The notes beneath the pieces are model-generated. The model was not told where the DNA came from. It ran no database searches and saw only the letters and a list, made by a program, of their open reading frames with translations. Below are positions 1-64,000 of a stretch of 64,000 nucleotides of DNA, piece by piece; position 1 is the first letter of the stretch, and each line of letters opens with the position of its first letter. This DNA is from Alphaproteobacteria bacterium (GTDB lineage: Bacteria > Pseudomonadota > Alphaproteobacteria > Micropepsales > Micropepsaceae), in assembly GCA_023259375.1 (NCBI GenBank), contig JAHFQC010000021.1, forward strand, positions 1-64,000. Reading direction: 5' to 3'. The translations under genes and the position numbers were made by a program.

Positions 1-88
1 CAAAGAAGTGCTGCAACAATTACCAATGGAATTCGCCGTGGAGGCCCAGAAGCTCCTCGGTATCAGCTTGGAAGGGAGCGTCGGGTGA
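1..88 (+). CDS. sufB: SufB, Fe-S cluster scaffold (3' end only)
   Basis: Only the last 28 codons are in the window. The reading frame from base 2 gives a tail containing LPMEFAVEAQKLLG and LEGSVG and ends in TGA at 86-88. This matches the conserved C-terminus of SufB, which with SufC and SufD forms the cytosolic scaffold where SUF Fe-S clusters are built. The stop overlaps the sufC start (GTGATG), showing translational coupling. The identity rests on this short tail plus its place directly before sufC. Confidence 0.85.
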   Translation, partial: KEVLQQLPMEFAVEAQKLLGISLEGSVG

Positions 89-837
89 TGCTTGAGATCA
101 AAGACCTCCACGTCAGTGTCGATGGCAAGAAAATCCTCAAAGGTCTCAGCCTTAAGGTCGAGACTGGCAAGATCCACGCCATCATGGGCCCGAACGGATC
201 GGGCAAGTCGACGCTTTCCTACGTGCTGGCGGGCCGTGAAGGCTATGAAGTGACGGGCGGCTCGATCATCTACAACGGCGAAGATCTGTTGCAGATGAAG
301 ACCGAAGAACGCGCGGCGAAGGGGATTTTCCTCGCCATGCAGTATCCGGTCGAAATCCCGGGTGTCACCACGATGACGTTCTTGAAGACGGCCCTCAACG
401 CCCAGAAGCGTGCGCGCGGCGAGCAGGAACTCGACGCCATGCAGATGCTGAAACTGGTCCGCGCCAAGGCGAAGGACTTGCAGGTTTCGGAAGAGATGCT
501 GAAGCGGGCGCTGAATGTCGGCTTCTCCGGCGGCGAGAAAAAGCGGCTGGAAATTCTGCAGATGGCTCTATTCGAACCGAAGATGGCGATCCTCGATGAG
601 ACCGATAGCGGCCTCGATATCGACGCGCTGAAGTTGGTGGCCGATGGGGTCAATATGTTGCGGGCGCCCGATCGCTCGATGCTGGTCATCACCCACTATC
701 AGCGTCTGCTCGATTACATCGTGCCTGACAAGGTGCATGTGCTGGCCGCCGGACAGATCGTCAAGGAAGGTGGTAAGGAACTGGCCCTGGAACTCGAAGA
801 GAAGGGCTATGCTGACGTCATAAAGGTGCCGGCATGA
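88..837 (+). CDS. sufC: SufC, Fe-S assembly ATPase
   Basis: Cytosolic ABC-type ATPase of the SufBC2D scaffold; it drives the conformational change needed for cluster assembly and is not a transporter. The 249-residue protein has Walker A GPNGSGKST at residues 34-42, the signature FSGGEKKR near 147 and Walker B AILDETDSGLD near 170. There are no membrane segments. I chose ATG 88 rather than the GTG at 85 because it overlaps the sufB stop and gives the usual MLEIKDL start. The 3' end overlaps sufD by ATGA. Confidence 0.97.
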   Translation: MLEIKDLHVSVDGKKILKGLSLKVETGKIHAIMGPNGSGKSTLSYVLAGREGYEVTGGSIIYNGEDLLQMKTEERAAKGIFLAMQYPVEIPGVTTMTFLKTALNAQKRARGEQELDAMQMLKLVRAKAKDLQVSEEMLKRALNVGFSGGEKKRLEILQMALFEPKMAILDETDSGLDIDALKLVADGVNMLRAPDRSMLVITHYQRLLDYIVPDKVHVLAAGQIVKEGGKELALELEEKGYADVIKVPA

Positions 838-1970
838 GTGCGGCGGCCGAGCGCGAGGCGCGGCGGACGGAGGCGCTCGACAGTTTCCGGGTCCGCGGCA
901 TGCCGCATCGCCGCTTCGAGCACTGGCGCTATTCGGATTTGCGTGCGGTGCTGGACGCCGGACAGGTGGCCCAGGCGGGCACCGCCAAATGGAAAATCGA
1001 GAAGCTGCCCGAAGGCGTCGAACTGTTCGATCTTTCGGTACAGAACGCGCCCGAGTGGGTGATGAAGACACTTGGCCACGTCGGCAATCGCCGCACCATG
1101 GTCGAGGCATCACTGGCATTTTCCGAAGGCGGCGTGGCGCTGCGCGTGCCGAAAGGCAAGAAGATCGCCGAGCCGATCAAGCTGGAAATCAGTGGCCAGG
1201 GAAATCTACGCTGGTTGATCGTGCTGGAAGAGGGGGCGTCTGCCACCATATTCGAACCTCACACGCACGATGCCGGATACCTGCGCAATGTCGGCGTTGA
1301 GATCACGCTAGCGGAAGGTGCCGAACTGCAGCATGTGCGCTGTGCTCCGCTGGCCCCCAAGTCGTTCACCGTCGAATTGATGGCTTTGGAATTGGCGAAA
1401 GATGCCAAGTACCACGGCCATTTCGCCAATTTCGGTTCACGCCTGTCGCGCACCGAAGCGCATATCGTGTTGGGCGGCGAGGGCGCCGAGGCACATCTGT
1501 CCGGTGTCGCGGTGCTTGGGCACGAAGCTCATTCCGATGTGACGACCCATATCGAACACGCCGCCGGCAAGACGCTTTCGACGCAGCTTTTCAAACACGT
1601 CGCAGGCGGCAAGTCGCGCGCCGTCTATCAGGGCAAGATCACCGTGCGTGACGGTGCCTCTGGCTCCGACAGCCGTCAGACCGCGCGCGCGCTTCTGATG
1701 AGCCCGCGTGCCGAAGCCGACCTCAAGCCCGAGCTGATCATCTTCAACGACGATGTGAAGTGCGCTCACGGTGCTACCGTCGGTGATCTTGACGTGGAGT
1801 CGCTGTTCTATCTGCGCTCGCGCGGCCTTCCCGAGAAGGAAGCCCGTCGCCTCTTGATCAATGCCTTCCTCGAAGAGGCGGTCGACGCCATCGGTAACGA
1901 CGCCTTGAAGGAAACTATCTGGCACGACATCGAAGCGGCTTTGCCGCGCGCCATGGAGGCCGCGAAATGA
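834..1970 (+). CDS. sufD: SufD, Fe-S assembly scaffold subunit
   Basis: The 378-residue cytosolic partner of SufB and SufC. It has the repetitive beta-helix core with the SufBD C-terminal signature: VRDGASGSDSRQTARALL, then CAHGATVGDLDVESLFYLRSRG. That last segment, HGAT...LDxxxLFYLxSRG, is diagnostic for SufB/SufD. The N-terminal half is divergent, which is usual for SufD. Its start overlaps the sufC stop by four bases and its end overlaps sufS by four bases, so B-C-D-S are one translationally coupled unit. Confidence 0.95.
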   Translation: MSAAAEREARRTEALDSFRVRGMPHRRFEHWRYSDLRAVLDAGQVAQAGTAKWKIEKLPEGVELFDLSVQNAPEWVMKTLGHVGNRRTMVEASLAFSEGGVALRVPKGKKIAEPIKLEISGQGNLRWLIVLEEGASATIFEPHTHDAGYLRNVGVEITLAEGAELQHVRCAPLAPKSFTVELMALELAKDAKYHGHFANFGSRLSRTEAHIVLGGEGAEAHLSGVAVLGHEAHSDVTTHIEHAAGKTLSTQLFKHVAGGKSRAVYQGKITVRDGASGSDSRQTARALLMSPRAEADLKPELIIFNDDVKCAHGATVGDLDVESLFYLRSRGLPEKEARRLLINAFLEEAVDAIGNDALKETIWHDIEAALPRAMEAAK

Positions 1971-3181
1971 GTTTTGTTCCGCCGCTTGAAGATTTTCCGA
2001 TCCTGTCGAAGCCGGTCAACGGCCGACGCCTTGCGTATCTCGATAGCGCCGCCTCGGCGCAGAAGCCGAAAGCTGTGCTCGATGCCATGACCGCGTTCGC
2101 GACCAGCGAATTCGCCAATGTTCATCGCGGCGTGCATCGGCTCGCCGCTGTCGCCACCCAGCGCTACGAAGAGGCGCGGGTCGCCGTTCAGCAATTCCTG
2201 AATGCCAAACATTCGGACGAAATCATCTTCACCAAGGGCGGCACCGAGGCGCTCAATCTGGTGTCGTATGCGTTCCTGTCCCCGCGCATTTCCGCCGGCG
2301 ACGAGATCGTTCTCACCAAGATGGAGCACCACTCCAATATCGTGCCGTGGCACTTCATGCGGGAACGCAAGCGCGCCGTGCTGAAGTGGGTGGAGCTGCG
2401 CGAAGACGGTTCGATCAATCCGCCGGCCGTGGCGGCACAGATCACGCCCAAGACCAAACTCCTCGCCATCGCCCACATGTCGAACGTGCTCGGCACGGTC
2501 AATCCGCTGAAGGAGATCATCCAGATCGCGCACGCCAAAGGCGTTCCGGTGGTGGTTGACGGTTGCCAGGGTGCGGTGCACGAAAAAGTCGATGTGCAGG
2601 ATCTTGATGCTGACTTTTACGCCTTCACTGGCCACAAGCTTTATGGACCGACCGGCATCGGCGCGCTTTACGGCAAGCGGGCGCTTCTGAAGACCATGCG
2701 ACCGTTCAACGGCGGCGGCGAGATGATCGCCGAAGTTGCCGAGGACAAGGTTACCTATGCCGAGCCGCCGCATCGTTTCGAAGCCGGCACGCCGCCGATC
2801 ATCGAGGCTGTGGGGCTGGCTGCCGCCATTAAGTACCTGAATGGCTTCGACCGCGCCGCGATCAAGGCGCACGAACTCGAACTTTACCAGTACGCGCGCA
2901 AGGAAATCGGCCGGTTCAAGTGGGTCCGTGTCATCGGCGAGGCCGAGGACAAGGGCGCCATTCTGTCGTTCGAAACCACGGGCATGCACGCCCATGACGT
3001 CGCCACTATCCTGGATGGCGAAGGCGTGGCGGTGCGTGCCGGCCATCATTGCGCCCAGGTATTGATGGAACGCTTCGGCGTTGCCTCGACAACCAGGGCG
3101 TCATTCGGCCTTTACAACACCCGCGAGGACGTAGATGCCCTTATTGCGGGGCTGGAGAAGGCAAGGAGTATTCTTCTCTGA
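1967..3181 (+). CDS. sufS: SufS-type cysteine desulfurase
   Basis: PLP-dependent enzyme that takes sulfur from L-cysteine, forms a persulfide and feeds the SUF scaffold. The 404-residue product is the normal length for group II (SufS) desulfurases. The PLP lysine is K224 in FTGHKLYGPTG, and the catalytic cysteine is C362 in RAGHHCAQ, the short-loop context typical of SufS rather than IscS. The gene overlaps sufD by ATGA and is followed one base later by sufU, its expected sulfur acceptor. Confidence 0.96.
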   Translation: MSFVPPLEDFPILSKPVNGRRLAYLDSAASAQKPKAVLDAMTAFATSEFANVHRGVHRLAAVATQRYEEARVAVQQFLNAKHSDEIIFTKGGTEALNLVSYAFLSPRISAGDEIVLTKMEHHSNIVPWHFMRERKRAVLKWVELREDGSINPPAVAAQITPKTKLLAIAHMSNVLGTVNPLKEIIQIAHAKGVPVVVDGCQGAVHEKVDVQDLDADFYAFTGHKLYGPTGIGALYGKRALLKTMRPFNGGGEMIAEVAEDKVTYAEPPHRFEAGTPPIIEAVGLAAAIKYLNGFDRAAIKAHELELYQYARKEIGRFKWVRVIGEAEDKGAILSFETTGMHAHDVATILDGEGVAVRAGHHCAQVLMERFGVASTTRASFGLYNTREDVDALIAGLEKARSILL

Positions 3182-3182
3182 C

Positions 3183-3647
3183 ATGATCGACGAAAGCCTC
3201 CGCGAGCTTTACCAGGAAGTGATCCTGGATCATTCCAAGCACCCGCGTCATTTCGGGCCGCTGGATCACGCCACCCATAACGCCGACGGACTAAATCCGT
3301 TGTGTGGCGACCGCATCTCCGTGCACCTCAAACTCGATGGTGACGGCCGCATCGCCGACATCGCCTTCGAAGGGAAGGGCTGCGCGATTTCGCAGGCTTC
3401 CGCCTCGCTGATGACCGACATGCTGAAGGGCCGCTCCACGGCCGAAGCGGAGAAGCTTATGGACGGCTTTCTCCATCTCGTGAAAGGCGAAGAAGGCGTC
3501 ACCGGTCTTGCCGATGACGATCTCGAAACGTTGCAGGTGATGGCCGGCGTTTCGGCGTTTCCGATGCGGGTCAAGTGCGCGACGCTCGCCTGGCACACGA
3601 TGAAGTCGGCTCTGGAAGGGAGCGGGGCGCCCGCCAAATCCGAATGA
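3183..3647 (+). CDS. sufU: SufU-like Fe-S assembly / sulfur acceptor protein
   Basis: IscU-fold protein of 154 residues with the three family cysteines: C41 (NPLCGD), C67 (GKGCAIS) and C132 (VKCATLAW). The stretch of about 18 residues between GKGCAIS and the third-cysteine region is longer than in IscU, as in SufU, which accepts persulfide from SufS and binds zinc. The ORF track starts inside sufS at 3135; ATG 3183 gives the canonical N-terminus with LYQEVILDH and lies just after the sufS stop. Whether it transfers sulfur or acts as a scaffold cannot be read from sequence. Confidence 0.93.
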   Translation: MIDESLRELYQEVILDHSKHPRHFGPLDHATHNADGLNPLCGDRISVHLKLDGDGRIADIAFEGKGCAISQASASLMTDMLKGRSTAEAEKLMDGFLHLVKGEEGVTGLADDDLETLQVMAGVSAFPMRVKCATLAWHTMKSALEGSGAPAKSE

Positions 3648-4006
3648 CCGAAGAACTCGCCAATGCCACCGTCACGGCACCCGGCTTGCCGCCGGAAAAG
3701 CTCGAGGAATTCACGGGCAAGCTGATCGCGGCGCTGAAAACCGTGTTTGATCCGGAAATTCCGGTGGACGTCTACGAACTCGGCCTTATCTACAAGGTGG
3801 ACGTCGCCGACAATTGGGACGTCAACGTCGAGATGACGCTGACGGCGCCCGGCTGCCCGGTGGCGGTGGAATTGCCCGTCAGCGTGCGTGAAGCGGTGGA
3901 AAAGGTCGAAGGCGTCGGCAAGGTGAATGTCGACATGACGTTCGATCCACCCTGGTCGCCCGAGCGCATGAGCGACGAAGCAAAAATGCAACTGAACATG
4001 TACTGA
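3644..4006 (+). CDS. sufT: SufT / DUF59 (MIP18-type) Fe-S assembly protein
   Basis: A 120-residue MIP18/DUF59-family protein. The fold signature is plain: VFDPEIPVDVYELGLIY and MTLTAPGCPVA, the second carrying the single conserved cysteine. In other bacteria SufT homologues help mature Fe-S proteins when cluster demand is high. ATG 3644 overlaps the sufU stop (ATGA), which rules out the upstream start in the ORF track. The N-terminal 25 residues are a low-complexity extension before the domain. Confidence 0.92.
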   Translation: MTEELANATVTAPGLPPEKLEEFTGKLIAALKTVFDPEIPVDVYELGLIYKVDVADNWDVNVEMTLTAPGCPVAVELPVSVREAVEKVEGVGKVNVDMTFDPPWSPERMSDEAKMQLNMY

Positions 4007-4011
4007 GGAAA

Positions 4012-4374
4012 ATGGCTCGCCAACGTCCCCAAGCTGTCCGTCTTTCCGATGCCGCCGCAGAGCGCGTCCGCGAGATCCTTGCTAATGCCGAAGGCAAATA
4101 CATCGGCCTGCGCGTTGGCGTACGTAACGGCGGCTGTGCCGGCATGAGCTATACGATGGATTACGCCGAAAGCGCCCAGCCGCTCGAGGAAGTGGTGGAG
4201 GACAAGGGCGTCAAGGTGTTCATCGACCCCAAGGCCATCCTGTTCCTGATCGGCAGCGAAATCGACTTCGTGCACGAGAAGATGGGCGCGCGTTTCGTGT
4301 TCAACAATCCGAACCAGACGGCCGCGTGCGGCTGCGGCGAGTCCGTTTCGCTTACGCCGGCGAAGGTGGATTAG
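4012..4374 (+). CDS. sufA: A-type Fe-S carrier (SufA/ErpA/HesB family)
   Basis: A 120-residue A-type carrier that moves assembled clusters to client proteins. The three cluster-binding cysteines are C42 (NGGCAGMSY) and C106/C108 (CGCGES). It starts five bases after sufT with SD-like GAGGAAA and closes the operon. Its 3' end overlaps the opposing MFS gene by 23 bp, so the two genes converge. Position favours SufA over ErpA or IscA, but the family cannot be split from motifs alone. Confidence 0.93.
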   Translation: MARQRPQAVRLSDAAAERVREILANAEGKYIGLRVGVRNGGCAGMSYTMDYAESAQPLEEVVEDKGVKVFIDPKAILFLIGSEIDFVHEKMGARFVFNNPNQTAACGCGESVSLTPAKVD

Positions 4375-5536
4375 GGTCCGGCTTTCCGAGCATCTGCAAA
4401 CATAACGCGATCGACGCCATCGCGGCGCCGAACAAGCATGTCGGGAACCATCCGGCGAGCTTGTAAACGGTGCCGCCGAACGCCGAGCCGATAGCGCCGC
4501 CGATAAACACACCCGACATGAGGATCGTATTGAGCCGGCTGCTCGCTTCGGTGCGGAGGGCGTAGATCTTATGCTGGTTCGACACCATCGCGCTCTGCAC
4601 GCCGAAATCGAGCACCATTACGCCAACGATCATGCCGAGGATGCTGGTCCATAACGCAAACGGAATCCAGGCCAGTACGGTGATGAGAACGCCGAGCTGA
4701 ACCACCAGCGTCGGTCCGCGCCGGTCGGCGATATGACCTGACCATGGCGCCGCCGTAATCCCGACAATGCCCAACAGCGCGAACAAGCCGGCCGAGTCGG
4801 CGCCGAGTTTGAACATCGGCTCCTGCAAGCGGAGCGACAGGACCGTCCAGAACACCGAGAACGAGCCGAATAGCGCGCCTTGGGTAAGGGCGGCGCGGCG
4901 CAGCACCGGCTCCTCCTCCCAGAGATCGGCAAGAGAGGCGAGGGCCTTGGGATAGCGGATTGTTTCGAGCGGGGGCCGGGTCGGCAGCGTGGCGGCCATC
5001 AGCGCGCCGGCGGCGAGCATGGCGGGAACACCGAACCAGAAGGTGGCACGCCAGCCGAACCATGTGGCGACGAAACCAGCAACCGTCCGGCCCAGGAGAA
5101 GTCCACACAGGACGCCGCTCATGACCCGGCCGACGATGGTGCCGCGGTTGGTATCGTTCGCGAGGCTCGCTGCAAAGGGCACGATTTGCTGGGCGACGCT
5201 GGAGGTCGCACCGACCAGGAATGACGCCGCCAGAAGGAGCATGGCGGTCGGCGCCGCTGCGGCGGCGATCAGCGCCAGCGCCAGTATGACGAACTGCACC
5301 ACAATCAGCCGGCGGCGGTCGACGAGATCGCCAAGCGGCAGGAACAGCACCAAGCCCAGCACATAGCCTAGCTGGGTGGCGCTGGGGACCAGCAGGGTGA
5401 TCTTGGAGAACGGAAACGACTGGGCAATCAGCGCCAGCATGGGCTGGTTGTAATAGAGATTGGCCACGCCGAACCCGGCAGCCACGGCCATGGCAACGGT
5501 GGGGATGCGGTCCGAGTCGCCTTTCATGGCATCCAT
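4352..5536 (-). CDS. MFS transporter (drug/metabolite efflux type)
   Basis: About 394 residues with twelve predicted hydrophobic segments. The MFS loop 2-3 motif reads LGDLVDRRRL (the GxxxDRxGRR box), and a second copy, GHIADRRGP, lies in the C-terminal half. A motif-C-like sequence is hard to place. The 473-residue ORF begins with non-membrane sequence; ATG 5536 (MDAMKGDSD) leaves a short cytoplasmic tail before TM1 and avoids the divergent TonB-like gene. The alternative start is ATG 5527. Substrate unknown; NLYYNQPML near TM1 resembles YnfM/NepI-like exporters. Confidence 0.85.
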   Translation of the reverse strand: MDAMKGDSDRIPTVAMAVAAGFGVANLYYNQPMLALIAQSFPFSKITLLVPSATQLGYVLGLVLFLPLGDLVDRRRLIVVQFVILALALIAAAAAPTAMLLLAASFLVGATSSVAQQIVPFAASLANDTNRGTIVGRVMSGVLCGLLLGRTVAGFVATWFGWRATFWFGVPAMLAAGALMAATLPTRPPLETIRYPKALASLADLWEEEPVLRRAALTQGALFGSFSVFWTVLSLRLQEPMFKLGADSAGLFALLGIVGITAAPWSGHIADRRGPTLVVQLGVLITVLAWIPFALWTSILGMIVGVMVLDFGVQSAMVSNQHKIYALRTEASSRLNTILMSGVFIGGAIGSAFGGTVYKLAGWFPTCLFGAAMASIALCLQMLGKPDPNPPSPA

Positions 5537-5611
5537 AAAGCCCAACACGATGGCAAAAACCAGTCGCTGAGATTTGACACCGCTGGCGGGCGAACCGTGT
5601 AATCTCCGGCC

Positions 5612-6373
5612 GTGAACGACCTCGTGCCCGATATCCGCCAGATGCTGGCCGCCGGACGCCGCTACGCCGGCGCGAACGGGGCCGGTGTGCTTGGCTCGCT
5701 GGTGCTGCACGGCCTCCTGGCGTTTCTGGCGCTGGTCGTGGTGGTCCGCCATACGGCGGAAGTCGCCCGCCACCCGCCGGCTTTACCGCCGTTCGTGCCG
5801 GTCGAGCTGATCCGGCTGGCCGACGAAACCCGGTCGCCGCCGGCCGAACGGTTTTCGCCGGTGCCGCAGCAGAAGGCGGGCCGGCCGCAGGAGGCGGCCA
5901 GCCCCAACCCGCACGGCGTCTCGGCGACTGGCACCAAGCCGGTCGATGCCCTTGACGCCAAGCTGAAGGCGCTGGCCCGCCTGAAGCAGCCCGACAACAA
6001 GCTGGCGCTGGCCGAGGGATCGGGCGTCTCCGACGTCGATGCATCGAACGGCGCTGGCGGTGACGCCGCGACCTATGCCATCCGCGATTACGTGCTGGCG
6101 CAGGTGTTGCGTCGCTGGACGTTGAATCTCTCGCGTGCGAGCACGCGGGCCATGACGATCAAGATTGCCGTGGTGATGAAGCGCGACGGCAGCATCGTCG
6201 CCGCCGACATTGTCGAGCAGGCGCGAGCCAAGACCGATGTGGTGTTCCGCGATATCGCGATCGGCGCGCGCAATGCCGTTCTTCTCTCATCGCCGGTGGC
6301 GTTACCCGCCGGTGATTACCCGAAGGAAATGCATTTCACGCTTTTGATGGATACGCGCGCCGTCTTGCGCTGA
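5612..6373 (+). CDS. TonB/TolA-like periplasmic protein with one TM anchor
   Basis: 253 residues: a short cytoplasmic N-terminus, one transmembrane helix at about residues 25-46, a Pro/Ala-rich linker (ARHPPALPPFVPVE onward), then a C-terminal domain at about 150-253 with the TonB/TolA pattern (YVLAQVLRRWTLNL, VVMKRDGSIVAADI). Such proteins couple inner-membrane energy to the envelope, but no exbBD or tolQR is adjacent, so the role is open. The start is GTG 5612; the next in-frame ATG (5642) would shorten the tail by ten residues. Divergent from the MFS gene. Confidence 0.7.
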   Translation: MNDLVPDIRQMLAAGRRYAGANGAGVLGSLVLHGLLAFLALVVVVRHTAEVARHPPALPPFVPVELIRLADETRSPPAERFSPVPQQKAGRPQEAASPNPHGVSATGTKPVDALDAKLKALARLKQPDNKLALAEGSGVSDVDASNGAGGDAATYAIRDYVLAQVLRRWTLNLSRASTRAMTIKIAVVMKRDGSIVAADIVEQARAKTDVVFRDIAIGARNAVLLSSPVALPAGDYPKEMHFTLLMDTRAVLR

Positions 6374-6378
6374 GCCGG

Positions 6379-7269
6379 TCACGGCAGGTCGCGCGCGACC
6401 CGGAAGCCTGCCAGCGTCGAATAGTCGAAATCGCCGCCGGTATCCTCGGCTCCAACACGCGCCGCCGAGCGCACGAACACTGGCACGTTGTCCCACGAGC
6501 CGCCGCGCAACACATGGCGGGTGCAGCCTTTTTCGGTCCAGGGACGGGCATCGGCGGGGGCGCCGATGTAGCCTTTGTGCCAGCAGTCTTCCGTCCATTC
6601 CCAGACATTGCCGAGCATGCCGTAGAGCCCGAACGGATTGGGTTTGAAGCTGTCGATGTTGGACAGGGCGCGGAAGTCGTATTGGCTGCCGCAACCATTG
6701 CAGTTGGCATTGGCGCTGCCGATCGCATCGCCCCACCAGCGCACCGTGGTGGTGCCGGCGCGGGCGGCATATTCCCATTCGGCTTCGCTCGGCAGGCGGT
6801 AGGGACCAGTCTTGTTCGGCAGGCCGGGACGGGCCTCGCGCACCTTTTTGTTCAACCATTCGATATAGGCGTGGGCGTCTTTCCATGACACGCAGCTTGC
6901 CGGCCAGCGCGCCGGCTCTTCGTCGTACGGCGGATTGGCGACGCCCTTGCTCGGCACCCGCCAGCGCATGTTGAGCAGCTTGTTGCACGGCTCGGGCTCG
7001 TAGGCGGTGGCCCGCAGGAAGGTGAGGTAGTCCTCGCTGGTGATATCGAACTTGGCGAGGGCGAACGCCTTCACCGACACGATGCGCTGCGGGCCTTCGG
7101 CATCGAAGCGGCCGGGCTCGGTGCGCGGGCTACCCATGACGAACTTGCCCGCCGGAATGCCGAGCATGTCGGGGCACTCGGGGCATTCCTTGAAACTGCG
7201 GTCGGCGGGCTCGGCAGCGACGGCCGACATGGCCGCGAGAGCCAGGATAATCAATACGCTTTTCTTCAT
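6379..7269 (-). CDS. Exported FGE-sulfatase (SUMF1) domain protein
   Basis: 296 residues with a cleavable signal peptide (MKKSVLIILALAAMSAVAA). The body is a formylglycine-generating-enzyme fold: IPAGKFVMGSP near residue 40, RLPSEAEWEYAARAG, GLYGMLGNVWEWTED, VLRGGSWDN and GFRVAR at the C-terminus. True FGE activity needs an active-site cysteine pair in the C-terminal half, which I cannot assign here. No sulfatase gene is nearby, so a binding or non-FGE role is as likely. Converges with the TonB-like gene, five bases apart. Confidence 0.88.
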   Translation of the reverse strand: MKKSVLIILALAAMSAVAAEPADRSFKECPECPDMLGIPAGKFVMGSPRTEPGRFDAEGPQRIVSVKAFALAKFDITSEDYLTFLRATAYEPEPCNKLLNMRWRVPSKGVANPPYDEEPARWPASCVSWKDAHAYIEWLNKKVREARPGLPNKTGPYRLPSEAEWEYAARAGTTTVRWWGDAIGSANANCNGCGSQYDFRALSNIDSFKPNPFGLYGMLGNVWEWTEDCWHKGYIGAPADARPWTEKGCTRHVLRGGSWDNVPVFVRSAARVGAEDTGGDFDYSTLAGFRVARDLP

Positions 7270-7273
7270 GCCG

Positions 7274-7873
7274 TCAGCCTAACCAATGCCGCCGGATGGG
7301 AAGGCCTTCGCGCATTCGCCAAGCCTCCCAGGCGCTGGGAACGTCGGCTTCCCAGGCGGGCAGCAGCACGACGATGGCGCAACCGTCGAAGATCGACACG
7401 GTGACGCCGATACCGATAATCCAGAACGCGACGGCCGAACTGCCGTAGCACGCCAACACCATCATGCCGACCAACAGGCATAGGCCCATGAACTTGGCCG
7501 ATCGGGCGTGGGTCGCGGTCATGCGATGGAAGCGTAAGAGCGAGATGAGCTGTTCGATGATCTCGGCTGCAACGGCGTAGAAGACGATGATCAGATTGCG
7601 CATGACGTCGTCGGGCCGGAGGAAATAGAGCGCCGTCATGCTGGAGAGCCAGAAAAACAGGTCGACCGTGGAATCGGCCTTGCGCAGATTGGTGGTCGAG
7701 ACCCCGAGGCGGCGGGCGATGATGCCGTCGAAAATGTCGCTCAGCGTGGCGGCAAGGATGACGAAAGCGAGAAAATAGCCGTGCCCGTACCATCCCAACA
7801 CGGGCACGACCAAGATCATCAAAGCCCGGAAGGCGATGAGCGTCGCTGGAATTTTTCTGGCAATCGCGCCCAT
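7274..7873 (-). CDS. CDP-alcohol phosphatidyltransferase family membrane enzyme
   Basis: 199 residues, strongly hydrophobic with about five to six TM helices. The catalytic motif is DIFDGIIARRLGVSTTNLRKADSTVD. It fits D-x2-DG-x2-AR-x8-G-x3-D-x3-D except that the usual glycine is a leucine. Family members join a CDP-linked lipid to an alcohol such as glycerol phosphate, inositol or serine; the acceptor here is unknown. The ORF track begins at 7969, but AGGAGGGTCTG directly before ATG 7873 fixes the start. It ends four bases before the FGE-like gene on the same strand, so the two may be co-transcribed. Confidence 0.82.
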   Translation of the reverse strand: MGAIARKIPATLIAFRALMILVVPVLGWYGHGYFLAFVILAATLSDIFDGIIARRLGVSTTNLRKADSTVDLFFWLSSMTALYFLRPDDVMRNLIIVFYAVAAEIIEQLISLLRFHRMTATHARSAKFMGLCLLVGMMVLACYGSSAVAFWIIGIGVTVSIFDGCAIVVLLPAWEADVPSAWEAWRMREGLPIRRHWLG

Positions 7874-8758
7874 CAGACCCTCCTGCATTCCCCGGCCCCA
7901 GAGCCGGTCGTCCATGCGCTGTTTCGGCGGTCGATCATACTGGTCGCCCGGCTCGACGTCGAATGCCAATGTGATTGGTGTCGGAAAACACGCAAATCAC
8001 GCTTCCGCGATCCACGGTTCTTTCCCGCCGTATCCGATGCGCCGAGCGGTGCGCGGTCCGAAAAAGGGAAGGGGTAATTCGGCGCCGCATCAAGTCCCGA
8101 TATACCAAAGGCGGAAAACGAGTTTCCGCCTCCAGCCTTGAGGCCCGCCGCCGCCTCCGGAGGCCGTTGTCACGCGGCGATCGACAGGCGCATTGGTCTC
8201 ATTCTGCGGAGTGCTCACCACAACCGGCCGCCTTGCGATGCCGCCAGTGCCCCTTGGGCGACCGGACTTACGCATCCTCGCGGAGGTTCTGTTTGTTGCA
8301 GCGCGTGCGGGCGCGATACTCCTGTATTTGCGCAGAAAGTGTAGGCCGAAGCCGAAAGCCGTCCTCCATTGTCAAACACCGGGAAGAGACGTGGGTACGC
8401 GGTGCAAACAATTCAAGAGAGTGCGACAATCGCTGCGTTATTACGCGCGCGACGCAACCGCAATAATTTCCGGAAGATGGACGAATGAAACGCCATTCAT
8501 CTACATGAACAGAAATGGTGAATACGCGGCGAGAGTTGTTCTCACCATCGCTCATAATTCTTCGTCATGGCCGGGCGTTCGACCCGGCCATCCATTTTGC
8601 AGTCTGGCACAGTGTCGAAAGCTGTTCCGCGTCAGCACCGTCTGGATGGCCGGGTCGAACGCCCGGCCATGACGACATAGGATGACCGGGTCTCTGCTTT
8701 GCGTTTGGCTACGCCAAACACGCAGGTCCGGCCAAGACGAATTGGTGGGCGTGGAGCG
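7874..8758. other. Long non-coding stretch (about 0.9 kb)
   Basis: No ORF here has plausible protein sequence, a Shine-Dalgarno site or a domain; the ORF-track entries are rich in Arg/Cys/Ser and overlap on both strands. It holds a 9-bp-stem hairpin at 8109-8131 (AGGCGGAAA/TTTCCGCCT) with no T-run, a 33-bp inverted repeat (see 8562-8675) and a smaller hairpin around TTTGGC/GCCAAA near 8705-8720. It may contain promoters for the minus-strand phosphatidyltransferase or an unrecognised small RNA. Confidence 0.6.
8562..8675. repeat. 33-bp perfect inverted repeat, each arm itself palindromic
   Basis: The left arm at 8562-8594 (starting TCGTCATGGCCGGGCGTT) is the exact reverse complement of 8643-8675, with 48 bp between. 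Each arm contains its own hairpin, ATGGCCGGGcgttcgaCCCGGCCAT. This is the architecture of dispersed REP/RPE-like palindromes common between genes in alphaproteobacteria. The window has no third full copy, but a related ATGGCCCGC hairpin lies at 36653-36674. Confidence 0.85.
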
Positions 8759-8760
8759 CA

Positions 8761-8795
8761 AAAAAAAACGTGCCCGTCACGAGGGCGGGCACGTT
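8761..8795 (-). terminator. Rho-independent terminator of the M13 peptidase gene
   Basis: A perfect 10-bp stem (8767-8776 with 8786-8795, AACGTGCCCG/CGGGCACGTT) closes a 9-base loop. On the minus strand it is followed by a run of about nine T. It lies 60 bp past the stop of the minus-strand M13 peptidase gene. Confidence 0.9.
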
Positions 8796-8855
8796 CAAGA
8801 GAGTTCTCTGTTCAGTCGACTATTCGGTCGACATTCAGTCCACGTTACTCGCTGC

Positions 8856-10922
8856 TTACCAGAGCTTCACGCGCTGTTCCGGCGGCAGGTAGTACTTGTC
8901 GCCCGGCTTGACGTCGAAGGCTTCGTACCACGCGTCGACATTGCGGGTCGAACCGATGACCCGGAACGCCGCCGGCGAGTGGACGTCGCTGAGAACGCGG
9001 CTGCGCGCTTCGCCTTCGCGGAACTTGGACTGCCACACCTGGGCCAGACCCATGAAGAAGCGCTGGTCGCCGGTGAAGCCATCCTTGACCGGCGCGGGCT
9101 GACCGCCGAGCGCGATGTGATAGGCCTTGTAGGAGATCGACAGGCCGGCGAGGTCGGCAATGTTCTCGCCCAGCGTCGCGTCGCCCTTGACGTGCAGGCC
9201 CGGCAGCGGCTCGAAGGCGTTGAACTGCTCGGTCAGCATCTTGGTGCGGCCCTGGAAGTTGGTGAGATCGGTCTCGGTCCACCAGTTTTCCATGTTGCCG
9301 GCGCCGTTGTACTTCGAGCCCTGATCGTCGAAGCCGTGGCTGATTTCATGGCCGATCACCACGCCGATAGCGCCGTAGTTCACCGCATCGTCCGCATTCG
9401 GATCGAAGAACGGCGCCTGCAGGATCGCGGCCGGGAAGGTGATCGAGTTGAACGACGGATTGTAATAGGCATTCACCGTCGGCGGCGTCATGTGCCATTC
9501 GTTGCGGTCGACCGCCTGATCGAGGCGGCCGACGTCGTGGTGCCATTCGAACATCGAAGCGCGCTTCATGTTGCCGACGAGGTCGTCGCGGCTGATGTCG
9601 AGCGCCGCGTAGTCGCGCCACACATCCGGGTAACCCAGATGCGGCGTGAAGGCGTGGATCTTATCAAGCGCCTTCTGGCGGGTGACTTCGCTCATCCACG
9701 GCAGGGTCTTGATGTCGGCTTCATAGGCCTTCAACAGATTGGCGACGAGCTTCTCCACCTTGGCTTTCGCTTCCGGCGGGAAGTACTTGGCAACATAGAG
9801 CTTGCCGAAGGCTTCGCCGAGCGTGCGGTCGAGCAGGCGAACGCCGCGGGTGGCGCGTTCGGTCTGCGCGGTGCGTCCGGCCAGCGCCGTGCCGTAGAAC
9901 GCAAAGTCGGCGTCGTCCACCTTCTGCGGCAGTACGGCGGCATAGCTGTGCAGATAGTGGATGGTCAGGTAATCGCGCCACACGCTGACCGGCGTCTTGG
10001 CGAACAGCTTGGCGATCGGTGTGACGGCGGTGTTTTCACCGACGATGACGACGCGCGCACCCTTGTTGAGCGGAATTTCGGTTTCCGAGAAGAACGCATC
10101 CCACGGGAAGGCGGGGGCGAGCTTGCGCAAATCCTTGAAGGCGACCGGATGATACATCGTCTCCGGATCGCGCTGCTGGGCCAGCGTCCAGCGCAACTTG
10201 GCGATTTCGGTTTCGAGTGCCATCACCTTGGCGGCGCGGGCATCGGCATCCTTGGCGCCAGCGAGCGACAGCATGGTGCCGAGATACGCCTTGTAGGCTT
10301 CACGCACCTTCACGATGCCGGCTTCGTCGAGCAGGTAGAAATCGCGGTCCGGCAGGCCGAGGCCTTCGGGCGTGAGATTGACGCTGTACTTCGAGGAGTC
10401 CTTGTCGTCGACGCCGATGCCGAGGCCGAAGATGCTGCCGGCGGCCAAACGCGGCGAGCCCATCACCCGGGCGACATCCTTCAGGCTCTTCAGCTTGCCG
10501 ATCATCGCGAGGTCGGCTTTGACCGGCTCGAGACCGCGCGCTTCGATCGCCTTGGTATCGGTGAAGCCGTCATAGAGATCGCGCAGCTTCTTCTCTTCCG
10601 GCGAAAGCTGATCCACCGGCTTGGCTTCCAGCTCCGCAACGATCTGTTTCATCCGCTTCTCGCTGAGGATGGCGAGATTCTGGAACGAACCCGTGGACGA
10701 GCGGTCGGGCGCAATGACGGCGTTCTTCTGCCAGGTGCCGTTGACGAACATGTAGAAGTCGTCGCCCGGTTTCACCGACCGGTCCATCCCGGTCAGATCG
10801 ACGCCCCACTGGCCGAGCGTGGCTTTGGGGCCCGGAGGCGGTGCCGCCGGCGGGGGAGGCGGCGGGGCGGAACAGCCGGCTACTACCAATAGCGCGGCCG
10901 CGATCACGAAGCGGCGATTCAT
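8856..10922 (-). CDS. M13 family (neprilysin-like) zinc metallopeptidase, lipoprotein
   Basis: 688 residues. The N-terminus MNRRFVIAAALLVVAGCSA is a lipoprotein signal with lipobox VAGC, followed by a run of prolines. The M13 N-terminal domain follows, then the zinc motif HEISH near residue 525 and GENIAD near 586 supplying the third ligand. NAYYNPSFNSITFPAAILQ is the family substrate-cleft signature. M13 enzymes are endo- or oligopeptidases; here it is likely anchored in the periplasm. ATG 10922 has GGAG seven bases upstream, so the 19-residue extension in the ORF track is rejected. The gene is monocistronic with its own terminator. Confidence 0.95.
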   Translation of the reverse strand: MNRRFVIAAALLVVAGCSAPPPPPPAAPPPGPKATLGQWGVDLTGMDRSVKPGDDFYMFVNGTWQKNAVIAPDRSSTGSFQNLAILSEKRMKQIVAELEAKPVDQLSPEEKKLRDLYDGFTDTKAIEARGLEPVKADLAMIGKLKSLKDVARVMGSPRLAAGSIFGLGIGVDDKDSSKYSVNLTPEGLGLPDRDFYLLDEAGIVKVREAYKAYLGTMLSLAGAKDADARAAKVMALETEIAKLRWTLAQQRDPETMYHPVAFKDLRKLAPAFPWDAFFSETEIPLNKGARVVIVGENTAVTPIAKLFAKTPVSVWRDYLTIHYLHSYAAVLPQKVDDADFAFYGTALAGRTAQTERATRGVRLLDRTLGEAFGKLYVAKYFPPEAKAKVEKLVANLLKAYEADIKTLPWMSEVTRQKALDKIHAFTPHLGYPDVWRDYAALDISRDDLVGNMKRASMFEWHHDVGRLDQAVDRNEWHMTPPTVNAYYNPSFNSITFPAAILQAPFFDPNADDAVNYGAIGVVIGHEISHGFDDQGSKYNGAGNMENWWTETDLTNFQGRTKMLTEQFNAFEPLPGLHVKGDATLGENIADLAGLSISYKAYHIALGGQPAPVKDGFTGDQRFFMGLAQVWQSKFREGEARSRVLSDVHSPAAFRVIGSTRNVDAWYEAFDVKPGDKYYLPPEQRVKLW

Positions 10923-11068
10923 GCAGAAACTCCAAAAATTGAACCCATTAAAATGCGGACGGGTCGGTTTGACGTGCAAGTCACGGTTTCGCGACCTAAT
11001 GCCCCCGGAATCCGAGTGCCGCTAGTTAGAAATAGGCCATTTAGCGGGAAAAATCAGGATTACCGCGC

Positions 11069-12148
11069 TCACGCGGCGGCGTGGGCGTTCATCGACCGGA
11101 TCAGGTCGGCTTCCGTAACGACGCGATTGCGCCCGGTATTCTTCGCCCGGTAGAGCGAGCGGTCGGCCCGCTGCAGGAACAGCTCCGGCGTATCGTTTTC
11201 GCGCAGCTGGGCGACGCCGATCGAGATCGTGATGGTGCCGAGGATGTCGCCGGTCGACTTCTTGACCAGCTTCTTGTTCTCGACATTGGCGCGGATCTGC
11301 TCAGCCAGCTTGGCGGCGCCGTCGAGCGGCGTCTGGCGCAGGATGACCACGAATTCCTCGCCGCCATAGCGGGCGGCGGTATCGCGGCCCTTGACGTTCT
11401 CGGACAGGCAATTGGCGACGAGGCGCAGGACCTGATCGCCGGTCTGGTGGCCCCAGGTGTCGTTGAAGCGCTTGAAGAAGTCGATGTCGCACATCATCAA
11501 CGCCACCGACGTGCCGTCCTGGCGCGCATCCTTGATGGCAGCCTGGAGTTCGGCGTCGAACGCCTTGCGGTTGGCGACCCCGGTGAGGGGATCGATCCGG
11601 CTTTCCTTGCGGACGGTATCAAGCTGCGTCTTGAGTTCGGTGACGTGCTCGGACGAGCGCTGCAATTCGCCTTCCAACGCCTTAGTGCGCACTTCCATGG
11701 CACGGGTGGCGCCGACCAGGCGCTCGACCATCTTAGCCACGGCCGCGGGAGACTGGGCGCCGCCGAGTTCGCCGGTCGCCGCCGACAGCGTACGACCGTA
11801 TTCCCCGGCGTCCTTGCCGGCGCGTTCCAAGCGTCCCATCACCGTATCGAGCATGCCGCTGATGCCGGCGCCGACGTCTTCCATCGTCTGGGCGGTGCGT
11901 TCGCGGGTGAGGAACTGGAGGCACAATCCCTGCAATATCGTCTGTGAGAACTGTGCCTTATCGCGGATCATCGTATCGATGATCCTGCCTAGCACGGGAT
12001 TGGTTCCGGCGGCGTAGACGTAGAACAGCTCGTAGTTTTCCGGCGTCGGCGCGACATTCCAGTCGGCCATCAGGGCAAACGCGGTTTTCGCCAAAGACTG
12101 TTCGCGAGAAGGTGCAGCCAACGTCGTCCCCACAAACGCTTCTACCAC
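11069..12148 (-). CDS. GGDEF-domain protein, putative diguanylate cyclase
   Basis: 359 residues. Residues 1-180 are a helical region without TM segments, ending in a probable coiled coil (LKTQLDTVRKES). Residues 185-345 are a GGDEF domain with DPLTGVANRKAFD and active-site RYGGEEF near residue 260, so cyclase activity is expected. The inhibitory I-site, normally RxxD just upstream, reads KGRD, so c-di-GMP feedback may be weakened. The N-terminal region looks like the cytosolic input domain seen in other alphaproteobacterial cyclases. Transcribed alone. Confidence 0.93.
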   Translation of the reverse strand: MVEAFVGTTLAAPSREQSLAKTAFALMADWNVAPTPENYELFYVYAAGTNPVLGRIIDTMIRDKAQFSQTILQGLCLQFLTRERTAQTMEDVGAGISGMLDTVMGRLERAGKDAGEYGRTLSAATGELGGAQSPAAVAKMVERLVGATRAMEVRTKALEGELQRSSEHVTELKTQLDTVRKESRIDPLTGVANRKAFDAELQAAIKDARQDGTSVALMMCDIDFFKRFNDTWGHQTGDQVLRLVANCLSENVKGRDTAARYGGEEFVVILRQTPLDGAAKLAEQIRANVENKKLVKKSTGDILGTITISIGVAQLRENDTPELFLQRADRSLYRAKNTGRNRVVTEADLIRSMNAHAAA

Positions 12149-12204
12149 CGAAGCGCGAAGCGAGTGTGGGGTATAGGATGGTAAGAAACCGTTAAGCCGC
12201 GGTT

Positions 12205-12414
12205 TTATGACGGCCGTTTGGACGGCGTTTTCTTCTTATCGCCCTTGTGGCTTACGGTCGCCGCCGGTGTTTTACGGTTGGCTGGTGCGCCGACCGCCCC
12301 CGGAGCAAAAGAGGGCGCGTCGCTCGCCGGAAACGTGTCTTCCATCTGCTGATCGACGGACCCTGGCTTGGAATGGGTTACGCCGTCCGCATCACGCTTA
12401 ACCTTGTTGGTCAT
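12205..12414 (-). CDS. Small acidic/basic hypothetical protein with PASD motif
   Basis: 69 residues, no TM segment or signal. The centre reads MEDTFPASDAPSF, a motif I recall from short alphaproteobacterial proteins of unknown function (DxFPASDPPS); the tail is Lys/Ser/Thr-rich (HKGDKKKTPSKRPS). It lies 34 bases downstream of the helicase gene on the same strand and could be co-transcribed with it. Probably disordered. A real gene is favoured by the motif and spacing; its function is unknown. Confidence 0.65.
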   Translation of the reverse strand: MTNKVKRDADGVTHSKPGSVDQQMEDTFPASDAPSFAPGAVGAPANRKTPAATVSHKGDKKKTPSKRPS

Positions 12415-12448
12415 GACCGTTCCTCCCGGGTGTCCCGGGAAGAACCGT

Positions 12449-14494
12449 TCACACCGCGTCAGGTTCCGCCGCTACCGCCGGCACGGCCGGAGGAGTCTCG
12501 GCCTTGACCGCCTTTTTGCGCGGCGCCCGCGGCTTCCTTGCCGTGGTTTTTTTCTCGACCGGAGCGGTTTCGGCAGCCGCGTTCTCGACGGGCTTCTTCT
12601 CGGCAGCCTCGACGGGCTTTTTCTCGGCTGCGGCCTTCTCGACGGGCTTCTTCTCGACCACCTTCTTTTCCGGCGCCTTGGGCAGTTTCACCGGGCGCAG
12701 CAGGAAGGCGGGGAGTTGCGAGGCATCGACCGGGGTCACTTCCACTTTCGGCGCCGAGGAGGGCTTCTTGAACGCCTGGGCGTAGTGGATCGGCTCCGGC
12801 TTCTTCACCGGCTCCTGGCGGTTCTGCTGGCGGAAATCCTGACGGTGATCGGGACGGGCCGGGCGCTGCGCTTCGACGCGCGGCGGCGGTGTGACGGGCG
12901 TCGGTGCCTCGACCGGCTTGACCGGTTCCATCGAAGCGACTTGGCCATGCGGCTTCACCGGACGGTCGCGGTGATCGCCATGACGGTCACGGTCACGGCC
13001 ACGATCACGTCCGCGGCCACGATCGCCACGGCCATCGCGGAACTTGTCGCGCGGCGGGCGCTCGCGCACCTGCTCGGCAAGGCCTTCGATGGTGCGGCTG
13101 GCGAGCTTGGTCTTGGTCAGCTTCTCGATAGCCTCGACGTATTTGCCGTCGGCGCTGGTGACCAGCATGTAGGCTTCGCCGCTGCGTCCGGCGCGGCCGG
13201 TACGGCCGACACGATGGACGTAGTCGTCGCAGTGATAAGGCACATCGAAATTGAAGACATGGCTGACGGCCGGAATGTCGAGGCCGCGCGCGGCGACGTC
13301 GGAGGCCACCAGAATGGTGATCTCACCGGAGCGGAAGCCGTCCAGCGTCTTGGTGCGCACCGACTGGTCGAGATCGCCGTGCAGCGGTGCGGCGTTGAAG
13401 CCGTGCTTGCTGAGGGATTTCGCCACGATGTCGACGGTGTGCTTCTTGTTGCAGAAGACGATGGCGTTGGTGATCTCGCCGGCTTCCTTGATCAGCGAAC
13501 GCAAGGCTTCGCGCTTGGCCCAATCGTCGTTGGGGACCAGGATCAATTCCTGCTTGATGTTCTCGGCCGTGGTGGCCGGACGGGCCACTTCCACCCGCAC
13601 CGGGTTCGACAAAAACTGATCGGTGAGGCGGCGGATTTCCGGCGGCATGGTCGCCGAATAGAACAGGGTCTGGCGCGTGAACGGCAGCATCTTGCAGATG
13701 CGCTCGACGTCGGGAATGAAGCCCATGTCGAGCATGCGGTCGGCTTCGTCGATGACGAGCAGCTGAACCTGGGTCATCATCAGCTTGCCGCGCTCGAAAT
13801 GGTCGAGCAGGCGGCCCGGGGTGGCGATCAGAACGTCGACGCCGCGATCGATCTTGCGGTCCTGTTCGTCGAACGACGTGCCGCCGATCAGAAGCGCCAT
13901 CGAAAGTTTGTTGTACTTACCGTACTTCTCGAAGCTCTCGGCGACCTGGGCGGCAAGCTCGCGGGTCGGTTCCAGAATGAGCGAGCGCGGCATGCGCGCC
14001 TTGGCGCGGCCGCGGGCCAGCATCTCGATCATCGGCAGGGTGAACGAGGCGGTCTTGCCGGTGCCGGTTTGGGCGATGCCGATGATGTCCCGGCGCGCCA
14101 TGACGTGCGGGATGCCTTCGGCCTGGATCGGGGTCGGCGTGCGGTAGCCGGCTTCATGCACGGCGCGGAGCAGGTCTTCCGACAGGCCCAGTTTGTCAAA
14201 GCCGGACTCAGGCTCGGCTTCGATTGTTGCCGGTTCGGCGGCCGTTTCGGCAACGGAAGTGTTCGGTGCTGCCTCGACAGGGGCGGGGGGCGTTACCTCG
14301 GCTGCGGCCTCAGCGGGAGCTTCGTTTTCCGGTGCTGGCGGCGGGGAGGGGGGCTCGACAGCGGCCGCGATGGGCGCCGGAGCGGGAACAGTTTCAGTAG
14401 TTACTTCAGTAGGTTGAGAGGAATTACCAGAAAGGTCCGAATGGATGTCTTCCAGCAGGCCGGCGTTCGTGCCGGCGGTCGTCACTTCACTCAA
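12449..14494 (-). CDS. DEAD-box ATP-dependent RNA helicase, RhlE-like
   Basis: About 681 residues. An Ala/Pro/Glu-rich N-terminus of about 95 residues precedes the helicase core: Q-motif GYRTPTPIQ, motif I AQTGTGKT, PTRELA, DEAD as VIDEADRMLD, SAT, and motif VI HRVGRTGRAGR. After the core comes an RG/RD-rich basic segment, then a tail of EKKPVEKAAAEKKPVE-type repeats. The ORF opens at 14671, but AGGAG six bases before TTG 14494 (LSEVTTAG) is the likely start; the upstream codons encode unrelated sequence. Likely role: RNA unwinding in cold adaptation, decay or ribosome assembly. Confidence 0.88.
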   Translation of the reverse strand: MSEVTTAGTNAGLLEDIHSDLSGNSSQPTEVTTETVPAPAPIAAAVEPPSPPPAPENEAPAEAAAEVTPPAPVEAAPNTSVAETAAEPATIEAEPESGFDKLGLSEDLLRAVHEAGYRTPTPIQAEGIPHVMARRDIIGIAQTGTGKTASFTLPMIEMLARGRAKARMPRSLILEPTRELAAQVAESFEKYGKYNKLSMALLIGGTSFDEQDRKIDRGVDVLIATPGRLLDHFERGKLMMTQVQLLVIDEADRMLDMGFIPDVERICKMLPFTRQTLFYSATMPPEIRRLTDQFLSNPVRVEVARPATTAENIKQELILVPNDDWAKREALRSLIKEAGEITNAIVFCNKKHTVDIVAKSLSKHGFNAAPLHGDLDQSVRTKTLDGFRSGEITILVASDVAARGLDIPAVSHVFNFDVPYHCDDYVHRVGRTGRAGRSGEAYMLVTSADGKYVEAIEKLTKTKLASRTIEGLAEQVRERPPRDKFRDGRGDRGRGRDRGRDRDRHGDHRDRPVKPHGQVASMEPVKPVEAPTPVTPPPRVEAQRPARPDHRQDFRQQNRQEPVKKPEPIHYAQAFKKPSSAPKVEVTPVDASQLPAFLLRPVKLPKAPEKKVVEKKPVEKAAAEKKPVEAAEKKPVENAAAETAPVEKKTTARKPRAPRKKAVKAETPPAVPAVAAEPDAV

Positions 14495-14672
14495 AAGCGC
14501 TCCTAGACGGCGCCCGAAAGCGCCTGGTTTACAAGGGGCGCCCTCTGAAGCGCCCAGCAGCACCCGTATTGGCACCGCTCGTCCTATGCCGCCGCATATG
14601 GGGAACAAAGGCGGAAAAGTCAAGTTGAGGGCTTTCCACATCAATCTCAGCGGACGGGTGCGTTGCCGCATT

Positions 14673-14678
14673 TATAAT
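14673..14678 (+). promoter_or_regulatory. Candidate -10 element upstream of the GH31 gene
   Basis: TATAAT lies in an unusually AT-rich patch (14670-14690) of this GC-rich region, 49 bases before the GTG start of the GH31 gene. No good -35 is present at 17 bp spacing, so an activator-dependent promoter is possible. Weak evidence from one hexamer. Confidence 0.35.
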
Positions 14679-14726
14679 ATTTATTGTCTGAGTTATTCTC
14701 CAGCAAAACATACGGGGAAGCAGGCA

Positions 14727-17294
14727 GTGGCGAACAAAAACGGGATCACCCGGCGCAGTGCAATGAAGTGGGCCGGGGCGGCGACAGCCGTGTCTGCTGA
14801 AGCCGTGTCTGCCGAGGCGAAGGCCGCCGATCCGGCGTGCTTCGTGCGCGATCTCGCAGGCGGGCGGTTGTCGATCTACGCCCTCAGCCAACGGGCGTTC
14901 CGGGTGCGCTTCGCGCCGGCGGGGGCGTTGCCGAAGAGTCCGATCCTGGTCGATGCGCGGACGATCAGCGCCAAGACGCTGGCGTTGAAGCATATCCGCT
15001 GCAACGTCGCCGACGACGGCACGCTGACCTTTACCGATGCCAAGGGCGCGGTGCTGCTCAAAGAGAAGCGGGGCCGGAAGCTGACGGCCGCGACCGTGCA
15101 AGGCACACCGACGTTTGCCGCGCGCCAGGCGTTTGTTTCGCCGGAAGACGAGCGGCTTTACGGCACCGGGCAGTTCCAGGACGGCTTTCTGAATGTGCGC
15201 GGACTGGCGCGCCGCCTGACCCAGGTCAATACGCAGATCAGCCTCCCGGTCCTGTTGTCGAGCAAGGGCTATGGCCTTCTGTGGCACAACACCGGCATGG
15301 TCGAGCTTAATCCGCCTGCGGAACTTCTGGTGCCGGTGCATGTCGGCGATGCCGAAGGCGGCGAGACGATCAACGTCACGACCACGGCAGGCAATGCCGC
15401 CATGAAGCGCCGCGACGCCGTGTTCGAGGGCACGATCACGCTCGCCGAAGCGGGCCGCTATTGCTTCCAGCTCGATGTTGGTCAGGCGATGTCGCACAAG
15501 CACCATGTCGAAATCGACGGCACTGTGGCGGTCGATATCACCTCGCTGTGGCTGCCGCCGACCATGAGCTTTTTCGCCGATCTCAGCGCCGGACCGCACA
15601 AGATCCGCATTCTGGGCAGCGCCAACGACAAGCCGGTGCTCGGCTGGTCGAAGGTGAAGCCCGAAACCGTGCTGTCTTCGCCGGTGGCCGAAGCGATCGA
15701 CTATATCGTGATCGCCGGCCCCAAAGCCGACGACATCCTCGCCGAATACCGCCGCCTGACGGGGCAGGCGCCGCTGATGCCGAAATGGGCCTACGGCTAC
15801 ATCCATTGCCGCGAACGCTATCACTCCTCCGACGAAATTCTGGCCAATGCAGCGGAGTTCCGGTCACGGAAAATCCCGCTCGATGTCATCGTGCAGGATT
15901 GGCAGTACTGGGGCCGCTACGGCTGGAACGCGATGCAGTTCGATGAGAAGGATTATCCCGATCCCAAGGCGCTAACCGCCAAGCTGCATGCCGAAAACGT
16001 CCGCTTCATGGTGTCGGTGTGGTCCAAGGCCGACAAGAAAAGCGAAGTGGGGCAGGCATTCGCGGCGCGCAATGCCTTCATTCCGGACACCGACTGGATC
16101 GATTTCTTCAACCCGCGCGCGGCCGATTTCTATTGGGGGGCGATGAGCCATCGTCTCTTGCCGCTCGGCATCGATGCGTGGTGGCAGGATGCGACCGAAC
16201 CGGAAAACGACGATCTGGTCGGGCGTCCGACTGCGGCCGGTCCGGGCGAAAAGGTACGCCTGTTCTATCCGCTGCAGGTCAGCCGCACCGTCTATGAAGG
16301 CCAGCGCCGCGATGCGCCGGACCGCCGCGTGATGATCCTGACGCGCTGCGCCTTCCCCGGCCAGCAGCGTTATGCTTCGGCGGTGTGGTCGGGCGATATC
16401 GGCTGCGATTTCGATACGTTGAAGCGGCAGATCCCAGCCGGCCTCAATGTCATGGCGGCGGGCCATCCCTATTGGACCGTCGATGCCGGCGGCTTCTTCC
16501 GCCCCGGTCCGTCGCAATACACCGATCCCGCCTATCACGACGTGCTGCTGCGCTGGATGCAGTATTCGGTCTTCCTGCCGCTGATGCGCGTGCACGGCTA
16601 TCAGACCAACACCGAGCCGTGGCATTACGGCGCCGCGGTGGAGGCGGAGGTGCGGGCGCTGATCGAATGGCGCTATCGCCTGCTGCCGTACATCTACAGC
16701 GCGGCGGCCGAGGTCACGCGACACGGCACCAGTCTGATGCGGCCGCTGGTGATGGATTTCGCGCACGATGCGGCGGCGCTCGACGAAACGCACAGCTTCA
16801 TGTGCGGACGGGCGTTGCATGTGGCGCCGGTGCTGGCGCCGAAGGCGTCCGTGTGGTCCGTCTATCTGCCTGAGACGCAAGGCGGCTGGTACGATTTCTG
16901 GAGCGGCGAACGGCGCGCCGGCGGCAAGCGTCACGATGTTCCGGCGGAGAAGCGGATTCCGGTGCATGTGCGTGCCGGATCGATCGTGCCGCTCGGGCCG
17001 GTGGTGCAGTCGACGGCCGAAGCCGATGGCCGCGATCTAACGCTGACGGTTTATCCCGGTGCCGATGGCGCGTTCGAACTCTACGACGATGCCGGAACCG
17101 ATTACGGTTACGAAAAAGGCGCTTGCAGCACGGTTGCGTTCCGTTGGAATGATCGCACCCGCACGCTGACGATCGGAGCCCGGCAGGGGCGCTATCCCGG
17201 AATGCCCGCGACACGAGCGTTTCATGTTGCGCTGATCGGAGGCACTCCGGTTGCGGTGTCGTATGACGGCAAAGCGCAGCAGCTAATGTTGTGA
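14727..17294 (+). CDS. GH31 glycosidase with PA14 insert (alpha-xylosidase/alpha-glucosidase)
   Basis: 855 residues. The N-terminus has a twin-arginine-like start (ITRRSAMKWAGAA), so Tat export is plausible. A beta-sandwich domain is interrupted by a PA14-like insert at about 210-300 (FEGTITLAEAGRYCFQLDVG ... HHVEIDG). The GH31 barrel carries the nucleophile Asp in AWWQDATEPE and the acid/base Asp in WSGDIG; a C-terminal domain follows. A PA14 insert in GH31 is known from alpha-xylosidases acting on xyloglucan oligosaccharides, so that substrate is my inference. GTG 14727 with SD GGGGAAG fixes the start. Followed by a GH27 gene. Confidence 0.88.
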   Translation: MANKNGITRRSAMKWAGAATAVSAEAVSAEAKAADPACFVRDLAGGRLSIYALSQRAFRVRFAPAGALPKSPILVDARTISAKTLALKHIRCNVADDGTLTFTDAKGAVLLKEKRGRKLTAATVQGTPTFAARQAFVSPEDERLYGTGQFQDGFLNVRGLARRLTQVNTQISLPVLLSSKGYGLLWHNTGMVELNPPAELLVPVHVGDAEGGETINVTTTAGNAAMKRRDAVFEGTITLAEAGRYCFQLDVGQAMSHKHHVEIDGTVAVDITSLWLPPTMSFFADLSAGPHKIRILGSANDKPVLGWSKVKPETVLSSPVAEAIDYIVIAGPKADDILAEYRRLTGQAPLMPKWAYGYIHCRERYHSSDEILANAAEFRSRKIPLDVIVQDWQYWGRYGWNAMQFDEKDYPDPKALTAKLHAENVRFMVSVWSKADKKSEVGQAFAARNAFIPDTDWIDFFNPRAADFYWGAMSHRLLPLGIDAWWQDATEPENDDLVGRPTAAGPGEKVRLFYPLQVSRTVYEGQRRDAPDRRVMILTRCAFPGQQRYASAVWSGDIGCDFDTLKRQIPAGLNVMAAGHPYWTVDAGGFFRPGPSQYTDPAYHDVLLRWMQYSVFLPLMRVHGYQTNTEPWHYGAAVEAEVRALIEWRYRLLPYIYSAAAEVTRHGTSLMRPLVMDFAHDAAALDETHSFMCGRALHVAPVLAPKASVWSVYLPETQGGWYDFWSGERRAGGKRHDVPAEKRIPVHVRAGSIVPLGPVVQSTAEADGRDLTLTVYPGADGAFELYDDAGTDYGYEKGACSTVAFRWNDRTRTLTIGARQGRYPGMPATRAFHVALIGGTPVAVSYDGKAQQLML

Positions 17295-17390
17295 AGTTCT
17301 GCTTTGGTGTTGTGAAATCCGCTTTGGCCATTTGCGTCGGCAGCGATCACACTGCTATTGTCATACAAATAATTTCCAGGGACAGGGACC

Positions 17391-19277
17391 ATGAACGGGC
17401 GGCTTTGCGCACTTACTTTTGCACTTCTGGCTTCGACGGCTTTCGCCGCCGATCTGACGCCGACCGGCCATTGGAGCGGCAATACCAGCGGCGCCGCGAT
17501 GACCCCGCCGATGGGCTGGAGTTCGTGGAATACGTTCGCCACCAACATCTCGGAAGAGCGCGTGCTGGGCGTCGCCGCGGCGTTGAAGTCGACCGGTCTG
17601 GCCGCCAAGGGCTATCGCTATGTGAACATGGACGACGGCTGGTGGGCCAAGCGGCGCATGCCCGATGGGCGGATGCAGATCCGCGCCGATCAATTCCCGT
17701 CGGCGGCCATTGGCGGGGCTGAAGGCACCAGCTTCAAGCCGTTCACCGACAAGATTCACGCCATGGGTCTAAAGGCGGGCATCTATTCCGATCTCGGCCG
17801 CAATTCCTGCTCGCAGGCCTATCCGTCGCCGGACGGCTTCCTGCCGAAAGGCACGGTCGAAGAACGCGAGATCGGGCTCTATGGCCATATCCGCCAGGAC
17901 ATCACGACCTATATGCATGACTGGGGCTTCGACTACATCAAAATCGACGGCTGCGGTTTGCGCGATTACGGCCCCAACAACCCGCGCGTGACGTCGGGCA
18001 ATTTCCGCGCTCTCGATCCGCTGATCTACGGCTGGAACATCAATGCGGCGAACGTTGCGGGTGTGAGCGGGCTCTATTCCGAAGTCGGCGAAGCGCTGAA
18101 GACGGCGAAGCCGAATGGCGACTTCCTGTTCTCGATCTGCGTCTGGGGCGCTGCCGATGTGCGCTCGTGGGCCAAAGATGTCGGCAACATCTCGCGCACC
18201 AGCGACGACCTCGGCCCGATCTGGGCGCGCATGCTGCACAATTTCGACAGCGCGTCGCGCCGCGCTTTCTATGCTCATCCCGGTTCATGGAACGATCCCG
18301 ACATGCTGTATGTCGGCTACGGCGAATTCGACGAGAACCATATTACTGAAGCGCAGTCGCACTTTGCGCTGTGGGCGATCACCAATGCGCCGCTGATCCT
18401 CGGCAACGACGTAAGCAAGATGCCCAAGCCCTTGCTCGACATCGTGTCGAACCAGGACATCATCGCGATCAATCAGGACAAGGAAGGCAATCAGGCGGTG
18501 CTCGCCTATGACGCCGACAATGTGCAGATTTTCGTGAAAACCTTGGCCGGCGGCAAGAAGGCGGTCGCGATCTTCAATCGCGGCGTCGCGCCGGCGGAGG
18601 TCGATCTCACGGCGCAGCAGATGAAACTCGCCGAAGACGGCGACATCACCCTGACCAATCTGTGGACCAAGCAGCAGACGAAAATAAAAAAGGAAACCAA
18701 GTTCCAGGTGGCGCCGCGCCAGACGTTGATCTTCACGGCGGAAGGCGCGCATCAGCTCAAAAACGGGACCTATCTCTCCGAAATGCCCGGCCGGGTGAAT
18801 CCGGCGGTCGACGGCATCACGACGCGCCAGGCCGATCCCTACATCTTCCGCTTCCAGACCTGGGGCTCGACGCGCGGCAACGGCGCCCATCCGCAATACG
18901 CCGGGTGGGGCGGGGCGCAGGCCGACTACACGCCGTTCGGCCAGACGATGGCGGTCGGCGGCAAGTTCTATGAGACCGGTGTTGGCGTGCTGGCCAATTC
19001 GCGCCTCGAAGTGCGCAACAACGGCGCCACCACCTTCAGTGCCGATGTCGGCGTCGACGATTCCACCCTCGACACCTCGCGGCCGGTGACCTTCGCGGTC
19101 TATGGCGACGGCAAACTGCTGGCGAAGTCGGCCCCCAAGGCCTACGGCGAAAAGGCGGAACCGCTGACCGCTGCGGTCAAGGGCGTGAAGATCATCGAAC
19201 TGGTGGCAAGCAATGCGGGTGCCGCCAACGTCCAGCCGACCGTGGTCACCTGGGGAAATGCCGCCCTGACGAAGTAA
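17391..19277 (+). CDS. GH27 alpha-galactosidase with C-terminal NPCBM domain
   Basis: 628 residues with a signal peptide (about 1-19, cleaved after AFA). The GH27 catalytic domain has TPPMGWSSWNTF, VNMDDGWW, nucleophile D186 in YIKIDGC and the acid/base Asp in RTSDD (about 272-273). WNDPDML and INQD are further family marks. A beta-sandwich C-domain is followed by an NPCBM-like carbohydrate-binding domain at about 480-628. It removes terminal alpha-galactose, for example from xyloglucan side chains or galactomannan. It sits 96 bp after the GH31 gene, same strand: a probable two-gene hemicellulose module. Confidence 0.93.
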   Translation: MNGRLCALTFALLASTAFAADLTPTGHWSGNTSGAAMTPPMGWSSWNTFATNISEERVLGVAAALKSTGLAAKGYRYVNMDDGWWAKRRMPDGRMQIRADQFPSAAIGGAEGTSFKPFTDKIHAMGLKAGIYSDLGRNSCSQAYPSPDGFLPKGTVEEREIGLYGHIRQDITTYMHDWGFDYIKIDGCGLRDYGPNNPRVTSGNFRALDPLIYGWNINAANVAGVSGLYSEVGEALKTAKPNGDFLFSICVWGAADVRSWAKDVGNISRTSDDLGPIWARMLHNFDSASRRAFYAHPGSWNDPDMLYVGYGEFDENHITEAQSHFALWAITNAPLILGNDVSKMPKPLLDIVSNQDIIAINQDKEGNQAVLAYDADNVQIFVKTLAGGKKAVAIFNRGVAPAEVDLTAQQMKLAEDGDITLTNLWTKQQTKIKKETKFQVAPRQTLIFTAEGAHQLKNGTYLSEMPGRVNPAVDGITTRQADPYIFRFQTWGSTRGNGAHPQYAGWGGAQADYTPFGQTMAVGGKFYETGVGVLANSRLEVRNNGATTFSADVGVDDSTLDTSRPVTFAVYGDGKLLAKSAPKAYGEKAEPLTAAVKGVKIIELVASNAGAANVQPTVVTWGNAALTK

Positions 19278-19413
19278 CTCTATCCTTGCGCGAAGCGTCC
19301 GCCTTGCTTTGGACACGGTATTGAGGGACATAGCGCCCGGCCGTGAACGCGCGTTTGGGCGGACGGTTCGCATTCCTCAACCGACCGTATCGCGCTTTGC
19401 GCAAGGATTTCCC

Positions 19414-21408
19414 GTGTTTACTACGCTTCCCGACGCCATTTCCCGCGCCTTGCAGGCTCGCGGCTATACCGACCCGACCCCCGTTCAGGAGGCCGTCATG
19501 GCCCCCGAAACCGAGGGGCGCGACCTGTTGGTGTCGGCCAAGACCGGTTCGGGCAAGACGGTCGCTTACGGCCTCGCGATGGCGGCCGATCTGCTTGTGG
19601 ACGGCACGCTGCCGCCCGCCGATGCGCCATTGGCGCTGATCATCGCGCCGACCCGCGAACTGGCGTTGCAGGTGCAGACCGAACTCACCTGGCTTTATGC
19701 CGAGGCGGGCGTGCGGGTGACGGCGTGCGTCGGCGGCATGGACCCGTTCAAGGAACGGCGCACGCTCGAACACGGCACCCACATCGTCGTCGGCACCCCG
19801 GGGCGGCTCGGCGATCATTTGCGGCGCGGCGCGCTGCATCTCGATGGGCTGAAAGTCCTGGTGCTCGACGAGGCCGACGAGATGCTCGATCTCGGTTTCC
19901 ACGACGAACTCGAATTTTTGCTGCAGGCGACGCCCGAAACGCGGCGCACGCTGCTGTTCTCGGCGACGATGCCGAAGCCGATCGTGACCCTGGCGAAGAA
20001 CTACACCGACAACGCGCTGCGGATCGCGCTGGCGAACGATGTCGGCGGTCATGCCGATATCGAGTATCGCGCCATTCGCACGGCGCACGCCAAGGTCGAT
20101 CGCACCGTCGTCAATCTGCTCCGTTATCTCGATCCGCCGTCGGCGCTGGTGTTCTGCAATACCCGTCTCAGCGTGCAGAAACTCGGCGAGACGCTGGCGG
20201 CGCGCGGCTTCGAGGCCGTGGTGCTGTCGGGCGAGATGACTCAGGCCGAACGCAATCGCGCGCTCACGGCGCTGCGCGACGGCCGGGCCCGTGTCTGCGT
20301 CGCGACCGATGTCGCTGCCCGCGGTCTCGACGTGCCGGACCTGTCGCTGGTCATTCATGCCGACGTGCCGAAGGATGCCGATATCATGCAGCATCGCAGC
20401 GGCCGCACCGGCCGTGCCGGCAAGAAGGGCACCAGCATTCTTCTCGTGGCGCCGTCGCGGCGGCGCGGTACCGAGCAGATGATGCTGCGCGCCGGATTGC
20501 AGTACGAGTGGACCGAGGCGCCGTCGCCGGAGGCGATCTTCAAGAAGGATCGCGAGCGGCTGCTGGATTCGCCGATTTTCGCGAACAAGAGCCACGAAGA
20601 CACCACCATCGCGTCGGCGCTGCTGGAGCGGCACTCGCCGTACGAGATCGCGGCTGCGCTGGCCAAGCTCTATCGCGAAAAGCTGCCGGAGCCGTTCGAC
20701 GTCGACGAATATGTCGAAGCTGCGCCCCGCGCCGGACGCGATGCGTATCAGCCGCGGCCTGCGCGCGAAAAGCGCTCGTTCGACAAGGGTGGCGAGCATT
20801 CGGATGACAAAGGGTGGCGGCCGCACGAGCCGTTCGAACATCAGCAGGTGCCGAGCCAGCGGTTGCCGAACGGCGCCATGTGGTACCGCATCAGTGTCGG
20901 TCGCGAGCGCAACGCCGATCCGAAATGGCTGCTGCCGGAAATCTGCCGTCAGGGCGATGTGACCAAGAAGGACATCGGCGAGATCCGCATTTTCGATACC
21001 GAGACCCGGTTCGAACTCGATGCTGCGATGGCCGAAGCCTTTTCCGCCAAGATCGTGGACCGTACGAAGGGCGGGGTCCGGATTTTCCCGGTCAATGGCG
21101 GCCAACCCGAGTTCCGTCCCGACGCGCCGGCTGAGGAAGGCGAGCGCCAGGACAAACCTCGCTTCAAGCCGAAGTTCAACAAGGGCGATAAGCCCAAGGG
21201 TAACTTCGAGCACAAGCGGGATTTCGAACACAAGCCGAAGCGCGATTTCGAACGCAAAGACAAGCCGGGTTACGATCCCAAAGGAAAGCCGGGCTACGAC
21301 CCCAAGGACAAGCCTGTGTTCGACAAAAAGGCGGCGGAGAAGAAGAAAAAGAAGAAGAAGCGCGATAAGAAACTTGCCAAGCACAAGAAGGGCGTATTCG
21401 AAGTTTAG
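19414..21408 (+). CDS. DEAD-box RNA helicase with DbpA-type RNA-binding domain (DeaD/CsdA-like)
   Basis: 664 residues. Core motifs: PTPVQEAVM, SAKTGSGKT, PTRELA, VLDEADEMLD, SAT, VATDVAARGLDVP, HRSGRTGRAGK. A DbpA/CsdA RNA-binding domain at about 490-560 (WYRISVGRERNADPKWLLPEIC) follows, then a highly charged tail with short repeats (DFEHK, KPGYDPK) and a poly-Lys run. It resembles DeaD/CsdA cold-shock helicases. The ORF begins at 19309; GTG 19414 with AAGGA six bases upstream starts the protein right at the helicase fold and is preferred. Confidence 0.92.
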   Translation: MFTTLPDAISRALQARGYTDPTPVQEAVMAPETEGRDLLVSAKTGSGKTVAYGLAMAADLLVDGTLPPADAPLALIIAPTRELALQVQTELTWLYAEAGVRVTACVGGMDPFKERRTLEHGTHIVVGTPGRLGDHLRRGALHLDGLKVLVLDEADEMLDLGFHDELEFLLQATPETRRTLLFSATMPKPIVTLAKNYTDNALRIALANDVGGHADIEYRAIRTAHAKVDRTVVNLLRYLDPPSALVFCNTRLSVQKLGETLAARGFEAVVLSGEMTQAERNRALTALRDGRARVCVATDVAARGLDVPDLSLVIHADVPKDADIMQHRSGRTGRAGKKGTSILLVAPSRRRGTEQMMLRAGLQYEWTEAPSPEAIFKKDRERLLDSPIFANKSHEDTTIASALLERHSPYEIAAALAKLYREKLPEPFDVDEYVEAAPRAGRDAYQPRPAREKRSFDKGGEHSDDKGWRPHEPFEHQQVPSQRLPNGAMWYRISVGRERNADPKWLLPEICRQGDVTKKDIGEIRIFDTETRFELDAAMAEAFSAKIVDRTKGGVRIFPVNGGQPEFRPDAPAEEGERQDKPRFKPKFNKGDKPKGNFEHKRDFEHKPKRDFERKDKPGYDPKGKPGYDPKDKPVFDKKAAEKKKKKKKRDKKLAKHKKGVFEV

Positions 21409-21474
21409 CCTCAGGACTGTAATTCGCGCCGGTTCGCCCTATATCTGTGACACCGCGTGCGGGGAGAACGGGTT

Positions 21475-22182
21475 ATGGCGACACCGGGTTTTTTTGGTCC
21501 GATATATTGCGACACCTTCATCGCGGGTACGGTCGAGCCGCATATGTGGCTCGGTATGCACGAGCCGGTGAACACCATCACCAATGCGGCGATCCTGATC
21601 GCGGCGTGGCTGGCCTACCGTCACATCAAGCGCTCGGGCGTCGGCTTTTCCGGTGGACTGATCACGCTGCTGGTTCTGCTGGTTGGCGTCGGCGTCGGCA
21701 GCGCGCTGTGGCACGGCTTGCGCACCTATTGGGCGCTGCAACTCGATTGGATACCGGGCGTCCTTTATCTCCTGGTGCTGACGGTGCTGTGGATCCGCCA
21801 GCTTTACGGCTGGGTGTCGGGCGTGCTCGGCATGCTGGCGATGATGCTGTTCGCAACAGCCGGCGTGCGCTATTTCGGAAATGATCTGGCGGCGATCTCG
21901 CCGAACCTGCGTTTCGTGCCGATGTTCGCGGCCGTGACCCTGACGGGGATCATTATGGTGTCGGGAAGCTGGCTGAAGTACGGCCGCCAGACCGGAATGC
22001 TCGGCCTTGCGATCATCGCGGCGGGACTGACGGCGGCAGTCGCCCGGTCGATCGATCTGCTGGTCTGCCCTTACATTCCCTTCGGCACGCATTTCCTCTG
22101 GCACATCGGTCTGTCGACGGCCGCATGTTTGGGGTTGGTGCTGATGACGAAGATGAAGCGGGCGGGACTACGAACGTTCTAG
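21475..22182 (+). CDS. Ceramidase-like (CREST superfamily) integral membrane protein
   Basis: 235 residues, about seven TM helices. Conserved polar residues fit the CREST membrane hydrolases (alkaline ceramidase/PAQR type): Glu and Asn in EPVNTITNAA, Ser and His in GSALWHG, Asp in LDWIP and two His in FGTHFLWHIG, which together would form the zinc site. Substrate unknown; an amide-linked lipid is likely. ATG 21475 with GGGGAG upstream is preferred to the 21457 start. It follows the DEAD-box gene by 66 bp. The family call rests on residue pattern and topology, so moderate confidence. Confidence 0.7.
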   Translation: MATPGFFGPIYCDTFIAGTVEPHMWLGMHEPVNTITNAAILIAAWLAYRHIKRSGVGFSGGLITLLVLLVGVGVGSALWHGLRTYWALQLDWIPGVLYLLVLTVLWIRQLYGWVSGVLGMLAMMLFATAGVRYFGNDLAAISPNLRFVPMFAAVTLTGIIMVSGSWLKYGRQTGMLGLAIIAAGLTAAVARSIDLLVCPYIPFGTHFLWHIGLSTAACLGLVLMTKMKRAGLRTF

Positions 22183-22189
22183 CGGGTGC

Positions 22190-22393
22190 TTACTGCGGCA
22201 AGACAATGCCGTTGGGCATCATGTCGTCGTCGGGAGGGCCGCCGTTGGCGATGCGATAGGCTTTGCGCTCGCACTCGTCCTGCATTTCGCCGCGGCAATA
22301 GGTTTTGATGAAGTTCCGGCACGCGGCTTTGTTGACGTGGAAATATTTCCTAAAGAAGCCGCACGTCTTCAGGTTTTCGCAATCAGCAGACAT
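22190..22393 (-). CDS. Cysteine-rich small protein, unknown function
   Basis: 67 residues with five cysteines (C5, C11, C25, C33, C41) in the pattern CENLKTCGFF ... CRNF ... YCRGEMQDEC, followed by ERKAYRIANGGPPDDDMMPNG. The cysteine spacing suggests metal binding. I recall similar short proteins encoded widely in proteobacteria, but no function is known to me. ATG 22393 has a strong purine SD (GAGGGGG), so the longer ORF-track start inside parE is rejected. It lies 76 bp downstream of parE on the same strand. Confidence 0.75.
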   Translation of the reverse strand: MSADCENLKTCGFFRKYFHVNKAACRNFIKTYCRGEMQDECERKAYRIANGGPPDDDMMPNGIVLPQ

Positions 22394-22469
22394 GCAACCG
22401 TCCCCCTCTATCGGCCCGGCCTTCAATCTACTGGTGTGGGATTGCCAAGGGGTAAACGAGTAGTCCGGA

Positions 22470-24431
22470 CTACACATCCACCTCAGCAAACTGCGCATTT
22501 TCCTGGATGAACTGGAAGCGCAATTCCGGCTTCTTGCCCATCAGGCGCTCGACCATCGAGTCGGTGTGCTTCTTCTCGTCGTCGGGGGTCATCACCTTGA
22601 TGAGGGTACGCAGGCCGGGCTTCATGGTCGTTTCTTTGAGCTGAGACGGCATCATCTCACCGAGACCTTTGAAACGCGAGACCTCGACCTTGGCGTTGGA
22701 TTTGAACTCGGTCTTGAGCAGCTGGTCGCGATGCTTCTCGTCGCGCGCATAGACCGACTTGGCGCCATGGGTGATGCGGTAGAGCGGCGGCATAGCGAGG
22801 AACAGGTGGCCGTTTTTGATCAGCTGCGGCGCCTCGCGATAGAAGAAGGTCAGCAGCAGCGAAGCAATGTGGGCGCCATCGACGTCGGCATCGGTCATCA
22901 CGATGATGCGTTCGTAGCGCAGCGCGTCTTCGTTGTATTTTGCGCCTGCGCCGCAGCCGAGCGCCTGCATCAGATCGGTCAGCTCCTGGTTCTGCTGCAA
23001 CTTGCCGGCCGCCGCACTGGCGACGTTCAGGATCTTGCCGCGCAGAGGCAGGATGGCTTGCGTGGCGCGATCGCGCGCCTGCTTGGCCGAACCACCGGCG
23101 GAGTCACCTTCGACCAGGAAGATTTCGGTGCCTTCGGCTTCATCGCGGGTACAGTCGGCGAGCTTGCCGGGCAGGCGCAGCTTGCGCGTGGCGGCCTTGC
23201 GGGCGACTTCCTTTTCGTGGCGCTTTTTCAGGCGGTATTCGGCCTGATCGATGACGTAATCGAGCAGCTTGTCGGCGGTGGCCGGGTCTTCCGCCAGCCA
23301 GTGATCGAAATGGTCATGCACCACGCTTTCGACCAGACGCTGGGCGTCGGGCGACGACAGCTTGTCCTTGGTCTGGCCCTGGAATTCCGGATCGCGGATG
23401 AACACCGACAGCGCGGCGCAGGCCGCGGCCATCACGTCTTCCGGCGTGATCTGGCTGACCTTCTTGTTGTTGCTGCGTTCACCGTGGGCGCGCAGGGAGC
23501 GGGTGAGGGCGTTGCGCAGGCCTTGCTCGTGCGTGCCGCCGGCGGGAGTCGGGATGGTGTTGCAGTAGGACTGCATGAAGGGTTCCATCTCGGGAACCCA
23601 GGCCACCGCCCATTCCAGCGTGCCCTTGCCGTTGTTCTCCGAGCGGCCTGAGAAGAGGCGCGGCGTGACCGTGGCTTTTCCTTCGATCTCGCCCATCACG
23701 TAATCGGTGAGACCGCCGGGGAAGTGGAACGTGTCTTCCGCCGGAACATTGCTGTCGCCGATCAGCGACGGATCGCATTTCCAGCGGATTTCCACGCCGC
23801 GGAACAGGTACGCCTTCGACTTCACCATGCGGTAGAGCCGTGACGCGGAGAAATGAATGTCGCCCTGGAAAATCTTGTAGTCGGGCTTGAAGGTGGTCGC
23901 GGTGCCGCGGCGTTGGGCCGGACCGGTGCTTTTCAGCTTGCCGACCGGGTTGCCGCGCTCGAACCGCATCTTGTGGCCCTGCTTGTCGCGGAAGACTTCG
24001 ACTTCCATCCATTCCGACAGGGCGTTCACCACCGAAGCGCCAACGCCGTGCAGGCCGCCGGAGGTCTCGTAGACCTTGCCGTCGAACTTTCCACCCGCGT
24101 GGAGGGTGGTCATGATGACTTCGAGCGCCGACTTGTTCTTGAACTTCGGGTGGGGGTCGATCGGGATGCCGCGGCCGTTGTCGATGATGGTCAGAACATC
24201 GCCCGGCTTCAGCTCGATCTCGATGCGGCTGGCGAACCCGGCCACCGCCTCGTCCATGGAGTTGTCGAGAATTTCCGCCGCCAGATGGTGCATGGCGGTC
24301 GTATCGGTGCCGCCGATGTACATGCCCGGACGCCGCCGGACCGGCTCAAGTCCTTCCAGAACCTCAATATCTTTGGCCGTATACTCACGGCCGGCCTTGG
24401 ACGGAGCACTGTCAAACAGGTCTTTTGCCAT
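22470..24431 (-). CDS. parE: ParE, DNA topoisomerase IV subunit B
   Basis: 653 residues, the ATPase subunit that with ParC decatenates sister chromosomes. GHKL ATPase motifs: EILDNSMDEA, IDNGRGIPID and GLHGVGASVVNALS. The TOPRIM region has EIFLVEGDSAGGSAKQARDR, PLRGKILNV and TDADVDGAHI. The C-terminus MPSQLKETTMKP ... RFQFIQENAQFAEVDV is typical; the length and absence of a GyrB insert favour ParE over GyrB. Divergent from the histidine-kinase gene across 120 bp. Confidence 0.96.
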   Translation of the reverse strand: MAKDLFDSAPSKAGREYTAKDIEVLEGLEPVRRRPGMYIGGTDTTAMHHLAAEILDNSMDEAVAGFASRIEIELKPGDVLTIIDNGRGIPIDPHPKFKNKSALEVIMTTLHAGGKFDGKVYETSGGLHGVGASVVNALSEWMEVEVFRDKQGHKMRFERGNPVGKLKSTGPAQRRGTATTFKPDYKIFQGDIHFSASRLYRMVKSKAYLFRGVEIRWKCDPSLIGDSNVPAEDTFHFPGGLTDYVMGEIEGKATVTPRLFSGRSENNGKGTLEWAVAWVPEMEPFMQSYCNTIPTPAGGTHEQGLRNALTRSLRAHGERSNNKKVSQITPEDVMAAACAALSVFIRDPEFQGQTKDKLSSPDAQRLVESVVHDHFDHWLAEDPATADKLLDYVIDQAEYRLKKRHEKEVARKAATRKLRLPGKLADCTRDEAEGTEIFLVEGDSAGGSAKQARDRATQAILPLRGKILNVASAAAGKLQQNQELTDLMQALGCGAGAKYNEDALRYERIIVMTDADVDGAHIASLLLTFFYREAPQLIKNGHLFLAMPPLYRITHGAKSVYARDEKHRDQLLKTEFKSNAKVEVSRFKGLGEMMPSQLKETTMKPGLRTLIKVMTPDDEKKHTDSMVERLMGKKPELRFQFIQENAQFAEVDV

Positions 24432-24551
24432 TCTTCACACGCAAAGCTCGCACGAATCGGGAAACCGATCCTAATAGTAGAAAATCGCCCAGTTCGCACC
24501 TTTGCAACCGCAGCGAAAGGTACTTTTTAACGGGTCCGACGCTAGAGGTAG

Positions 24552-26018
24552 ATGGCATTTCCCGTTCGCACAATGGGCGCTTTTGCCCGCATGGCCGCCA
24601 TGCCCGATCTGTTGTCAGCAATCCCGGTTCCCAAAAAGGAGGACGCCCGCTATTGCCAGGCGCGTCTGCGGCTGCTGATCGAGACGCTACCGGTTACGGT
24701 CTGGTTCAACCCGGCCGGTGTGGCGATTGGCTGTGCAGCGTTGTGGTTCGGCCGGTCCGATTTCGGCGATTTGTCGCTCTGGCGGATGGTTGCCGCGGTA
24801 GGAGCCCAGTGTGTCGCCTCGATAGCGGCGGCGATCGCATTCCGGGTTTATCCCACCGTTTCGTGCGACGGCGTCGCGCGTGTCCGGCGCGGTCTGGTCA
24901 CACTGCAGGCGCTGATCGGTTTCGGCTGGGGCGGCGTGATCTGGGCGCTGTGGGTCGAGGGCAACGCCGCCAACAACTGCTTCGTCGTGATTGTCGCGGT
25001 GATGGCACTGTGGGCTATGGCCTTGACGCGCTGCGCCGTTCGCACCGTTTTTCTCACCGGCTTGGCCTCGCTGGCAGTGCCGTTGTGCGTGCGCCTTGCC
25101 ACCTCGTCGGGCGCGGCAGCGCACGTCTTTCTGGCGATTCTCCCGATTTGGATGGCGTACATGCTGTTCAGCGGCCTGTCCGCCCGCAAGCGCGTCGACG
25201 ACATGCTGGCGGCCCGCTTCGCCAATGAGGACTTGTCGAAGGAACTCGCCGTCGCCCATGACGAGGCGGTGCAGAAGCGCGAAGAGGCCGAACTCGCCAA
25301 TCAGACGAAGACGGCGTTCCTCGCCAACATGAGCCACGAACTGAGGACGCCGCTCAACGCCATCATCGGCTTCTCCGAAATCATCATGAGTCAGGCGTTG
25401 GGCGTGAACAACCCGCGCTATCCCGAATACGCCGGCGACATCCACACGTCCGGCACGCATCTGTTGACCTTGATCAACGAAATCCTCGACGTCGCCAAGA
25501 TCGAGGCGGGACGGATGGAAATCGATCCCAGGCCGCTGCATCTCGAAACGGCACTCGAAGGCATCGAACGGATCATGGCGATTCGGGCGGGCGAAAAGGC
25601 GCTCACCATCTCGTATACTGTGTCGCCCGATCTTTGCGAGATCATCGCCGACGAGCGGGCCTTCCGGCAGATCCTGTTGAATTTGCTTTCCAATGCGGTG
25701 AAGTTCACGCCGCAAGGCGGCCATATCGCGGTGGCGTGCAAGGCCGCGGACGAAGGCGGAACACTTGTTTCGGTGACCGACACCGGCCCCGGCATTCCCG
25801 CCGAAAAACTCGCGATGCTGTTCAAGCCTTTCACCCAGGTCGACAACCGTTTCGATCATGCCCAGGGCGGCACTGGTCTCGGACTTGCGCTGGTGCAGGG
25901 ACTGGCGCGTCTGCATGGCGGCCGCGCCTGGATCGAAAGCAGCGAAGGACACGGCACCAGCGCGTTTGTTTACTTCCCATTAGCACCGGTTAAGCGGGAA
26001 CTAAGACGCGTGGGATGA
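24552..26018 (+). CDS. Membrane sensor histidine kinase (first of a tandem pair)
   Basis: 488 residues. The N-terminal half (about 45-215) has six hydrophobic segments and no recognised periplasmic domain, then a short coiled coil (HDEAVQKREEAELANQTKTAFLANM). HisKA has SHELRTPLN with the phospho-acceptor His; the ATPase domain has NLLSNAVKF, DTGPGIP and GGTGLGLAL. This is the PleC/DivJ-like HisKA type common in alphaproteobacteria. No response regulator gene is adjacent. Signal unknown. The next gene encodes a close paralogue of the same architecture. Confidence 0.92.
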   Translation: MAFPVRTMGAFARMAAMPDLLSAIPVPKKEDARYCQARLRLLIETLPVTVWFNPAGVAIGCAALWFGRSDFGDLSLWRMVAAVGAQCVASIAAAIAFRVYPTVSCDGVARVRRGLVTLQALIGFGWGGVIWALWVEGNAANNCFVVIVAVMALWAMALTRCAVRTVFLTGLASLAVPLCVRLATSSGAAAHVFLAILPIWMAYMLFSGLSARKRVDDMLAARFANEDLSKELAVAHDEAVQKREEAELANQTKTAFLANMSHELRTPLNAIIGFSEIIMSQALGVNNPRYPEYAGDIHTSGTHLLTLINEILDVAKIEAGRMEIDPRPLHLETALEGIERIMAIRAGEKALTISYTVSPDLCEIIADERAFRQILLNLLSNAVKFTPQGGHIAVACKAADEGGTLVSVTDTGPGIPAEKLAMLFKPFTQVDNRFDHAQGGTGLGLALVQGLARLHGGRAWIESSEGHGTSAFVYFPLAPVKRELRRVG

Positions 26019-26100
26019 AGATATGCGAAATTTCTCAGTAAATTTTAACCGAGTAACCCTAGCATCCGAAGCCGACGATCGGGGCTAAAGGGGAAATCCC

Positions 26101-27531
26101 GTGGAGTTCATCAAGCGACTGCGCAGTCAACGAAGCACGGACGTCCGTGTCCTGAAGGCGCAGTTGGACCTGACATCGCAAACCGTCCGTTCAACGCGGC
26201 TTTCCTCGCCGTTTTGGGCGTTGGCGATTGCATGGCTTGGATCGGACAGTTTCGGCGCCTTCGGGCATGCCAGCTTCAATGTCGCGGTGTTCGTGCCGGT
26301 GATCGTGTCGGCCACGATGATCCTGTCGGCCAGCGTGGTGTCGATTTACCAATACGATACGTCGGACTCCAACGAATACGAACGCACCCGTCCGTGGTTC
26401 TCGCGTATCGTCGCGATGCAGGCGATCATCTCCGCCGCCTGGGGCCTTGCTCCATGGCTGCTGTGGGATCCGTCGTCGGTGATGAACCACATCTATCTCG
26501 GCGGCGTCGCGGCAGCGGTGCTGGCGATGCTGGTGGTCAGCCGTTCGAGCCACATGGACATGTTCCTGGCCTCGATCGTGCCGGTGACGCTGATGTCGAG
26601 CGTCCGCTTCATGATCTCGGACAGCGTCATCGACTTCGGTATTGCGCTGATCCTGCCGGCCTTCGCCGCCCAGCTTCTGGTCGACGGCCGCCGCCTGATG
26701 CATCGCCTCGACGAGGACTCGCGCTTGCGTTTCCAGGTCGAAGACCTTGCGCGCGAACTCGAAGAAACCCGCGACGACGCGCTGAGGAAGAGGTTCGAGG
26801 CCGAGACGGCCAACGCCTCCAAGACCGCGTTCCTCGCCAATATGTCTCACGAGTTGCGTACGCCGCTGAACGCCATTCTCGGCTTCTCGGAAATCATCGC
26901 GCAGGAATGCTTCGGTCCGGTCGGTTCGGCGCGCTACAAGGAATACGCCGGCGACATCCATTCGTCGGGCGCGCACTTGCTGTCGCTGATCAACGACCTG
27001 CTTGACGTTGCCAAGATCGAAGCCGGCAAGATGGAAATCGCGCCGCATCCGATCGATGCGCACCGCACCTTCGACATCGCCTTGAAGCTGATCGGCGCCA
27101 AGGCGCGCGAGAAGAAGCAGGAACTCGTGATTTCGGTTCTGCCCGATGCGCCGCCGCTTTATGCCGACGAACGCGCGCTGAAGCAGATCCTGATCAATCT
27201 TGTCTCCAACGCCGTGAAGTTCACGCCGGAGGGCGGCAAGATCGCCGTCACCGCAGGCGCGGCCAACGGCGGCGGCTTCCAGATCATCTGCGAAGACAAC
27301 GGTCCGGGCATTCCGCGCGAAAAACTCGACAAGATCTTCACGCCGTTCAGCCAGGTCGACAACCGCTACGACCGCCAAGCCGGCGGCACCGGCCTTGGTC
27401 TGGCGCTGGTGCGCGGCCTAGCCGAACTGCATGGCGGCCGGGCGTGGCTGGAAAGCGAATACGGCAAGGGCTGCCGCGCCTACGTGGTGCTGCCGGCCGA
27501 GCCGCCGAAGCAATCGTCCGAAGCCGCGTAG
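26101..27531 (+). CDS. Membrane sensor histidine kinase (second of the pair)
   Basis: 476 residues, same layout as the previous gene: hydrophobic region at about 35-195, linker LEETRDDALRKRFEAETANASKTAFLANM, HisKA SHELRTPLNAILGFSEI, then NLVSNAVKFTPEGG, EDNGPGIP and GGTGLGLAL. The kinase halves of the two proteins are clearly paralogous while the membrane halves are diverged, suggesting duplication then change of input. GTG 26101 has SD AAGGGG. It is 82 bp after the first kinase. No receiver domain or response regulator nearby, so both must talk to distant partners. Confidence 0.92.
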   Translation: MEFIKRLRSQRSTDVRVLKAQLDLTSQTVRSTRLSSPFWALAIAWLGSDSFGAFGHASFNVAVFVPVIVSATMILSASVVSIYQYDTSDSNEYERTRPWFSRIVAMQAIISAAWGLAPWLLWDPSSVMNHIYLGGVAAAVLAMLVVSRSSHMDMFLASIVPVTLMSSVRFMISDSVIDFGIALILPAFAAQLLVDGRRLMHRLDEDSRLRFQVEDLARELEETRDDALRKRFEAETANASKTAFLANMSHELRTPLNAILGFSEIIAQECFGPVGSARYKEYAGDIHSSGAHLLSLINDLLDVAKIEAGKMEIAPHPIDAHRTFDIALKLIGAKAREKKQELVISVLPDAPPLYADERALKQILINLVSNAVKFTPEGGKIAVTAGAANGGGFQIICEDNGPGIPREKLDKIFTPFSQVDNRYDRQAGGTGLGLALVRGLAELHGGRAWLESEYGKGCRAYVVLPAEPPKQSSEAA

Positions 27532-27553
27532 AACGGCAGGAGGGCAGGGCGCG

Positions 27554-27742
27554 ATGCATTGGAGAAAGCCATTTCCGCCCAAGAATGCATCGGTTCTCGA
27601 CGAACTGATTGCCGTGGTGCGGACTTCATTCCATCCCGAGAAGGTGATGGCCGGGAAGGTTGTGCCGGCCGTCGATCTGCCCGACGAATTACCGGCCGCT
27701 GAACCCGCCGAGGACGCGCCGCCAGCGCTGACGAAAGCTTAG
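27554..27742 (+). CDS. Microprotein, first of two related tandem ORFs
   Basis: 62 residues: N-terminal PFPPKNASVLDELIAVVRTSFHPEK, then an acidic Pro/Ala-rich C-terminus (LPDELPAAEPAEDAPP). SD AGGAGGGCAGGG precedes ATG 27554, 22 bp after the second histidine kinase stop, so it may be translated from that mRNA. The segment VLDELIAVVRTSFHP recurs as VLHELLTLLRESFAP in the next small ORF, which argues both are real. No known family. Could be a kinase-associated small protein or, speculatively, a peptide precursor. Confidence 0.55.
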   Translation: MHWRKPFPPKNASVLDELIAVVRTSFHPEKVMAGKVVPAVDLPDELPAAEPAEDAPPALTKA

Positions 27743-27760
27743 CGCCTACGCAGGTATGCC

Positions 27761-27925
27761 ATGCCGAGCAAACGCCGCTTCGCCGTCCTGCACGAACTCC
27801 TCACGCTGCTGCGCGAGAGTTTTGCGCCCAAATCCGGACGCTTCCTGCCGTTCGATGCGTGCCCGACCAAGTTCGCTCCGCCGATGAAAAAGGCAGACGC
27901 CGGGCATCGCGATCCAGTGCGGTAG
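27761..27925 (+). CDS. Microprotein, second related ORF (below ORF-track length cutoff)
   Basis: 54 residues, too short for the ORF track. It starts ATG 27761 (CAGGT five bases upstream) and reads MPSKRRFAVLHELLTLLRES, then a different tail with one Cys and several Pro/Lys. The pattern VL-x-EL-x4-R-x-SF-x-P is shared with the ORF just upstream while the C-termini differ. Stop TAG at 27923-27925, 19 bases before the end of the convergent radical SAM gene. Function unknown. Confidence 0.45.
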   Translation: MPSKRRFAVLHELLTLLRESFAPKSGRFLPFDACPTKFAPPMKKADAGHRDPVR

Positions 27926-27944
27926 ATCTGGCCGGTGCGGTAGA

Positions 27945-29081
27945 TCAGGCCGTTGCTGCGGGTGTCGTCTTGCGCGGCGCCAGTTTCTTGATCACGCCGG
28001 CTTCGTCGATCACCGCCTTGAACGAGGCGCCGAGACCGGACTGGCCGAACCGGCCGGCGGCGGAACCCAGACGGCCACGCGACAGGTCCTGCATCGCTTC
28101 CGACACCGCAATGCCGAAATGCATCATCGCGGACGTGTCGCGATAGCAGTTCTGATTGCAAGAGGTGCAGCGGTCTTCGTAGTCGGGCAGCTTGTCGAGA
28201 TCGAGCACCGAGCCCATCGGCTCGTGCCAGTTCTCGCAACGCCAAATCTGCAGGTTCCAGTCGAGGTAGTAGTAGCGCTTGCCGCCGACGCAGGGGATGC
28301 GCTGCTCTTCGTGACGGGCATAGCGGCGCAGGTCGTTGAGCGAGGCGATCGGGTTCATCACCGTGAAGCGCTTCTTGAGGGCGAGAATGGAGTCGATCGC
28401 CTTCTCGAGTTCGGCGTCGGTGAAGTTCACCAGATCGGAATCGGGATTGAACACCAGCGACGACGATCCGAACGGCTCCAGCCGCGGATAGGAGAAGCTG
28501 ACCGCATCGCAGCCGACGTAGTTCAGGATCTCGGGCATGCGCTCGAAATCGACCAGCTTCGACACCGTCACGACCGCGACGGTCGGCAGGCCGGCGGCCT
28601 TGGCGATGGCGACGGACTTCTTCAGGCGCTCGACCACGCCCTTGAGGCCGCGGTTCTTCTCGTGCACGGCCGGGTCATGGCTGTCGAGCGAGAAGAGGAG
28701 GGTGGACAGGCCGGCTTCGATCATCGGGCCGATCTTGTCGGGCAAGAGGAAGCCGTTCGAGATCATCGCCGGACGCATGTCGTTCTTGGCGATGGCGGCG
28801 CACATCTCGATGATGTCGGGATGCAGGAGCGGCTCGCCGCCCTGGAAATTCACATAGCGGACGCCACGGCGATACAGGATCGGCAGCGCCTCGATGAACT
28901 TCTCTTTGTCGATGAAGCGGCGGTCAGTGACGATCTGCTTGTCGTGGGCGAAGCAGCAGAAATTGCATTTTGCCTGGCAGACGTTGGTGACTGAAACGTC
29001 GCAAACCGACGGCACCAGATTTTTCGCCCAACGACCCAGCGCATTGGCTTCGGCCGATTCCGACGTATGTGCTTCACTCAA
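27945..29081 (-). CDS. Radical SAM protein with SPASM-like C-terminus
   Basis: 378 residues. The radical SAM 4Fe-4S motif is CQAKCNFC near residue 35, followed by NFQGGEPLLHP (SAM contact) and ISNGFLL. The C-terminal part has extra cysteines: CVGG ... WRCENW ... CTSCNQNC, a SPASM/twitch-like auxiliary-cluster pattern. SPASM enzymes often modify peptides, but the substrate cannot be named. The ORF opens at 29207, yet AGGGGA with six bases spacing before TTG 29081 (LSEAHTSESAE) suggests a TTG start. Convergent with two microprotein ORFs. Confidence 0.87.
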   Translation of the reverse strand: MSEAHTSESAEANALGRWAKNLVPSVCDVSVTNVCQAKCNFCCFAHDKQIVTDRRFIDKEKFIEALPILYRRGVRYVNFQGGEPLLHPDIIEMCAAIAKNDMRPAMISNGFLLPDKIGPMIEAGLSTLLFSLDSHDPAVHEKNRGLKGVVERLKKSVAIAKAAGLPTVAVVTVSKLVDFERMPEILNYVGCDAVSFSYPRLEPFGSSSLVFNPDSDLVNFTDAELEKAIDSILALKKRFTVMNPIASLNDLRRYARHEEQRIPCVGGKRYYYLDWNLQIWRCENWHEPMGSVLDLDKLPDYEDRCTSCNQNCYRDTSAMMHFGIAVSEAMQDLSRGRLGSAAGRFGQSGLGASFKAVIDEAGVIKKLAPRKTTPAATA

Positions 29082-29239
29082 GAGAAATCCCCTGTACCTG
29101 AAATACTTGCTTGCCAGATGTGCGGCGTTTTTGCGCCGCAGCGTCAATGATGTCGACCCGCGTGATGTCGCGGAGTGGCAAGTTACAATCAATCTAGCCG
29201 CGCGCAAACCCCAGGGTTAATGCCACAACCGGGGTAGGG

Positions 29240-29821
29240 TCAAGGAAGTGGCAAAGCGTGCGCCATCGCGGCGTCCAGTGCGCGCTGCGCCAGTTTGCGG
29301 GCCTTGGCATTGCCGAGCACGCGGCTCGAATGCTGGTAGCCGAGCGTGATGCTGCGGAACTCGAAGGCGGCCTGCTCGGCTGCGGCGGGCGAGGCCCCGC
29401 CATCACGGAACATCGTGGTCAGAAGCTCCTGGAAGCGGTGCTGCTTGGCAACGAGATTGTTCCAGGGCTCGCCGTCCTCAGGCGTGAGTTCGAAACAGGC
29501 GCTCATGATCGGGCAGCCGCCCGGAAATGACGGATCGTCGATCCAGTCCATGCAGCGCTTGAGAAGCTGCCTCAGCCGGACTTGCGGCGTCGCGCTCGGC
29601 GGCAGAAGGGCAATGACCCGCGTCTGATAGAGACTGCCGGCATGGTCGAGCACGGCACCCTGGAGCGCCTGCTTCGAGCCGAAATGGGCGAACAGCCCGG
29701 CTTTCGACAGCGACAACACCTCCGCCAGCCGGCCGATGGTCAGCCCGCCGAGGCCATCGCGGCTGGCCAATTTCACCGCCGCGTCGAGGATGCGTGCCCT
29801 GGTCTGCAGTCCCTTGTCCAT
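29240..29821 (-). CDS. TetR/AcrR family transcriptional regulator
   Basis: 193 residues. TetR DNA-binding domain at 5-55: RARILDAAVKLASRDGLGGLTIGRLAEVLSLSKAGLFAHFGSK. The C-terminal ligand domain carries GGCPIMSAC, similar to regulators of the YxaF/AcrR type. A perfect 26-bp palindrome lies 32 bp upstream, between this gene and the divergent QueG-like gene, and is its probable operator, giving autoregulation and control of the neighbour. Confidence 0.93.
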   Translation of the reverse strand: MDKGLQTRARILDAAVKLASRDGLGGLTIGRLAEVLSLSKAGLFAHFGSKQALQGAVLDHAGSLYQTRVIALLPPSATPQVRLRQLLKRCMDWIDDPSFPGGCPIMSACFELTPEDGEPWNNLVAKQHRFQELLTTMFRDGGASPAAAEQAAFEFRSITLGYQHSSRVLGNAKARKLAQRALDAAMAHALPLP

Positions 29822-29853
29822 GACGGGTTCCCTTTTGCCGGGTGGTCTGCTAG

Positions 29854-29879
29854 AAATAAAACGAACGTTCGTTTTATTT
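29854..29879. promoter_or_regulatory. Probable TetR operator (26-bp perfect palindrome)
   Basis: The half-site AAATAAAACGAAC is followed by its exact reverse complement, centred on AACGTT. It stands alone in the 85-bp divergent gap between the TetR gene and the QueG-like gene. The core ACGAACGTTCGT matches the AACGAACG-type sites of many TetR regulators. Binding itself is inferred. Confidence 0.85.
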
Positions 29880-29906
29880 ACGCGATCCGGCGGAGGGGAT
29901 CAAGGC

Positions 29907-30605
29907 ATGACTTTCGATATCAAGGAGTTTCTCGTCGGTCGCGGCGCCAGTGTTGCCGGTGTTGCCGCTATCGAGCGGTTTGCCGCCGCGCCGGTAGGGT
30001 TTCATCCTCACGATGTCATGGCCGGGTGCCGCGCGGTGGTCGTGTTCGGGATTGCGCTGCCGCGGGCTCTGCTCAGAAGCGAACGGCGGATCACGTATCT
30101 GAAGGCGATGCTCGAAGCCCTGGCCGAACTCGACCGGCTGTCGCTCCTGGCGGCGGTCGAGATCGAGCGGCACGGCGGCGAGGCAATGCCGCTGCCTTCG
30201 GACTCGCCGGAAGAGTATTGGGATGAGACGACAAAAACGGCCAAAGGCATCCTGTCGATGAAACATGCGGGCGAGCTGGCGGGGCTCGGTCATATCGGCA
30301 AGAACACGCTGCTGAACAATCCGCGCTATGGCAACCGGCTGATGCTGGGCGCCGTGCTGACCAATCTCGAACTGCCGTCCGATCCCTTGTCCGAAGGTTT
30401 CGTCTGTCCGCCGGACTGCCGCATCTGCCTCGACAGTTGTCCGCAAAAGGCGCTCGACAGCATCACACTGAACCAGAGCCGCTGCCGCGAATTGATCTAC
30501 GGCACCGATGGGCACGGCCAGCGCGTCTGCAACTGCAACCGCTGCCGGACCTTATGCCCGCAAGCGCTGCGACGGCCGCCGGCGCGGGAGTGGGCGGACA
30601 CATGA
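29907..30605 (+). CDS. 4Fe-4S protein, short QueG-like (epoxyqueuosine reductase family)
   Basis: 232 residues. KHAGELAGLGHIGKNTLL and the two cysteine clusters CPPDCRICLDSCP and CNCNRCRTLCP are those of epoxyqueuosine-reductase-like proteins with two 4Fe-4S clusters. True QueG is usually longer, with a C-terminal HEAT domain that is missing here, so this may be a paralogue with another substrate. ATG 29907 has GGAGGGG upstream. Divergent from TetR with a shared operator, so likely induced by the TetR ligand. Converges with the methyltransferase gene. Confidence 0.8.
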   Translation: MTFDIKEFLVGRGASVAGVAAIERFAAAPVGFHPHDVMAGCRAVVVFGIALPRALLRSERRITYLKAMLEALAELDRLSLLAAVEIERHGGEAMPLPSDSPEEYWDETTKTAKGILSMKHAGELAGLGHIGKNTLLNNPRYGNRLMLGAVLTNLELPSDPLSEGFVCPPDCRICLDSCPQKALDSITLNQSRCRELIYGTDGHGQRVCNCNRCRTLCPQALRRPPAREWADT

Positions 30606-30624
30606 TATCCGCCCCCGTCTCCGT

Positions 30625-31257
30625 TCAGGCCGTTCGTTGGATGATGGCAAACCACATCTTGAGGCCGGCCAGTTGTTCGGGATGCTCGAAGGCCGGATTC
30701 AATTCGCTCTCGGCGTAGTCGAGGCATTCGATCGACCAGCCCTCGGCAAAATCACGCGCGATGTCCTGCCGTGTGAGACCGCCGCCCGGGGCATTCGGAC
30801 CATCGGCGAATGCGAACAGGAACAACCGGCCATCCGGCTTCAGCACATGACGGAGGCCGGCGATATAGTGGTGACGGTCGACCGGCTCGTAAATGTGATA
30901 GAGGCCGCTATCGATCACCGAGGCGAAGCTGCGGTTCCAGCTCCACAGGGTCATCGCATCCTTGACCAGAAAATCAACCGAGACGCCTTGGGCTTGTGCC
31001 CGCGCCTTGGCGAGCGCGATCGCCTGTTCGACGAAATCGATGCCGGTGACGGCGAGGCCGCGGGCAGCGAAATAGACCGAGGTGCCGCCGGTGCCGCAGC
31101 CGCAATCGAGCAGCGGACCTTCGATCTGATCCGCGACGGCGATGAAGGGCGGTTGCGGCTTGCCGATATCCCAGGGCGGGCTGGATTCGGCGTAGATTTT
31201 GGTAAAGCCGGCCTGGGGCGTTTCGGCGTCGGGAGCCGGCTTTTGGGCATGGGTCAT
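30625..31257 (-). CDS. Class I SAM-dependent methyltransferase
   Basis: 210 residues. The SAM-binding motif I is LLDCGCGTGGTSVYFAARG, with the acidic motif II residue in VTGIDFVEQAI; motif III-like VIDSGLYHIYEP precedes LRHVLKPDGRLFLFAFAD. The starting segment AESSPPWDIGKPQPPF is typical of the small-molecule/thiopurine-type methyltransferases. Substrate unknown. It lies 55 bp downstream of the second TetR gene on the same strand and could be regulated by it. Confidence 0.88.
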   Translation of the reverse strand: MTHAQKPAPDAETPQAGFTKIYAESSPPWDIGKPQPPFIAVADQIEGPLLDCGCGTGGTSVYFAARGLAVTGIDFVEQAIALAKARAQAQGVSVDFLVKDAMTLWSWNRSFASVIDSGLYHIYEPVDRHHYIAGLRHVLKPDGRLFLFAFADGPNAPGGGLTRQDIARDFAEGWSIECLDYAESELNPAFEHPEQLAGLKMWFAIIQRTA

Positions 31258-31312
31258 CGATAACCTCCGAGGGTTTTGGGCAAGCGTTGCGAAGAAGAGC
31301 GGCGAGGACGGA

Positions 31313-31990
31313 TCAGTCGTCGGGCAGCGGTGTCGCCAAAACGCCGTCGATGATCACATCGAGCGCCCAGTAGAAACGGCTCTTGGGCGTGCTGCTGAAA
31401 AACTGATCGCGCGAGGCATAAAGCAGCGGGAATTCCTCGGGCGACAAACTGTTGAGAATGGTCTTGGCGCGCTCGAGATCATGACCTTTGTCGCGCCAAT
31501 TGCATTGTTCGGCAGCGACGGCCGTGACGTGCAAGAGCAGGGCATCGACGGCGAGAGCCGCACGGGTTGCCAAGACGCCGCCTTCCATCAGGAGCTCGAG
31601 CATTTTCTCGACGATGTGCAGCGCATTGGGGCCGCCCGAGACCTGCATCATCGCAAGCTGGGCTAGGCCCCGCTTGTTGTAGAGGACCATCAAATACGAG
31701 GTCAGCAGCGTCTTGAGCCGGGCGCGCCAATTGCCCTTGCGGGTCTGCGGCAGGGCGACCTCGGCGAAGGCGGCATCGAGCATCTCGGCGTGCAGATCAT
31801 TGAGATTGGCGAAATAGACGTAGAGCGAGGCCGGGCCGGTATCGAGCTGGGTGGCAACCCGGCGCAGGCTGAGCCCTTCCAAGCCGTCCTTTTCCAGGAG
31901 GGCGAGGGCCGTGGCGACGATCGTTTCGCGGCTCAAAGGCGCTTTGGCGGGACGATTACGGCGGCTGACGGGAGCGGGCTTATCTTCCAT
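31313..31990 (-). CDS. TetR/AcrR family regulator with TetR-type C-terminal domain
   Basis: 225 residues. HTH at about 20-65: SRETIVATALALLEKDGLEGLSLRRVATQLDTGPASLYVYFANLNDL. The LYVYFAN form and the rest (WRARLKTLLTSYLMVLYNKRGLAQLAM) resemble the TetR_C class related to tetracycline repressors. I start at ATG 31990 (MEDKPAPVS) because the ORF-track extension runs through its own operator-like repeats. It is followed by the methyltransferase gene, a possible target. Confidence 0.9.
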   Translation of the reverse strand: MEDKPAPVSRRNRPAKAPLSRETIVATALALLEKDGLEGLSLRRVATQLDTGPASLYVYFANLNDLHAEMLDAAFAEVALPQTRKGNWRARLKTLLTSYLMVLYNKRGLAQLAMMQVSGGPNALHIVEKMLELLMEGGVLATRAALAVDALLLHVTAVAAEQCNWRDKGHDLERAKTILNSLSPEEFPLLYASRDQFFSSTPKSRFYWALDVIIDGVLATPLPDD

Positions 31991-32005
31991 ATTCACACCT
32001 TGCCA

Positions 32006-32040
32006 TAACGAACGGTGTTCGTCAAGAATGGTGTTCGTTA
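32006..32040. promoter_or_regulatory. Operator-like repeats upstream of the second TetR gene
   Basis: ACGAAC-GGT-GTTCGT (32008-32022) is a perfect 15-bp palindrome with a 3-base centre. A further half-site GTGTTCGTTA follows at 32031-32040, so TAACGAAC and GTTCGTTA also bracket the whole element. It sits 16-50 bp before the start codon, as expected for TetR autorepression. Confidence 0.7.
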
Positions 32041-32065
32041 GGTCTGCCATATCCCCCAAAACCAA

Positions 32066-32093
32066 AACCCCCCGGAGTTTCCTCCGAGGGGTT
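32066..32093 (-). terminator. Rho-independent terminator after glnA
   Basis: Stem AACCCC-c-CGGAG with CTCCG-a-GGGGTT, one mismatch, 4-base loop. Read on the minus strand it is followed by TTTTGGTTTT. It is 27 bp past the glnA stop. Confidence 0.8.
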
Positions 32094-32119
32094 CGGCACG
32101 TTCTGACTTCAGGAGAAGG

Positions 32120-33529
<1,410 letters not shown>

Positions 33530-33580
33530 GATTTCAGTCTTCCCCTTCCAGTTGGGAGTTATCGTTCGCCGTATTGATCT

Positions 33581-33919
<339 letters not shown>

Positions 33920-34260
33920 TCAGGACTCCTTGCGCCAGTGGTTCGCGCCGTTAAGGAAATAGCAGGGGTTATGCCAACTTGCGGCTAAGCAAAAGCAAAC
34001 AGAAACAATGGCTTGCGGGACCGATTCGTTTGGTGCCTCCAGGATTGCACAATAATTGCGCTTTGTGCACAACGGACAAGCACAGTTGAGGGCCCTCGCT
34101 GCCCGAATTTTCGCCTATTTCGCCTCCAAGCCCAACCTCTTTTCGAACTACTGCAATCCCCGCACCAACACTGAGACCAAGTCACAAATTTTCCCGAAGG
34201 GGGGATGGACCCGGGGTAAGGGCACTACAAATCCTGCCGCGGGACGTATAGTTCGCCACC
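33920..34260. other. Divergent glnB/nnr intergenic control region
   Basis: 341 bp without a gene. It holds the sigma-54-like element (33961-33977). An inverted pair TGCACAA (34046-34052) and TTGTGCA (34063-34069) lies 127-150 bp before glnB, where an NtrC site would be expected, though its 10-bp spacer does not match the usual NtrC consensus. Nothing else recognisable. Confidence 0.5.
33961..33977 (-). promoter_or_regulatory. Sigma-54 promoter for glnB-glnA
   Basis: On the minus strand TTGGCATAACCCCTGCT matches the -24/-12 consensus TGGCACG-N4-TTGCW, with invariant GG and GC at exact spacing. It ends 42 bases upstream of the glnB start. Sigma-54/NtrC control of glnBA is well established in alphaproteobacteria. 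Confidence 0.75.
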
Positions 34261-35751
34261 ATGCACGACGCTCCGCACGAAATTATTACTGTCGCCCAGA
34301 TGTATGCGGCCGACCGGTTTGCCGCCGAACACGGCGTTCCGACCCTGGCCCTGATGGAAAATGCCGGCCGTGCTGCCGCCGATGTGGTGCTGCGGCGCAA
34401 GCCGACGCCTTGTCCGGCGGTGGTGCTGTGCGGGCCGGGCAACAACGGCGGCGACGGTTTCGTGGTGGCGCGTCTGTTGAAGGCGCGCGGCTGGCCGGTC
34501 ACGGTCGCTTTGCTTGGGGCGCGCGACGCGCTCAAGGGCGATGCGGCGGCCAATGCCGAGCGGTGGGACGGCGAGACCGTGCCGCTGAGCCCGGCGGTTC
34601 TTTCCGGCGCCGACGTGGTGATCGATGCACTTTATGGTGCCGGGCTGTCGCGGCCGCTGGAAGGCGTGGCGCGCGAGACCGTGATGGCGCTCAACGATCA
34701 TCCTGCCCAGGTGGTGGCGATCGATGTGCCGAGCGGTCTGCATGGCGATCTCGGCCGCGCTTATGACGGCCTTTGCGTCGCCGCCGATGCGACGGTGACA
34801 TTCTTCCGCAAAAAACCGGCGCATGTGCTGATGCCCGGACGCATTGCTTGCGGAGCGGTGACCCTGTCGCAGATCGGTATTCCCGATGCGGCGATCGAAG
34901 CGATCAAGCCCAGCATTTTTGTCAACGGCAAACGGTTGTGGGGCAGGGCGTATCCCAGGCCCGATCCGTTGGCGCACAAATACGCCCACGGCCATGCCGT
35001 CGTGGTGTCGGGACCGGCGCATGCCACCGGCGCAGCCCGTCTGGCGGCGCGCGGGGCGCTCCGCATCGGGGCGGGGCTGGTGAGTGTCGCCAGTCCGCGC
35101 GCGTCCGTGGATGTGAATGCGAAACACCTGACGGCAATCATGGTGAAGCCGTTCGACGGCGCCGAAGGACTGGCGCAGCTTCTGGCCGACAAGCGCTACA
35201 ACGCCGTCGCCATCGGCCCCGGCGTCGGGATCGGCGAAGCGACACGCGCCATGGTCTATGCCGTGATCGACAGCGACCGCGCGACGGTGCTCGACGCCGA
35301 TGCGCTGACTTCGTTTACGGGCGAAACCGAAGCGCTGTTCGGTTCGGCGCTGGCCAAGAGCGTGTTGACGCCGCACGAAGGCGAATTCGAACGGCTGTTC
35401 CCGGGGCTGCTGAAATCCTCCTCCAATCGCGTCGAGGCGGCGCGCGAAGCGGCGAAGACCGCCGGCTGCGTCGTGCTGTTGAAAGGTCCCGATACGGTCG
35501 TTGCGGCCCCCGACGGGCGGGTGTCGATCAATGCCAATGCGCCGCCCTATCTGGCGACGGCGGGATCGGGCGATGTGCTGGCCGGCTTCATTCTCGGGCT
35601 CCTGGCGCAACACCTGGAGCCGTTCCTCGCTGCCTCTGCGGCGGTGTGGATGCACGGCCTCGCCGCCACCCAGTTCGGCCCCGGCCTGATCGCCGAAGAC
35701 CTGCCCGAACAGGTGCCCGCGATCCTGCGGCGGTTGTATGAAGAGATTTGA
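34261..35751 (+). CDS. nnr: Bifunctional NAD(P)H-hydrate epimerase / dehydratase
   Basis: 496 residues; repairs hydrated NADH/NADPH. Residues 1-215 are the YjeF-N epimerase (MYAADRFAAEHGVPTLALMENAG, CGPGNNGGDGFVVARLL, VVIDALYGAGLSRP). Residues 230-496 are the ribokinase-like ADP-dependent dehydratase (KYAHGHAVVVSG, LTPHEGEFERLFP, and NAPPYLATAGSGDVLAGFILGLLAQ with the catalytic Asp in GSGDVLAG). Full-length fusion as in E. coli Nnr. Divergent from glnB and close to it, as in several alphaproteobacteria. Confidence 0.96.
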   Translation: MHDAPHEIITVAQMYAADRFAAEHGVPTLALMENAGRAAADVVLRRKPTPCPAVVLCGPGNNGGDGFVVARLLKARGWPVTVALLGARDALKGDAAANAERWDGETVPLSPAVLSGADVVIDALYGAGLSRPLEGVARETVMALNDHPAQVVAIDVPSGLHGDLGRAYDGLCVAADATVTFFRKKPAHVLMPGRIACGAVTLSQIGIPDAAIEAIKPSIFVNGKRLWGRAYPRPDPLAHKYAHGHAVVVSGPAHATGAARLAARGALRIGAGLVSVASPRASVDVNAKHLTAIMVKPFDGAEGLAQLLADKRYNAVAIGPGVGIGEATRAMVYAVIDSDRATVLDADALTSFTGETEALFGSALAKSVLTPHEGEFERLFPGLLKSSSNRVEAAREAAKTAGCVVLLKGPDTVVAAPDGRVSINANAPPYLATAGSGDVLAGFILGLLAQHLEPFLAASAAVWMHGLAATQFGPGLIAEDLPEQVPAILRRLYEEI

Positions 35752-35768
35752 AGTGACGTGCGCACCGC

Positions 35769-35944
35769 TTTCTGCCCCCGCGGGCGCGACAGCCTTGGCG
35801 TTCGCACGCAGACCGTGGGGGAAGTGGCGCGTGAGCGCCAAAGGGGGCTTGTCATTACTGCGAGCCCCCTTCGTCCGCTGCGCGGACACTTCCCCCACGG
35901 TCTATGTGCCGGCAACGAAAGCGTCGCGCCCGCGGGGGCAGAAA
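35769..35944. repeat. 176-bp inverted repeat that folds as a cloverleaf
   Basis: Nested perfect stems: 22 bp (35769-35790 with 35923-35944, TTTCTGCCCCCGCGGGCGCGAC), then 17 bp (35810-35826 with 35887-35903, AGACCGTGGGGGAAGTG). Inside are three hairpins: GGCGC-GTGA-GCGCC (35826-35839), AAGGGGGCT/AGCCCCCTT (35841-35849 with 35863-35871) and GTCCGC-TGC-GCGGAC (35873-35887). The region between the stems is not conserved between arms. It lies in the nnr-nudix gap and has no ORF; it looks like a MITE/REP-type element. Confidence 0.85.
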
Positions 35945-35977
35945 ACGCGCGTTAAACACAGGAAGTAACGTGAAATC

Positions 35978-36616
35978 ATGATCCCCAATTGGTTGAAGTA
36001 CGCGCGCGAACTGCAGGCCGCGGCGCAGACAGGGCTGACCTATGCGGCCAACAAATACGAAAAGGACCGCTATGAGCATCTCGCCGATCTGGCGGCGCGC
36101 ATGATGGTGGAAGGCTCGGGCGAGCCGCTGGATCTGGTGAAAGGCACCTTCGCCGAGCAGAAGGGCTATGCGACGCCGAAAATCGACGTGCGCGGCTGCA
36201 TCTATCGCACCAATGCGGACGGCAAGGGCGAAGTGTTGTTGGTCAGCGAACTCATCGACGGCGGCAAATGGACGTTTCCCGGCGGCTTCTCCGATCCCAA
36301 CGAAGGCCCGAGCGAAAGCTGCGTGCGCGAAGTCGAGGAAGAGGCAGGCCTGATCGTCAAGGTCACCAAGCTGTGCGGCATCTACGATCGCGACAAGCGC
36401 GGCGGCACCAGCCCGTATCCGTTCCATATCTACAAGCTGTTCTTCCTCTGCGATGTGACCGGCACCTGCGAGAAGTCGAACCTCGAAACCGGCGATCCCA
36501 AGTGGTTTGCCATCGACGCGCTGCCGGAACTGTCATGGGACCGCACCTCGGTCTGGCACATCGAGCGCATGTACGAGCACTTCCTCCACCCGGAAATGCC
36601 GGCGGATTGGGATTGA
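35978..36616 (+). CDS. NUDIX hydrolase with N-terminal Nudix_N-type domain
   Basis: 212 residues. A helical N-terminal domain (about 1-65: WLKYARELQAAAQTGLTYAANKYEKDRYEHL) of the kind seen in ADP-ribose/nucleotide-sugar hydrolases precedes a NUDIX fold. The Nudix box reads GGFSDPNEGPSESCVREVEEEAGLIV and fits GX5EX7REUXEEXGU fully, so it should be active with Mg2+. The N-domain points to an ADP-ribose-like or CDP-choline substrate, unproven. It starts 33 bp after the cloverleaf repeat. Confidence 0.92.
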   Translation: MIPNWLKYARELQAAAQTGLTYAANKYEKDRYEHLADLAARMMVEGSGEPLDLVKGTFAEQKGYATPKIDVRGCIYRTNADGKGEVLLVSELIDGGKWTFPGGFSDPNEGPSESCVREVEEEAGLIVKVTKLCGIYDRDKRGGTSPYPFHIYKLFFLCDVTGTCEKSNLETGDPKWFAIDALPELSWDRTSVWHIERMYEHFLHPEMPADWD

Positions 36617-36624
36617 TGAGATCA

Positions 36625-36674
36625 CCTCCCGTTGTGGGAGGCTAAACGTGTCATGGCCCGCGACTGCGGGCCAT
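36625..36674. terminator. Two hairpins after the NUDIX gene
   Basis: CCTCCC-gttgt-GGGAGG (36625-36641) and a perfect 9-bp hairpin ATGGCCCGC-gact-GCGGGCCAT (36653-36674). Neither is followed by a T-run, so termination is possible but unproven. The second resembles the arm of the repeat at 8562. The rest of this 211-bp gap holds GCAACCC/GGGTTGC near 36731-36750 and a 10-codon ORF (MRLFCSQGGR) just before the GNAT gene. Confidence 0.45.
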
Positions 36675-36827
36675 CTAGTTCACACAGGTGCGGCCGTTTA
36701 AGGAAAAGACGAAACTCCCTCCGCGAACCGGAGCAACCCGACCAGGGTTGCCTGCTGTTGCGGGCGATGACACCGAGGAGGAGTTGGCATATGCGGTTAT
36801 TCTGCTCCCAAGGGGGGAGATAATTAA

Positions 36828-37325
36828 ATGTCCACTCTTATCCGTCGCGTACAGCAATCCGATCTCGCGGCTTTGACTGCGATCTACAACCACTACGTTG
36901 AAACCACCGCGATCACCTTCGATCTCGAACCGAAGACGCTGGAACAGCGCCAAGCCTGGCTTGATGGCTTTACCGAGACCGGGCGGCATCAGTGTTTCGT
37001 CGCCGAGTTGGACGGCGAGGCGGTCGGCTGGGCGTCCACCGGCAAGTTCCGCGAGAAGGCCGCGTACGACAGCACCGTCGAGACCAGCATCTATCTGAAG
37101 CCGGGCCTGCAGGGGCAGGGCATCGGACGGCTGTTGTTCGAAAGCCTGTTCGGCGTGCTGGCGAGCGAAGACGTGCATTCCGCGATAGGGGTCATCACCC
37201 TGCCGAACATGCCGTCGGTGCGGCTGCACGAGGCGTTCGGATTCGAACTGGCGGGGACGCTGCGCGAGTCGGGCCGCAAGTTCAGCCGCCTCTGGGACAT
37301 CGGGATGTACCAGAAGGTATTTTGA
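36828..37325 (+). CDS. GNAT acetyltransferase, phosphinothricin-acetyltransferase-like
   Basis: 165 residues. An N-terminal IRRVQQSDLAALTAIYNHYVETTAITFD, typical of the Pat/Bar/YncA group, and the acetyl-CoA loop LQGQGIGRLLFESL (Q/RxxGxG/A) define it. The C-terminal NMPSVRLHEAFGFELAGTLRESGRKFSRLWDIGMYQK also fits Pat-like N-acetyltransferases of amino acids and analogues. ATG 36828 follows a G-rich SD and a small leader-like ORF. Real substrate unknown. Confidence 0.92.
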   Translation: MSTLIRRVQQSDLAALTAIYNHYVETTAITFDLEPKTLEQRQAWLDGFTETGRHQCFVAELDGEAVGWASTGKFREKAAYDSTVETSIYLKPGLQGQGIGRLLFESLFGVLASEDVHSAIGVITLPNMPSVRLHEAFGFELAGTLRESGRKFSRLWDIGMYQKVF

Positions 37326-37414
37326 GCCCCCTGTCGTCGCGACATCGTTTACCAAAATCGTCACAGCGTGTATCTTCGACTTACTCGCAATAAAAAGTGA
37401 GTGAGGAGAGGGCG

Positions 37415-38086
37415 ATGTTTGGGTCGTCGAAAACGGGAGGCCAGCCGCCGGAGCGCGCCAAGGCCGCGGAACCGATCTCCGAGCAGTTCGACGACATCCC
37501 GCCCATGCCCGCAGGGTTTACGCCGCCCAACCCGACCGCGCCGCCGAAAAAGACCTTCAATTTCTCCGAACGGTCGAAGCCGGCCCCCGCCGACGATGCC
37601 GCCCACCTCTACATTGGCGCCAACATCCGCCTGAAGGGCGAGATCGCCGGCTGCGACGTGATGCGAGTGGAAGGCGTCTACGAGGGCATCACCAAGGCGC
37701 GCCAGCTGGTGCTCTGTCCGGGCGGCACGTTCCTCGGCACCGCGGAGGTCGAAGAGGCCGAAATTGAAGGCGTTTTCGAGGGAATCCTGCAGGTGCGCGG
37801 GCGGCTGTATCTGCGCAAGAGCGGGCGTATCCGCGGCACTTTCAGTTATGGCCAGCTCGAAATCGAGCGCGGCGGCGAGATCGACGGCCGCATCCTGCCG
37901 TTCGACAAGAAACCGGCCGCCAAACCGGTGGAACGGCCCGCCGAACCGGCCAAAACTGCGGAACCCGCCAAGCCGGCGGCCCCGATCGTCGCACCCCAGC
38001 CGGTTGCGGTAGCGGTAGCCCGTCCGGCACCGCCTCCCAGGCCTGCCGGGGCGGTCAATGGCTCCAGTCCGGCCCCTGCGGCCTGA
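37415..38086 (+). CDS. Bactofilin with Pro-rich N- and C-terminal tails
   Basis: 223 residues. The bactofilin beta-helix lies at about 65-165 (LYIGANIRLKGEIAGCDVMRVEGVYEGI ... RGRLYLRKSGRIRGTFSYGQLEIERGGEIDG), flanked by disordered Pro/Ala-rich tails. Bactofilins polymerise without nucleotide and organise envelope growth, stalks or chromosome partition proteins. No LmdC-type M23 peptidase is adjacent. ATG 37415 with GAGGAGAGG upstream is preferred to the GTG at 37397. Confidence 0.92.
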   Translation: MFGSSKTGGQPPERAKAAEPISEQFDDIPPMPAGFTPPNPTAPPKKTFNFSERSKPAPADDAAHLYIGANIRLKGEIAGCDVMRVEGVYEGITKARQLVLCPGGTFLGTAEVEEAEIEGVFEGILQVRGRLYLRKSGRIRGTFSYGQLEIERGGEIDGRILPFDKKPAAKPVERPAEPAKTAEPAKPAAPIVAPQPVAVAVARPAPPPRPAGAVNGSSPAPAA

Positions 38087-38232
38087 GGCGGGGTGGGGTT
38101 AATCCGTGGAAGTTGTTGTCGCGCATGCCCTTGAGGCTCAGAACGGGCCTAGCGGCGCCGGAAATCCCCTGCTATAGCGGCGCCCTTCCGCTGGATTGTC
38201 GCTTGTGTGACAACCCGGTGGGAGGCCCGTAC

Positions 38233-38317
38233 GCGGGCGTGGCGGAACTGGCAGACGCACTCGGTTTAGGTCCGAGCGCCGCAAGGCTTGTGGGTTCAAA
38301 TCCCTCCGCCCGCACCA
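38233..38317 (+). tRNA. tRNA-Leu (anticodon TAG), CCA encoded
   Basis: 85 nt including CCA. Acceptor stem GCGGGCG/CGCCCGC, anticodon stem-loop CTCGG-TTTAGGT-CCGAG with anticodon TAG, a long variable arm (class II, as for Leu) and a T-arm with GTTCAAA. It lies upstream of tig, a neighbourhood also found in other alphaproteobacteria. It lies inside a spurious extension of the tig ORF, which confirms the later tig start. Confidence 0.96.
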
Positions 38318-38487
38318 ACCTTCGCGCGCGGGAGCAAGCGAAGGGGCCGAAGCCATGTTGGCGAAGGCGGGCCATTGCTACCGCGTGCTACGGCTCGGCG
38401 AGCCAGCGCGGGAGTAACGATATCGATTTCGCACGCTACGGCTCGGCAAGCCATGCGGGCAGCTTAGGAAGTTTGGGAAGAAAACAA

Positions 38488-39918
38488 ATGCAGATTACCG
38501 AGACCGTCTCCGAAGGCCTGCGCCGCGAATATAAGGTGGTAGTGGCCGCGTCCGATCTGGACACCCGCCTCCTGGGCAAGATCGAAGAGATCAAGCCGAA
38601 GCTGAGCCTGAAGGGCTTTCGCCCCGGCAAGGCGCCCGTCTCCTACCTGAAGAAGACCTTCGGCAAGTCGATGATGGGCGAGATCGTCGAAGCGGCGGTC
38701 AACGAGGGCAGCCAGAAGGCGGTCACCGACAATTCGCTCAAAGTGGCGTTCCCGCCGCGAGTCGAGCCGGAAGGCGATCTGCAGGCCGTCGTCGACGGCA
38801 AGGCCGATCTCGAATTCAAGGTTATCGTCGACCTGATGCCCGACTTCGAACTCACCGACGTGTCGAAGCTCGAAGTCGAGAAGCTGGTGGCCGATGTCGC
38901 CGATGAAGACGTCGATGAAGCCCTGAAGCGCATCGCCGAACAGTCGCGCAGCTATTCCGAGCGCGCCGAAGGCGAAGCGGCCGAGAAGGACGACTCGGTG
39001 CTGATCGATTTCGTCGGCACCGTCGATGGCGTCGAATTCCCCGGTGGCAAGGCCGAAGGGTTCAATCTCGTGCTCGGCTCCGGCCAGTTCATCCCTGGCT
39101 TTGAAGACCAGCTGATCGGCGTCAAGAAGGGTGAGGCGCGCGACGTCAAAGTGACGTTCCCGACCGAGTATCAAGAAGCCACGTTGGCCGGTAAGGACGC
39201 CGTGTTCGCGGTCACCGCGAAAGAGGTCAAGAAGCCCGACGAACTGAAGATCGACGACGAGCTCGCCAAGACGCTCGGCCTCGACAGCCTCGGCACCCTC
39301 AAGGAACGCGTCAAGGATCAGCTCAAGCGCGATTATGCCCAGGCCAGCCGCCTGCACATGAAGCGCCGCATCCTCGACGCCCTCGACGAAAAGCATTCGT
39401 TCTCGCTGCCGCCGACCATGGTCGAAGGCGAATTCAACGGCATCTGGCGCCAGGTCGAAGCCGAGCTGAAGCGCGAAGGCAAGGCGCCGGAAGACGAAGG
39501 CAAGTCGGAAGAGGATCTCAAGAAGGAATACCAGGAGATCGCCGAACGCCGCGTGCGCCTCGGTCTCGTCCTCGCCCGCATCGGCGAGCAGAACGCTCTT
39601 ACGGTGTCGAACGAAGAAGTGCAGCGCGCCATTGCGATGCGCGCCCGCCAGTTCCCCGGCCAGGAGCAGCAGGTGTTCGAGTTCTACGCCCGCAATGCCC
39701 AGGCCCAGGCCGAAATCCGCGCCCCGATCTTCGAGGACAAGGTGGTCGACTTCATCGCCGAACTCGCCCAGATCCGCGAAACCAAGGTCGATCGCGCCAC
39801 GCTGTTCCTCGATCCCGATGAAGCCCAGGAAAAGCTGAAGGGCGAAACGGAAGAGAAGGCCAAGGCTGAAAAGCCGAAGAAGGCCAAGAAGGCCGAAAAG
39901 AGCGAGAAGGCCGAGTAA
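38488..39918 (+). CDS. tig: Trigger factor, ribosome-associated chaperone / PPIase
   Basis: 476 residues. The ribosome-binding N-domain has LKGFRPGKAPVSYLKKTFGKS (signature GFRxGKxP). The FKBP-type PPIase domain at about 160-245 has DDSVLIDFVGTVDG, GSGQFIPGFEDQLIG and VTFPTEYQEATLAGKDAVFAVTAKEV. The helical C-domain is followed by a Lys/Glu-rich tail. The ORF track starts at 38113, through the tRNA; ATG 38488 with GGGAAG is the true start. Normally tig directly precedes clpP; here clpP is 13 kb away. Confidence 0.97.
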   Translation: MQITETVSEGLRREYKVVVAASDLDTRLLGKIEEIKPKLSLKGFRPGKAPVSYLKKTFGKSMMGEIVEAAVNEGSQKAVTDNSLKVAFPPRVEPEGDLQAVVDGKADLEFKVIVDLMPDFELTDVSKLEVEKLVADVADEDVDEALKRIAEQSRSYSERAEGEAAEKDDSVLIDFVGTVDGVEFPGGKAEGFNLVLGSGQFIPGFEDQLIGVKKGEARDVKVTFPTEYQEATLAGKDAVFAVTAKEVKKPDELKIDDELAKTLGLDSLGTLKERVKDQLKRDYAQASRLHMKRRILDALDEKHSFSLPPTMVEGEFNGIWRQVEAELKREGKAPEDEGKSEEDLKKEYQEIAERRVRLGLVLARIGEQNALTVSNEEVQRAIAMRARQFPGQEQQVFEFYARNAQAQAEIRAPIFEDKVVDFIAELAQIRETKVDRATLFLDPDEAQEKLKGETEEKAKAEKPKKAKKAEKSEKAE

Positions 39919-39943
39919 GCCTTTCGCCAAAGCAATACCGAAG

Positions 39944-39969
39944 GGGCGTCCGGCAACGGGCGCCCTTTT
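39944..39969 (+). terminator. Rho-independent terminator of tig
   Basis: A 9-bp stem GGGCGTCCG/CGGGCGCCC (one G-T pair) closed by a GCAA tetraloop, followed by TTTT, 25 bp after the tig stop. Confidence 0.88.
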
Positions 39970-40093
39970 CTATGGCACGCTACTTGGCTCTACCTGCGCG
40001 GGAACGCCGCAGATGACAGTGTTATCATTGCGCATCTTTTGGCCGCGGGCGGCAGTATAATGTTTGTCGCCATGCGCATCGGGGGATGGGGCT

Positions 40094-40531
40094 ATGAAAG
40101 CTGCTGCAAGCCTGTTGGCGTTGAGTTTGCTTCTGGTCGGGTGTGCCGAAAGTCCTTACCGCCTCGGCGCGTTTATTCCGGGCCGCATCGTGTCGCTTTC
40201 GGACGGCAAGATCCTGCCGATGCAGATCCAACTCAGTTATGGCTCCGGTCATATGACGGCCGTCAATCCCGATACCGGCGAGACCTTCGACGGCATCTAC
40301 ACGGCGATCAATGAGACGAAGTTGAGCGCCGTGTCGCGTCCGGGCCTCTTCGGCGATGAGGACGTTGCATCGTCAACCACGGTCAGCGACGTTTCGCAGA
40401 GCTCCGCCGTTCTGGTCGGAAGCAAGGGGACGGTCATCGACGTCAAGATGACGATCAAATCCGGCGCCCCGCCGATCGGCTATGGCGACGGTGTCGATAA
40501 CGCCGGCAAGAAATATCGCATCCAGTTCTGA
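40094..40531 (+). CDS. Hypothetical lipoprotein
   Basis: 145 residues. Signal and lipobox MKAAASLLALSLLLVGCAES; the mature part is a small beta-rich domain with ILPMQIQLSYGSGHMTAVNPDTGETFDGIYTA and VGSKGTVIDVKMTIKSG. GSKGTVI resembles short lipoproteins of unknown function encoded elsewhere in proteobacteria. ATG 40094 is preferred because it puts the lipobox at residue 27. It follows the tig terminator and begins the 13-kb accessory block. Confidence 0.75.
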   Translation: MKAAASLLALSLLLVGCAESPYRLGAFIPGRIVSLSDGKILPMQIQLSYGSGHMTAVNPDTGETFDGIYTAINETKLSAVSRPGLFGDEDVASSTTVSDVSQSSAVLVGSKGTVIDVKMTIKSGAPPIGYGDGVDNAGKKYRIQF

Positions 40532-40621
40532 CACCACCGCTACGCCGGCAATTCCACGGAATTTTCGCGGGCGTTGCTCGTGATGCGACCAAGGCGCCGC
40601 ACTAGTTTCAGGGTATGCGGG

Positions 40622-40642
40622 CCGGGAAGGGATGCTTCCCGG
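40622..40642. repeat. Perfect 8-bp hairpin between lipoprotein and M1-like genes
   Basis: CCGGGAAG-gatgc... closing with CTTCCCGG, followed by CGGGTG ... CACCCG. No T-run follows, so this is not clearly a terminator. It lies in the 214-bp gap between the lipoprotein and the first M1-like gene. Confidence 0.5.
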
Positions 40643-40745
40643 TTCGGGTGTATTCCGTGACGGCACCCGCACACCCATATAGCGCGTGCAATTATCCGAT
40701 GTGCTGCTGCGGCGGCGCGAACCCGTTTGAAACGAGAGTACTTTC

Positions 40746-42059
40746 ATGAAGCGTATCGGTTTTTCCATCGCCGTCGCGGCGCTGTTTTGCGTCCCCGCCG
40801 CCGCCATGCACTACGATGTTCAGGTCGGCATCCGGCCGGACGCGCGCCGGCTTGATGCGACCGTGATCATCCGCGATCCGGTTTCGGAGCGCTTCTTCCT
40901 GCACAAGGATTTCGTGATCCAGTCGGTCATTGCCGACGGCAAGCCGGTCGCGTTCCACGTCGATCCTGCGGCCAAGACGACTCCGTTCACGCCGGAGGCG
41001 GTGACGATCGTTACCGAAGCCAGGGGCGCGAAGGTTCTGGAGGTGCGCTACGGCGGCAGCATGGTCAAGCCGATCGGCACGATCGAAATGCCGATCAACA
41101 ACATCGCGCCTGAACAGACCGAACTCGCAATTTACAGTTCCTGGTTTCCGATCTTTTCTCTCACCGAGAAATACACGTTCAAACTAACGGCGGCACTGCC
41201 GCAGAATTTGTCGACGTTTGCCAACGGCAAGCTGGTGGCGCAATCGACGGCGCAGGGGCGGACCACCACGGTTTGGACATCGGTCCAGCCCGTTTCCGAC
41301 ATGGCGTTGCTCGCGCTGCCCGGAATCAAGCGGAGCAAGGCCGGATCGCCGCCCGTCGAAATCGCCTATCGCGATCTGCCCGAGGATGCTGCCGCGAAAC
41401 TGCGCGACGGCGAGGCGGAGGCTCAGAAGCGGCTCAGCGCGCTCTACGGCACTCCACAAGCCAAGACAGGGCTGGAGATCGTTTTCACGCCGCGACCGGG
41501 CATGTGGTATTCGCGTCTGCCGTTGATGGTGATCTCCGAAGTCTACGCTTCGAACGACTTCAAGAAGGAGAGCGGCGAAGCCCAGGTCTTCCATAACGTG
41601 TCGCACGAATTGGCCCATCATTGGTGGACGATCGCCACGGCGGGGACGTTCGACGATTGGATCAACGAAGGTCTTGCTGAATATTCTGCGCTGCGACTGA
41701 CGCAGGAACGGTACGGCGAGGCGGCGGTCAAGCCGGTTCTGGCGCAATACCGCGAGGACGCCAAGAACAGCAAAAGCAACGATGTCATTGCCGAGACGGC
41801 GCACGAGTCGGCCGACAGGTACCTGAACCTCTATGAAAAGGCGTCGCTGATGTTCTTCGCGGCGCGCGAAAAGTTCGGCGACCAGGCGCTCGACGCGTTC
41901 CTGCGGGATTTCTATGGACGCTATGTCGGCACGAGCGGCGCCAATACGGCGGCATTCCTCGAACTCGCCCAGCAGCAGATGGGTCCGGAAGCGGCCGCGT
42001 TCTTCAAGGAAGAGCTTTATCGTCATCCGGCGGCAGGGGCGGTGGCCCAGAAAAAGTAA
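40746..42059 (+). CDS. Exported M1-like (gluzincin) metallopeptidase homologue, first copy
   Basis: 437 residues with a signal peptide (cleavage near AAA-MHYD). An N-terminal beta-rich domain precedes a thermolysin-like domain with HELAHHWW and, 16 residues later, NEGLAEYSA, then LYEKASLMFF where M1 enzymes have the transition-state Tyr (Y-x-KG). The spacing is 16 rather than the usual 18, and no GxMEN exopeptidase motif is visible, so aminopeptidase activity is doubtful. A paralogue lies at 43327. Periplasmic zinc peptidase or a binding protein derived from one. Confidence 0.82.
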   Translation: MKRIGFSIAVAALFCVPAAAMHYDVQVGIRPDARRLDATVIIRDPVSERFFLHKDFVIQSVIADGKPVAFHVDPAAKTTPFTPEAVTIVTEARGAKVLEVRYGGSMVKPIGTIEMPINNIAPEQTELAIYSSWFPIFSLTEKYTFKLTAALPQNLSTFANGKLVAQSTAQGRTTTVWTSVQPVSDMALLALPGIKRSKAGSPPVEIAYRDLPEDAAAKLRDGEAEAQKRLSALYGTPQAKTGLEIVFTPRPGMWYSRLPLMVISEVYASNDFKKESGEAQVFHNVSHELAHHWWTIATAGTFDDWINEGLAEYSALRLTQERYGEAAVKPVLAQYREDAKNSKSNDVIAETAHESADRYLNLYEKASLMFFAAREKFGDQALDAFLRDFYGRYVGTSGANTAAFLELAQQQMGPEAAAFFKEELYRHPAAGAVAQKK

Positions 42060-42171
42060 CCCTCGCCAAACACAGCATTTTTCCTAGCCAAGCCACGCTG
42101 TATGGGGGTGCCGCTCGGCAATAATATTGCCGAAATGTGCGGCATTCTGTGCTTGCGCCGCCCATCATTCA

Positions 42172-42200
42172 TGAAGTACTTCATATTGTAAAGTACTTCG
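42172..42200. promoter_or_regulatory. Repeated AAGTACTTC element before the first urcA-like gene
   Basis: ATGAAGTACTTCAT at 42171-42184 is a perfect palindrome, and AAGTACTTC recurs at 42191-42199, 17 bp further on. Two phased copies 50-75 bp before the UrcA gene suggest a regulator site; the factor is unknown. Confidence 0.45.
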
Positions 42201-42246
42201 CGTTGTCCTATGTGGTGGGGGTGGACATCACAGAAGGGACCTCACC

Positions 42247-42594
42247 ATGAAAAGCTTTTTGACCGGTGCCGTCGTTGCCGCCGCTTTGTTCGTCCCCGCA
42301 CTGGCCGAGGGACATTCCGTTCTCGTCTCCGGCATGGCGCCGATGCACAACGGCGGCTACCAGCTCAAAACCGTCGAAGTGGCCTACGATCTCGATCCCG
42401 CCACGCCGCACGGAGCAGAGGCGCTGCTGAACCGCATCAACGCAGCGGCGCGTCTCGTCTGCGGCGAGCGCTCCAGCTTGATCAAGAACAGCGAGCGCAC
42501 CAAGGAGTTCGACGCGTGCCGTGCGCGCGCCACGGCTCAAGCTGCTGAAGCCGCCGGTGTGCCTGATCTCGCCAAGATCGCGGCGACCCGTTGA
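42247..42594 (+). CDS. UrcA family exported protein (first copy)
   Basis: 115 residues with a signal peptide (about 1-21). The UrcA pattern is clear: VEVAYDLDPATPHGAEALLNRINAAARLVCG ... FDACRARATAQAAEAAGVPDL, with two conserved cysteines likely to form a disulfide. UrcA proteins are small periplasmic proteins of unknown function frequent in Caulobacterales, Sphingomonadales and relatives. Followed by its own terminator; a paralogue lies at 42895. Confidence 0.88.
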   Translation: MKSFLTGAVVAAALFVPALAEGHSVLVSGMAPMHNGGYQLKTVEVAYDLDPATPHGAEALLNRINAAARLVCGERSSLIKNSERTKEFDACRARATAQAAEAAGVPDLAKIAATR

Positions 42595-42603
42595 ATGCAA
42601 AGC

Positions 42604-42640
42604 AAGGGCGCTTACATCAGTGGTACCAAGCGCCCTTATT
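42604..42640 (+). terminator. Terminator after the first UrcA gene
   Basis: Perfect 10-bp stem AAGGGCGCTT/AAGCGCCCTT with a 14-base loop, followed by ATTGCTT; ten bases after the UrcA stop. The following 250 bp up to the next UrcA gene contain no ORF. Confidence 0.8.
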
Positions 42641-42796
42641 GCTTGCCGATGTGATTGTTCGCGATGACGTTTGCGTGATGATCGTCTCGTCACATCAGAT
42701 CGCGATTTATCCGCATTTTCGTGCGCCGCGATTTCGCCGCGAATGGCCGCAGAAAACCGCGGTAGTGTGAAACTCCAATATTCGCAGCTTCATTCA

Positions 42797-42810
42797 TCAC
42801 ATGCATGTGA
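42797..42810. promoter_or_regulatory. 14-bp palindrome upstream of the second UrcA gene
   Basis: TCACATGCATGTGA is a perfect palindrome 85 bp before the UrcA start. It could be an operator; it is not a standard CRP/FNR site (TGTGA-N6-TCACA) because the half-sites are inverted and abut. Confidence 0.4.
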
Positions 42811-42894
42811 CCCTTGCGATCGTATTTGCATCCTTTAAACGCCGTTGCGGCATCCCATCTCTGAATGCGTAATCAATCAGGAAGGGAAACGCTC

Positions 42895-43242
42895 ATGTAT
42901 CGCATGTTGTCTGCTTCTGCCGCCGTGGTGATGACCGCTTTGATGTTCGTGCCGGCCATGGCGCAATCCATCACAATCACTGGCTCGGCGCCGTCGCAGA
43001 CGGGCTATCAGGAAGTCCGGGCGATGAAGGTTTCGACGGCCGACGTCGATCTCAACACGGCCCAGGGCGCCACGATGCTGTTCGATCGCATCGACGCCGC
43101 CGCGCGCGCCGTCTGCGGCGAGAGTGCCGACATGACACCGGCCCGCGCCAAGGTGTTCGCGACCTGCCGCGCCCGTGCGGTGCATTACGCCGTCAAGGAA
43201 GTGGACGCGCCTCAGCTCACGCAGTTCGCTGCGGCCCGCTGA
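42895..43242 (+). CDS. UrcA family exported protein (second copy)
   Basis: 115 residues with a signal peptide (cleaved after AMA). Same pattern as the gene at 42247: VSTADVDLNTAQGATMLFDRIDAAARAVCG ... FATCRARAVHYAVKEVDAPQLTQFAAAR, two cysteines. It is closer to the UrcA consensus than the first copy. ATG 42895 has GGAAGGG upstream; the ORF-track start ten codons earlier lacks one. Own terminator, so each copy is an independent unit. Confidence 0.9.
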   Translation: MYRMLSASAAVVMTALMFVPAMAQSITITGSAPSQTGYQEVRAMKVSTADVDLNTAQGATMLFDRIDAAARAVCGESADMTPARAKVFATCRARAVHYAVKEVDAPQLTQFAAAR

Positions 43243-43256
43243 TCGGCCTGTCCGGC

Positions 43257-43290
43257 AAAGAGCGCCTCGTCCTCCGGGGGCGCTCTTTTC
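43257..43290 (+). terminator. Terminator after the second UrcA gene
   Basis: Perfect 10-bp stem AAAGAGCGCC/GGCGCTCTTT with a GC-rich loop, followed by TTCGTTTG; 15 bases after the stop. Confidence 0.85.
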
Positions 43291-43326
43291 GTTTGCCTAA
43301 CCGGGGGAACTTCGCTTGAGGGGACC

Positions 43327-44712
43327 ATGATCCGATTTGCTTTCTTTGCCGCCGCGCTGGCGCTCTTCGCGATGTCGGCAATCGCGGCCGCAACGGCAGA
43401 ACCCGTGCGCTACGATCTCAAGGCGCTGATCGAACCGGATGCCGGCAGTGTCGCCGTGCGCAGCACGGTCGCAATGCAGATCGATCCCAGTGCGCGGCAA
43501 ATCACGTTCGCTCTGCATCGCAGCTTTGTGGTCCATACGCTGAAGGTAGACGGCGTGCCGGCGAAGTTTTCGTATCAAGCAGTCGATGCCACGCCGTTCA
43601 ATCCGGCGGCGCGCAATGTCGTCGTCGATCTGCCGGCGCGCGCCGCCGCGGTCGTGAAGATGGATATCGCCTACGACGGCGAGCTGGAGACGCTGCCGGA
43701 ATGGGGCGCTTCACCGGACCGGAAAACGCTGGCGATGGACGATCAGGTGAACAGCCGGATGGTCCAGCTCGCGAGCTATTCCGCCTGGTATCCGCAATTC
43801 GCGCCGTTCGGCCGTCATTTCCAGACTGAAATGGAAATCTCGCTGCCAAAAGGATGGACGGCGGTGAGCGGCGGCACCAAGCGCGACGTGCCGTCGAAGG
43901 GACGGGCGGTGACGCATTGGTCGGTGCAGGACAATTTCGATCTCGCCTTCGCCGCGGCGCCCAACTTCAAAATCGTCAAGACAAACAGCTCCGGCGTGAA
44001 CATCGAAATCTATCACACCCAGATGCCCGAGAAGGTGATCGCAGGCGAGAGCACCGATCTCTCGGCCATGACCGCGTTTTTCAGCGGCGCATTCGGTGAA
44101 GCGAAAGTCCCCGGCGGCACGATCCGCCATGTCTATTCGCCGATGAAGAAGGGGCAGGGGCGTGCGGGTATTGCCCGCGCCGGCGTCATCATCACATCCG
44201 AGGGGCGGGTGCTGGAAGCGATGGCGGGGGACCCGAACTACACCTTGCTGCAGGACATCGCCCACGAGGTCGCGCATTTCTGGTGGCATTTCGGTTCGGG
44301 GCAGGGCGACTGGGTCAATGAAGCCTTTGCCGAATATTCCTCGGCGCTGGCGGTGCGCGAGATCGGTTCCAAGGGGCGGTTCGAAAGCGTTCTCGCCAAC
44401 TATCGCAAGTGCGTCGCCGGGTTGCCCGCCACTGCGCCGTCGCTGGCCACGGTTCCGCAGCAGGGCGGCGACTTCTATGTGCGCTACTACAAAGGCTCGC
44501 TGATGCTCGACGACTTCCGCCGCATCATGGGCGATGACGCCTTCATCGCCGCCGCGCGCGAGTTCTACCAGACCTACAAGAACACACCGACCGGCACTGC
44601 CGAGTTCCGCAGCTTCTGGCGCGCGCGCATCGACGGCGCCCGCGTGGACGCGTGGCTCGATCAGGGCGGATCGGCGCTTCCTACCAGCGCTGATGCACGT
44701 GCGGCGCAATGA
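43327..44712 (+). CDS. Exported M1-like (gluzincin) metallopeptidase homologue, second copy
   Basis: 461 residues with a signal peptide (about 1-24). Zinc motif HEVAHFWW, then 14 residues to NEAFAEYSS, then YYKGSLML in the M1 Y-KG position. No GxMEN. The overall plan matches the 40746 protein, but sequence identity is low and the spacing of the third zinc ligand differs (14 against 16; classical M1 is 18). A Cys in NYRKCVAGL may be single. Its 3' end overlaps the convergent aldo/keto reductase gene by 32 bp. Confidence 0.82.
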   Translation: MIRFAFFAAALALFAMSAIAAATAEPVRYDLKALIEPDAGSVAVRSTVAMQIDPSARQITFALHRSFVVHTLKVDGVPAKFSYQAVDATPFNPAARNVVVDLPARAAAVVKMDIAYDGELETLPEWGASPDRKTLAMDDQVNSRMVQLASYSAWYPQFAPFGRHFQTEMEISLPKGWTAVSGGTKRDVPSKGRAVTHWSVQDNFDLAFAAAPNFKIVKTNSSGVNIEIYHTQMPEKVIAGESTDLSAMTAFFSGAFGEAKVPGGTIRHVYSPMKKGQGRAGIARAGVIITSEGRVLEAMAGDPNYTLLQDIAHEVAHFWWHFGSGQGDWVNEAFAEYSSALAVREIGSKGRFESVLANYRKCVAGLPATAPSLATVPQQGGDFYVRYYKGSLMLDDFRRIMGDDAFIAAAREFYQTYKNTPTGTAEFRSFWRARIDGARVDAWLDQGGSALPTSADARAAQ

Positions 44713-45667
44713 GGCGTTCGTAGACGGAGCGGGCCGCAGCCATGGTATCGTTCGACAGCGCGGGCAGGGCAGCAGCAGCGGCATTGGACTTCGCCTGTTC
44801 GGCATTGCGGGCGCCGGGGATCACCACTGTGACGGCCGGATCCATCAGGATCCAACGCAGCGCGAACTGCGCCATCGACGCGCCTTGCGGCACCAGCTTG
44901 CGCAACTCTTCGACCGCATGGAGCCCCACTTCGAACGGCACGCCGGCAAAGGTCTCGCCGACATCGAACGCTTCGCCATGGCGGTTGAAGGCGCGATGAT
45001 CGTCGGCCGCGAAGCGCGACGCCGCCGTGATCTTGCCGGTGAGAAGGCCGCTGGCCAGCGGCACGCGCGCGATCACTGCGATGTTCTTGCGGGCGGCTTC
45101 CTTGAAGAACAGAGAGGCCGGGCGCTGGCGGAACATGTTGTAGATGATCTGCACCGACACGACGCCCGGATATTCGATCGCCTTCAATGCTTCTTCGACT
45201 TTCTCGACGCTGACGCCATAGGCTTTGATCTTGCCGGCCTGTTGCAGATCGTCCATCGCCGCGAACAGTTCGGGCCGGTAGAAGGCTTCGGTCGGCGGGC
45301 AATGCAGCTGCACCAGATCGAGCGCCTCGACGCCGAGATTGGCCAGGCTGCGATCAATAAAGGCTTCGAGGTTCTTGCGGTTATAGCCCTCGGTCGTGTG
45401 CGGATTGAGCCGGCGTCCGGCTTTGGTTGCCACGAACGGGCGGGTACCTTTGCGCTCCTTTAGCACCTCGCGGATGATCGTCTCGGAGCGGCCATCGCCG
45501 TAAACGTCGGCGGTGTCGACGAACGTCACACCGGCATCGAGCGCGGCGTTGAGGGCGGCGCGTCCGTCCGCTTCGCTGACTTCGCCCCAGGCGGAGCCGA
45601 TCTGCCAGGCGCCGAAACCGATTTCGCTGACGCTGGCGGGCAATCTGCCGAACGGACGTGACTGCAT
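44681..45667 (-). CDS. Aldo/keto reductase
   Basis: 328 residues. NAD(P)H-dependent reductase with the catalytic tetrad visible: Asp and Tyr in FVDTADVYGDG, Lys in VATKAG and His in LVQLHCPP. GASMAQFALRWILMDPAVTVVIPGARNAEQ is the family C-terminal coenzyme-binding region. It resembles the general-stress YhdN/IolS group. Substrate unknown. It lies 77 bp downstream of the esterase gene, same strand. Confidence 0.95.
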   Translation of the reverse strand: MQSRPFGRLPASVSEIGFGAWQIGSAWGEVSEADGRAALNAALDAGVTFVDTADVYGDGRSETIIREVLKERKGTRPFVATKAGRRLNPHTTEGYNRKNLEAFIDRSLANLGVEALDLVQLHCPPTEAFYRPELFAAMDDLQQAGKIKAYGVSVEKVEEALKAIEYPGVVSVQIIYNMFRQRPASLFFKEAARKNIAVIARVPLASGLLTGKITAASRFAADDHRAFNRHGEAFDVGETFAGVPFEVGLHAVEELRKLVPQGASMAQFALRWILMDPAVTVVIPGARNAEQAKSNAAAAALPALSNDTMAAARSVYERLIAPHVHQRW

Positions 45668-45744
45668 GGTCGCTGCTCCTGGGTGTTCAGGCGCGAGGTA
45701 GCAGTGCGGCGCCTGAGCCGCAAGCAGGCCGTGGTCGAGGAACG

Positions 45745-46836
45745 CTATTGCTTCAGGTGTTTGTCAAAGAATTTGACGATCACGTCCTGGGCTTCCCGTC
45801 CTTCGGGAATTTCCGAGCGGCCGATGAAGGCGTGCCACATGCCATCCCAGACATGCAGGTCGGCTTCGACGCCCGCTTTGACCAGTTCGCGCTGGGTATT
45901 GGCGGCAGTGCTCATCTCGTCCGACCGCGTGCCGGTGATGAGCAGCGTCGGCGGGAATTGCTTAAGGACTTCCGGCGATACGATGGGCGACATCAGCGGC
46001 GAGTTGAGATCGGCGCTGCCGTAGTAGGGCGCCTCGTCGTAATGCAGCGGCTTGCGCGGATCGGGCGGCGTGTTGCCCAGCAATCCGGGGACGAAGAATA
46101 GCGAATCTCCGGCCCATTTGGCATCGGCGCCGGCGCACAGAATGCCGATCGCGCCGGGGCGGGGCAGTTTCTCTTTCTGGAACCACGCCGTCGCTTGCGC
46201 CGTGAGCAGCCCGCCGGCGGAACAGCCGTAGATGCCGATGCCTTGCGCCGGATAGGTTTTGAGCAGCGCCTTGTACGCGGCGGTGACGTCTTCGCTCGCG
46301 GCGGGGAACTGGTGCTCCGGCCCCATCCGGTAATCGAGCGACACCACTTTGATCTTCAGTTTCGCGGCGACCGGAATGACGTCCATCATGCCGAAATTGA
46401 TCGCGTCGCCCGCAATGAAGGCGCCGCCGTGCAGGCCGATCAGCACGCGATGGCGATTGCGCGGTGCGATTCCGTCCCGGGGAGTCACCACCACGGCATG
46501 AATGCCGCCGACCATTTCTTCCTTGAGATCGACGCCGAACTGCTCCTGCAGCTTTTTGACGATCGGTACGTATCTGGCGCGGATTTTCTCGCGCGCCTTG
46601 GTCATGTCGGGCGGGCCATCGGGTTGAGGGGCTGCGGGTTGGGCGGCTGCCGGCGGCTTGGGACGCAGGGTTTCGAGCAAGGCCGCTTTGGCTTCCGGAC
46701 TCATCCGCTCGGGCAGGGGCTGCTGGAAGGCCGGCACCTGCAGAATGCCGTTGGCGTCGACCTTTTCCGCCGGATCGGCGTACGCGGTGACGGAAATCAG
46801 AACGGCAGCGGCCAACGCCGTTACGCACTTGCCCAT
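45745..46836 (-). CDS. Exported alpha/beta hydrolase (HSL family esterase)
   Basis: 363 residues with a signal peptide (MGKCVTALAAAVLISVTAYA). The oxyanion-hole motif HGGAF and the nucleophile elbow GCSAGG place it in the hormone-sensitive-lipase family. The acid lies in ITGTRSDEMS, the His in WDGMWHAF. A Pro/Ala-rich linker at about 50-75 precedes the fold. Probably a periplasmic esterase. ATG 46836 with GAGGGA upstream is preferred to the ORF start at 46872. Divergent from the five-gene operon. Confidence 0.92.
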   Translation of the reverse strand: MGKCVTALAAAVLISVTAYADPAEKVDANGILQVPAFQQPLPERMSPEAKAALLETLRPKPPAAAQPAAPQPDGPPDMTKAREKIRARYVPIVKKLQEQFGVDLKEEMVGGIHAVVVTPRDGIAPRNRHRVLIGLHGGAFIAGDAINFGMMDVIPVAAKLKIKVVSLDYRMGPEHQFPAASEDVTAAYKALLKTYPAQGIGIYGCSAGGLLTAQATAWFQKEKLPRPGAIGILCAGADAKWAGDSLFFVPGLLGNTPPDPRKPLHYDEAPYYGSADLNSPLMSPIVSPEVLKQFPPTLLITGTRSDEMSTAANTQRELVKAGVEADLHVWDGMWHAFIGRSEIPEGREAQDVIVKFFDKHLKQ

Positions 46837-46990
46837 GTTTGTCCCTCGAACAACGCCCGCGCCTTGTAGCATCGCCGAATGTCCTCCCGCTTCACGTCGA
46901 TGTGATGGCCGCGCGCCTTTCGGGGGCGTGCAGAGGCGACCCGCTATGTTACATTACGAATATATACCTATTGCCGTTTTTCGAGAAATA

Positions 46991-47009
46991 CATATTGATA
47001 ATCGATATG
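46991..47009. promoter_or_regulatory. Imperfect palindrome in the promoter region of the five-gene operon
   Basis: CATATTGATAATCGATATG is a 19-bp near-palindrome in a markedly AT-rich stretch (46950-47030), 31 bp before the first start codon. It is a reasonable binding site for the XRE regulator encoded in the operon, but no second copy supports it. Confidence 0.4.
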
Positions 47010-47039
47010 TTCGCATTGTCTCTCGATAAGGAGGGTCCC

Positions 47040-47279
47040 ATGAATACCCGTCAGGCCGCGTTGGGCGCAGGAGTGGCCGTCCTTTTGGTGTTCGGCGCCG
47101 ATGCCAATCCGGCTGGCGCCCAGGTAGCGACGGCGCTCCAGGCGTCGGCATCACAACCTGCCTGCGGCGGGATCAAAGAGGCGGTGCGCGACGCGGCAAA
47201 GCACGCCGGCACTGTCGTGCTCGATGTGGCGCTCGACGCCGCGGGCGAGCTTTTGGCGCGCGCCAAACAGATTTTCTAG
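47040..47279 (+). CDS. Small exported protein at the head of the DUF2975/XRE/protease operon
   Basis: 79 residues. Signal peptide of about 27 residues (LGAGVAVLLVFGADANPAGA), leaving a mature peptide of about 52 with one Cys (QPACGGIKEAVRD) and an amphipathic helical C-terminus (VVLDVALDAAGELLARAKQIF). Strong SD AAGGAGGG precedes ATG 47040. Seven to nine bases separate it from the next gene, so it belongs to the operon. No known family; candidate ligand, substrate or effector of the downstream membrane protein and proteases. Confidence 0.65.
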   Translation: MNTRQAALGAGVAVLLVFGADANPAGAQVATALQASASQPACGGIKEAVRDAAKHAGTVVLDVALDAAGELLARAKQIF

Positions 47280-47288
47280 GAGGGGATG

Positions 47289-47951
47289 ATGAAAGACACA
47301 CGCTGGATCGCCCGGCTGCTGAAATGGCTTTTCGTGGTTTGCATGGTCGGCTGCGCCATCGGTGCGGCGGCTGTGGCGCTTGTCATGGTGATCGATCCGA
47401 AGCTGTCCAGCCTGGGCGGCAATGCGCATTTCAATTTCGACATTCTGGGCCAGGGCGGAACCGTGACACTGTCGAACAAGACCGCGGCGGCCGACTGGAT
47501 GCGCGGCAACGTGCATGTGCAGGTCAACGATGCCAACGGACTGTTCGAGGTGATCAAGCATCACGGCTTGCTGCTGGCGCTGATGTTCACGGTTTTCTAT
47601 GCGGTGCTGTTCGATCTTCTGCGCCGCCTGTTCCGCAATGTCGTGCGCGGCGATAGTTTTACCCGCAATACCCTGCGGCTGGTGCAGGTCATCGGCTTGG
47701 CCCTGGTGGTGTTCTCGTTCGTGTCGGCGGCCGCCGAGGGCTGGTTCTATTTCGCCCTAACCGATTACCTGACCCATCACGCCTCGGCCACCTTGGCGGG
47801 CTCGCCGGTGCCGGGTAACACATTCGACTTCGACAGCGAGGGCGGCGGCGTCTTCAACTCGCTATTCCTGACGGGGCTGCTGGTGCTGGCGTTGTCGGAA
47901 GTGTTCCGCCAGGGATTGGTGCTAAAGAACGAGAACGATCTGACGGTTTGA
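47289..47951 (+). CDS. DUF2975 membrane protein
   Basis: About 220 residues, four TM helices (about 10-35, 95-115, 135-160, 190-210) with one soluble loop after TM1 (SSLGGNAHFNFDILGQGG). RRLFRNVVRGDSFTRNTLRLVQVIGLALV is the DUF2975 signature. DUF2975 genes are typically followed by a small XRE regulator (the Bacillus yoaS/yozG arrangement), as here, and may act as its membrane partner. ATG 47289 suits the AGGAGG spacing better than ATG 47286. Confidence 0.85.
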   Translation: MKDTRWIARLLKWLFVVCMVGCAIGAAAVALVMVIDPKLSSLGGNAHFNFDILGQGGTVTLSNKTAAADWMRGNVHVQVNDANGLFEVIKHHGLLLALMFTVFYAVLFDLLRRLFRNVVRGDSFTRNTLRLVQVIGLALVVFSFVSAAAEGWFYFALTDYLTHHASATLAGSPVPGNTFDFDSEGGGVFNSLFLTGLLVLALSEVFRQGLVLKNENDLTV

Positions 47952-47953
47952 CG

Positions 47954-48187
47954 ATGGCGATCAAACTCAACCTCGACCGGGTGATGTTCGAACGGAAGAT
48001 CAGTCTGACCGAACTGGCCGAACGGATCGGCATCACCCTGGCCAACCTCTCGATCCTCAAGAACAACAAGGCGCGTGCGATCCGCTTTTCCACGCTGGAT
48101 GCCTTGTGCCGCACGCTCAACTGCCAGCCGGGCGATATCATCGAGTGGGTTCCGGGTGAGCCCGAAAAGGACGACGATCATGAATGA
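47954..48187 (+). CDS. XRE family regulator (YozG-like)
   Basis: 77 residues, almost only an HTH: IKLNLDRVMFERKISLTELAERIGITLANLSILKNNKARAIRFSTLDALCRTLNCQPGDIIEW. This is the short HTH type paired with DUF2975 proteins. It starts two bases after the DUF2975 stop (a TTG at 47948 overlapping that stop is an alternative) and overlaps the next gene by eight bases. Likely autoregulator of this operon. Confidence 0.92.
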   Translation: MAIKLNLDRVMFERKISLTELAERIGITLANLSILKNNKARAIRFSTLDALCRTLNCQPGDIIEWVPGEPEKDDDHE

Positions 48188-49475
48188 CACGGGCTGGCGC
48201 CGCTGGGGACTTGCGGCGATGGGGTTTTGTACGGCTTTGCTGATGACGCAGGCCGTGAACGCCGAGCCGGTGCTGAATGCCGAAACCGCCAGGACGGTTT
48301 TCACCGAAGCCAAAGCGGTCTCCGACAAGGACGGCGGAGCGCTATGGGGCATGACGCTGTTCGGCCCGATGATGATCGTCGATCCCGATACGAGGAAGTT
48401 GATCGCCAGCGTACCGGACGACACGTTGAAAGCCGAGGGCGGGGTCTTTGTCGGCACGATGCCGAAGGACATGCTGCCCGCCAACACGGCGCTCGACTGG
48501 CACGGCAAGCGCTGGACCATGCTGGAATGGCCGGTCTGGGGCAATCGGCAGGAACGGGCGCGTCTTCTGGCGCACGAACAGTTCCACCGCCTGCAGCCGG
48601 CGTTGCATCTGGCGCCGACCGAGGCCGCCAATCCGCAGCTCGATACGCTGGAGGGCAGGCTGTGGCTGCAGCTCGAATGGCGGGCACTGGCGGTGGCGCT
48701 CACCTCCTCGGGCAAGGCGCGCACCGAGGCCATCCGCGATGCGCTGGCGTTTCACGACCGTCGCGATGTTCTGTTCGCCGGAGCTTCCGCGCACGAACGC
48801 GGTCTTCTGCTCAACGAAGGCGTGGCCGAATACACCGGCATTCGCGTTGCATCAGCCGACACGGCGTCGGCACAGTGGATCGCGGCGGGCAAACTGCTCT
48901 CGAGTAAAGAAAAGACCTGGGTGCGGTCGTTTCCATATGTTTCAGGCCCCGCCTATGGCTTGCTTCTTGATGCGTATGCGCCGGGCTGGCGGGCCAAGCT
49001 GACTGCGCAATCCGATCTTCCTTCACTGCTGGCTGCGGCACTGCCGAAAGCTGCGCCGGTGAATGCGTTGGCGCGCGCCAAGCGCTATGGCGAGGCCGAA
49101 CTGCGTCTCGCCGAGACCGAACGGGCGGCGGAAAACGAAGCGGTGCGCAAGGCCTATCGCGCCAAGCTGATCGACGGGCCGGTCCTGGTTCTTCCCAATC
49201 TGGGCCAGCACTTCAACGTCAGCTTCGATCCGCGCGAACTGGTGCCGCTCGACGAAGCGGGGACCGTCTATCCCACTATCACGGTCAGCGACGACTGGGG
49301 TTCGCTCTCGGTCAAGGAAGGTGCACTGATGTCGCCGGATTGGCAGCGGATCACCGTGTCCGCGCCCTCTGACGCCAAGACGCTCGCAGGAGCCGGCTGG
49401 AAACTGGAACTGGCGGCAGGCTGGAAACTGGTTCCCGCGGAAAAGCCGGGCAGCTTCACGGTGAAAAAGGACTGA
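48180..49475 (+). CDS. Exported gluzincin-like protein with HEQFH and NEGVAEY motifs
   Basis: 431 residues with a signal peptide (about 1-28, ending in VNA-EP). It has LLAHEQFHRLQPAL (HExxH) near residue 140, LLNEGVAEYTGI near 212, and SGPAYGLLLDAY further on: the same order of zinc-site elements as in M1-like enzymes but with an insert of about 70 residues between the zinc helices. The C-terminal about 130 residues are beta-rich. I do not recognise a named family. It overlaps the XRE gene (ATGA-type), and the aspartic protease gene starts two bases after its stop. Confidence 0.75.
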   Translation: MNDTGWRRWGLAAMGFCTALLMTQAVNAEPVLNAETARTVFTEAKAVSDKDGGALWGMTLFGPMMIVDPDTRKLIASVPDDTLKAEGGVFVGTMPKDMLPANTALDWHGKRWTMLEWPVWGNRQERARLLAHEQFHRLQPALHLAPTEAANPQLDTLEGRLWLQLEWRALAVALTSSGKARTEAIRDALAFHDRRDVLFAGASAHERGLLLNEGVAEYTGIRVASADTASAQWIAAGKLLSSKEKTWVRSFPYVSGPAYGLLLDAYAPGWRAKLTAQSDLPSLLAAALPKAAPVNALARAKRYGEAELRLAETERAAENEAVRKAYRAKLIDGPVLVLPNLGQHFNVSFDPRELVPLDEAGTVYPTITVSDDWGSLSVKEGALMSPDWQRITVSAPSDAKTLAGAGWKLELAAGWKLVPAEKPGSFTVKKD

Positions 49476-49477
49476 CG

Positions 49478-50719
49478 ATGATACTCAAGGGGCGTTTTCT
49501 GGCAGCCGCGGTTGCCGGGCTGGTATTGGCGTGTTCTGCGTCGGCGGAAACGCCGGTCGAAGCCGCCATCAGGGGCAACGACGTGACTGCGCTGGACGCG
49601 CTGGCCGTCAGCGCAGCCTCTGCTGACGAGCGCGCGCTGGCACGAGGAACGGCACTGGCGCTGCGCCATAAAGATTCGGCGGCACTGGCGCTGCTGCAGC
49701 CGCTCGGCAAGCATGCTGCCAATCCCGCCATCGCGGTGGCGGCCGATCTCGGGGCGGCGGCTGTCTTCTTGCGCCAAAGCCGGTTCGCCGAAGTTTGCCG
49801 CATGTACGCGTCTGTCGAAGCCCTGAAACAGCCGCTCGATCACGATCAGATGCAGACCTACGGCTTCGCCAAACTGCTGACGCACGAAAAGCCGATGGCC
49901 GTGAAACGCCGTGCCGCCGGACGCCTTGCGGTGACGCGGGATATGGCGGGCTTGGCGCGCGTTCCGGTTTCCGCAGGCGGCGCGACCGTCGATGCAATCG
50001 TCGATACCGGCGCAGGATTTTCGACGCTGACCGAAAGCGCCGCCAAAAAGCTTGGCGTTCGTTTGGTGGCGGGAACCGCGACGGTGAAATCGACCACCCG
50101 GGACGATCTTCCCGCCCGCCTCGGCATTGCCGCGAAGCTTCAGTTCGGCGATGCGGTGCTGACCGATGTCGTGTTCATCGTCCTGCCCGATAGCGCGCTC
50201 AGCTTCGCCGAAGGCAAGTACACGATCGACGTCATCATCGGTTTGCCGGTGTTCGAAGCGTTGGGCCGTCTCGAACTGGCGCGCGAGGATCGCGAACGGC
50301 TTTATTACGGCGCCAAGCCGGGCGCAGCGCCGGAGCCGTCGAACCTGCTGCTGGACGGCGTGCAGCCGATCATCTTGGCGAGGGCCGGGGATGCCAATCT
50401 GCGCCTGTTCGTCGATACCGGCGCCAATACCACCGATCTCAACAGCTCGGCGGGACGCGAATTCCCGGCGCTGATGACGGGCGCGGTCAAAGCCAAATCC
50501 AATCTCGGCGGGGCGGGCGGCGTTCTCGAGGATGCCGACGCGATGAAAATCCCGGCGCTGACGCTTTCGGTCGGCACGCGCAATTTCGATCTCAAGGCGG
50601 TGACGGTGCGCTCGAAGGCGATCGACGGCCACCACGGCGATATCGGCCAGGACCTGCTGCAGCAGGGCAAGCGCTGGGCGTTCGATTTCAACGCGATGAG
50701 CTTCAGCGTTTCGGAGTGA
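49478..50719 (+). CDS. Exported two-domain retropepsin-like aspartic protease
   Basis: 413 residues with a signal peptide (cleaved after ASA). A helical repeat region (25-140) is followed by two retropepsin-like domains, each with a catalytic DTGA: AIVDTGAGFSTLT near 170 and LFVDTGANTTDLN near 310. Retropepsins act as dimers of one-Asp domains, so the duplication could give a self-contained active enzyme. It closes the five-gene operon. Its 3' end overlaps the opposing methyltransferase gene by 17 bp. Confidence 0.85.
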   Translation: MILKGRFLAAAVAGLVLACSASAETPVEAAIRGNDVTALDALAVSAASADERALARGTALALRHKDSAALALLQPLGKHAANPAIAVAADLGAAAVFLRQSRFAEVCRMYASVEALKQPLDHDQMQTYGFAKLLTHEKPMAVKRRAAGRLAVTRDMAGLARVPVSAGGATVDAIVDTGAGFSTLTESAAKKLGVRLVAGTATVKSTTRDDLPARLGIAAKLQFGDAVLTDVVFIVLPDSALSFAEGKYTIDVIIGLPVFEALGRLELAREDRERLYYGAKPGAAPEPSNLLLDGVQPIILARAGDANLRLFVDTGANTTDLNSSAGREFPALMTGAVKAKSNLGGAGGVLEDADAMKIPALTLSVGTRNFDLKAVTVRSKAIDGHHGDIGQDLLQQGKRWAFDFNAMSFSVSE

Positions 50720-51653
50720 GGACGTAATCGATGTTGTTGGTGAGGAGTTCTTCCTCACTGTAGTCCTTCAGTTCGGCGCGGACTTCCGGCGTCAGGTACT
50801 CGCGGCCCAGGCCGTAGTCGATCGGTGCCTTCTCGGCGATGCAAAGATATTTGCCGAAGATCTCTTCGTAATCGGCCAGCCGCATCTGATTGAGATAGGA
50901 ATTCGCCGGGAAACGGTTCTGGCGCAGATGGTCCCACGGCGGCGCTTTGCGGACGAAGCGCTCGCCCAGCCGTTCCTTGTACCATTCGGGAAGATGGCTG
51001 CCGCTGATGCCGGTGAAGAGGTCGGGCCGGATCATCGCCACCCCGTTCGGCGCCAGCGCTCCGGCCATTGCCTTGACGATGGCGTCCACCTGCGGCTGCG
51101 GGATGTGTTCGAACACGTCGACCGAATAGATAAAGTCGAAATGGCCCGCTGCGGCCCAGAACGCCGGATCGGCCGCATTGCGGATCGCAAGGCGCGTGGG
51201 GAAGTCACCCCAGAACGGAGCGTTGGGCTTGAGCTTGCCGCCCGCGACCAGTGTGTCGTGCATCGCAGCGTACTGGCGCCGGTCGAGCACGAGATACCGC
51301 ACCGCCGATTTCAGCGCCCGTTCGATCCCGTTGGTACGGGCCATACGGACCAGTCGCGCCGGCGAGAACCGCAGCAACGGATAATCGAGATCGATGCCGG
51401 TGACGTCGACGCCGTGATGATGGAGCCACAGCATCCGCATCGGCCGTGTGCCGTAGCCGATTTCCAACACCCGGCAGTCCGCCAGCGCCTTGCCGCAATA
51501 GCGGCGGGTGAGGGCATCGCCTTGGGCGTACAGCGCTTCGAGCGGGGCGAAGAACGAGGCGTCGACCTCCTGGTCCAGCCGCATCGCCAGCAGCGCCGCG
51601 TCCTCGCGGAGCTTGTTCAACCACGGCATCGAGATCGATGAGGCAGACCGCAT
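50703..51653 (-). CDS. SAM-dependent methyltransferase
   Basis: 316 residues, class I fold: motif I VLEIGYGTRPMRMLWLHHHG, the acidic residue in VTGIDLDYPLL, and FDFIYSVDVFEHIPQPQVDAIVKAM. The central insert between motifs (about 110-160) and the long C-terminal region with EWYKERLGERFVRKAPPWDHLRQNRFPANSYL are like methyltransferases encoded in polysaccharide or secondary-metabolite loci. Substrate unknown. Likely monocistronic; the gene beyond it is also minus strand but lies further downstream. Confidence 0.82.
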   Translation of the reverse strand: MRSASSISMPWLNKLREDAALLAMRLDQEVDASFFAPLEALYAQGDALTRRYCGKALADCRVLEIGYGTRPMRMLWLHHHGVDVTGIDLDYPLLRFSPARLVRMARTNGIERALKSAVRYLVLDRRQYAAMHDTLVAGGKLKPNAPFWGDFPTRLAIRNAADPAFWAAAGHFDFIYSVDVFEHIPQPQVDAIVKAMAGALAPNGVAMIRPDLFTGISGSHLPEWYKERLGERFVRKAPPWDHLRQNRFPANSYLNQMRLADYEEIFGKYLCIAEKAPIDYGLGREYLTPEVRAELKDYSEEELLTNNIDYVLTPKR

Positions 51654-51745
51654 GAAATTCCCCGCAAAACCGTTGCGCCGCCCGGCTGGCAGCCACTGCC
51701 GCCGAGACTAGAGCGGTTGGGTAAATGGAGGCTGAAGTCGGCGCA

Positions 51746-52648
51746 TCAGGCGGTGACGTTCAGGTTGCTGCCCGATGCGGTGATCCCCGCCGCCGCGGCA
51801 CCTTCCGGGCTGGAAAGGGTCCGGTCGATATCGGCCAATGACTTTTCGGTGTCGGTGACGTCTTTGTCGTCCGTTTTGTGCTGGCGCTTCGCGGCGGCTT
51901 TGATCTCGTCCAGCATCTGCTTCAACTTCTTTTCCACCTCGCGCACATCCTGGAAGAACTCGTCGCGGGCTTTGGCATCGCCGCTCGTTTGCGCGGACGC
52001 TTCATACCGCTTCGTTATTTCTCCCTTGGCCTGTTGCTGTGGATCAGAGGCAGACGACTTGTCCCCGTCGCTGGTGTCCTTTTCGCCGGCTTTCCCGTTT
52101 TCATCGGCCTTGGCTTCACTCTCGGCCGAGGCCGCTGCGGCCGTCGCGCCGGCGGCATCCGCTTCGCCTTCGGTCTGATCGCCGGCTTTCGCTGGGGCGC
52201 CGGTCTCGGCAGAGTTCGAACTTTCGGCCGCGGCTGGGGCCGTGGTATCTGACCCCGAAGCGCCGGCATCCGCCTGCGATCCGCCGGCCCGGACATATTC
52301 CTTCGCTGCCGCCTGCAGTTCCTTGGCCAATTGCGCCACCATCTTGGCCATCTGCTTCGGATTGCCGGCGCACATCATCCGCAACTGCTGGATCATCTTC
52401 TTGAGGCGGGAGACGCGTTCCTGCGCGTTCGCCTTGGCATTATCATTCAGCGTTTTGGGGAGCTGTTTCAGTTGCTCCAGGGCTTGCCTCTGGGCTTCCA
52501 GCTTCTGCTTGGCGGCATCGGACAGCGTGGTCCGGTCGCCGGTCGCGCTGGACGCCTGATTGGCCGCCGCGCTCGACGCCGCCGTGCTGGACAACGCTGC
52601 TTTTTGCGCTGTGGTGGTGACCGATGCAGAGGTGGACGCGATCTGCAT
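51746..52648 (-). CDS. Low-complexity coiled-coil hypothetical protein
   Basis: About 300 residues, Ala/Ser/Lys/Glu-rich. Coiled-coil segments at about 45-110 (QKLEAQRQALEQLKQLPK ... ERVSRLKKMIQQLRMM) and 225-260 (FFQDVREVEKKLKQMLDEIKAAAKRQ) flank a disordered Ala/Asp/Glu stretch. The N-terminus is a Ser/Thr/Ala tract without a signal. The start is uncertain; I take ATG 52648 (MQIASTSASV) over the 52780 ORF start. One Cys. No family recognised; the layout recalls flagellar or secretion-associated substrates but that is speculation. Confidence 0.6.
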   Translation of the reverse strand: MQIASTSASVTTTAQKAALSSTAASSAAANQASSATGDRTTLSDAAKQKLEAQRQALEQLKQLPKTLNDNAKANAQERVSRLKKMIQQLRMMCAGNPKQMAKMVAQLAKELQAAAKEYVRAGGSQADAGASGSDTTAPAAAESSNSAETGAPAKAGDQTEGEADAAGATAAAASAESEAKADENGKAGEKDTSDGDKSSASDPQQQAKGEITKRYEASAQTSGDAKARDEFFQDVREVEKKLKQMLDEIKAAAKRQHKTDDKDVTDTEKSLADIDRTLSSPEGAAAAGITASGSNLNVTA

Positions 52649-52898
52649 CCCGAATGTCCATGAGCTTGCCGCACCACTCTGGCGCGTACGCGTTAAGCAC
52701 TGGTTGATCACAATGCCGGAATTTTTCCCAATCGCCTGGTCATCAAAAGATCCGGCGGAGAGACCTGGACAGGTCTTCAAGAACTCACCCGAAGCGCTTA
52801 TCTTTCAAGGGCTTCAGGACGACACGTAGACACAAGAAACGCCCTGTTGACACTTCACCTTTAGGCTACTCAACTCCTTCTCCGAATCAGGAGCCGCC
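52649..52898. other. Divergent gap before clpP
   Basis: About 250 bp, no gene. A TTGACA at 52847-52852 about 46 bp before clpP is a possible -35 of a housekeeping promoter, but the matching -10 is poor. CAGGAG precedes the clpP ATG. Otherwise featureless. Confidence 0.4.
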
Positions 52899-53528
52899 AT
52901 GAGAGACCCGCACGACGTTTACATGAACACGCTTGTCCCGATGGTCGTCGAACAGACCTCCCGGGGCGAACGCGCCTATGACATCTACTCCCGCTTGTTG
53001 AAGGAGCGGATCATCTTCATCACCGGTCCGGTGGAAGATTACGGCGCCAGCCTCATTACGGCACAGTTGCTCTTTTTGGAGGCTGAAAACCCCAAAAAAG
53101 AGATTGCGATGTACATCAATTCCCCGGGCGGCGTGGTCACGGCGGGATTGGCCATTTATGACACAATGCAGTACATCCGCCCCGCCATTCAGACTCTCTG
53201 CGTGGGACAGGCGGCTTCCGCAGCGTCGCTCTTGCTTTGTGCCGGTGATAAGGGTCAGCGTTTCTGTCTGCCCAACTCCCGTCTCCTCGTTCACCAGCCT
53301 TCGGCGGCCTATTACGGCCAGGCGGCGGATATTGCCCGGCATGCTCAGGAAATCGTTAAACTGAAGCGCCGGCTCAACGAAATCTACGCTGGTCACACCG
53401 GGCAATCGGTCGAAGCCATTGAAAAGGCTCTGGATCGAGATACCTATATGACTGCGGAAGAGGCCAAATCCTTTGGCCTGGTCGACCAAGTCCTGCACCG
53501 GCGCCCGGAAGCTACGGAGAATTCCTAA
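52899..53528 (+). CDS. clpP: ClpP, ATP-dependent protease proteolytic subunit
   Basis: 209 residues, serine peptidase forming the 14-mer barrel used with ClpX/ClpA. Catalytic Ser in [12 protein letters not shown], His in RLLVHQPSA, Asp in [28 protein letters not shown] is the substrate-binding strand. The propeptide is short. It lies 189 bp before clpX on the same strand. The usual upstream neighbour tig is 13 kb away. Confidence 0.97.
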
Positions 53529-53717
53529 CTTCGCAATTTCGCCTAAATAGTCAGGATGATAGCGGCTTAAACAAATCTTGATCCGCCTGGCGATAACGTG
53601 GTCGAATATGCCGTCGCGGTGCCGATTTGGGTTGGCGCGGGTTGTGCAGGGCAGTGCATGGGAAGGCATCTGCCTTGCTGGTCATAAAGGGCGGGTCGAA
53701 AGGCCCGGAACGATGGA

Positions 53718-54989
<1,272 letters not shown>

Positions 54990-55017
54990 CCGAGACACAA
55001 CCAGAATTAGGTTCCCG

Positions 55018-55050
55018 AAAGGCAGTCCGCGAGGGCTGCCTTTTCATTTT
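55018..55050 (+). terminator. Rho-independent terminator after clpX
   Basis: Stem AAAGGCAGTCC/GGGCTGCCTTT (one G-T pair) with a GCGA tetraloop, followed by TTTCATTTT; 28 bp past the clpX stop. Confidence 0.88.
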
Positions 55051-55116
55051 GCGGCATCTTCCAATTTTTGTCCCAATTTGCGAAAAATCGACGAGGGGGC
55101 ACGGGGGAGTGTTCGC

Positions 55117-56190
55117 TTGAAACTCAATCTGAATACGCTACGGGCGCTGGCCAAAGCGGCTGACGGAAATCCTCGCGCGATGGTGAAGATCGCGGTGTCG
55201 CTGTCTGACCTGAAGCAGCACGACGAAGCCCTGGCCTTGGCGGAACGCGCGCACGCCTTGGAGCCGGACGACGCCGAAATCGCTGCTGTGGTGCAGATCC
55301 TGCGGCCCCGGGTGGTTCCGCAATGGCATTTCAAGATTGTCCGCGATGCCTGGCGCAACCAGGCTTATGACGCAGCACTGCGCCGGGCGGTGAAACCTGG
55401 GGCGAAAGTCTTCGAGGTTGGCACCGGGACAGGTTTGCTCGCGATGATGGCCGCGCGCGCGGGCGCCGCCTCCGTCGTCACCTGCGAAGCCAATCCGCAA
55501 GTGGCCGCACTGGCCGAACAGATCATCGCCGATAACGGATTTTCCGATCGCATCCGGGTGCTGCGCAAACACTCCTCCGAAGTGACGCTTGAAGAGATCG
55601 GCGGGCCTGCCGATGTGCTGGTGTCCGAGATCGTGTTCAACAATCTGGTCGGCGAGGGCGCACTGCCGGTGATGGAGGATGTCGTTCCGCGGCTGTTGAA
55701 GCCGGGCGCTGCGATCATCCCGGCCGCAGGCGACGTCCGGGTAGCCCTGGTCGAAGACCGCACACTGGACGACAATCTGATGGGGCAGGTCTGCGGCTTC
55801 GACTTGATGCCGTTCAACGCCGTGTTCCGCGTTCCCCATCGCGTCGAGGACCGCATGGCCTTGACGTTGCGCAGCATGCCTGCGGACCTTTTCGCCATCG
55901 ACTTCGGCGGCGGGCCTTACGGGATGGCGCGGGCGAGCACCACGTTGAACGCGCTCGGCGGAAAGGTGTCGGGCGTCGCCCAGTGGATGCGCCTGAAGCT
56001 GGATGAGGGCGAGACGATCGAAAACGCCCCGGGGACGGAGCCGCGGTCGGTATGGGCCGTGGAGGTCTATCGCTTTGCCGAACCGAAGGTGCTGGAGCCG
56101 GGGACGCCGGTGACCGTGCATGGATATTTCGATGCCGAGAGCCTGCGCCTCTGGTTCGATCCGCCCTACGCCCGGCCCGAGATCCAATAA
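55117..56190 (+). CDS. PRMT-like class I methyltransferase with N-terminal TPR-like segment
   Basis: About 357 residues. Residues 1-60 look TPR-like (LALAERAHALEPDDAEIA). Motif I VFEVGTGTGLLAMMAARAGA matches arginine methyltransferases; SEIVFNNLVGEGALPVMEDV occupies the double-E loop position, with both Glu present. RPEIQ ends a beta-barrel-like C-domain. Bacterial PRMT-like enzymes are rarely characterised. The start is most likely TTG 55117, with GGGGGAG seven bases upstream; the ORF-track TTG at 55078 has no SD. It separates clpX from lon. Confidence 0.72.
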   Translation: MKLNLNTLRALAKAADGNPRAMVKIAVSLSDLKQHDEALALAERAHALEPDDAEIAAVVQILRPRVVPQWHFKIVRDAWRNQAYDAALRRAVKPGAKVFEVGTGTGLLAMMAARAGAASVVTCEANPQVAALAEQIIADNGFSDRIRVLRKHSSEVTLEEIGGPADVLVSEIVFNNLVGEGALPVMEDVVPRLLKPGAAIIPAAGDVRVALVEDRTLDDNLMGQVCGFDLMPFNAVFRVPHRVEDRMALTLRSMPADLFAIDFGGGPYGMARASTTLNALGGKVSGVAQWMRLKLDEGETIENAPGTEPRSVWAVEVYRFAEPKVLEPGTPVTVHGYFDAESLRLWFDPPYARPEIQ

Positions 56191-56343
56191 CCCTTCGGAT
56201 TTGGGGTATTTTCGTCCCCGGCCGCAACGCTGTCGGCGGTTTCTGTCCCCAGGGAAATCCCGTAATATTTTAATGGGTTAACACCGGCTATTGTGTCCGG
56301 CAGGGCGCGTGAAAGAGGATAATAGCTTTCCCGTATGACGGTG

Positions 56344-56375
56344 CCTTGAAACCATTAATTCGGAAGCCCACTTTA
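56344..56375 (+). promoter_or_regulatory. Heat-shock (sigma-32) promoter of lon
   Basis: CCTTGAA (56344-56350) and CCCACTTTA (56367-56375), 16 bp apart, fit the sigma-32 consensus (CTTGAA, N13-17, CCCCATNTA). It lies about 100 bp before the lon start. Heat-shock control of lon is well established in proteobacteria. Confidence 0.7.
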
Positions 56376-56473
56376 CACTCAGGAGTCGGCCCATTCCGGG
56401 CGACAGAACAGGTCCTCCGCGCCCATATGGGGCGGCCATGCCTGCAACCGCCGGTCACCCCGGCGAGGAGAAC

Positions 56474-58897
56474 ATGATGTCAGACCCACTCGTCGCGAAG
56501 ACTGATCCGGGCGGCCAAACCGTTCCTGTGCTGCCGCTGCGCGACATTGTCGTATTCCCGCACATGATCGTGCCGCTGTTCGTCGGGCGCGAGAAGTCGG
56601 TGCGTGCGCTCGAAGAGGTGATGAGCGAGGAAAAGCAGATCCTGCTGCTCACCCAGAAGAACGCCGCCGATGACGATCCGACGCCGGACGGGTTGCACAA
56701 GATCGGCACCATGGCGACCGTGCTGCAGCTCTTGAAGCTGCCCGACCAGACCGTCCGCGTGCTGGTCGAAGGCAAGAGCCGCGCCCGCGTGCATGGCTTC
56801 ACGCCCCGCACGGATTTCTTCCAGGCCATCATCGATCCCGTTTTTGAAACGGTCGGCGAGGGCCGCGAGACCGAAGCGCTGGTGCGCACGGTCAAGACCA
56901 ATTTCGAGCAGTACATCAAGCTGAACCGCAAGGTGCCGGCCGAAACGCTGGCGTCGGTGGCGCAGATCGAAGATGCGGCCAAGCTGGCCGATACCGTCGC
57001 CTCGCATCTGTCGGTCAAGATCGGCGACCGTCAGGCTTTGCTGGAGACGCTGGATACCGCCGCCCGCCTGGAGAAGGTGCTCAGCCTGATTGAAGGCGAG
57101 ATCGGCGTTCTGCAGGTCGAGCGCAAGATCAAAAGCCGCGTCAAGCGCCAGATGGAGAAGACCCAGCGCGAGTACTATTTGAATGAGCAGTTGAAGGCCA
57201 TTCAGAAGGAACTCGGCGAGGGTGAAGAAGGCCGCGACGAGCTCAACGATCTCGAAGACCGCATCCGCAAGACCAAGCTCAGCAAGGAAGCGCGCGAGAA
57301 GGCCCAGGGCGAGATGCGCAAGCTTCGCCAGATGAGCCCGATGAGCGCCGAAGCGACCGTCGTGCGCAACTATCTCGATTGGCTGCTCTGCCTGCCGTGG
57401 GGCAAGAAAACCAAGATCAAGAAGGACATCAAGCTCGCCGAGGACATCCTCAACGAGGACCATTACGGCCTCGAGAAGGTCAAGGAGCGCATCCTTGAGT
57501 ACCTCGCGGTGCAGCAGCGCGCCGGCAAGATGAAAGGCCCGATCCTGTGCCTCGTCGGCCCGCCCGGCGTCGGCAAGACCAGTCTCGGCAAGTCGATCGC
57601 GCGCGCCACGGGCCGCGAGTTCGTGCGCATGTCCTTGGGCGGCGTGCGGGACGAAGCGGAAATCCGCGGCCACCGTCGCACCTATATCGGCTCGATGCCC
57701 GGCAAGGTCGTCCAGTCAATGAAGAAGGCGAAGTCGTCCAATCCGATGTTCCTGCTCGACGAGATCGACAAGCTCGGTGCGGACTGGCGCGGTGATCCGT
57801 CGTCGGCGTTGCTGGAGGTGTTGGACCCCGAGCAGAACCACGCCTTCAACGACCACTATCTGGAAGTCGATTTCGACCTCTCGGATGTGATGTTCATCAC
57901 CACGGCCAACACCCTGCGCATGCCGCAGCCGTTGATGGACCGCATGGAGATCATCCGCATCCCCGGCTACACCGAGGACGAAAAGGTCGAGATCGCCAAG
58001 CGCCACCTGATCCCGAAGGTCGTCAAGGCCCACGGCTTGAAGGATGGCGAATGGTCGATCACCGACGAAGGCTTGCGCGATCTGATCCGCTATTACACGC
58101 GGGAAGCTGGCGTTCGTAATCTCGAACGCGAGATCGCCAACCTGGCGCGCAAGGCGGTCAAGGAATTGGTCTCGAACAAGGCGACCAAGATCGAAGTCAC
58201 GCCGGACAACCTCAACATCTACGCGGGCATCCGTCAGTTCCGCTATGGCGAGGTCGAAGGCGAGGATCAGGTCGGCGTCGTGACAGGCCTCGCCTGGACC
58301 GAAGTCGGCGGCGACACGCTGCAGATCGAAGCCGTTGAGATGCCCGGCAAAGGCCGGATGCAGACCACCGGCAAGCTCGGCGACGTGATGAAGGAGTCGA
58401 TCGATGCGGCGCGGTCCTATGTCCGCTCCAAGGCGGCCGTCTTCGGCATCAAACCGCCGATGTTCGATCAGCGCGACATCCACGTGCATGTGCCGGAAGG
58501 CGCAACGCCGAAGGATGGTCCGTCGGCCGGCGTTGCGATGAGCGTTGCCATCATCTCGGTGATGACCGGCATTCCGGTGCGCCGCGACGTGGCAATGACC
58601 GGCGAGGTCACCTTGCGCGGTCGTGTGCTGCCGATCGGCGGCTTGAAGGAGAAACTGCTCGCGGCCTTGCGGGCCGGCATCAAGACGGTGCTGATCCCGC
58701 AGGAGAACGAGAAGGACCTCGAGGACATTCCGGATAACGTCAAGACCAACCTCAAGATCGTGCCGGTGTCCAAAGTTAGTGAGGTTCTGAAAGTGGCTCT
58801 CACTCGCGAGCCCGAGCCGATCGAATGGGTCGAGCCCGAGATCGTCGCTTCCGCCGCGGCCTCCGGCGGGGACGGGGATACGGTAGTAACCCACTAA
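56474..58897 (+). CDS. lon: Lon, ATP-dependent serine protease
   Basis: 807 residues. Lon N-domain ([23 protein letters not shown]), coiled-coil region, AAA+ domain with [17 protein letters not shown] and [10 protein letters not shown], and a peptidase domain with the catalytic Ser near 684 ([11 protein letters not shown]) and Lys near 727 ([12 protein letters not shown]). Complete and normal length. ATG 56474/56477 follow AGGAG; the ORF-track start is 12 codons earlier. A sigma-32-like promoter lies upstream and a terminator follows, so it is a heat-shock unit of its own. Confidence 0.98.
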
Positions 58898-58909
58898 TCC
58901 ATAAAGACT

Positions 58910-58936
58910 TTCCGGCCGGGCGGGGCTCGGCCGGAA
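58910..58936 (+). repeat. 9-bp hairpin just after lon
   Basis: TTCCGGCCG/CGGCCGGAA with a 9-base loop, no T-run; stands just before the true terminator and may assist RNA 3'-end stability. Confidence 0.55.
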
Positions 58937-58962
58937 GGTTCTTGCCGCTCCGGGAAGCGGAT

Positions 58963-58989
58963 AAAAAAGGCCGAATCCGGCCTTTTTTT
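58963..58989. terminator. Bidirectional-looking terminator between lon and hupB
   Basis: AAAAAAGGCCG-AATC-CGGCCTTTTTT: an 11-bp stem with A and T tracts on both sides, 66 bp after lon. It should terminate lon transcripts strongly. Confidence 0.92.
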
Positions 58990-59142
58990 GTGAGAGTTCC
59001 GTGAGTTTGAGGCCTGTTTTCCTTGCCGGGTTGGCCTCGCGGGCCCTAAATTCCCTGCCGTTGCCGCGGCGATTCCAGAGTGCGCGGCGACGACGCGCAA
59101 AACGCGCACGACTTTGCGCACGCCGCTTGAAGGAGCAATTCC

Positions 59143-59415
59143 GTGAACAAGAACGATCTGATCCAGAAACTCGCGGACCACACCGGTCTCGTTAAGAACG
59201 ACGCGGCCAAGGCGGTCGACGGCGTGTTCGACCTGATCGCTGCCGCCCTCAAGGCCGGCGACGAAGTCCGTCTCACCGGCTTCGGCGTCTTCGTGGTCGC
59301 GACACGCGCCGGCGGCAAGGGCCGCAATCCGCAGACCGGCGAAGAAATCACCATTAAGCCGTCGCGCCAGCCGCGCTTCCGTCCGGGCAAGCAGCTCAAG
59401 GATTCGCTGAACTAA
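59143..59415 (+). CDS. hupB: HU family DNA-binding protein
   Basis: 90 residues. Nucleoid protein that bends DNA as a dimer. MNKNDLIQKLADHTGLVKNDAAKAVDGVFDLI and the DNA-arm signature GFGVFVVATRAGGKGRNPQTGEEITI are standard HU. GTG start at 59143 with AAGGAG at the right distance. Its place after lon is conserved in proteobacteria. A terminator follows. Confidence 0.97.
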   Translation: MNKNDLIQKLADHTGLVKNDAAKAVDGVFDLIAAALKAGDEVRLTGFGVFVVATRAGGKGRNPQTGEEITIKPSRQPRFRPGKQLKDSLN

Positions 59416-59440
59416 CAGAATTGAATTGTCGATCGCGACG

Positions 59441-59477
59441 GGACGGGTGTGATTCCACATCCGTCCTGTTGTGTTTT
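59441..59477 (+). terminator. Rho-independent terminator after hupB
   Basis: An 11-bp stem GGACGGGTGTG/CACATCCGTCC (one G-T pair), loop ATTC, followed by TGTTGTGTTTTT; 26 bp past the stop. Confidence 0.85.
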
Positions 59478-59559
59478 TGCGGAAATTCCGTCTTTCACGC
59501 GGAGTTTATCGGACTTCCGGAAACATCGGCATTACGTGCTGACTGCGATCGTGGAGACG

Positions 59560-60717
59560 ATGATGACCGAGACGGAATTGCCTTCCCAGCGCGCCTTGTT
59601 CGATATCCCGGACGATGTCGCCTATTTCAATTGCGCTTACAATTCGCCGCTGCTGAACGCCGCGCGCGACCGTCTGCTCGCGGGCGCGGTGAGCAAAAGC
59701 CATCCCTGGGAACGCACGGCAGCGAGCTTCTTCGAAGACGCGGATAGCTTGCGCCGTTTGGCGAGCGAGGTGCTGGGCGGCGATGCGGACGGCTACGCCA
59801 TCGTTCCGGCGGCGAGCTACGGCTGCAGTGCGGCGGCGCGCGCGATCGAGCCGACGCTGAGCCGCGGCGATAAGATCGTCGTGATGGATGAGGAGTTTCC
59901 GAGCAACTACCTGCCGTGGGAGCGCAGCGCGCGCGAGCGGGGCGCTGAGATCGTCACGGTGCCGACGCCGGCCGATGGCGATTGGACCAAGCCGTTTCTG
60001 GCGCGGATCGAACCCGGCGTGAAGGTCGTGGCGGCGGGGCACTGTCACTGGACCAACGGCGCCTTCGTCGATCTCGTCGCGCTCGGCAAGGCGTGCCGCG
60101 CGGTCGGCGCGAGCTTGGTGCTGGACCTGACGCAGTCGCTGGGTGCGATGCCGTTCGATATCGCAGCGGTGCAGCCCGATTTCGTTTATGCCGCCGGCTA
60201 CAAATGGCTGCTGTGCCCGTACGGCTTCGGCCTGATGTATGTCGCTCCGGCTTGGCGCGGTGCGCGTCCGCTGGAGGAGTCCTGGCTCAAGCGCGAGAAC
60301 GCCGAGAACTTTGCCGGGCTGGTGAAGTATGCGCCGAACTATGCGCCGGGGGCGCGCCGCTTCGATGTCGGCGAGACGGTGGTGCCGACGGTTTTGCCCG
60401 GCGCCATTGCGGCCCTGGAGCAGCTCAAGGCATGGCGCGTGCCGGCGATTGCCGCTTCGCTCGCCCAAATCAACGCACGGATTGCCGATGCGCTTGAGCG
60501 GCACGGCTTCTCTCTACCGCCGCAGCACCTGCGCAGCCCGCATATGTTCGGGGCGCAAATTCCCGGGCACTATCACGGCAATCTGGTGGCGGAATTGGCG
60601 AAGCAACGCATCTATGTCAGCCAGCGCGGCAATGCCGTGCGCTTTGCTCCGCATCTGCATGTGAGCGAGGTCGATCTGGCGCGGCTGGAAGCGGCGTTGG
60701 CGGCCCTGCTACGCTGA
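59560..60717 (+). CDS. Class V aminotransferase family PLP enzyme
   Basis: 385 residues. A SufS/isopenicillin-N-epimerase-like fold: FNCAYNSPLLNAARDRLL, VMDEEFPSNYLPWE, AGHCHWTNGAFVDL and the PLP-binding Lys in YAAGYKWLLCPYGFGL. It lacks the SufS C-terminal catalytic Cys context, so it is not a desulfurase. Substrate unknown. ATG 59560/59563 follows GGAG; the ORF-track extension overlaps the hupB terminator and is rejected. Confidence 0.88.
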   Translation: MMTETELPSQRALFDIPDDVAYFNCAYNSPLLNAARDRLLAGAVSKSHPWERTAASFFEDADSLRRLASEVLGGDADGYAIVPAASYGCSAAARAIEPTLSRGDKIVVMDEEFPSNYLPWERSARERGAEIVTVPTPADGDWTKPFLARIEPGVKVVAAGHCHWTNGAFVDLVALGKACRAVGASLVLDLTQSLGAMPFDIAAVQPDFVYAAGYKWLLCPYGFGLMYVAPAWRGARPLEESWLKRENAENFAGLVKYAPNYAPGARRFDVGETVVPTVLPGAIAALEQLKAWRVPAIAASLAQINARIADALERHGFSLPPQHLRSPHMFGAQIPGHYHGNLVAELAKQRIYVSQRGNAVRFAPHLHVSEVDLARLEAALAALLR

Positions 60718-60753
60718 TTTGTTGCAGTTTATCTAGCAAAATCAAATAATTGC

Positions 60754-60828
60754 TGGTGGGCGGTGAGAGTTTCGAACTCCCGACCCTCTCGGTGTAAACG
60801 AGATGCTCTACCGCTGAGCTAACCGCCC
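60754..60828 (-). tRNA. tRNA-Val (anticodon TAC), CCA encoded
   Basis: 75 nt including CCA on the minus strand. Acceptor GGGCGGT/ACCGCCC, D-arm TAGCTCAGCGGTAGAGCA, anticodon loop TTTACAC (TAC, reading GTA), T-arm GGGAGTTCGAAACTCTC. It lies in the hupB neighbourhood as in other alphaproteobacteria. Confidence 0.96.
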
Positions 60829-60915
60829 GGAGGCGCCTCAATATAGCACCAGCCGGGCGGCGGCAATTCCCAACGAGACGGTGCGGGCAATTGAACTGAG
60901 CGAGCGCGTTCAGCC

Positions 60916-62649
60916 TTACGCCAGCCGCCCCTCGGTCATCGTCACGATGCGGTCGCAGCCGTTCAGGGTGTCGGGGCGGTGGGCGATGATCACCAGCGTT
61001 GGCCTGGGCTGCAGCGCCCTCAGGCGAGCAAGGATGGTTGCCTCGGTTGGTGGATCGAGGGCGTTGGTTGCTTCGTCGAGGATCAACAGCCGGGCGCGGC
61101 GGAGCACGGCGCGCGCCAAGGCGATCCGCTGGCGTTCGCCGCCCGAGACCAGAGTGCCGCGCTCGCCGACCACGGTATCGAGCCCGGCGGGCAGGTCGCG
61201 GACAAACCCGGCTTCGACCAGATCGAGCGCCTGCCACATGCGGTCTTCGTCAGCGGTCGGATCGGCCCAAGCGAGATTGCGCCGGATGGTGTCGTGGAAC
61301 AGGAACGGGTCCTGCGCGACATAGCCGATGCTGTTGCGCCACCGGCTTAGCATGGCGCCTTCGAGCGGCTGTCCGCCGACGGTGACCCTGCCGGATTGCG
61401 GCGGATAGAGACCGGCGAGAAGATCGGCGAATGTCGTCTTTCCGGCACCCGACGAACCGTTGATGCCGAGACACGTGCCCGGCGCAATCGTCAGTGTCAG
61501 ATCGTGTACGCCGTGCGCGTCGCCCGCTCCGTCCTGGGGATGATCGAACCCGACGTGTTCGAACCGCACTTCGCCCAATATCGGCTGCATGTCGCCGGCC
61601 GTGACGACCGGAACGGTACCGTCCTCGAGATCGCGCCGCAGGCTACGGACCGCGTCATAGGCCGGCAAGGCGTTGGCGAGCATCTGGGCGCCTTGCTGGA
61701 TTTGTCCCGATGGGCCGCTCATCCGCGCCACCACCAGAAGCAACGCGACCAGCATCGCGGGCGCAACATGGAACATCGTCAGGCCGGCGAGCACGATCAA
61801 CGCGCCAACCACGGCGGACACGGTCGCAATCGCCAGCCGCGATACCGTCTGCTGACGCAAATAGCTGAGTTGTTGACCGCTCTGTTCGACAATGGTCGAG
61901 CGGAACGCGGCGAGATAACCGCTCTGAAGATTCTGACTGACCGCCAGTTTCAGTCCGCCGAGGAATTGCGCCGTGCCGTGCAACAGGACTTCGCTGGAAC
62001 TGGTGATCAGTTTTCCCAGACGATTGGCGCTTCGCATCGCCGGAAACAATGCCAGCCCGCTTGCGATCAGCAACACGAACGACAGCAGCGCCAGCGGCAA
62101 CGACAGCCAGATCGCCAGGACGCACTGGGCGGTCAGCATCACGACCGAGGTCAGGCTTTGGGTGAGAAAGTACGCCGCCACGCCGATCTGCTGGATGTCG
62201 CCGCTCATGACATGGATGACGCGGGCATGCCGCAGGCGCACCACCTTGCTCCAGGGCGCGGCGGCGAGGGCTTCGGCGACACGGCAGCGCTGCTGCTCGA
62301 CAAATCCGATGCGCAATTCCGCCAATATCGTATCGCGCGCCATCAGAACCACCGCGCGCACGATCATCACCGCAACGAAGATGCCGAGGAGCAGCGCCAG
62401 GCGTGCGGGCAAAGTGGTGAGGCCGGTCCAGTCGAACAGCATCGCGCTGAGACGCTGAATCCGGCCGCTGTGGTTGCCCTCGAACAGAACCGCCAGGACC
62501 GGTGCGATCAGCGCCAGTCCGATGCCTTCCAGCATCGCGCCCGACAATACCAGCGCCCCGGCGCGCAAACCCTTGCGGCCCGCAAACGCCGAGAAGTCAC
62601 GTACCAGAACTGTTATAGATGCCAACAATCCATTTTTGGCCAGCCTCAC
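60916..62649 (-). CDS. ABC transporter, fused membrane and ATPase domains (peptide-exporter type)
   Basis: 577 residues. Six TM helices in residues 25-330, ATPase domain 350-577 with Walker A GSSGAGKTT, Q-loop YVAQDPFLFHDTI, signature LVSGGERQRIALARA and Walker B LLILDEATN. The half-transporter layout is that of MdlB/lasso-peptide exporters (family D proteins). The GTG start overlaps the B2 gene's TGA (GTGA), so the two are translationally coupled, which supports a peptide export role. No C39 peptidase domain is present. Confidence 0.92.
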   Translation of the reverse strand: MRLAKNGLLASITVLVRDFSAFAGRKGLRAGALVLSGAMLEGIGLALIAPVLAVLFEGNHSGRIQRLSAMLFDWTGLTTLPARLALLLGIFVAVMIVRAVVLMARDTILAELRIGFVEQQRCRVAEALAAAPWSKVVRLRHARVIHVMSGDIQQIGVAAYFLTQSLTSVVMLTAQCVLAIWLSLPLALLSFVLLIASGLALFPAMRSANRLGKLITSSSEVLLHGTAQFLGGLKLAVSQNLQSGYLAAFRSTIVEQSGQQLSYLRQQTVSRLAIATVSAVVGALIVLAGLTMFHVAPAMLVALLLVVARMSGPSGQIQQGAQMLANALPAYDAVRSLRRDLEDGTVPVVTAGDMQPILGEVRFEHVGFDHPQDGAGDAHGVHDLTLTIAPGTCLGINGSSGAGKTTFADLLAGLYPPQSGRVTVGGQPLEGAMLSRWRNSIGYVAQDPFLFHDTIRRNLAWADPTADEDRMWQALDLVEAGFVRDLPAGLDTVVGERGTLVSGGERQRIALARAVLRRARLLILDEATNALDPPTEATILARLRALQPRPTLVIIAHRPDTLNGCDRIVTMTEGRLA

Positions 62650-63062
62650 GATTTTCCCCCCAGATCGGCCAAGGGCGAAAATTCCGGCGCGATTTCACCC
62701 CCCAGGACGATGGTATCACCTACCAAGAGCCAGGCATGGGCGGAAAGCCCGCCGTCGGCGCGGTTGACGCCGAACCGGATGATGGTCTCAATGCCGCGAC
62801 GCCGCAGCATGATGGCGCCGGCGATGGCCTGCACCAGACAGGTCGTCCGCCATGGCATATGAGCCGCAACCCGCTGCAGCCGCCGCGCCACGTAGCGGGC
62901 ATTGCCGACCCGGCGTTCGGATATTTGCGACGATGGCGCAACGGCGGCGCCGAACCAGCGCGCCGTCCATCGGAACGGCACCACGAACACCAGGACCCAT
63001 GCGATCCACAAGGCGGCGACCGTCTCCGCAGCGCCAAGCCAGTATCGGATGCCTGCAATCAT
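62646..63062 (-). CDS. Lasso-peptide-type B2 protein (transglutaminase-like leader peptidase family)
   Basis: 138 residues. An N-terminal hydrophobic stretch (AAETVAALWIAWVLVFVVPF) is followed by the lasso B2 core: PWRTTCLVQAIAGAIMLRRRGIETIIRFGV, with the catalytic Cys, SAHAWLLVGD with the His and Asp, and GGEIAPEFSPLADL. In lasso pathways B2 removes the leader peptide with help from the B1/RRE protein. Here B1, the cyclase (C) and a precursor are not visible in the window. ATG 63062 chosen; the ORF-track extension has no support. Confidence 0.85.
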   Translation of the reverse strand: MIAGIRYWLGAAETVAALWIAWVLVFVVPFRWTARWFGAAVAPSSQISERRVGNARYVARRLQRVAAHMPWRTTCLVQAIAGAIMLRRRGIETIIRFGVNRADGGLSAHAWLLVGDTIVLGGEIAPEFSPLADLGGKS

Positions 63063-63181
63063 GGCGTCTCGTCTTCGCAAAGGCGAACCTAGCCGGCAGA
63101 CCCTAGCATGATTTGACGCAATGCCGAGCGTGCGTGGCAATCCGCAAACGCGGATGGGTCACGATTGTTTGAGAGTTGACC

Positions 63182-63448
63182 TTATTTCAAATGTCCGGCG
63201 GTGCGCATGATGAACGCGAGCACCTGGGCCACCGCTTTGTACAGCGATTCAGGAATTTCCTGGTCGATCTCGATGGTCGCCAGCGCTTCGGCGAGGGCGG
63301 GGTTTTGCTGGATCGGAACGCCGGCTTCCTTGGCCTTGGCGATGATCGCTTCGCCCACCGCGCCGCGTCCCGAGGCCACCACGCGCGGGGCATGCAGGTG
63401 CTCGTATTTCAGCGCGACGGCGAGGGGATTTGGTTTAGGCGCCGTCAT
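63182..63448 (-). CDS. FlhB-like C-terminal domain protein (EscU/YscU/HrcU family), NPLA in place of NPTH
   Basis: 88 residues matching only the cytoplasmic C-domain of FlhB: NPLAVALKYEHLHAPRVVASG ... AIIAKAKEAGVPIQQNPALAEAL ... IPESLYKAVAQVLAFI. Full FlhB has four TM helices and the autocleaved NPTH; here it is NPLA, so no self-cleavage is expected. Free-standing FlhB-like proteins (FlhX/FhlB) exist in other bacteria and can replace the cleaved FlhB tail. It overlaps the FliK-like gene by ATGA. Confidence 0.88.
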   Translation of the reverse strand: MTAPKPNPLAVALKYEHLHAPRVVASGRGAVGEAIIAKAKEAGVPIQQNPALAEALATIEIDQEIPESLYKAVAQVLAFIMRTAGHLK

Positions 63449-64000
63449 GATGCGCTATCCACCAGCGAACCATAAGGCCGCGACACGCCCGCGCCGGACT
63501 GGAACGCGATGTCGGCGTCGAGCGTCACCGCGGTCAGCGCATCGGTCAGCCACGACGAATTGCGGCTCAGCTTCTCAAGACTTTCGGGCCGGTCGGCGCC
63601 GATCGTCACCCAGGCATGATCGCCCGACAGCGCGAGATTAGCGCGCACCGGTCCCAGCGGTTCGATATTGATGGCGAGGCCGACCCGCCACACCGGTTCG
63701 GGCGCGTCCGGTGAGGAGCCTTTGTGATCGCGGGTGATGATCATCTGACCGACCGCGGCGCCTTGCGGCGTCATCAATGGAACGTCGAAGATCCAGCGGG
63801 TTTCGCCCGGTTTGTTTTGATCGGGCAACGACGCCATCTGCAGCAGGCTCTCGCGCGCCAGCGCGGCTTCGCTGCCATTGGCGAGGAGTTTTGCCGTCAG
63901 CGCCGGATCGGCATTTTCGGGCAGGCTGGGCTGCGCCGGACTTTGCGCCATTGGGGCACCGCCACGGACCGGCGGCGGCACGTTCGGTGCGGATGCGTTC
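63445..64000 (-). CDS. FliK-like hook-length control protein, C-terminal part (runs off the window)
   Basis: The frame stays open to the window edge, so the N-terminal part is missing; the ORF-track Met is an internal GTG. The visible 185 residues have a Pro/Gln-rich stretch and then a domain resembling the flagellar FliK C-terminus: WIFDVPLMTPQGAAVGQMIITRDH ... WRVGLAINIEPLGPVRANLALSGDHAWVTI. FliK sets hook length and switches FlhB specificity, which fits its coupling to the FlhB-like gene. Confidence 0.8.
   Translation of the reverse strand, partial: NASAPNVPPPVRGGAPMAQSPAQPSLPENADPALTAKLLANGSEAALARESLLQMASLPDQNKPGETRWIFDVPLMTPQGAAVGQMIITRDHKGSSPDAPEPVWRVGLAINIEPLGPVRANLALSGDHAWVTIGADRPESLEKLSRNSSWLTDALTAVTLDADIAFQSGAGVSRPYGSLVDSAS

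Follow-up and report, generated by a model that had tools for sequence, protein, structure and literature searches.

Five closely spaced genes on the + strand, at positions 47040-50719 of the window we analysed (the first 64,000 nucleotides of contig JAHFQC010000021.1, from a Rhizomicrobium genome of the Micropepsaceae), raise the question of whether they form a single proteolytic system or a smaller regulatory unit to which other genes have been attached. The list of open reading frames and their translations gives five ORFs here, as in the preliminary description of the locus, and a codon-usage gene caller calls exactly these five and none different. Their junctions are 6, 2, -8 and 2 bp; the last three had been given correctly before, but the first gap had been put at about 9 bp. 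The cluster is real and beyond chance, because the order of the first four genes recurs in the sister species R. electricum with identical 6, 2 and -8 bp junctions and because the dN/dS values between the two are low (DUF2975 0.11, XRE 0.03, HExxH 0.17 and, for the peptide, 0.22, indicating purifying selection).

Comparison of related loci places the conserved system in the first half of the cluster, that is, the operator, the small exported peptide, the DUF2975 membrane protein and the presumed HTH_26 repressor (the core). In the Micropepsaceae the core is flanked by tig and clpP-clpX-lon. Peptide-bearing loci number nine among 96 genomes and have been inherited by one clade. The order peptide-DUF2975-XRE is kept in all nine orthologous loci, with DUF2975 2-14 bp from its downstream neighbor. 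Four loci encoding the same long DUF2975 subfamily (L094, L101, L108 and L122) have the same operator and no peptide. In Rhizomicrobium, a soil bacterium, the peptide, the DUF2975 protein and the DNA-binding protein are inherited jointly as one apparently self-regulated unit.

By the same comparison, the two protease-like genes are local, accessory additions. The first (48180..49475, + strand) encodes a 431-residue HExxH...NEGxAEY protein, a putative gluzincin-like zinc peptidase. Residues H132, E133, H136, E213 and E217 are invariant in 8 relatives and provide an HExxH motif with a downstream Glu ligand, a combination that does not by itself define the gluzincin (M1-like) family. The protein has no accepted Pfam or NCBIfam match and no PDB sequence match, and a Foldseek search with a moderate-confidence model gave nothing significant, MATCAP and M1 enzymes scoring far below threshold. 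The second gene (49478..50719, + strand) encodes a 413-residue protein with two retropepsin-like domains, matched by PF13650 above its cut-off in two stretches (63.2 bits) with DTGA motifs at residues 176 and 313; its 37.2 bits against TIGR02281, where the cut-off is 57.95, leave it outside that clan AA DTGA subfamily. The secreted retropepsin-like peptidases of Pseudomonas aeruginosa, RloA, are likewise exported bacterial aspartic proteases of retropepsin fold, one of them encoded in the same operon as a membrane protein of the envelope (PMC12239564), whereas here two DTGA domains share one chain and the operon lacks ATP-grasp and transglutaminase genes. Export of both protease-like proteins, and of the peptide, is predicted solely from their hydrophobic N-termini.

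The distribution of these two genes rules out a fixed five-gene unit. The HExxH gene follows XRE in four genomes, having joined in one subclade, and its 8-bp overlap with XRE is conserved in L086, L087 and L088. At L088 it survives the deletion of the operator, the peptide, DUF2975 and half of XRE, and in five further genomes it lies outside any such operon. The DTGA gene follows the core in two genomes only, this one and that of L032, where its overlap with XRE is also 8 bp; in R. electricum it is on another contig. Neither protease accompanies the core in 5 of the 9 loci (L095, L103, L104, L105 and L115), and the two are found together in the operon only in this genome. A DUF2975-protease adjacency at L094 was rejected as a link, since that protease comes from a different family branch and lies upstream of the operator. 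The earlier proposal that a DUF2975-XRE pair had been extended by a small exported peptide and two proteases survives for the peptide, which is conserved and recurrent, and is not supported for the proteases, which lie outside the conserved system. The peptide-sensing part of that proposal fits the conserved peptide-DUF2975-XRE unit. Its five-gene envelope-proteolysis system is not borne out, and since the full composition occurs in this genome alone, 'regulated envelope proteolysis' could describe no more than a use to which this lineage has put the module.

The candidate promoter/operator (46966..47031, + strand) contains three direct TATCGATA-type repeats with ~21-bp spacing, around 46978, 47000 and 47021, the third of which extends into the peptide gene's Shine-Dalgarno sequence. 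We defined it from an alignment of the nine orthologous upstream regions together with the motif positions. A pattern search across the family finds a single site per genome, and this site invariably belongs to a DUF2975 operon, lying before the peptide gene where there is one and otherwise before DUF2975. This pattern rules out a wider regulon, and the same search finds no operator over the isolated HExxH genes. We infer that the repeats are bound by the HTH_26 protein.

The first gene (47040..47279, + strand) encodes a 79-residue peptide with homologues in nine loci and no accepted Pfam or NCBIfam match. Most of these peptides have a signal-sequence-like N-terminus, a variable linker and then a conserved extreme C-terminus. 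This C-terminus is amphipathic (muH about 0.4), not cationic but acidic or close to neutral, and ends ..D..[AG]…[KR]Q[FM] across the Micropepsaceae loci (...DVALDAAGELLARAKQIF at this locus). In a leave-one-out test each held-out peptide ranks 1 among ~5000 decoy ORFs (E 1e-13 to 3e-4), and the C-terminal motif is present in 8 of 9 peptides and 0 of 5013 decoys, the KQF/M end being lost in the L104 peptide. A family-wide search found no members in other Micropepsaceae genomes or at other loci. A 16-bp palindrome at 47252-47267 was considered as an attenuator or terminator after the peptide and rejected; R. electricum retains only part of it, and the other peptide genes do not have it.

The second gene (47286..47951, + strand) encodes a 221-residue protein that matches DUF2975 (PF11188) at 59.2 bits against a curated cut-off of 27 bits. 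Its four TM helices, already recognized in the preliminary description, agree with an AlphaFold model in which a small predicted extracytoplasmic beta domain lies between TM1 and TM2 (pLDDT 69.5, moderate confidence). The protein belongs to a long DUF2975 subfamily that has a larger ectodomain and is almost confined to the Micropepsaceae. A fold search with this moderate-confidence model returned no significant PDB neighbor; a claudin/TARP-like fold was rejected, the matches being non-significant (best E 0.19) and a resemblance in topology at most. The third gene (47954..48187, + strand) encodes a 77-residue Cro/C1-type (XRE) DNA-binding protein, presumably an autorepressor, that matches HTH_26 (PF13443) at 85.5 bits against a curated cut-off of 22 bits and is 97% identical in R. 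electricum.

Adjacent DUF2975-HTH_26 pairs with the DNA-binding gene downstream are found across Alphaproteobacteria and in Streptomyces, Klebsiella and Vibrio plasmids. The yoaS-yozG genes of Bacillus subtilis are such a pair. The Rhizomicrobium locus resembles a pair of this type in the adjacency and order of the two genes and in scoring well above the cut-off for both Pfam domains, but differs in its long DUF2975 subfamily, the exported peptide that heads the operon and the protease cargo. Most pairs of other bacteria are without such a peptide, and therefore DUF2975 can work without one; a search of the regions preceding DUF2975 in Streptomyces, Gemmatirosa and Novosphingobium plasmids found no peptide.

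In a second alphaproteobacterial family, sampled at its 30 best-scoring loci, about 24 of the 30 DUF2975-HTH_26 loci begin with a different exported peptide, 38–50 aa long and ending ~APxLA. TATCGATA-type sites lie upstream in 21 of the 23 listed peptide-headed loci and directly before DUF2975 in loci that have no peptide. The two peptide-bearing groups are placed separately in the DUF2975 tree. Because this peptide is unrelated to that of the Micropepsaceae, peptides have probably been recruited separately, at least twice. In one family, f63 (L233 and L240), the 38-aa peptide is almost wholly one hydrophobic helix.

The genome comparisons establish an operon, a family of peptides, operators present in single copy, co-inheritance of the parts and the return of the arrangement with another peptide in a second family. 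We consider there to be an even chance that the locus is a dedicated, autoregulated peptide/membrane-protein/repressor module to which two protease-like cargo genes have been added in this lineage. The beta ectodomain of the membrane model also speaks for this reading; against it count the many DUF2975-HTH_26 pairs and the four long-subfamily loci that have no peptide, the altered peptide end in L104, and a DUF2975 model of moderate confidence with no significant PDB neighbor. Repression, contact between peptide and DUF2975, signal flow and protease activity are presumed elements of this scheme. The HTH_26 protein would bind the three repeats overlapping its own promoter and repress the whole operon. 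The peptide would leave via the Sec route, and its C-terminal amphipathic helix would be read by, or seated on, DUF2975 in the inner membrane. Envelope stress, proteolysis or neighboring cells would change the amount of peptide or its intactness, and this would alter DUF2975, which would then capture or free the repressor at the membrane, switching the operon. In this genome both exported protease-like proteins would be induced along with the module and might cut the peptide or relieve the sensed envelope condition. The Phr/PapR/NprX-type pheromones of Gram-positives are also short Sec-exported pre-peptides; their extreme C-terminus is conserved, and their genes are co-transcribed with that of a regulator. 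The arrangement here would share these features but differs in its presumed reader, a membrane DUF2975 protein in place of a TPR (RRNPP) receptor; no operon protein has a TPR match in Pfam.

In the sdpRI system of Bacillus, an exported peptide works with an integral membrane protein and with a small protein that represses the operon encoding itself and the membrane protein (PMC6818787). A single regulated unit with these three roles could here serve toxin production and immunity: the peptide would be a membrane-active killer, DUF2975 would protect the producer and the HTH protein would repress until peptide is bound. The amphipathic C-terminal segments and the divergence of the peptides between families would suit such a toxin. 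However, these segments are not cationic, they show strong conservation between species, which most bacteriocins do not, no dedicated exporter or sdpAB-like maturation genes lie nearby, and many lineages keep the DUF2975-HTH pair without a peptide. The likeness to SdpC-SdpI-SdpR is a functional analogy only, between non-homologous proteins: Pfam at E<=1 gives DUF2975 and HTH-type matches, and neither an SdpI-type immunity protein nor an ArsR-type SdpR. We regard this reading as unlikely.

It is similarly doubtful that the peptide is a small structural subunit needed for the folding or localization of DUF2975, carrying no signal of its own. Its strict first-cistron position and co-inheritance would be expected of a subunit, as would the short, hydrophobic and domain-free character of the peptides, of which the single-helix f63 peptide is an example, but a signal-like N-terminus, variable linker and conserved end look more like a processed ligand, and DUF2975 manages without a peptide elsewhere. 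Least probable, and in our view a poor prospect, is that the operon exists to make the two proteases, with these processing the peptide or some substrate that DUF2975 senses. Tight translational coupling, with an 8-bp overlap of XRE and HExxH in four genomes and of XRE and the DTGA gene in L032, and intact catalytic motifs in both proteins speak for it; against it stand the core loci that have neither protease, the HExxH gene persisting without the core at L088 and in five other genomes, and the confinement of the protease pair to this genome.

The module reading can be carried further, tentatively and at somewhat less than even likelihood: DUF2975-HTH_26 pairs may act as receptors of exported micro-peptides, in a peptide-sensing architecture of Gram-negative bacteria made up of an exported peptide whose extreme C-terminus is conserved, a 4-TM receptor and a dedicated autorepressor, which would have recruited unrelated peptides in the Micropepsaceae and in the second family and, in Rhizomicrobium, would also drive two exported proteases. 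Our searches on DUF2975, yozG and peptide-headed operons returned almost nothing on DUF2975 and nothing informative, and in the literature searched we found no description of a peptide-DUF2975-HTH_26 module, although such pairs are spread over several bacterial phyla and are also carried by resistance plasmids. That a second family has a comparable unit headed by an unrelated peptide suggests a way of sensing at the cell envelope that is new to that literature. The recurrent exported peptide is a first concrete handle on what DUF2975 may respond to, and the proposal, if true, would add a new kind of peptide sensing to those of Gram-negative bacteria.

The five ORFs of the operon were confirmed at 47040–50719, all on the forward strand and closely packed as the preliminary description had them, with junctions of 6, 2, −8 and 2 bp. 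The leading ORF, encoding the small exported peptide (47040–47279), has no accepted family in Pfam or NCBIfam. It is followed by DUF2975 (47286–47951; Pfam DUF2975), the XRE regulator (47954–48187; Pfam HTH_26), the HExxH ORF (48180–49475), again with no accepted family in either database, and the double-DTGA protease (49478–50719), in which PF13650 is found in two stretches. Rhizomicrobium electricum DSM 21034 (locus L086/L126) is the sister species of the window genome. Between the two, identity and dN/dS are 78% and 0.22 for the peptide, 90% and 0.11 for DUF2975, 97% and 0.03 for XRE, and 82% and 0.17 for HExxH, and on this sequence comparison each of the four is under purifying selection. 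Inside the peptide gene, at its 3′ end, lies a perfect 16-bp palindrome, TTTGGCGCGCGCCAAA (47252–47267), with a short T-rich tail after it; it is only partially retained in R. electricum.

Some DUF2975 is present in 46 of 96 Micropepsaceae genomes. A long form of about 223 residues, ending in the alignment in SEVFRQGLxLKxxxDLT[VI], occurs in 13 of the 96 (a 14th match is weak). Genomes sampled from the rest of the class lack it, and it was found in one further, uncultured proteobacterium (L137), where a long-form DUF2975-HTH pair (330–830) stands without a peptide. The AlphaFold model of DUF2975 (13 sequences; pLDDT 69.5) has four long helices, TM1 and TM2 being separated by a small beta domain, and its top matches in the PDB are claudin-like, none being significant.

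At nine loci (the window, L086, L087, L032, L095, L103, L104, L105 and L115) a small ORF immediately 5′ of long-form DUF2975 encodes an exported-looking peptide of 72–102 residues. The C-terminal motif D..[AG]...[KR]Q[FM] is present in eight of the nine peptides, against none of 5013 other ORFs, and in a leave-one-out profile test the held-out peptide ranked first every time (E from 1e-13 to 3e-4). Strong matches in a family-wide profile search were confined to these nine loci. Since the codons for the conserved residues differ between loci, and the DUF2975 ribosome-binding site is positioned 3′ of the peptide stop codon, the conservation is at the protein level. At L095 (5264–6872; genome G017) one peptide precedes a tandem DUF2975 pair, the second copy of which is strongly diverged.

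Conservation extends to the 65 bp 5′ of the peptide, CCTATTGYTGTTTATCGATAAATATGTATTGTATATCGATATTGATGCATCGTTTTTCGATAA, which comprise three direct repeats spaced ~21 bp apart. The first repeat, allowing up to three mismatches, occurs in 11 of the 96 genomes, once in each and always before a DUF2975 operon; these are the genomes of all nine peptide loci together with G052 and G081. Four peptide-less long-form loci (L094, L101, L108 and L122) carry the same sites immediately before DUF2975, the chance of such a site in a random 300-bp stretch of these loci being 0.06. From this presumed single-copy operator we infer, as the simplest reading, that the HTH_26 protein autoregulates its own operon and has no other targets.

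On every contig that extends far enough to judge, the loci with a peptide are flanked by tig on one side and clpP-clpX-lon on the other, often with genes for an aldo-keto reductase and an alpha/beta hydrolase as neighbours. Among 20 relatives without the operon, most have clpP directly after tig or one to three unrelated genes between them. In a phylogeny built from Tig, ClpP and ClpX, the genomes with the operon cluster as a single clade, within which L196 has lost it completely and L088 has an internal deletion. In the window this tig-clpP interval also encodes, at 40746–44712, exported proteins of 437 and 461 residues, the latter weakly M1 aminopeptidase-like, and two related 115-residue exported proteins whose family also adjoins the operon in relatives.

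The two protease-like genes have a different distribution. HExxH lies directly 3′ of XRE only in the subclade of the window, L086 and L088, and in L087. Five genomes, among them G062, whose operon lacks it, carry HExxH apart from any such operon, and it was not found in genomes sampled from the rest of the class. The DTGA protease follows HExxH in the window; in L032 it follows XRE, with the 8-bp overlap that HExxH has with XRE elsewhere, and a third close relative is on a separate contig of R. electricum. The two genes occur together in the window only. The earlier proposal is in this respect not borne out; judged by gene distribution, both are cargo of a modular operon, outside its core. The HExxH and NEGxxEYTG-like second motifs are invariant, and by this motif argument the protein may be a gluzincin; its model (pLDDT 75.3) has no significant structural neighbour. 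The L088 deletion (6100–6400; genome G021) cost this locus its operator, peptide and DUF2975 as well as the 5′ half of XRE but left HExxH intact with its 8-bp overlap, which makes it a natural experiment on the protease's dependence on the sensor.

Class-wide, a DUF2975 gene is present in 55 of 385 genomes. At loci with callable genes a DNA-binding gene usually lies directly 3′, and protease and Micropepsaceae-type peptide are both absent. This survey revealed, at two loci of a second family (f12, handle G416; from gene content probably Sphingomonadaceae, at a guess), an exported peptide of 43–45 residues 5′ of DUF2975. Among the 30 best-scoring loci from a search of f12, 23 have such a peptide 19–54 bp 5′ of DUF2975, and L256 has one more. 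The consensus is M[TS]R...AAA.AA.LIV....P.VTVPPA.AA....AP.LA; counted on the same family that defined the motif, the final residue is A in 22 of 23 peptides and A-P-x-L-A occurs in 17 of 23, against 2 of 1542 other ORFs. Sites of the TATCGATA type lie 5′ of the peptide at 21 of the 23 loci (chance level in a random 300-bp stretch, 0.15); where f12 loci lack it, the sites are mostly no more than 75 bp from DUF2975. At L258 (915–1245) the peptide is tandemly duplicated 5′ of DUF2975. A third family, f63, has a third kind of peptide, 38 residues and nearly all one hydrophobic helix, 125–142 bp 5′ of DUF2975 (L233, 2236–2352; L240, 2200–2316). On the Klebsiella pneumoniae plasmid pKP700 (L277) a DUF2975-HTH pair sits beside a MipA/OmpV protein, a serine hydrolase, a diacylglycerol kinase and a HAMP histidine kinase; its HTH protein has a relative on 64 Klebsiella plasmids.

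DUF2975-HTH is so far known just as a gene pair. DUF2975 has next to no mention in the literature searched, and a combined search found nothing. We found no description of the peptide-headed form in that literature, most subscription journals being outside its reach. In the midpoint-rooted DUF2975 tree all peptide-bearing f12 proteins fall in one group, separate from the Micropepsaceae group. Peptide-less lineages lie between the two groups. Genes for peptides of unrelated sequence have therefore probably entered the same position of such an operon on two or more occasions.

The operon could, by analogy, be a toxin-immunity arrangement like SdpC-SdpI-SdpR (PMC6818787), or the peptide could be a structural micro-subunit of DUF2975. 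We propose instead an autoregulated sensor loop, of which the comparative data show how the genes are ordered and conserved, that the operator is unique and that the arrangement recurs. In this loop HTH_26 would act at the repeats to repress the operon that encodes it, the exported peptide would set the state of membrane DUF2975 via its conserved C-terminus, and DUF2975 would relay that state to the HTH_26 repressor.
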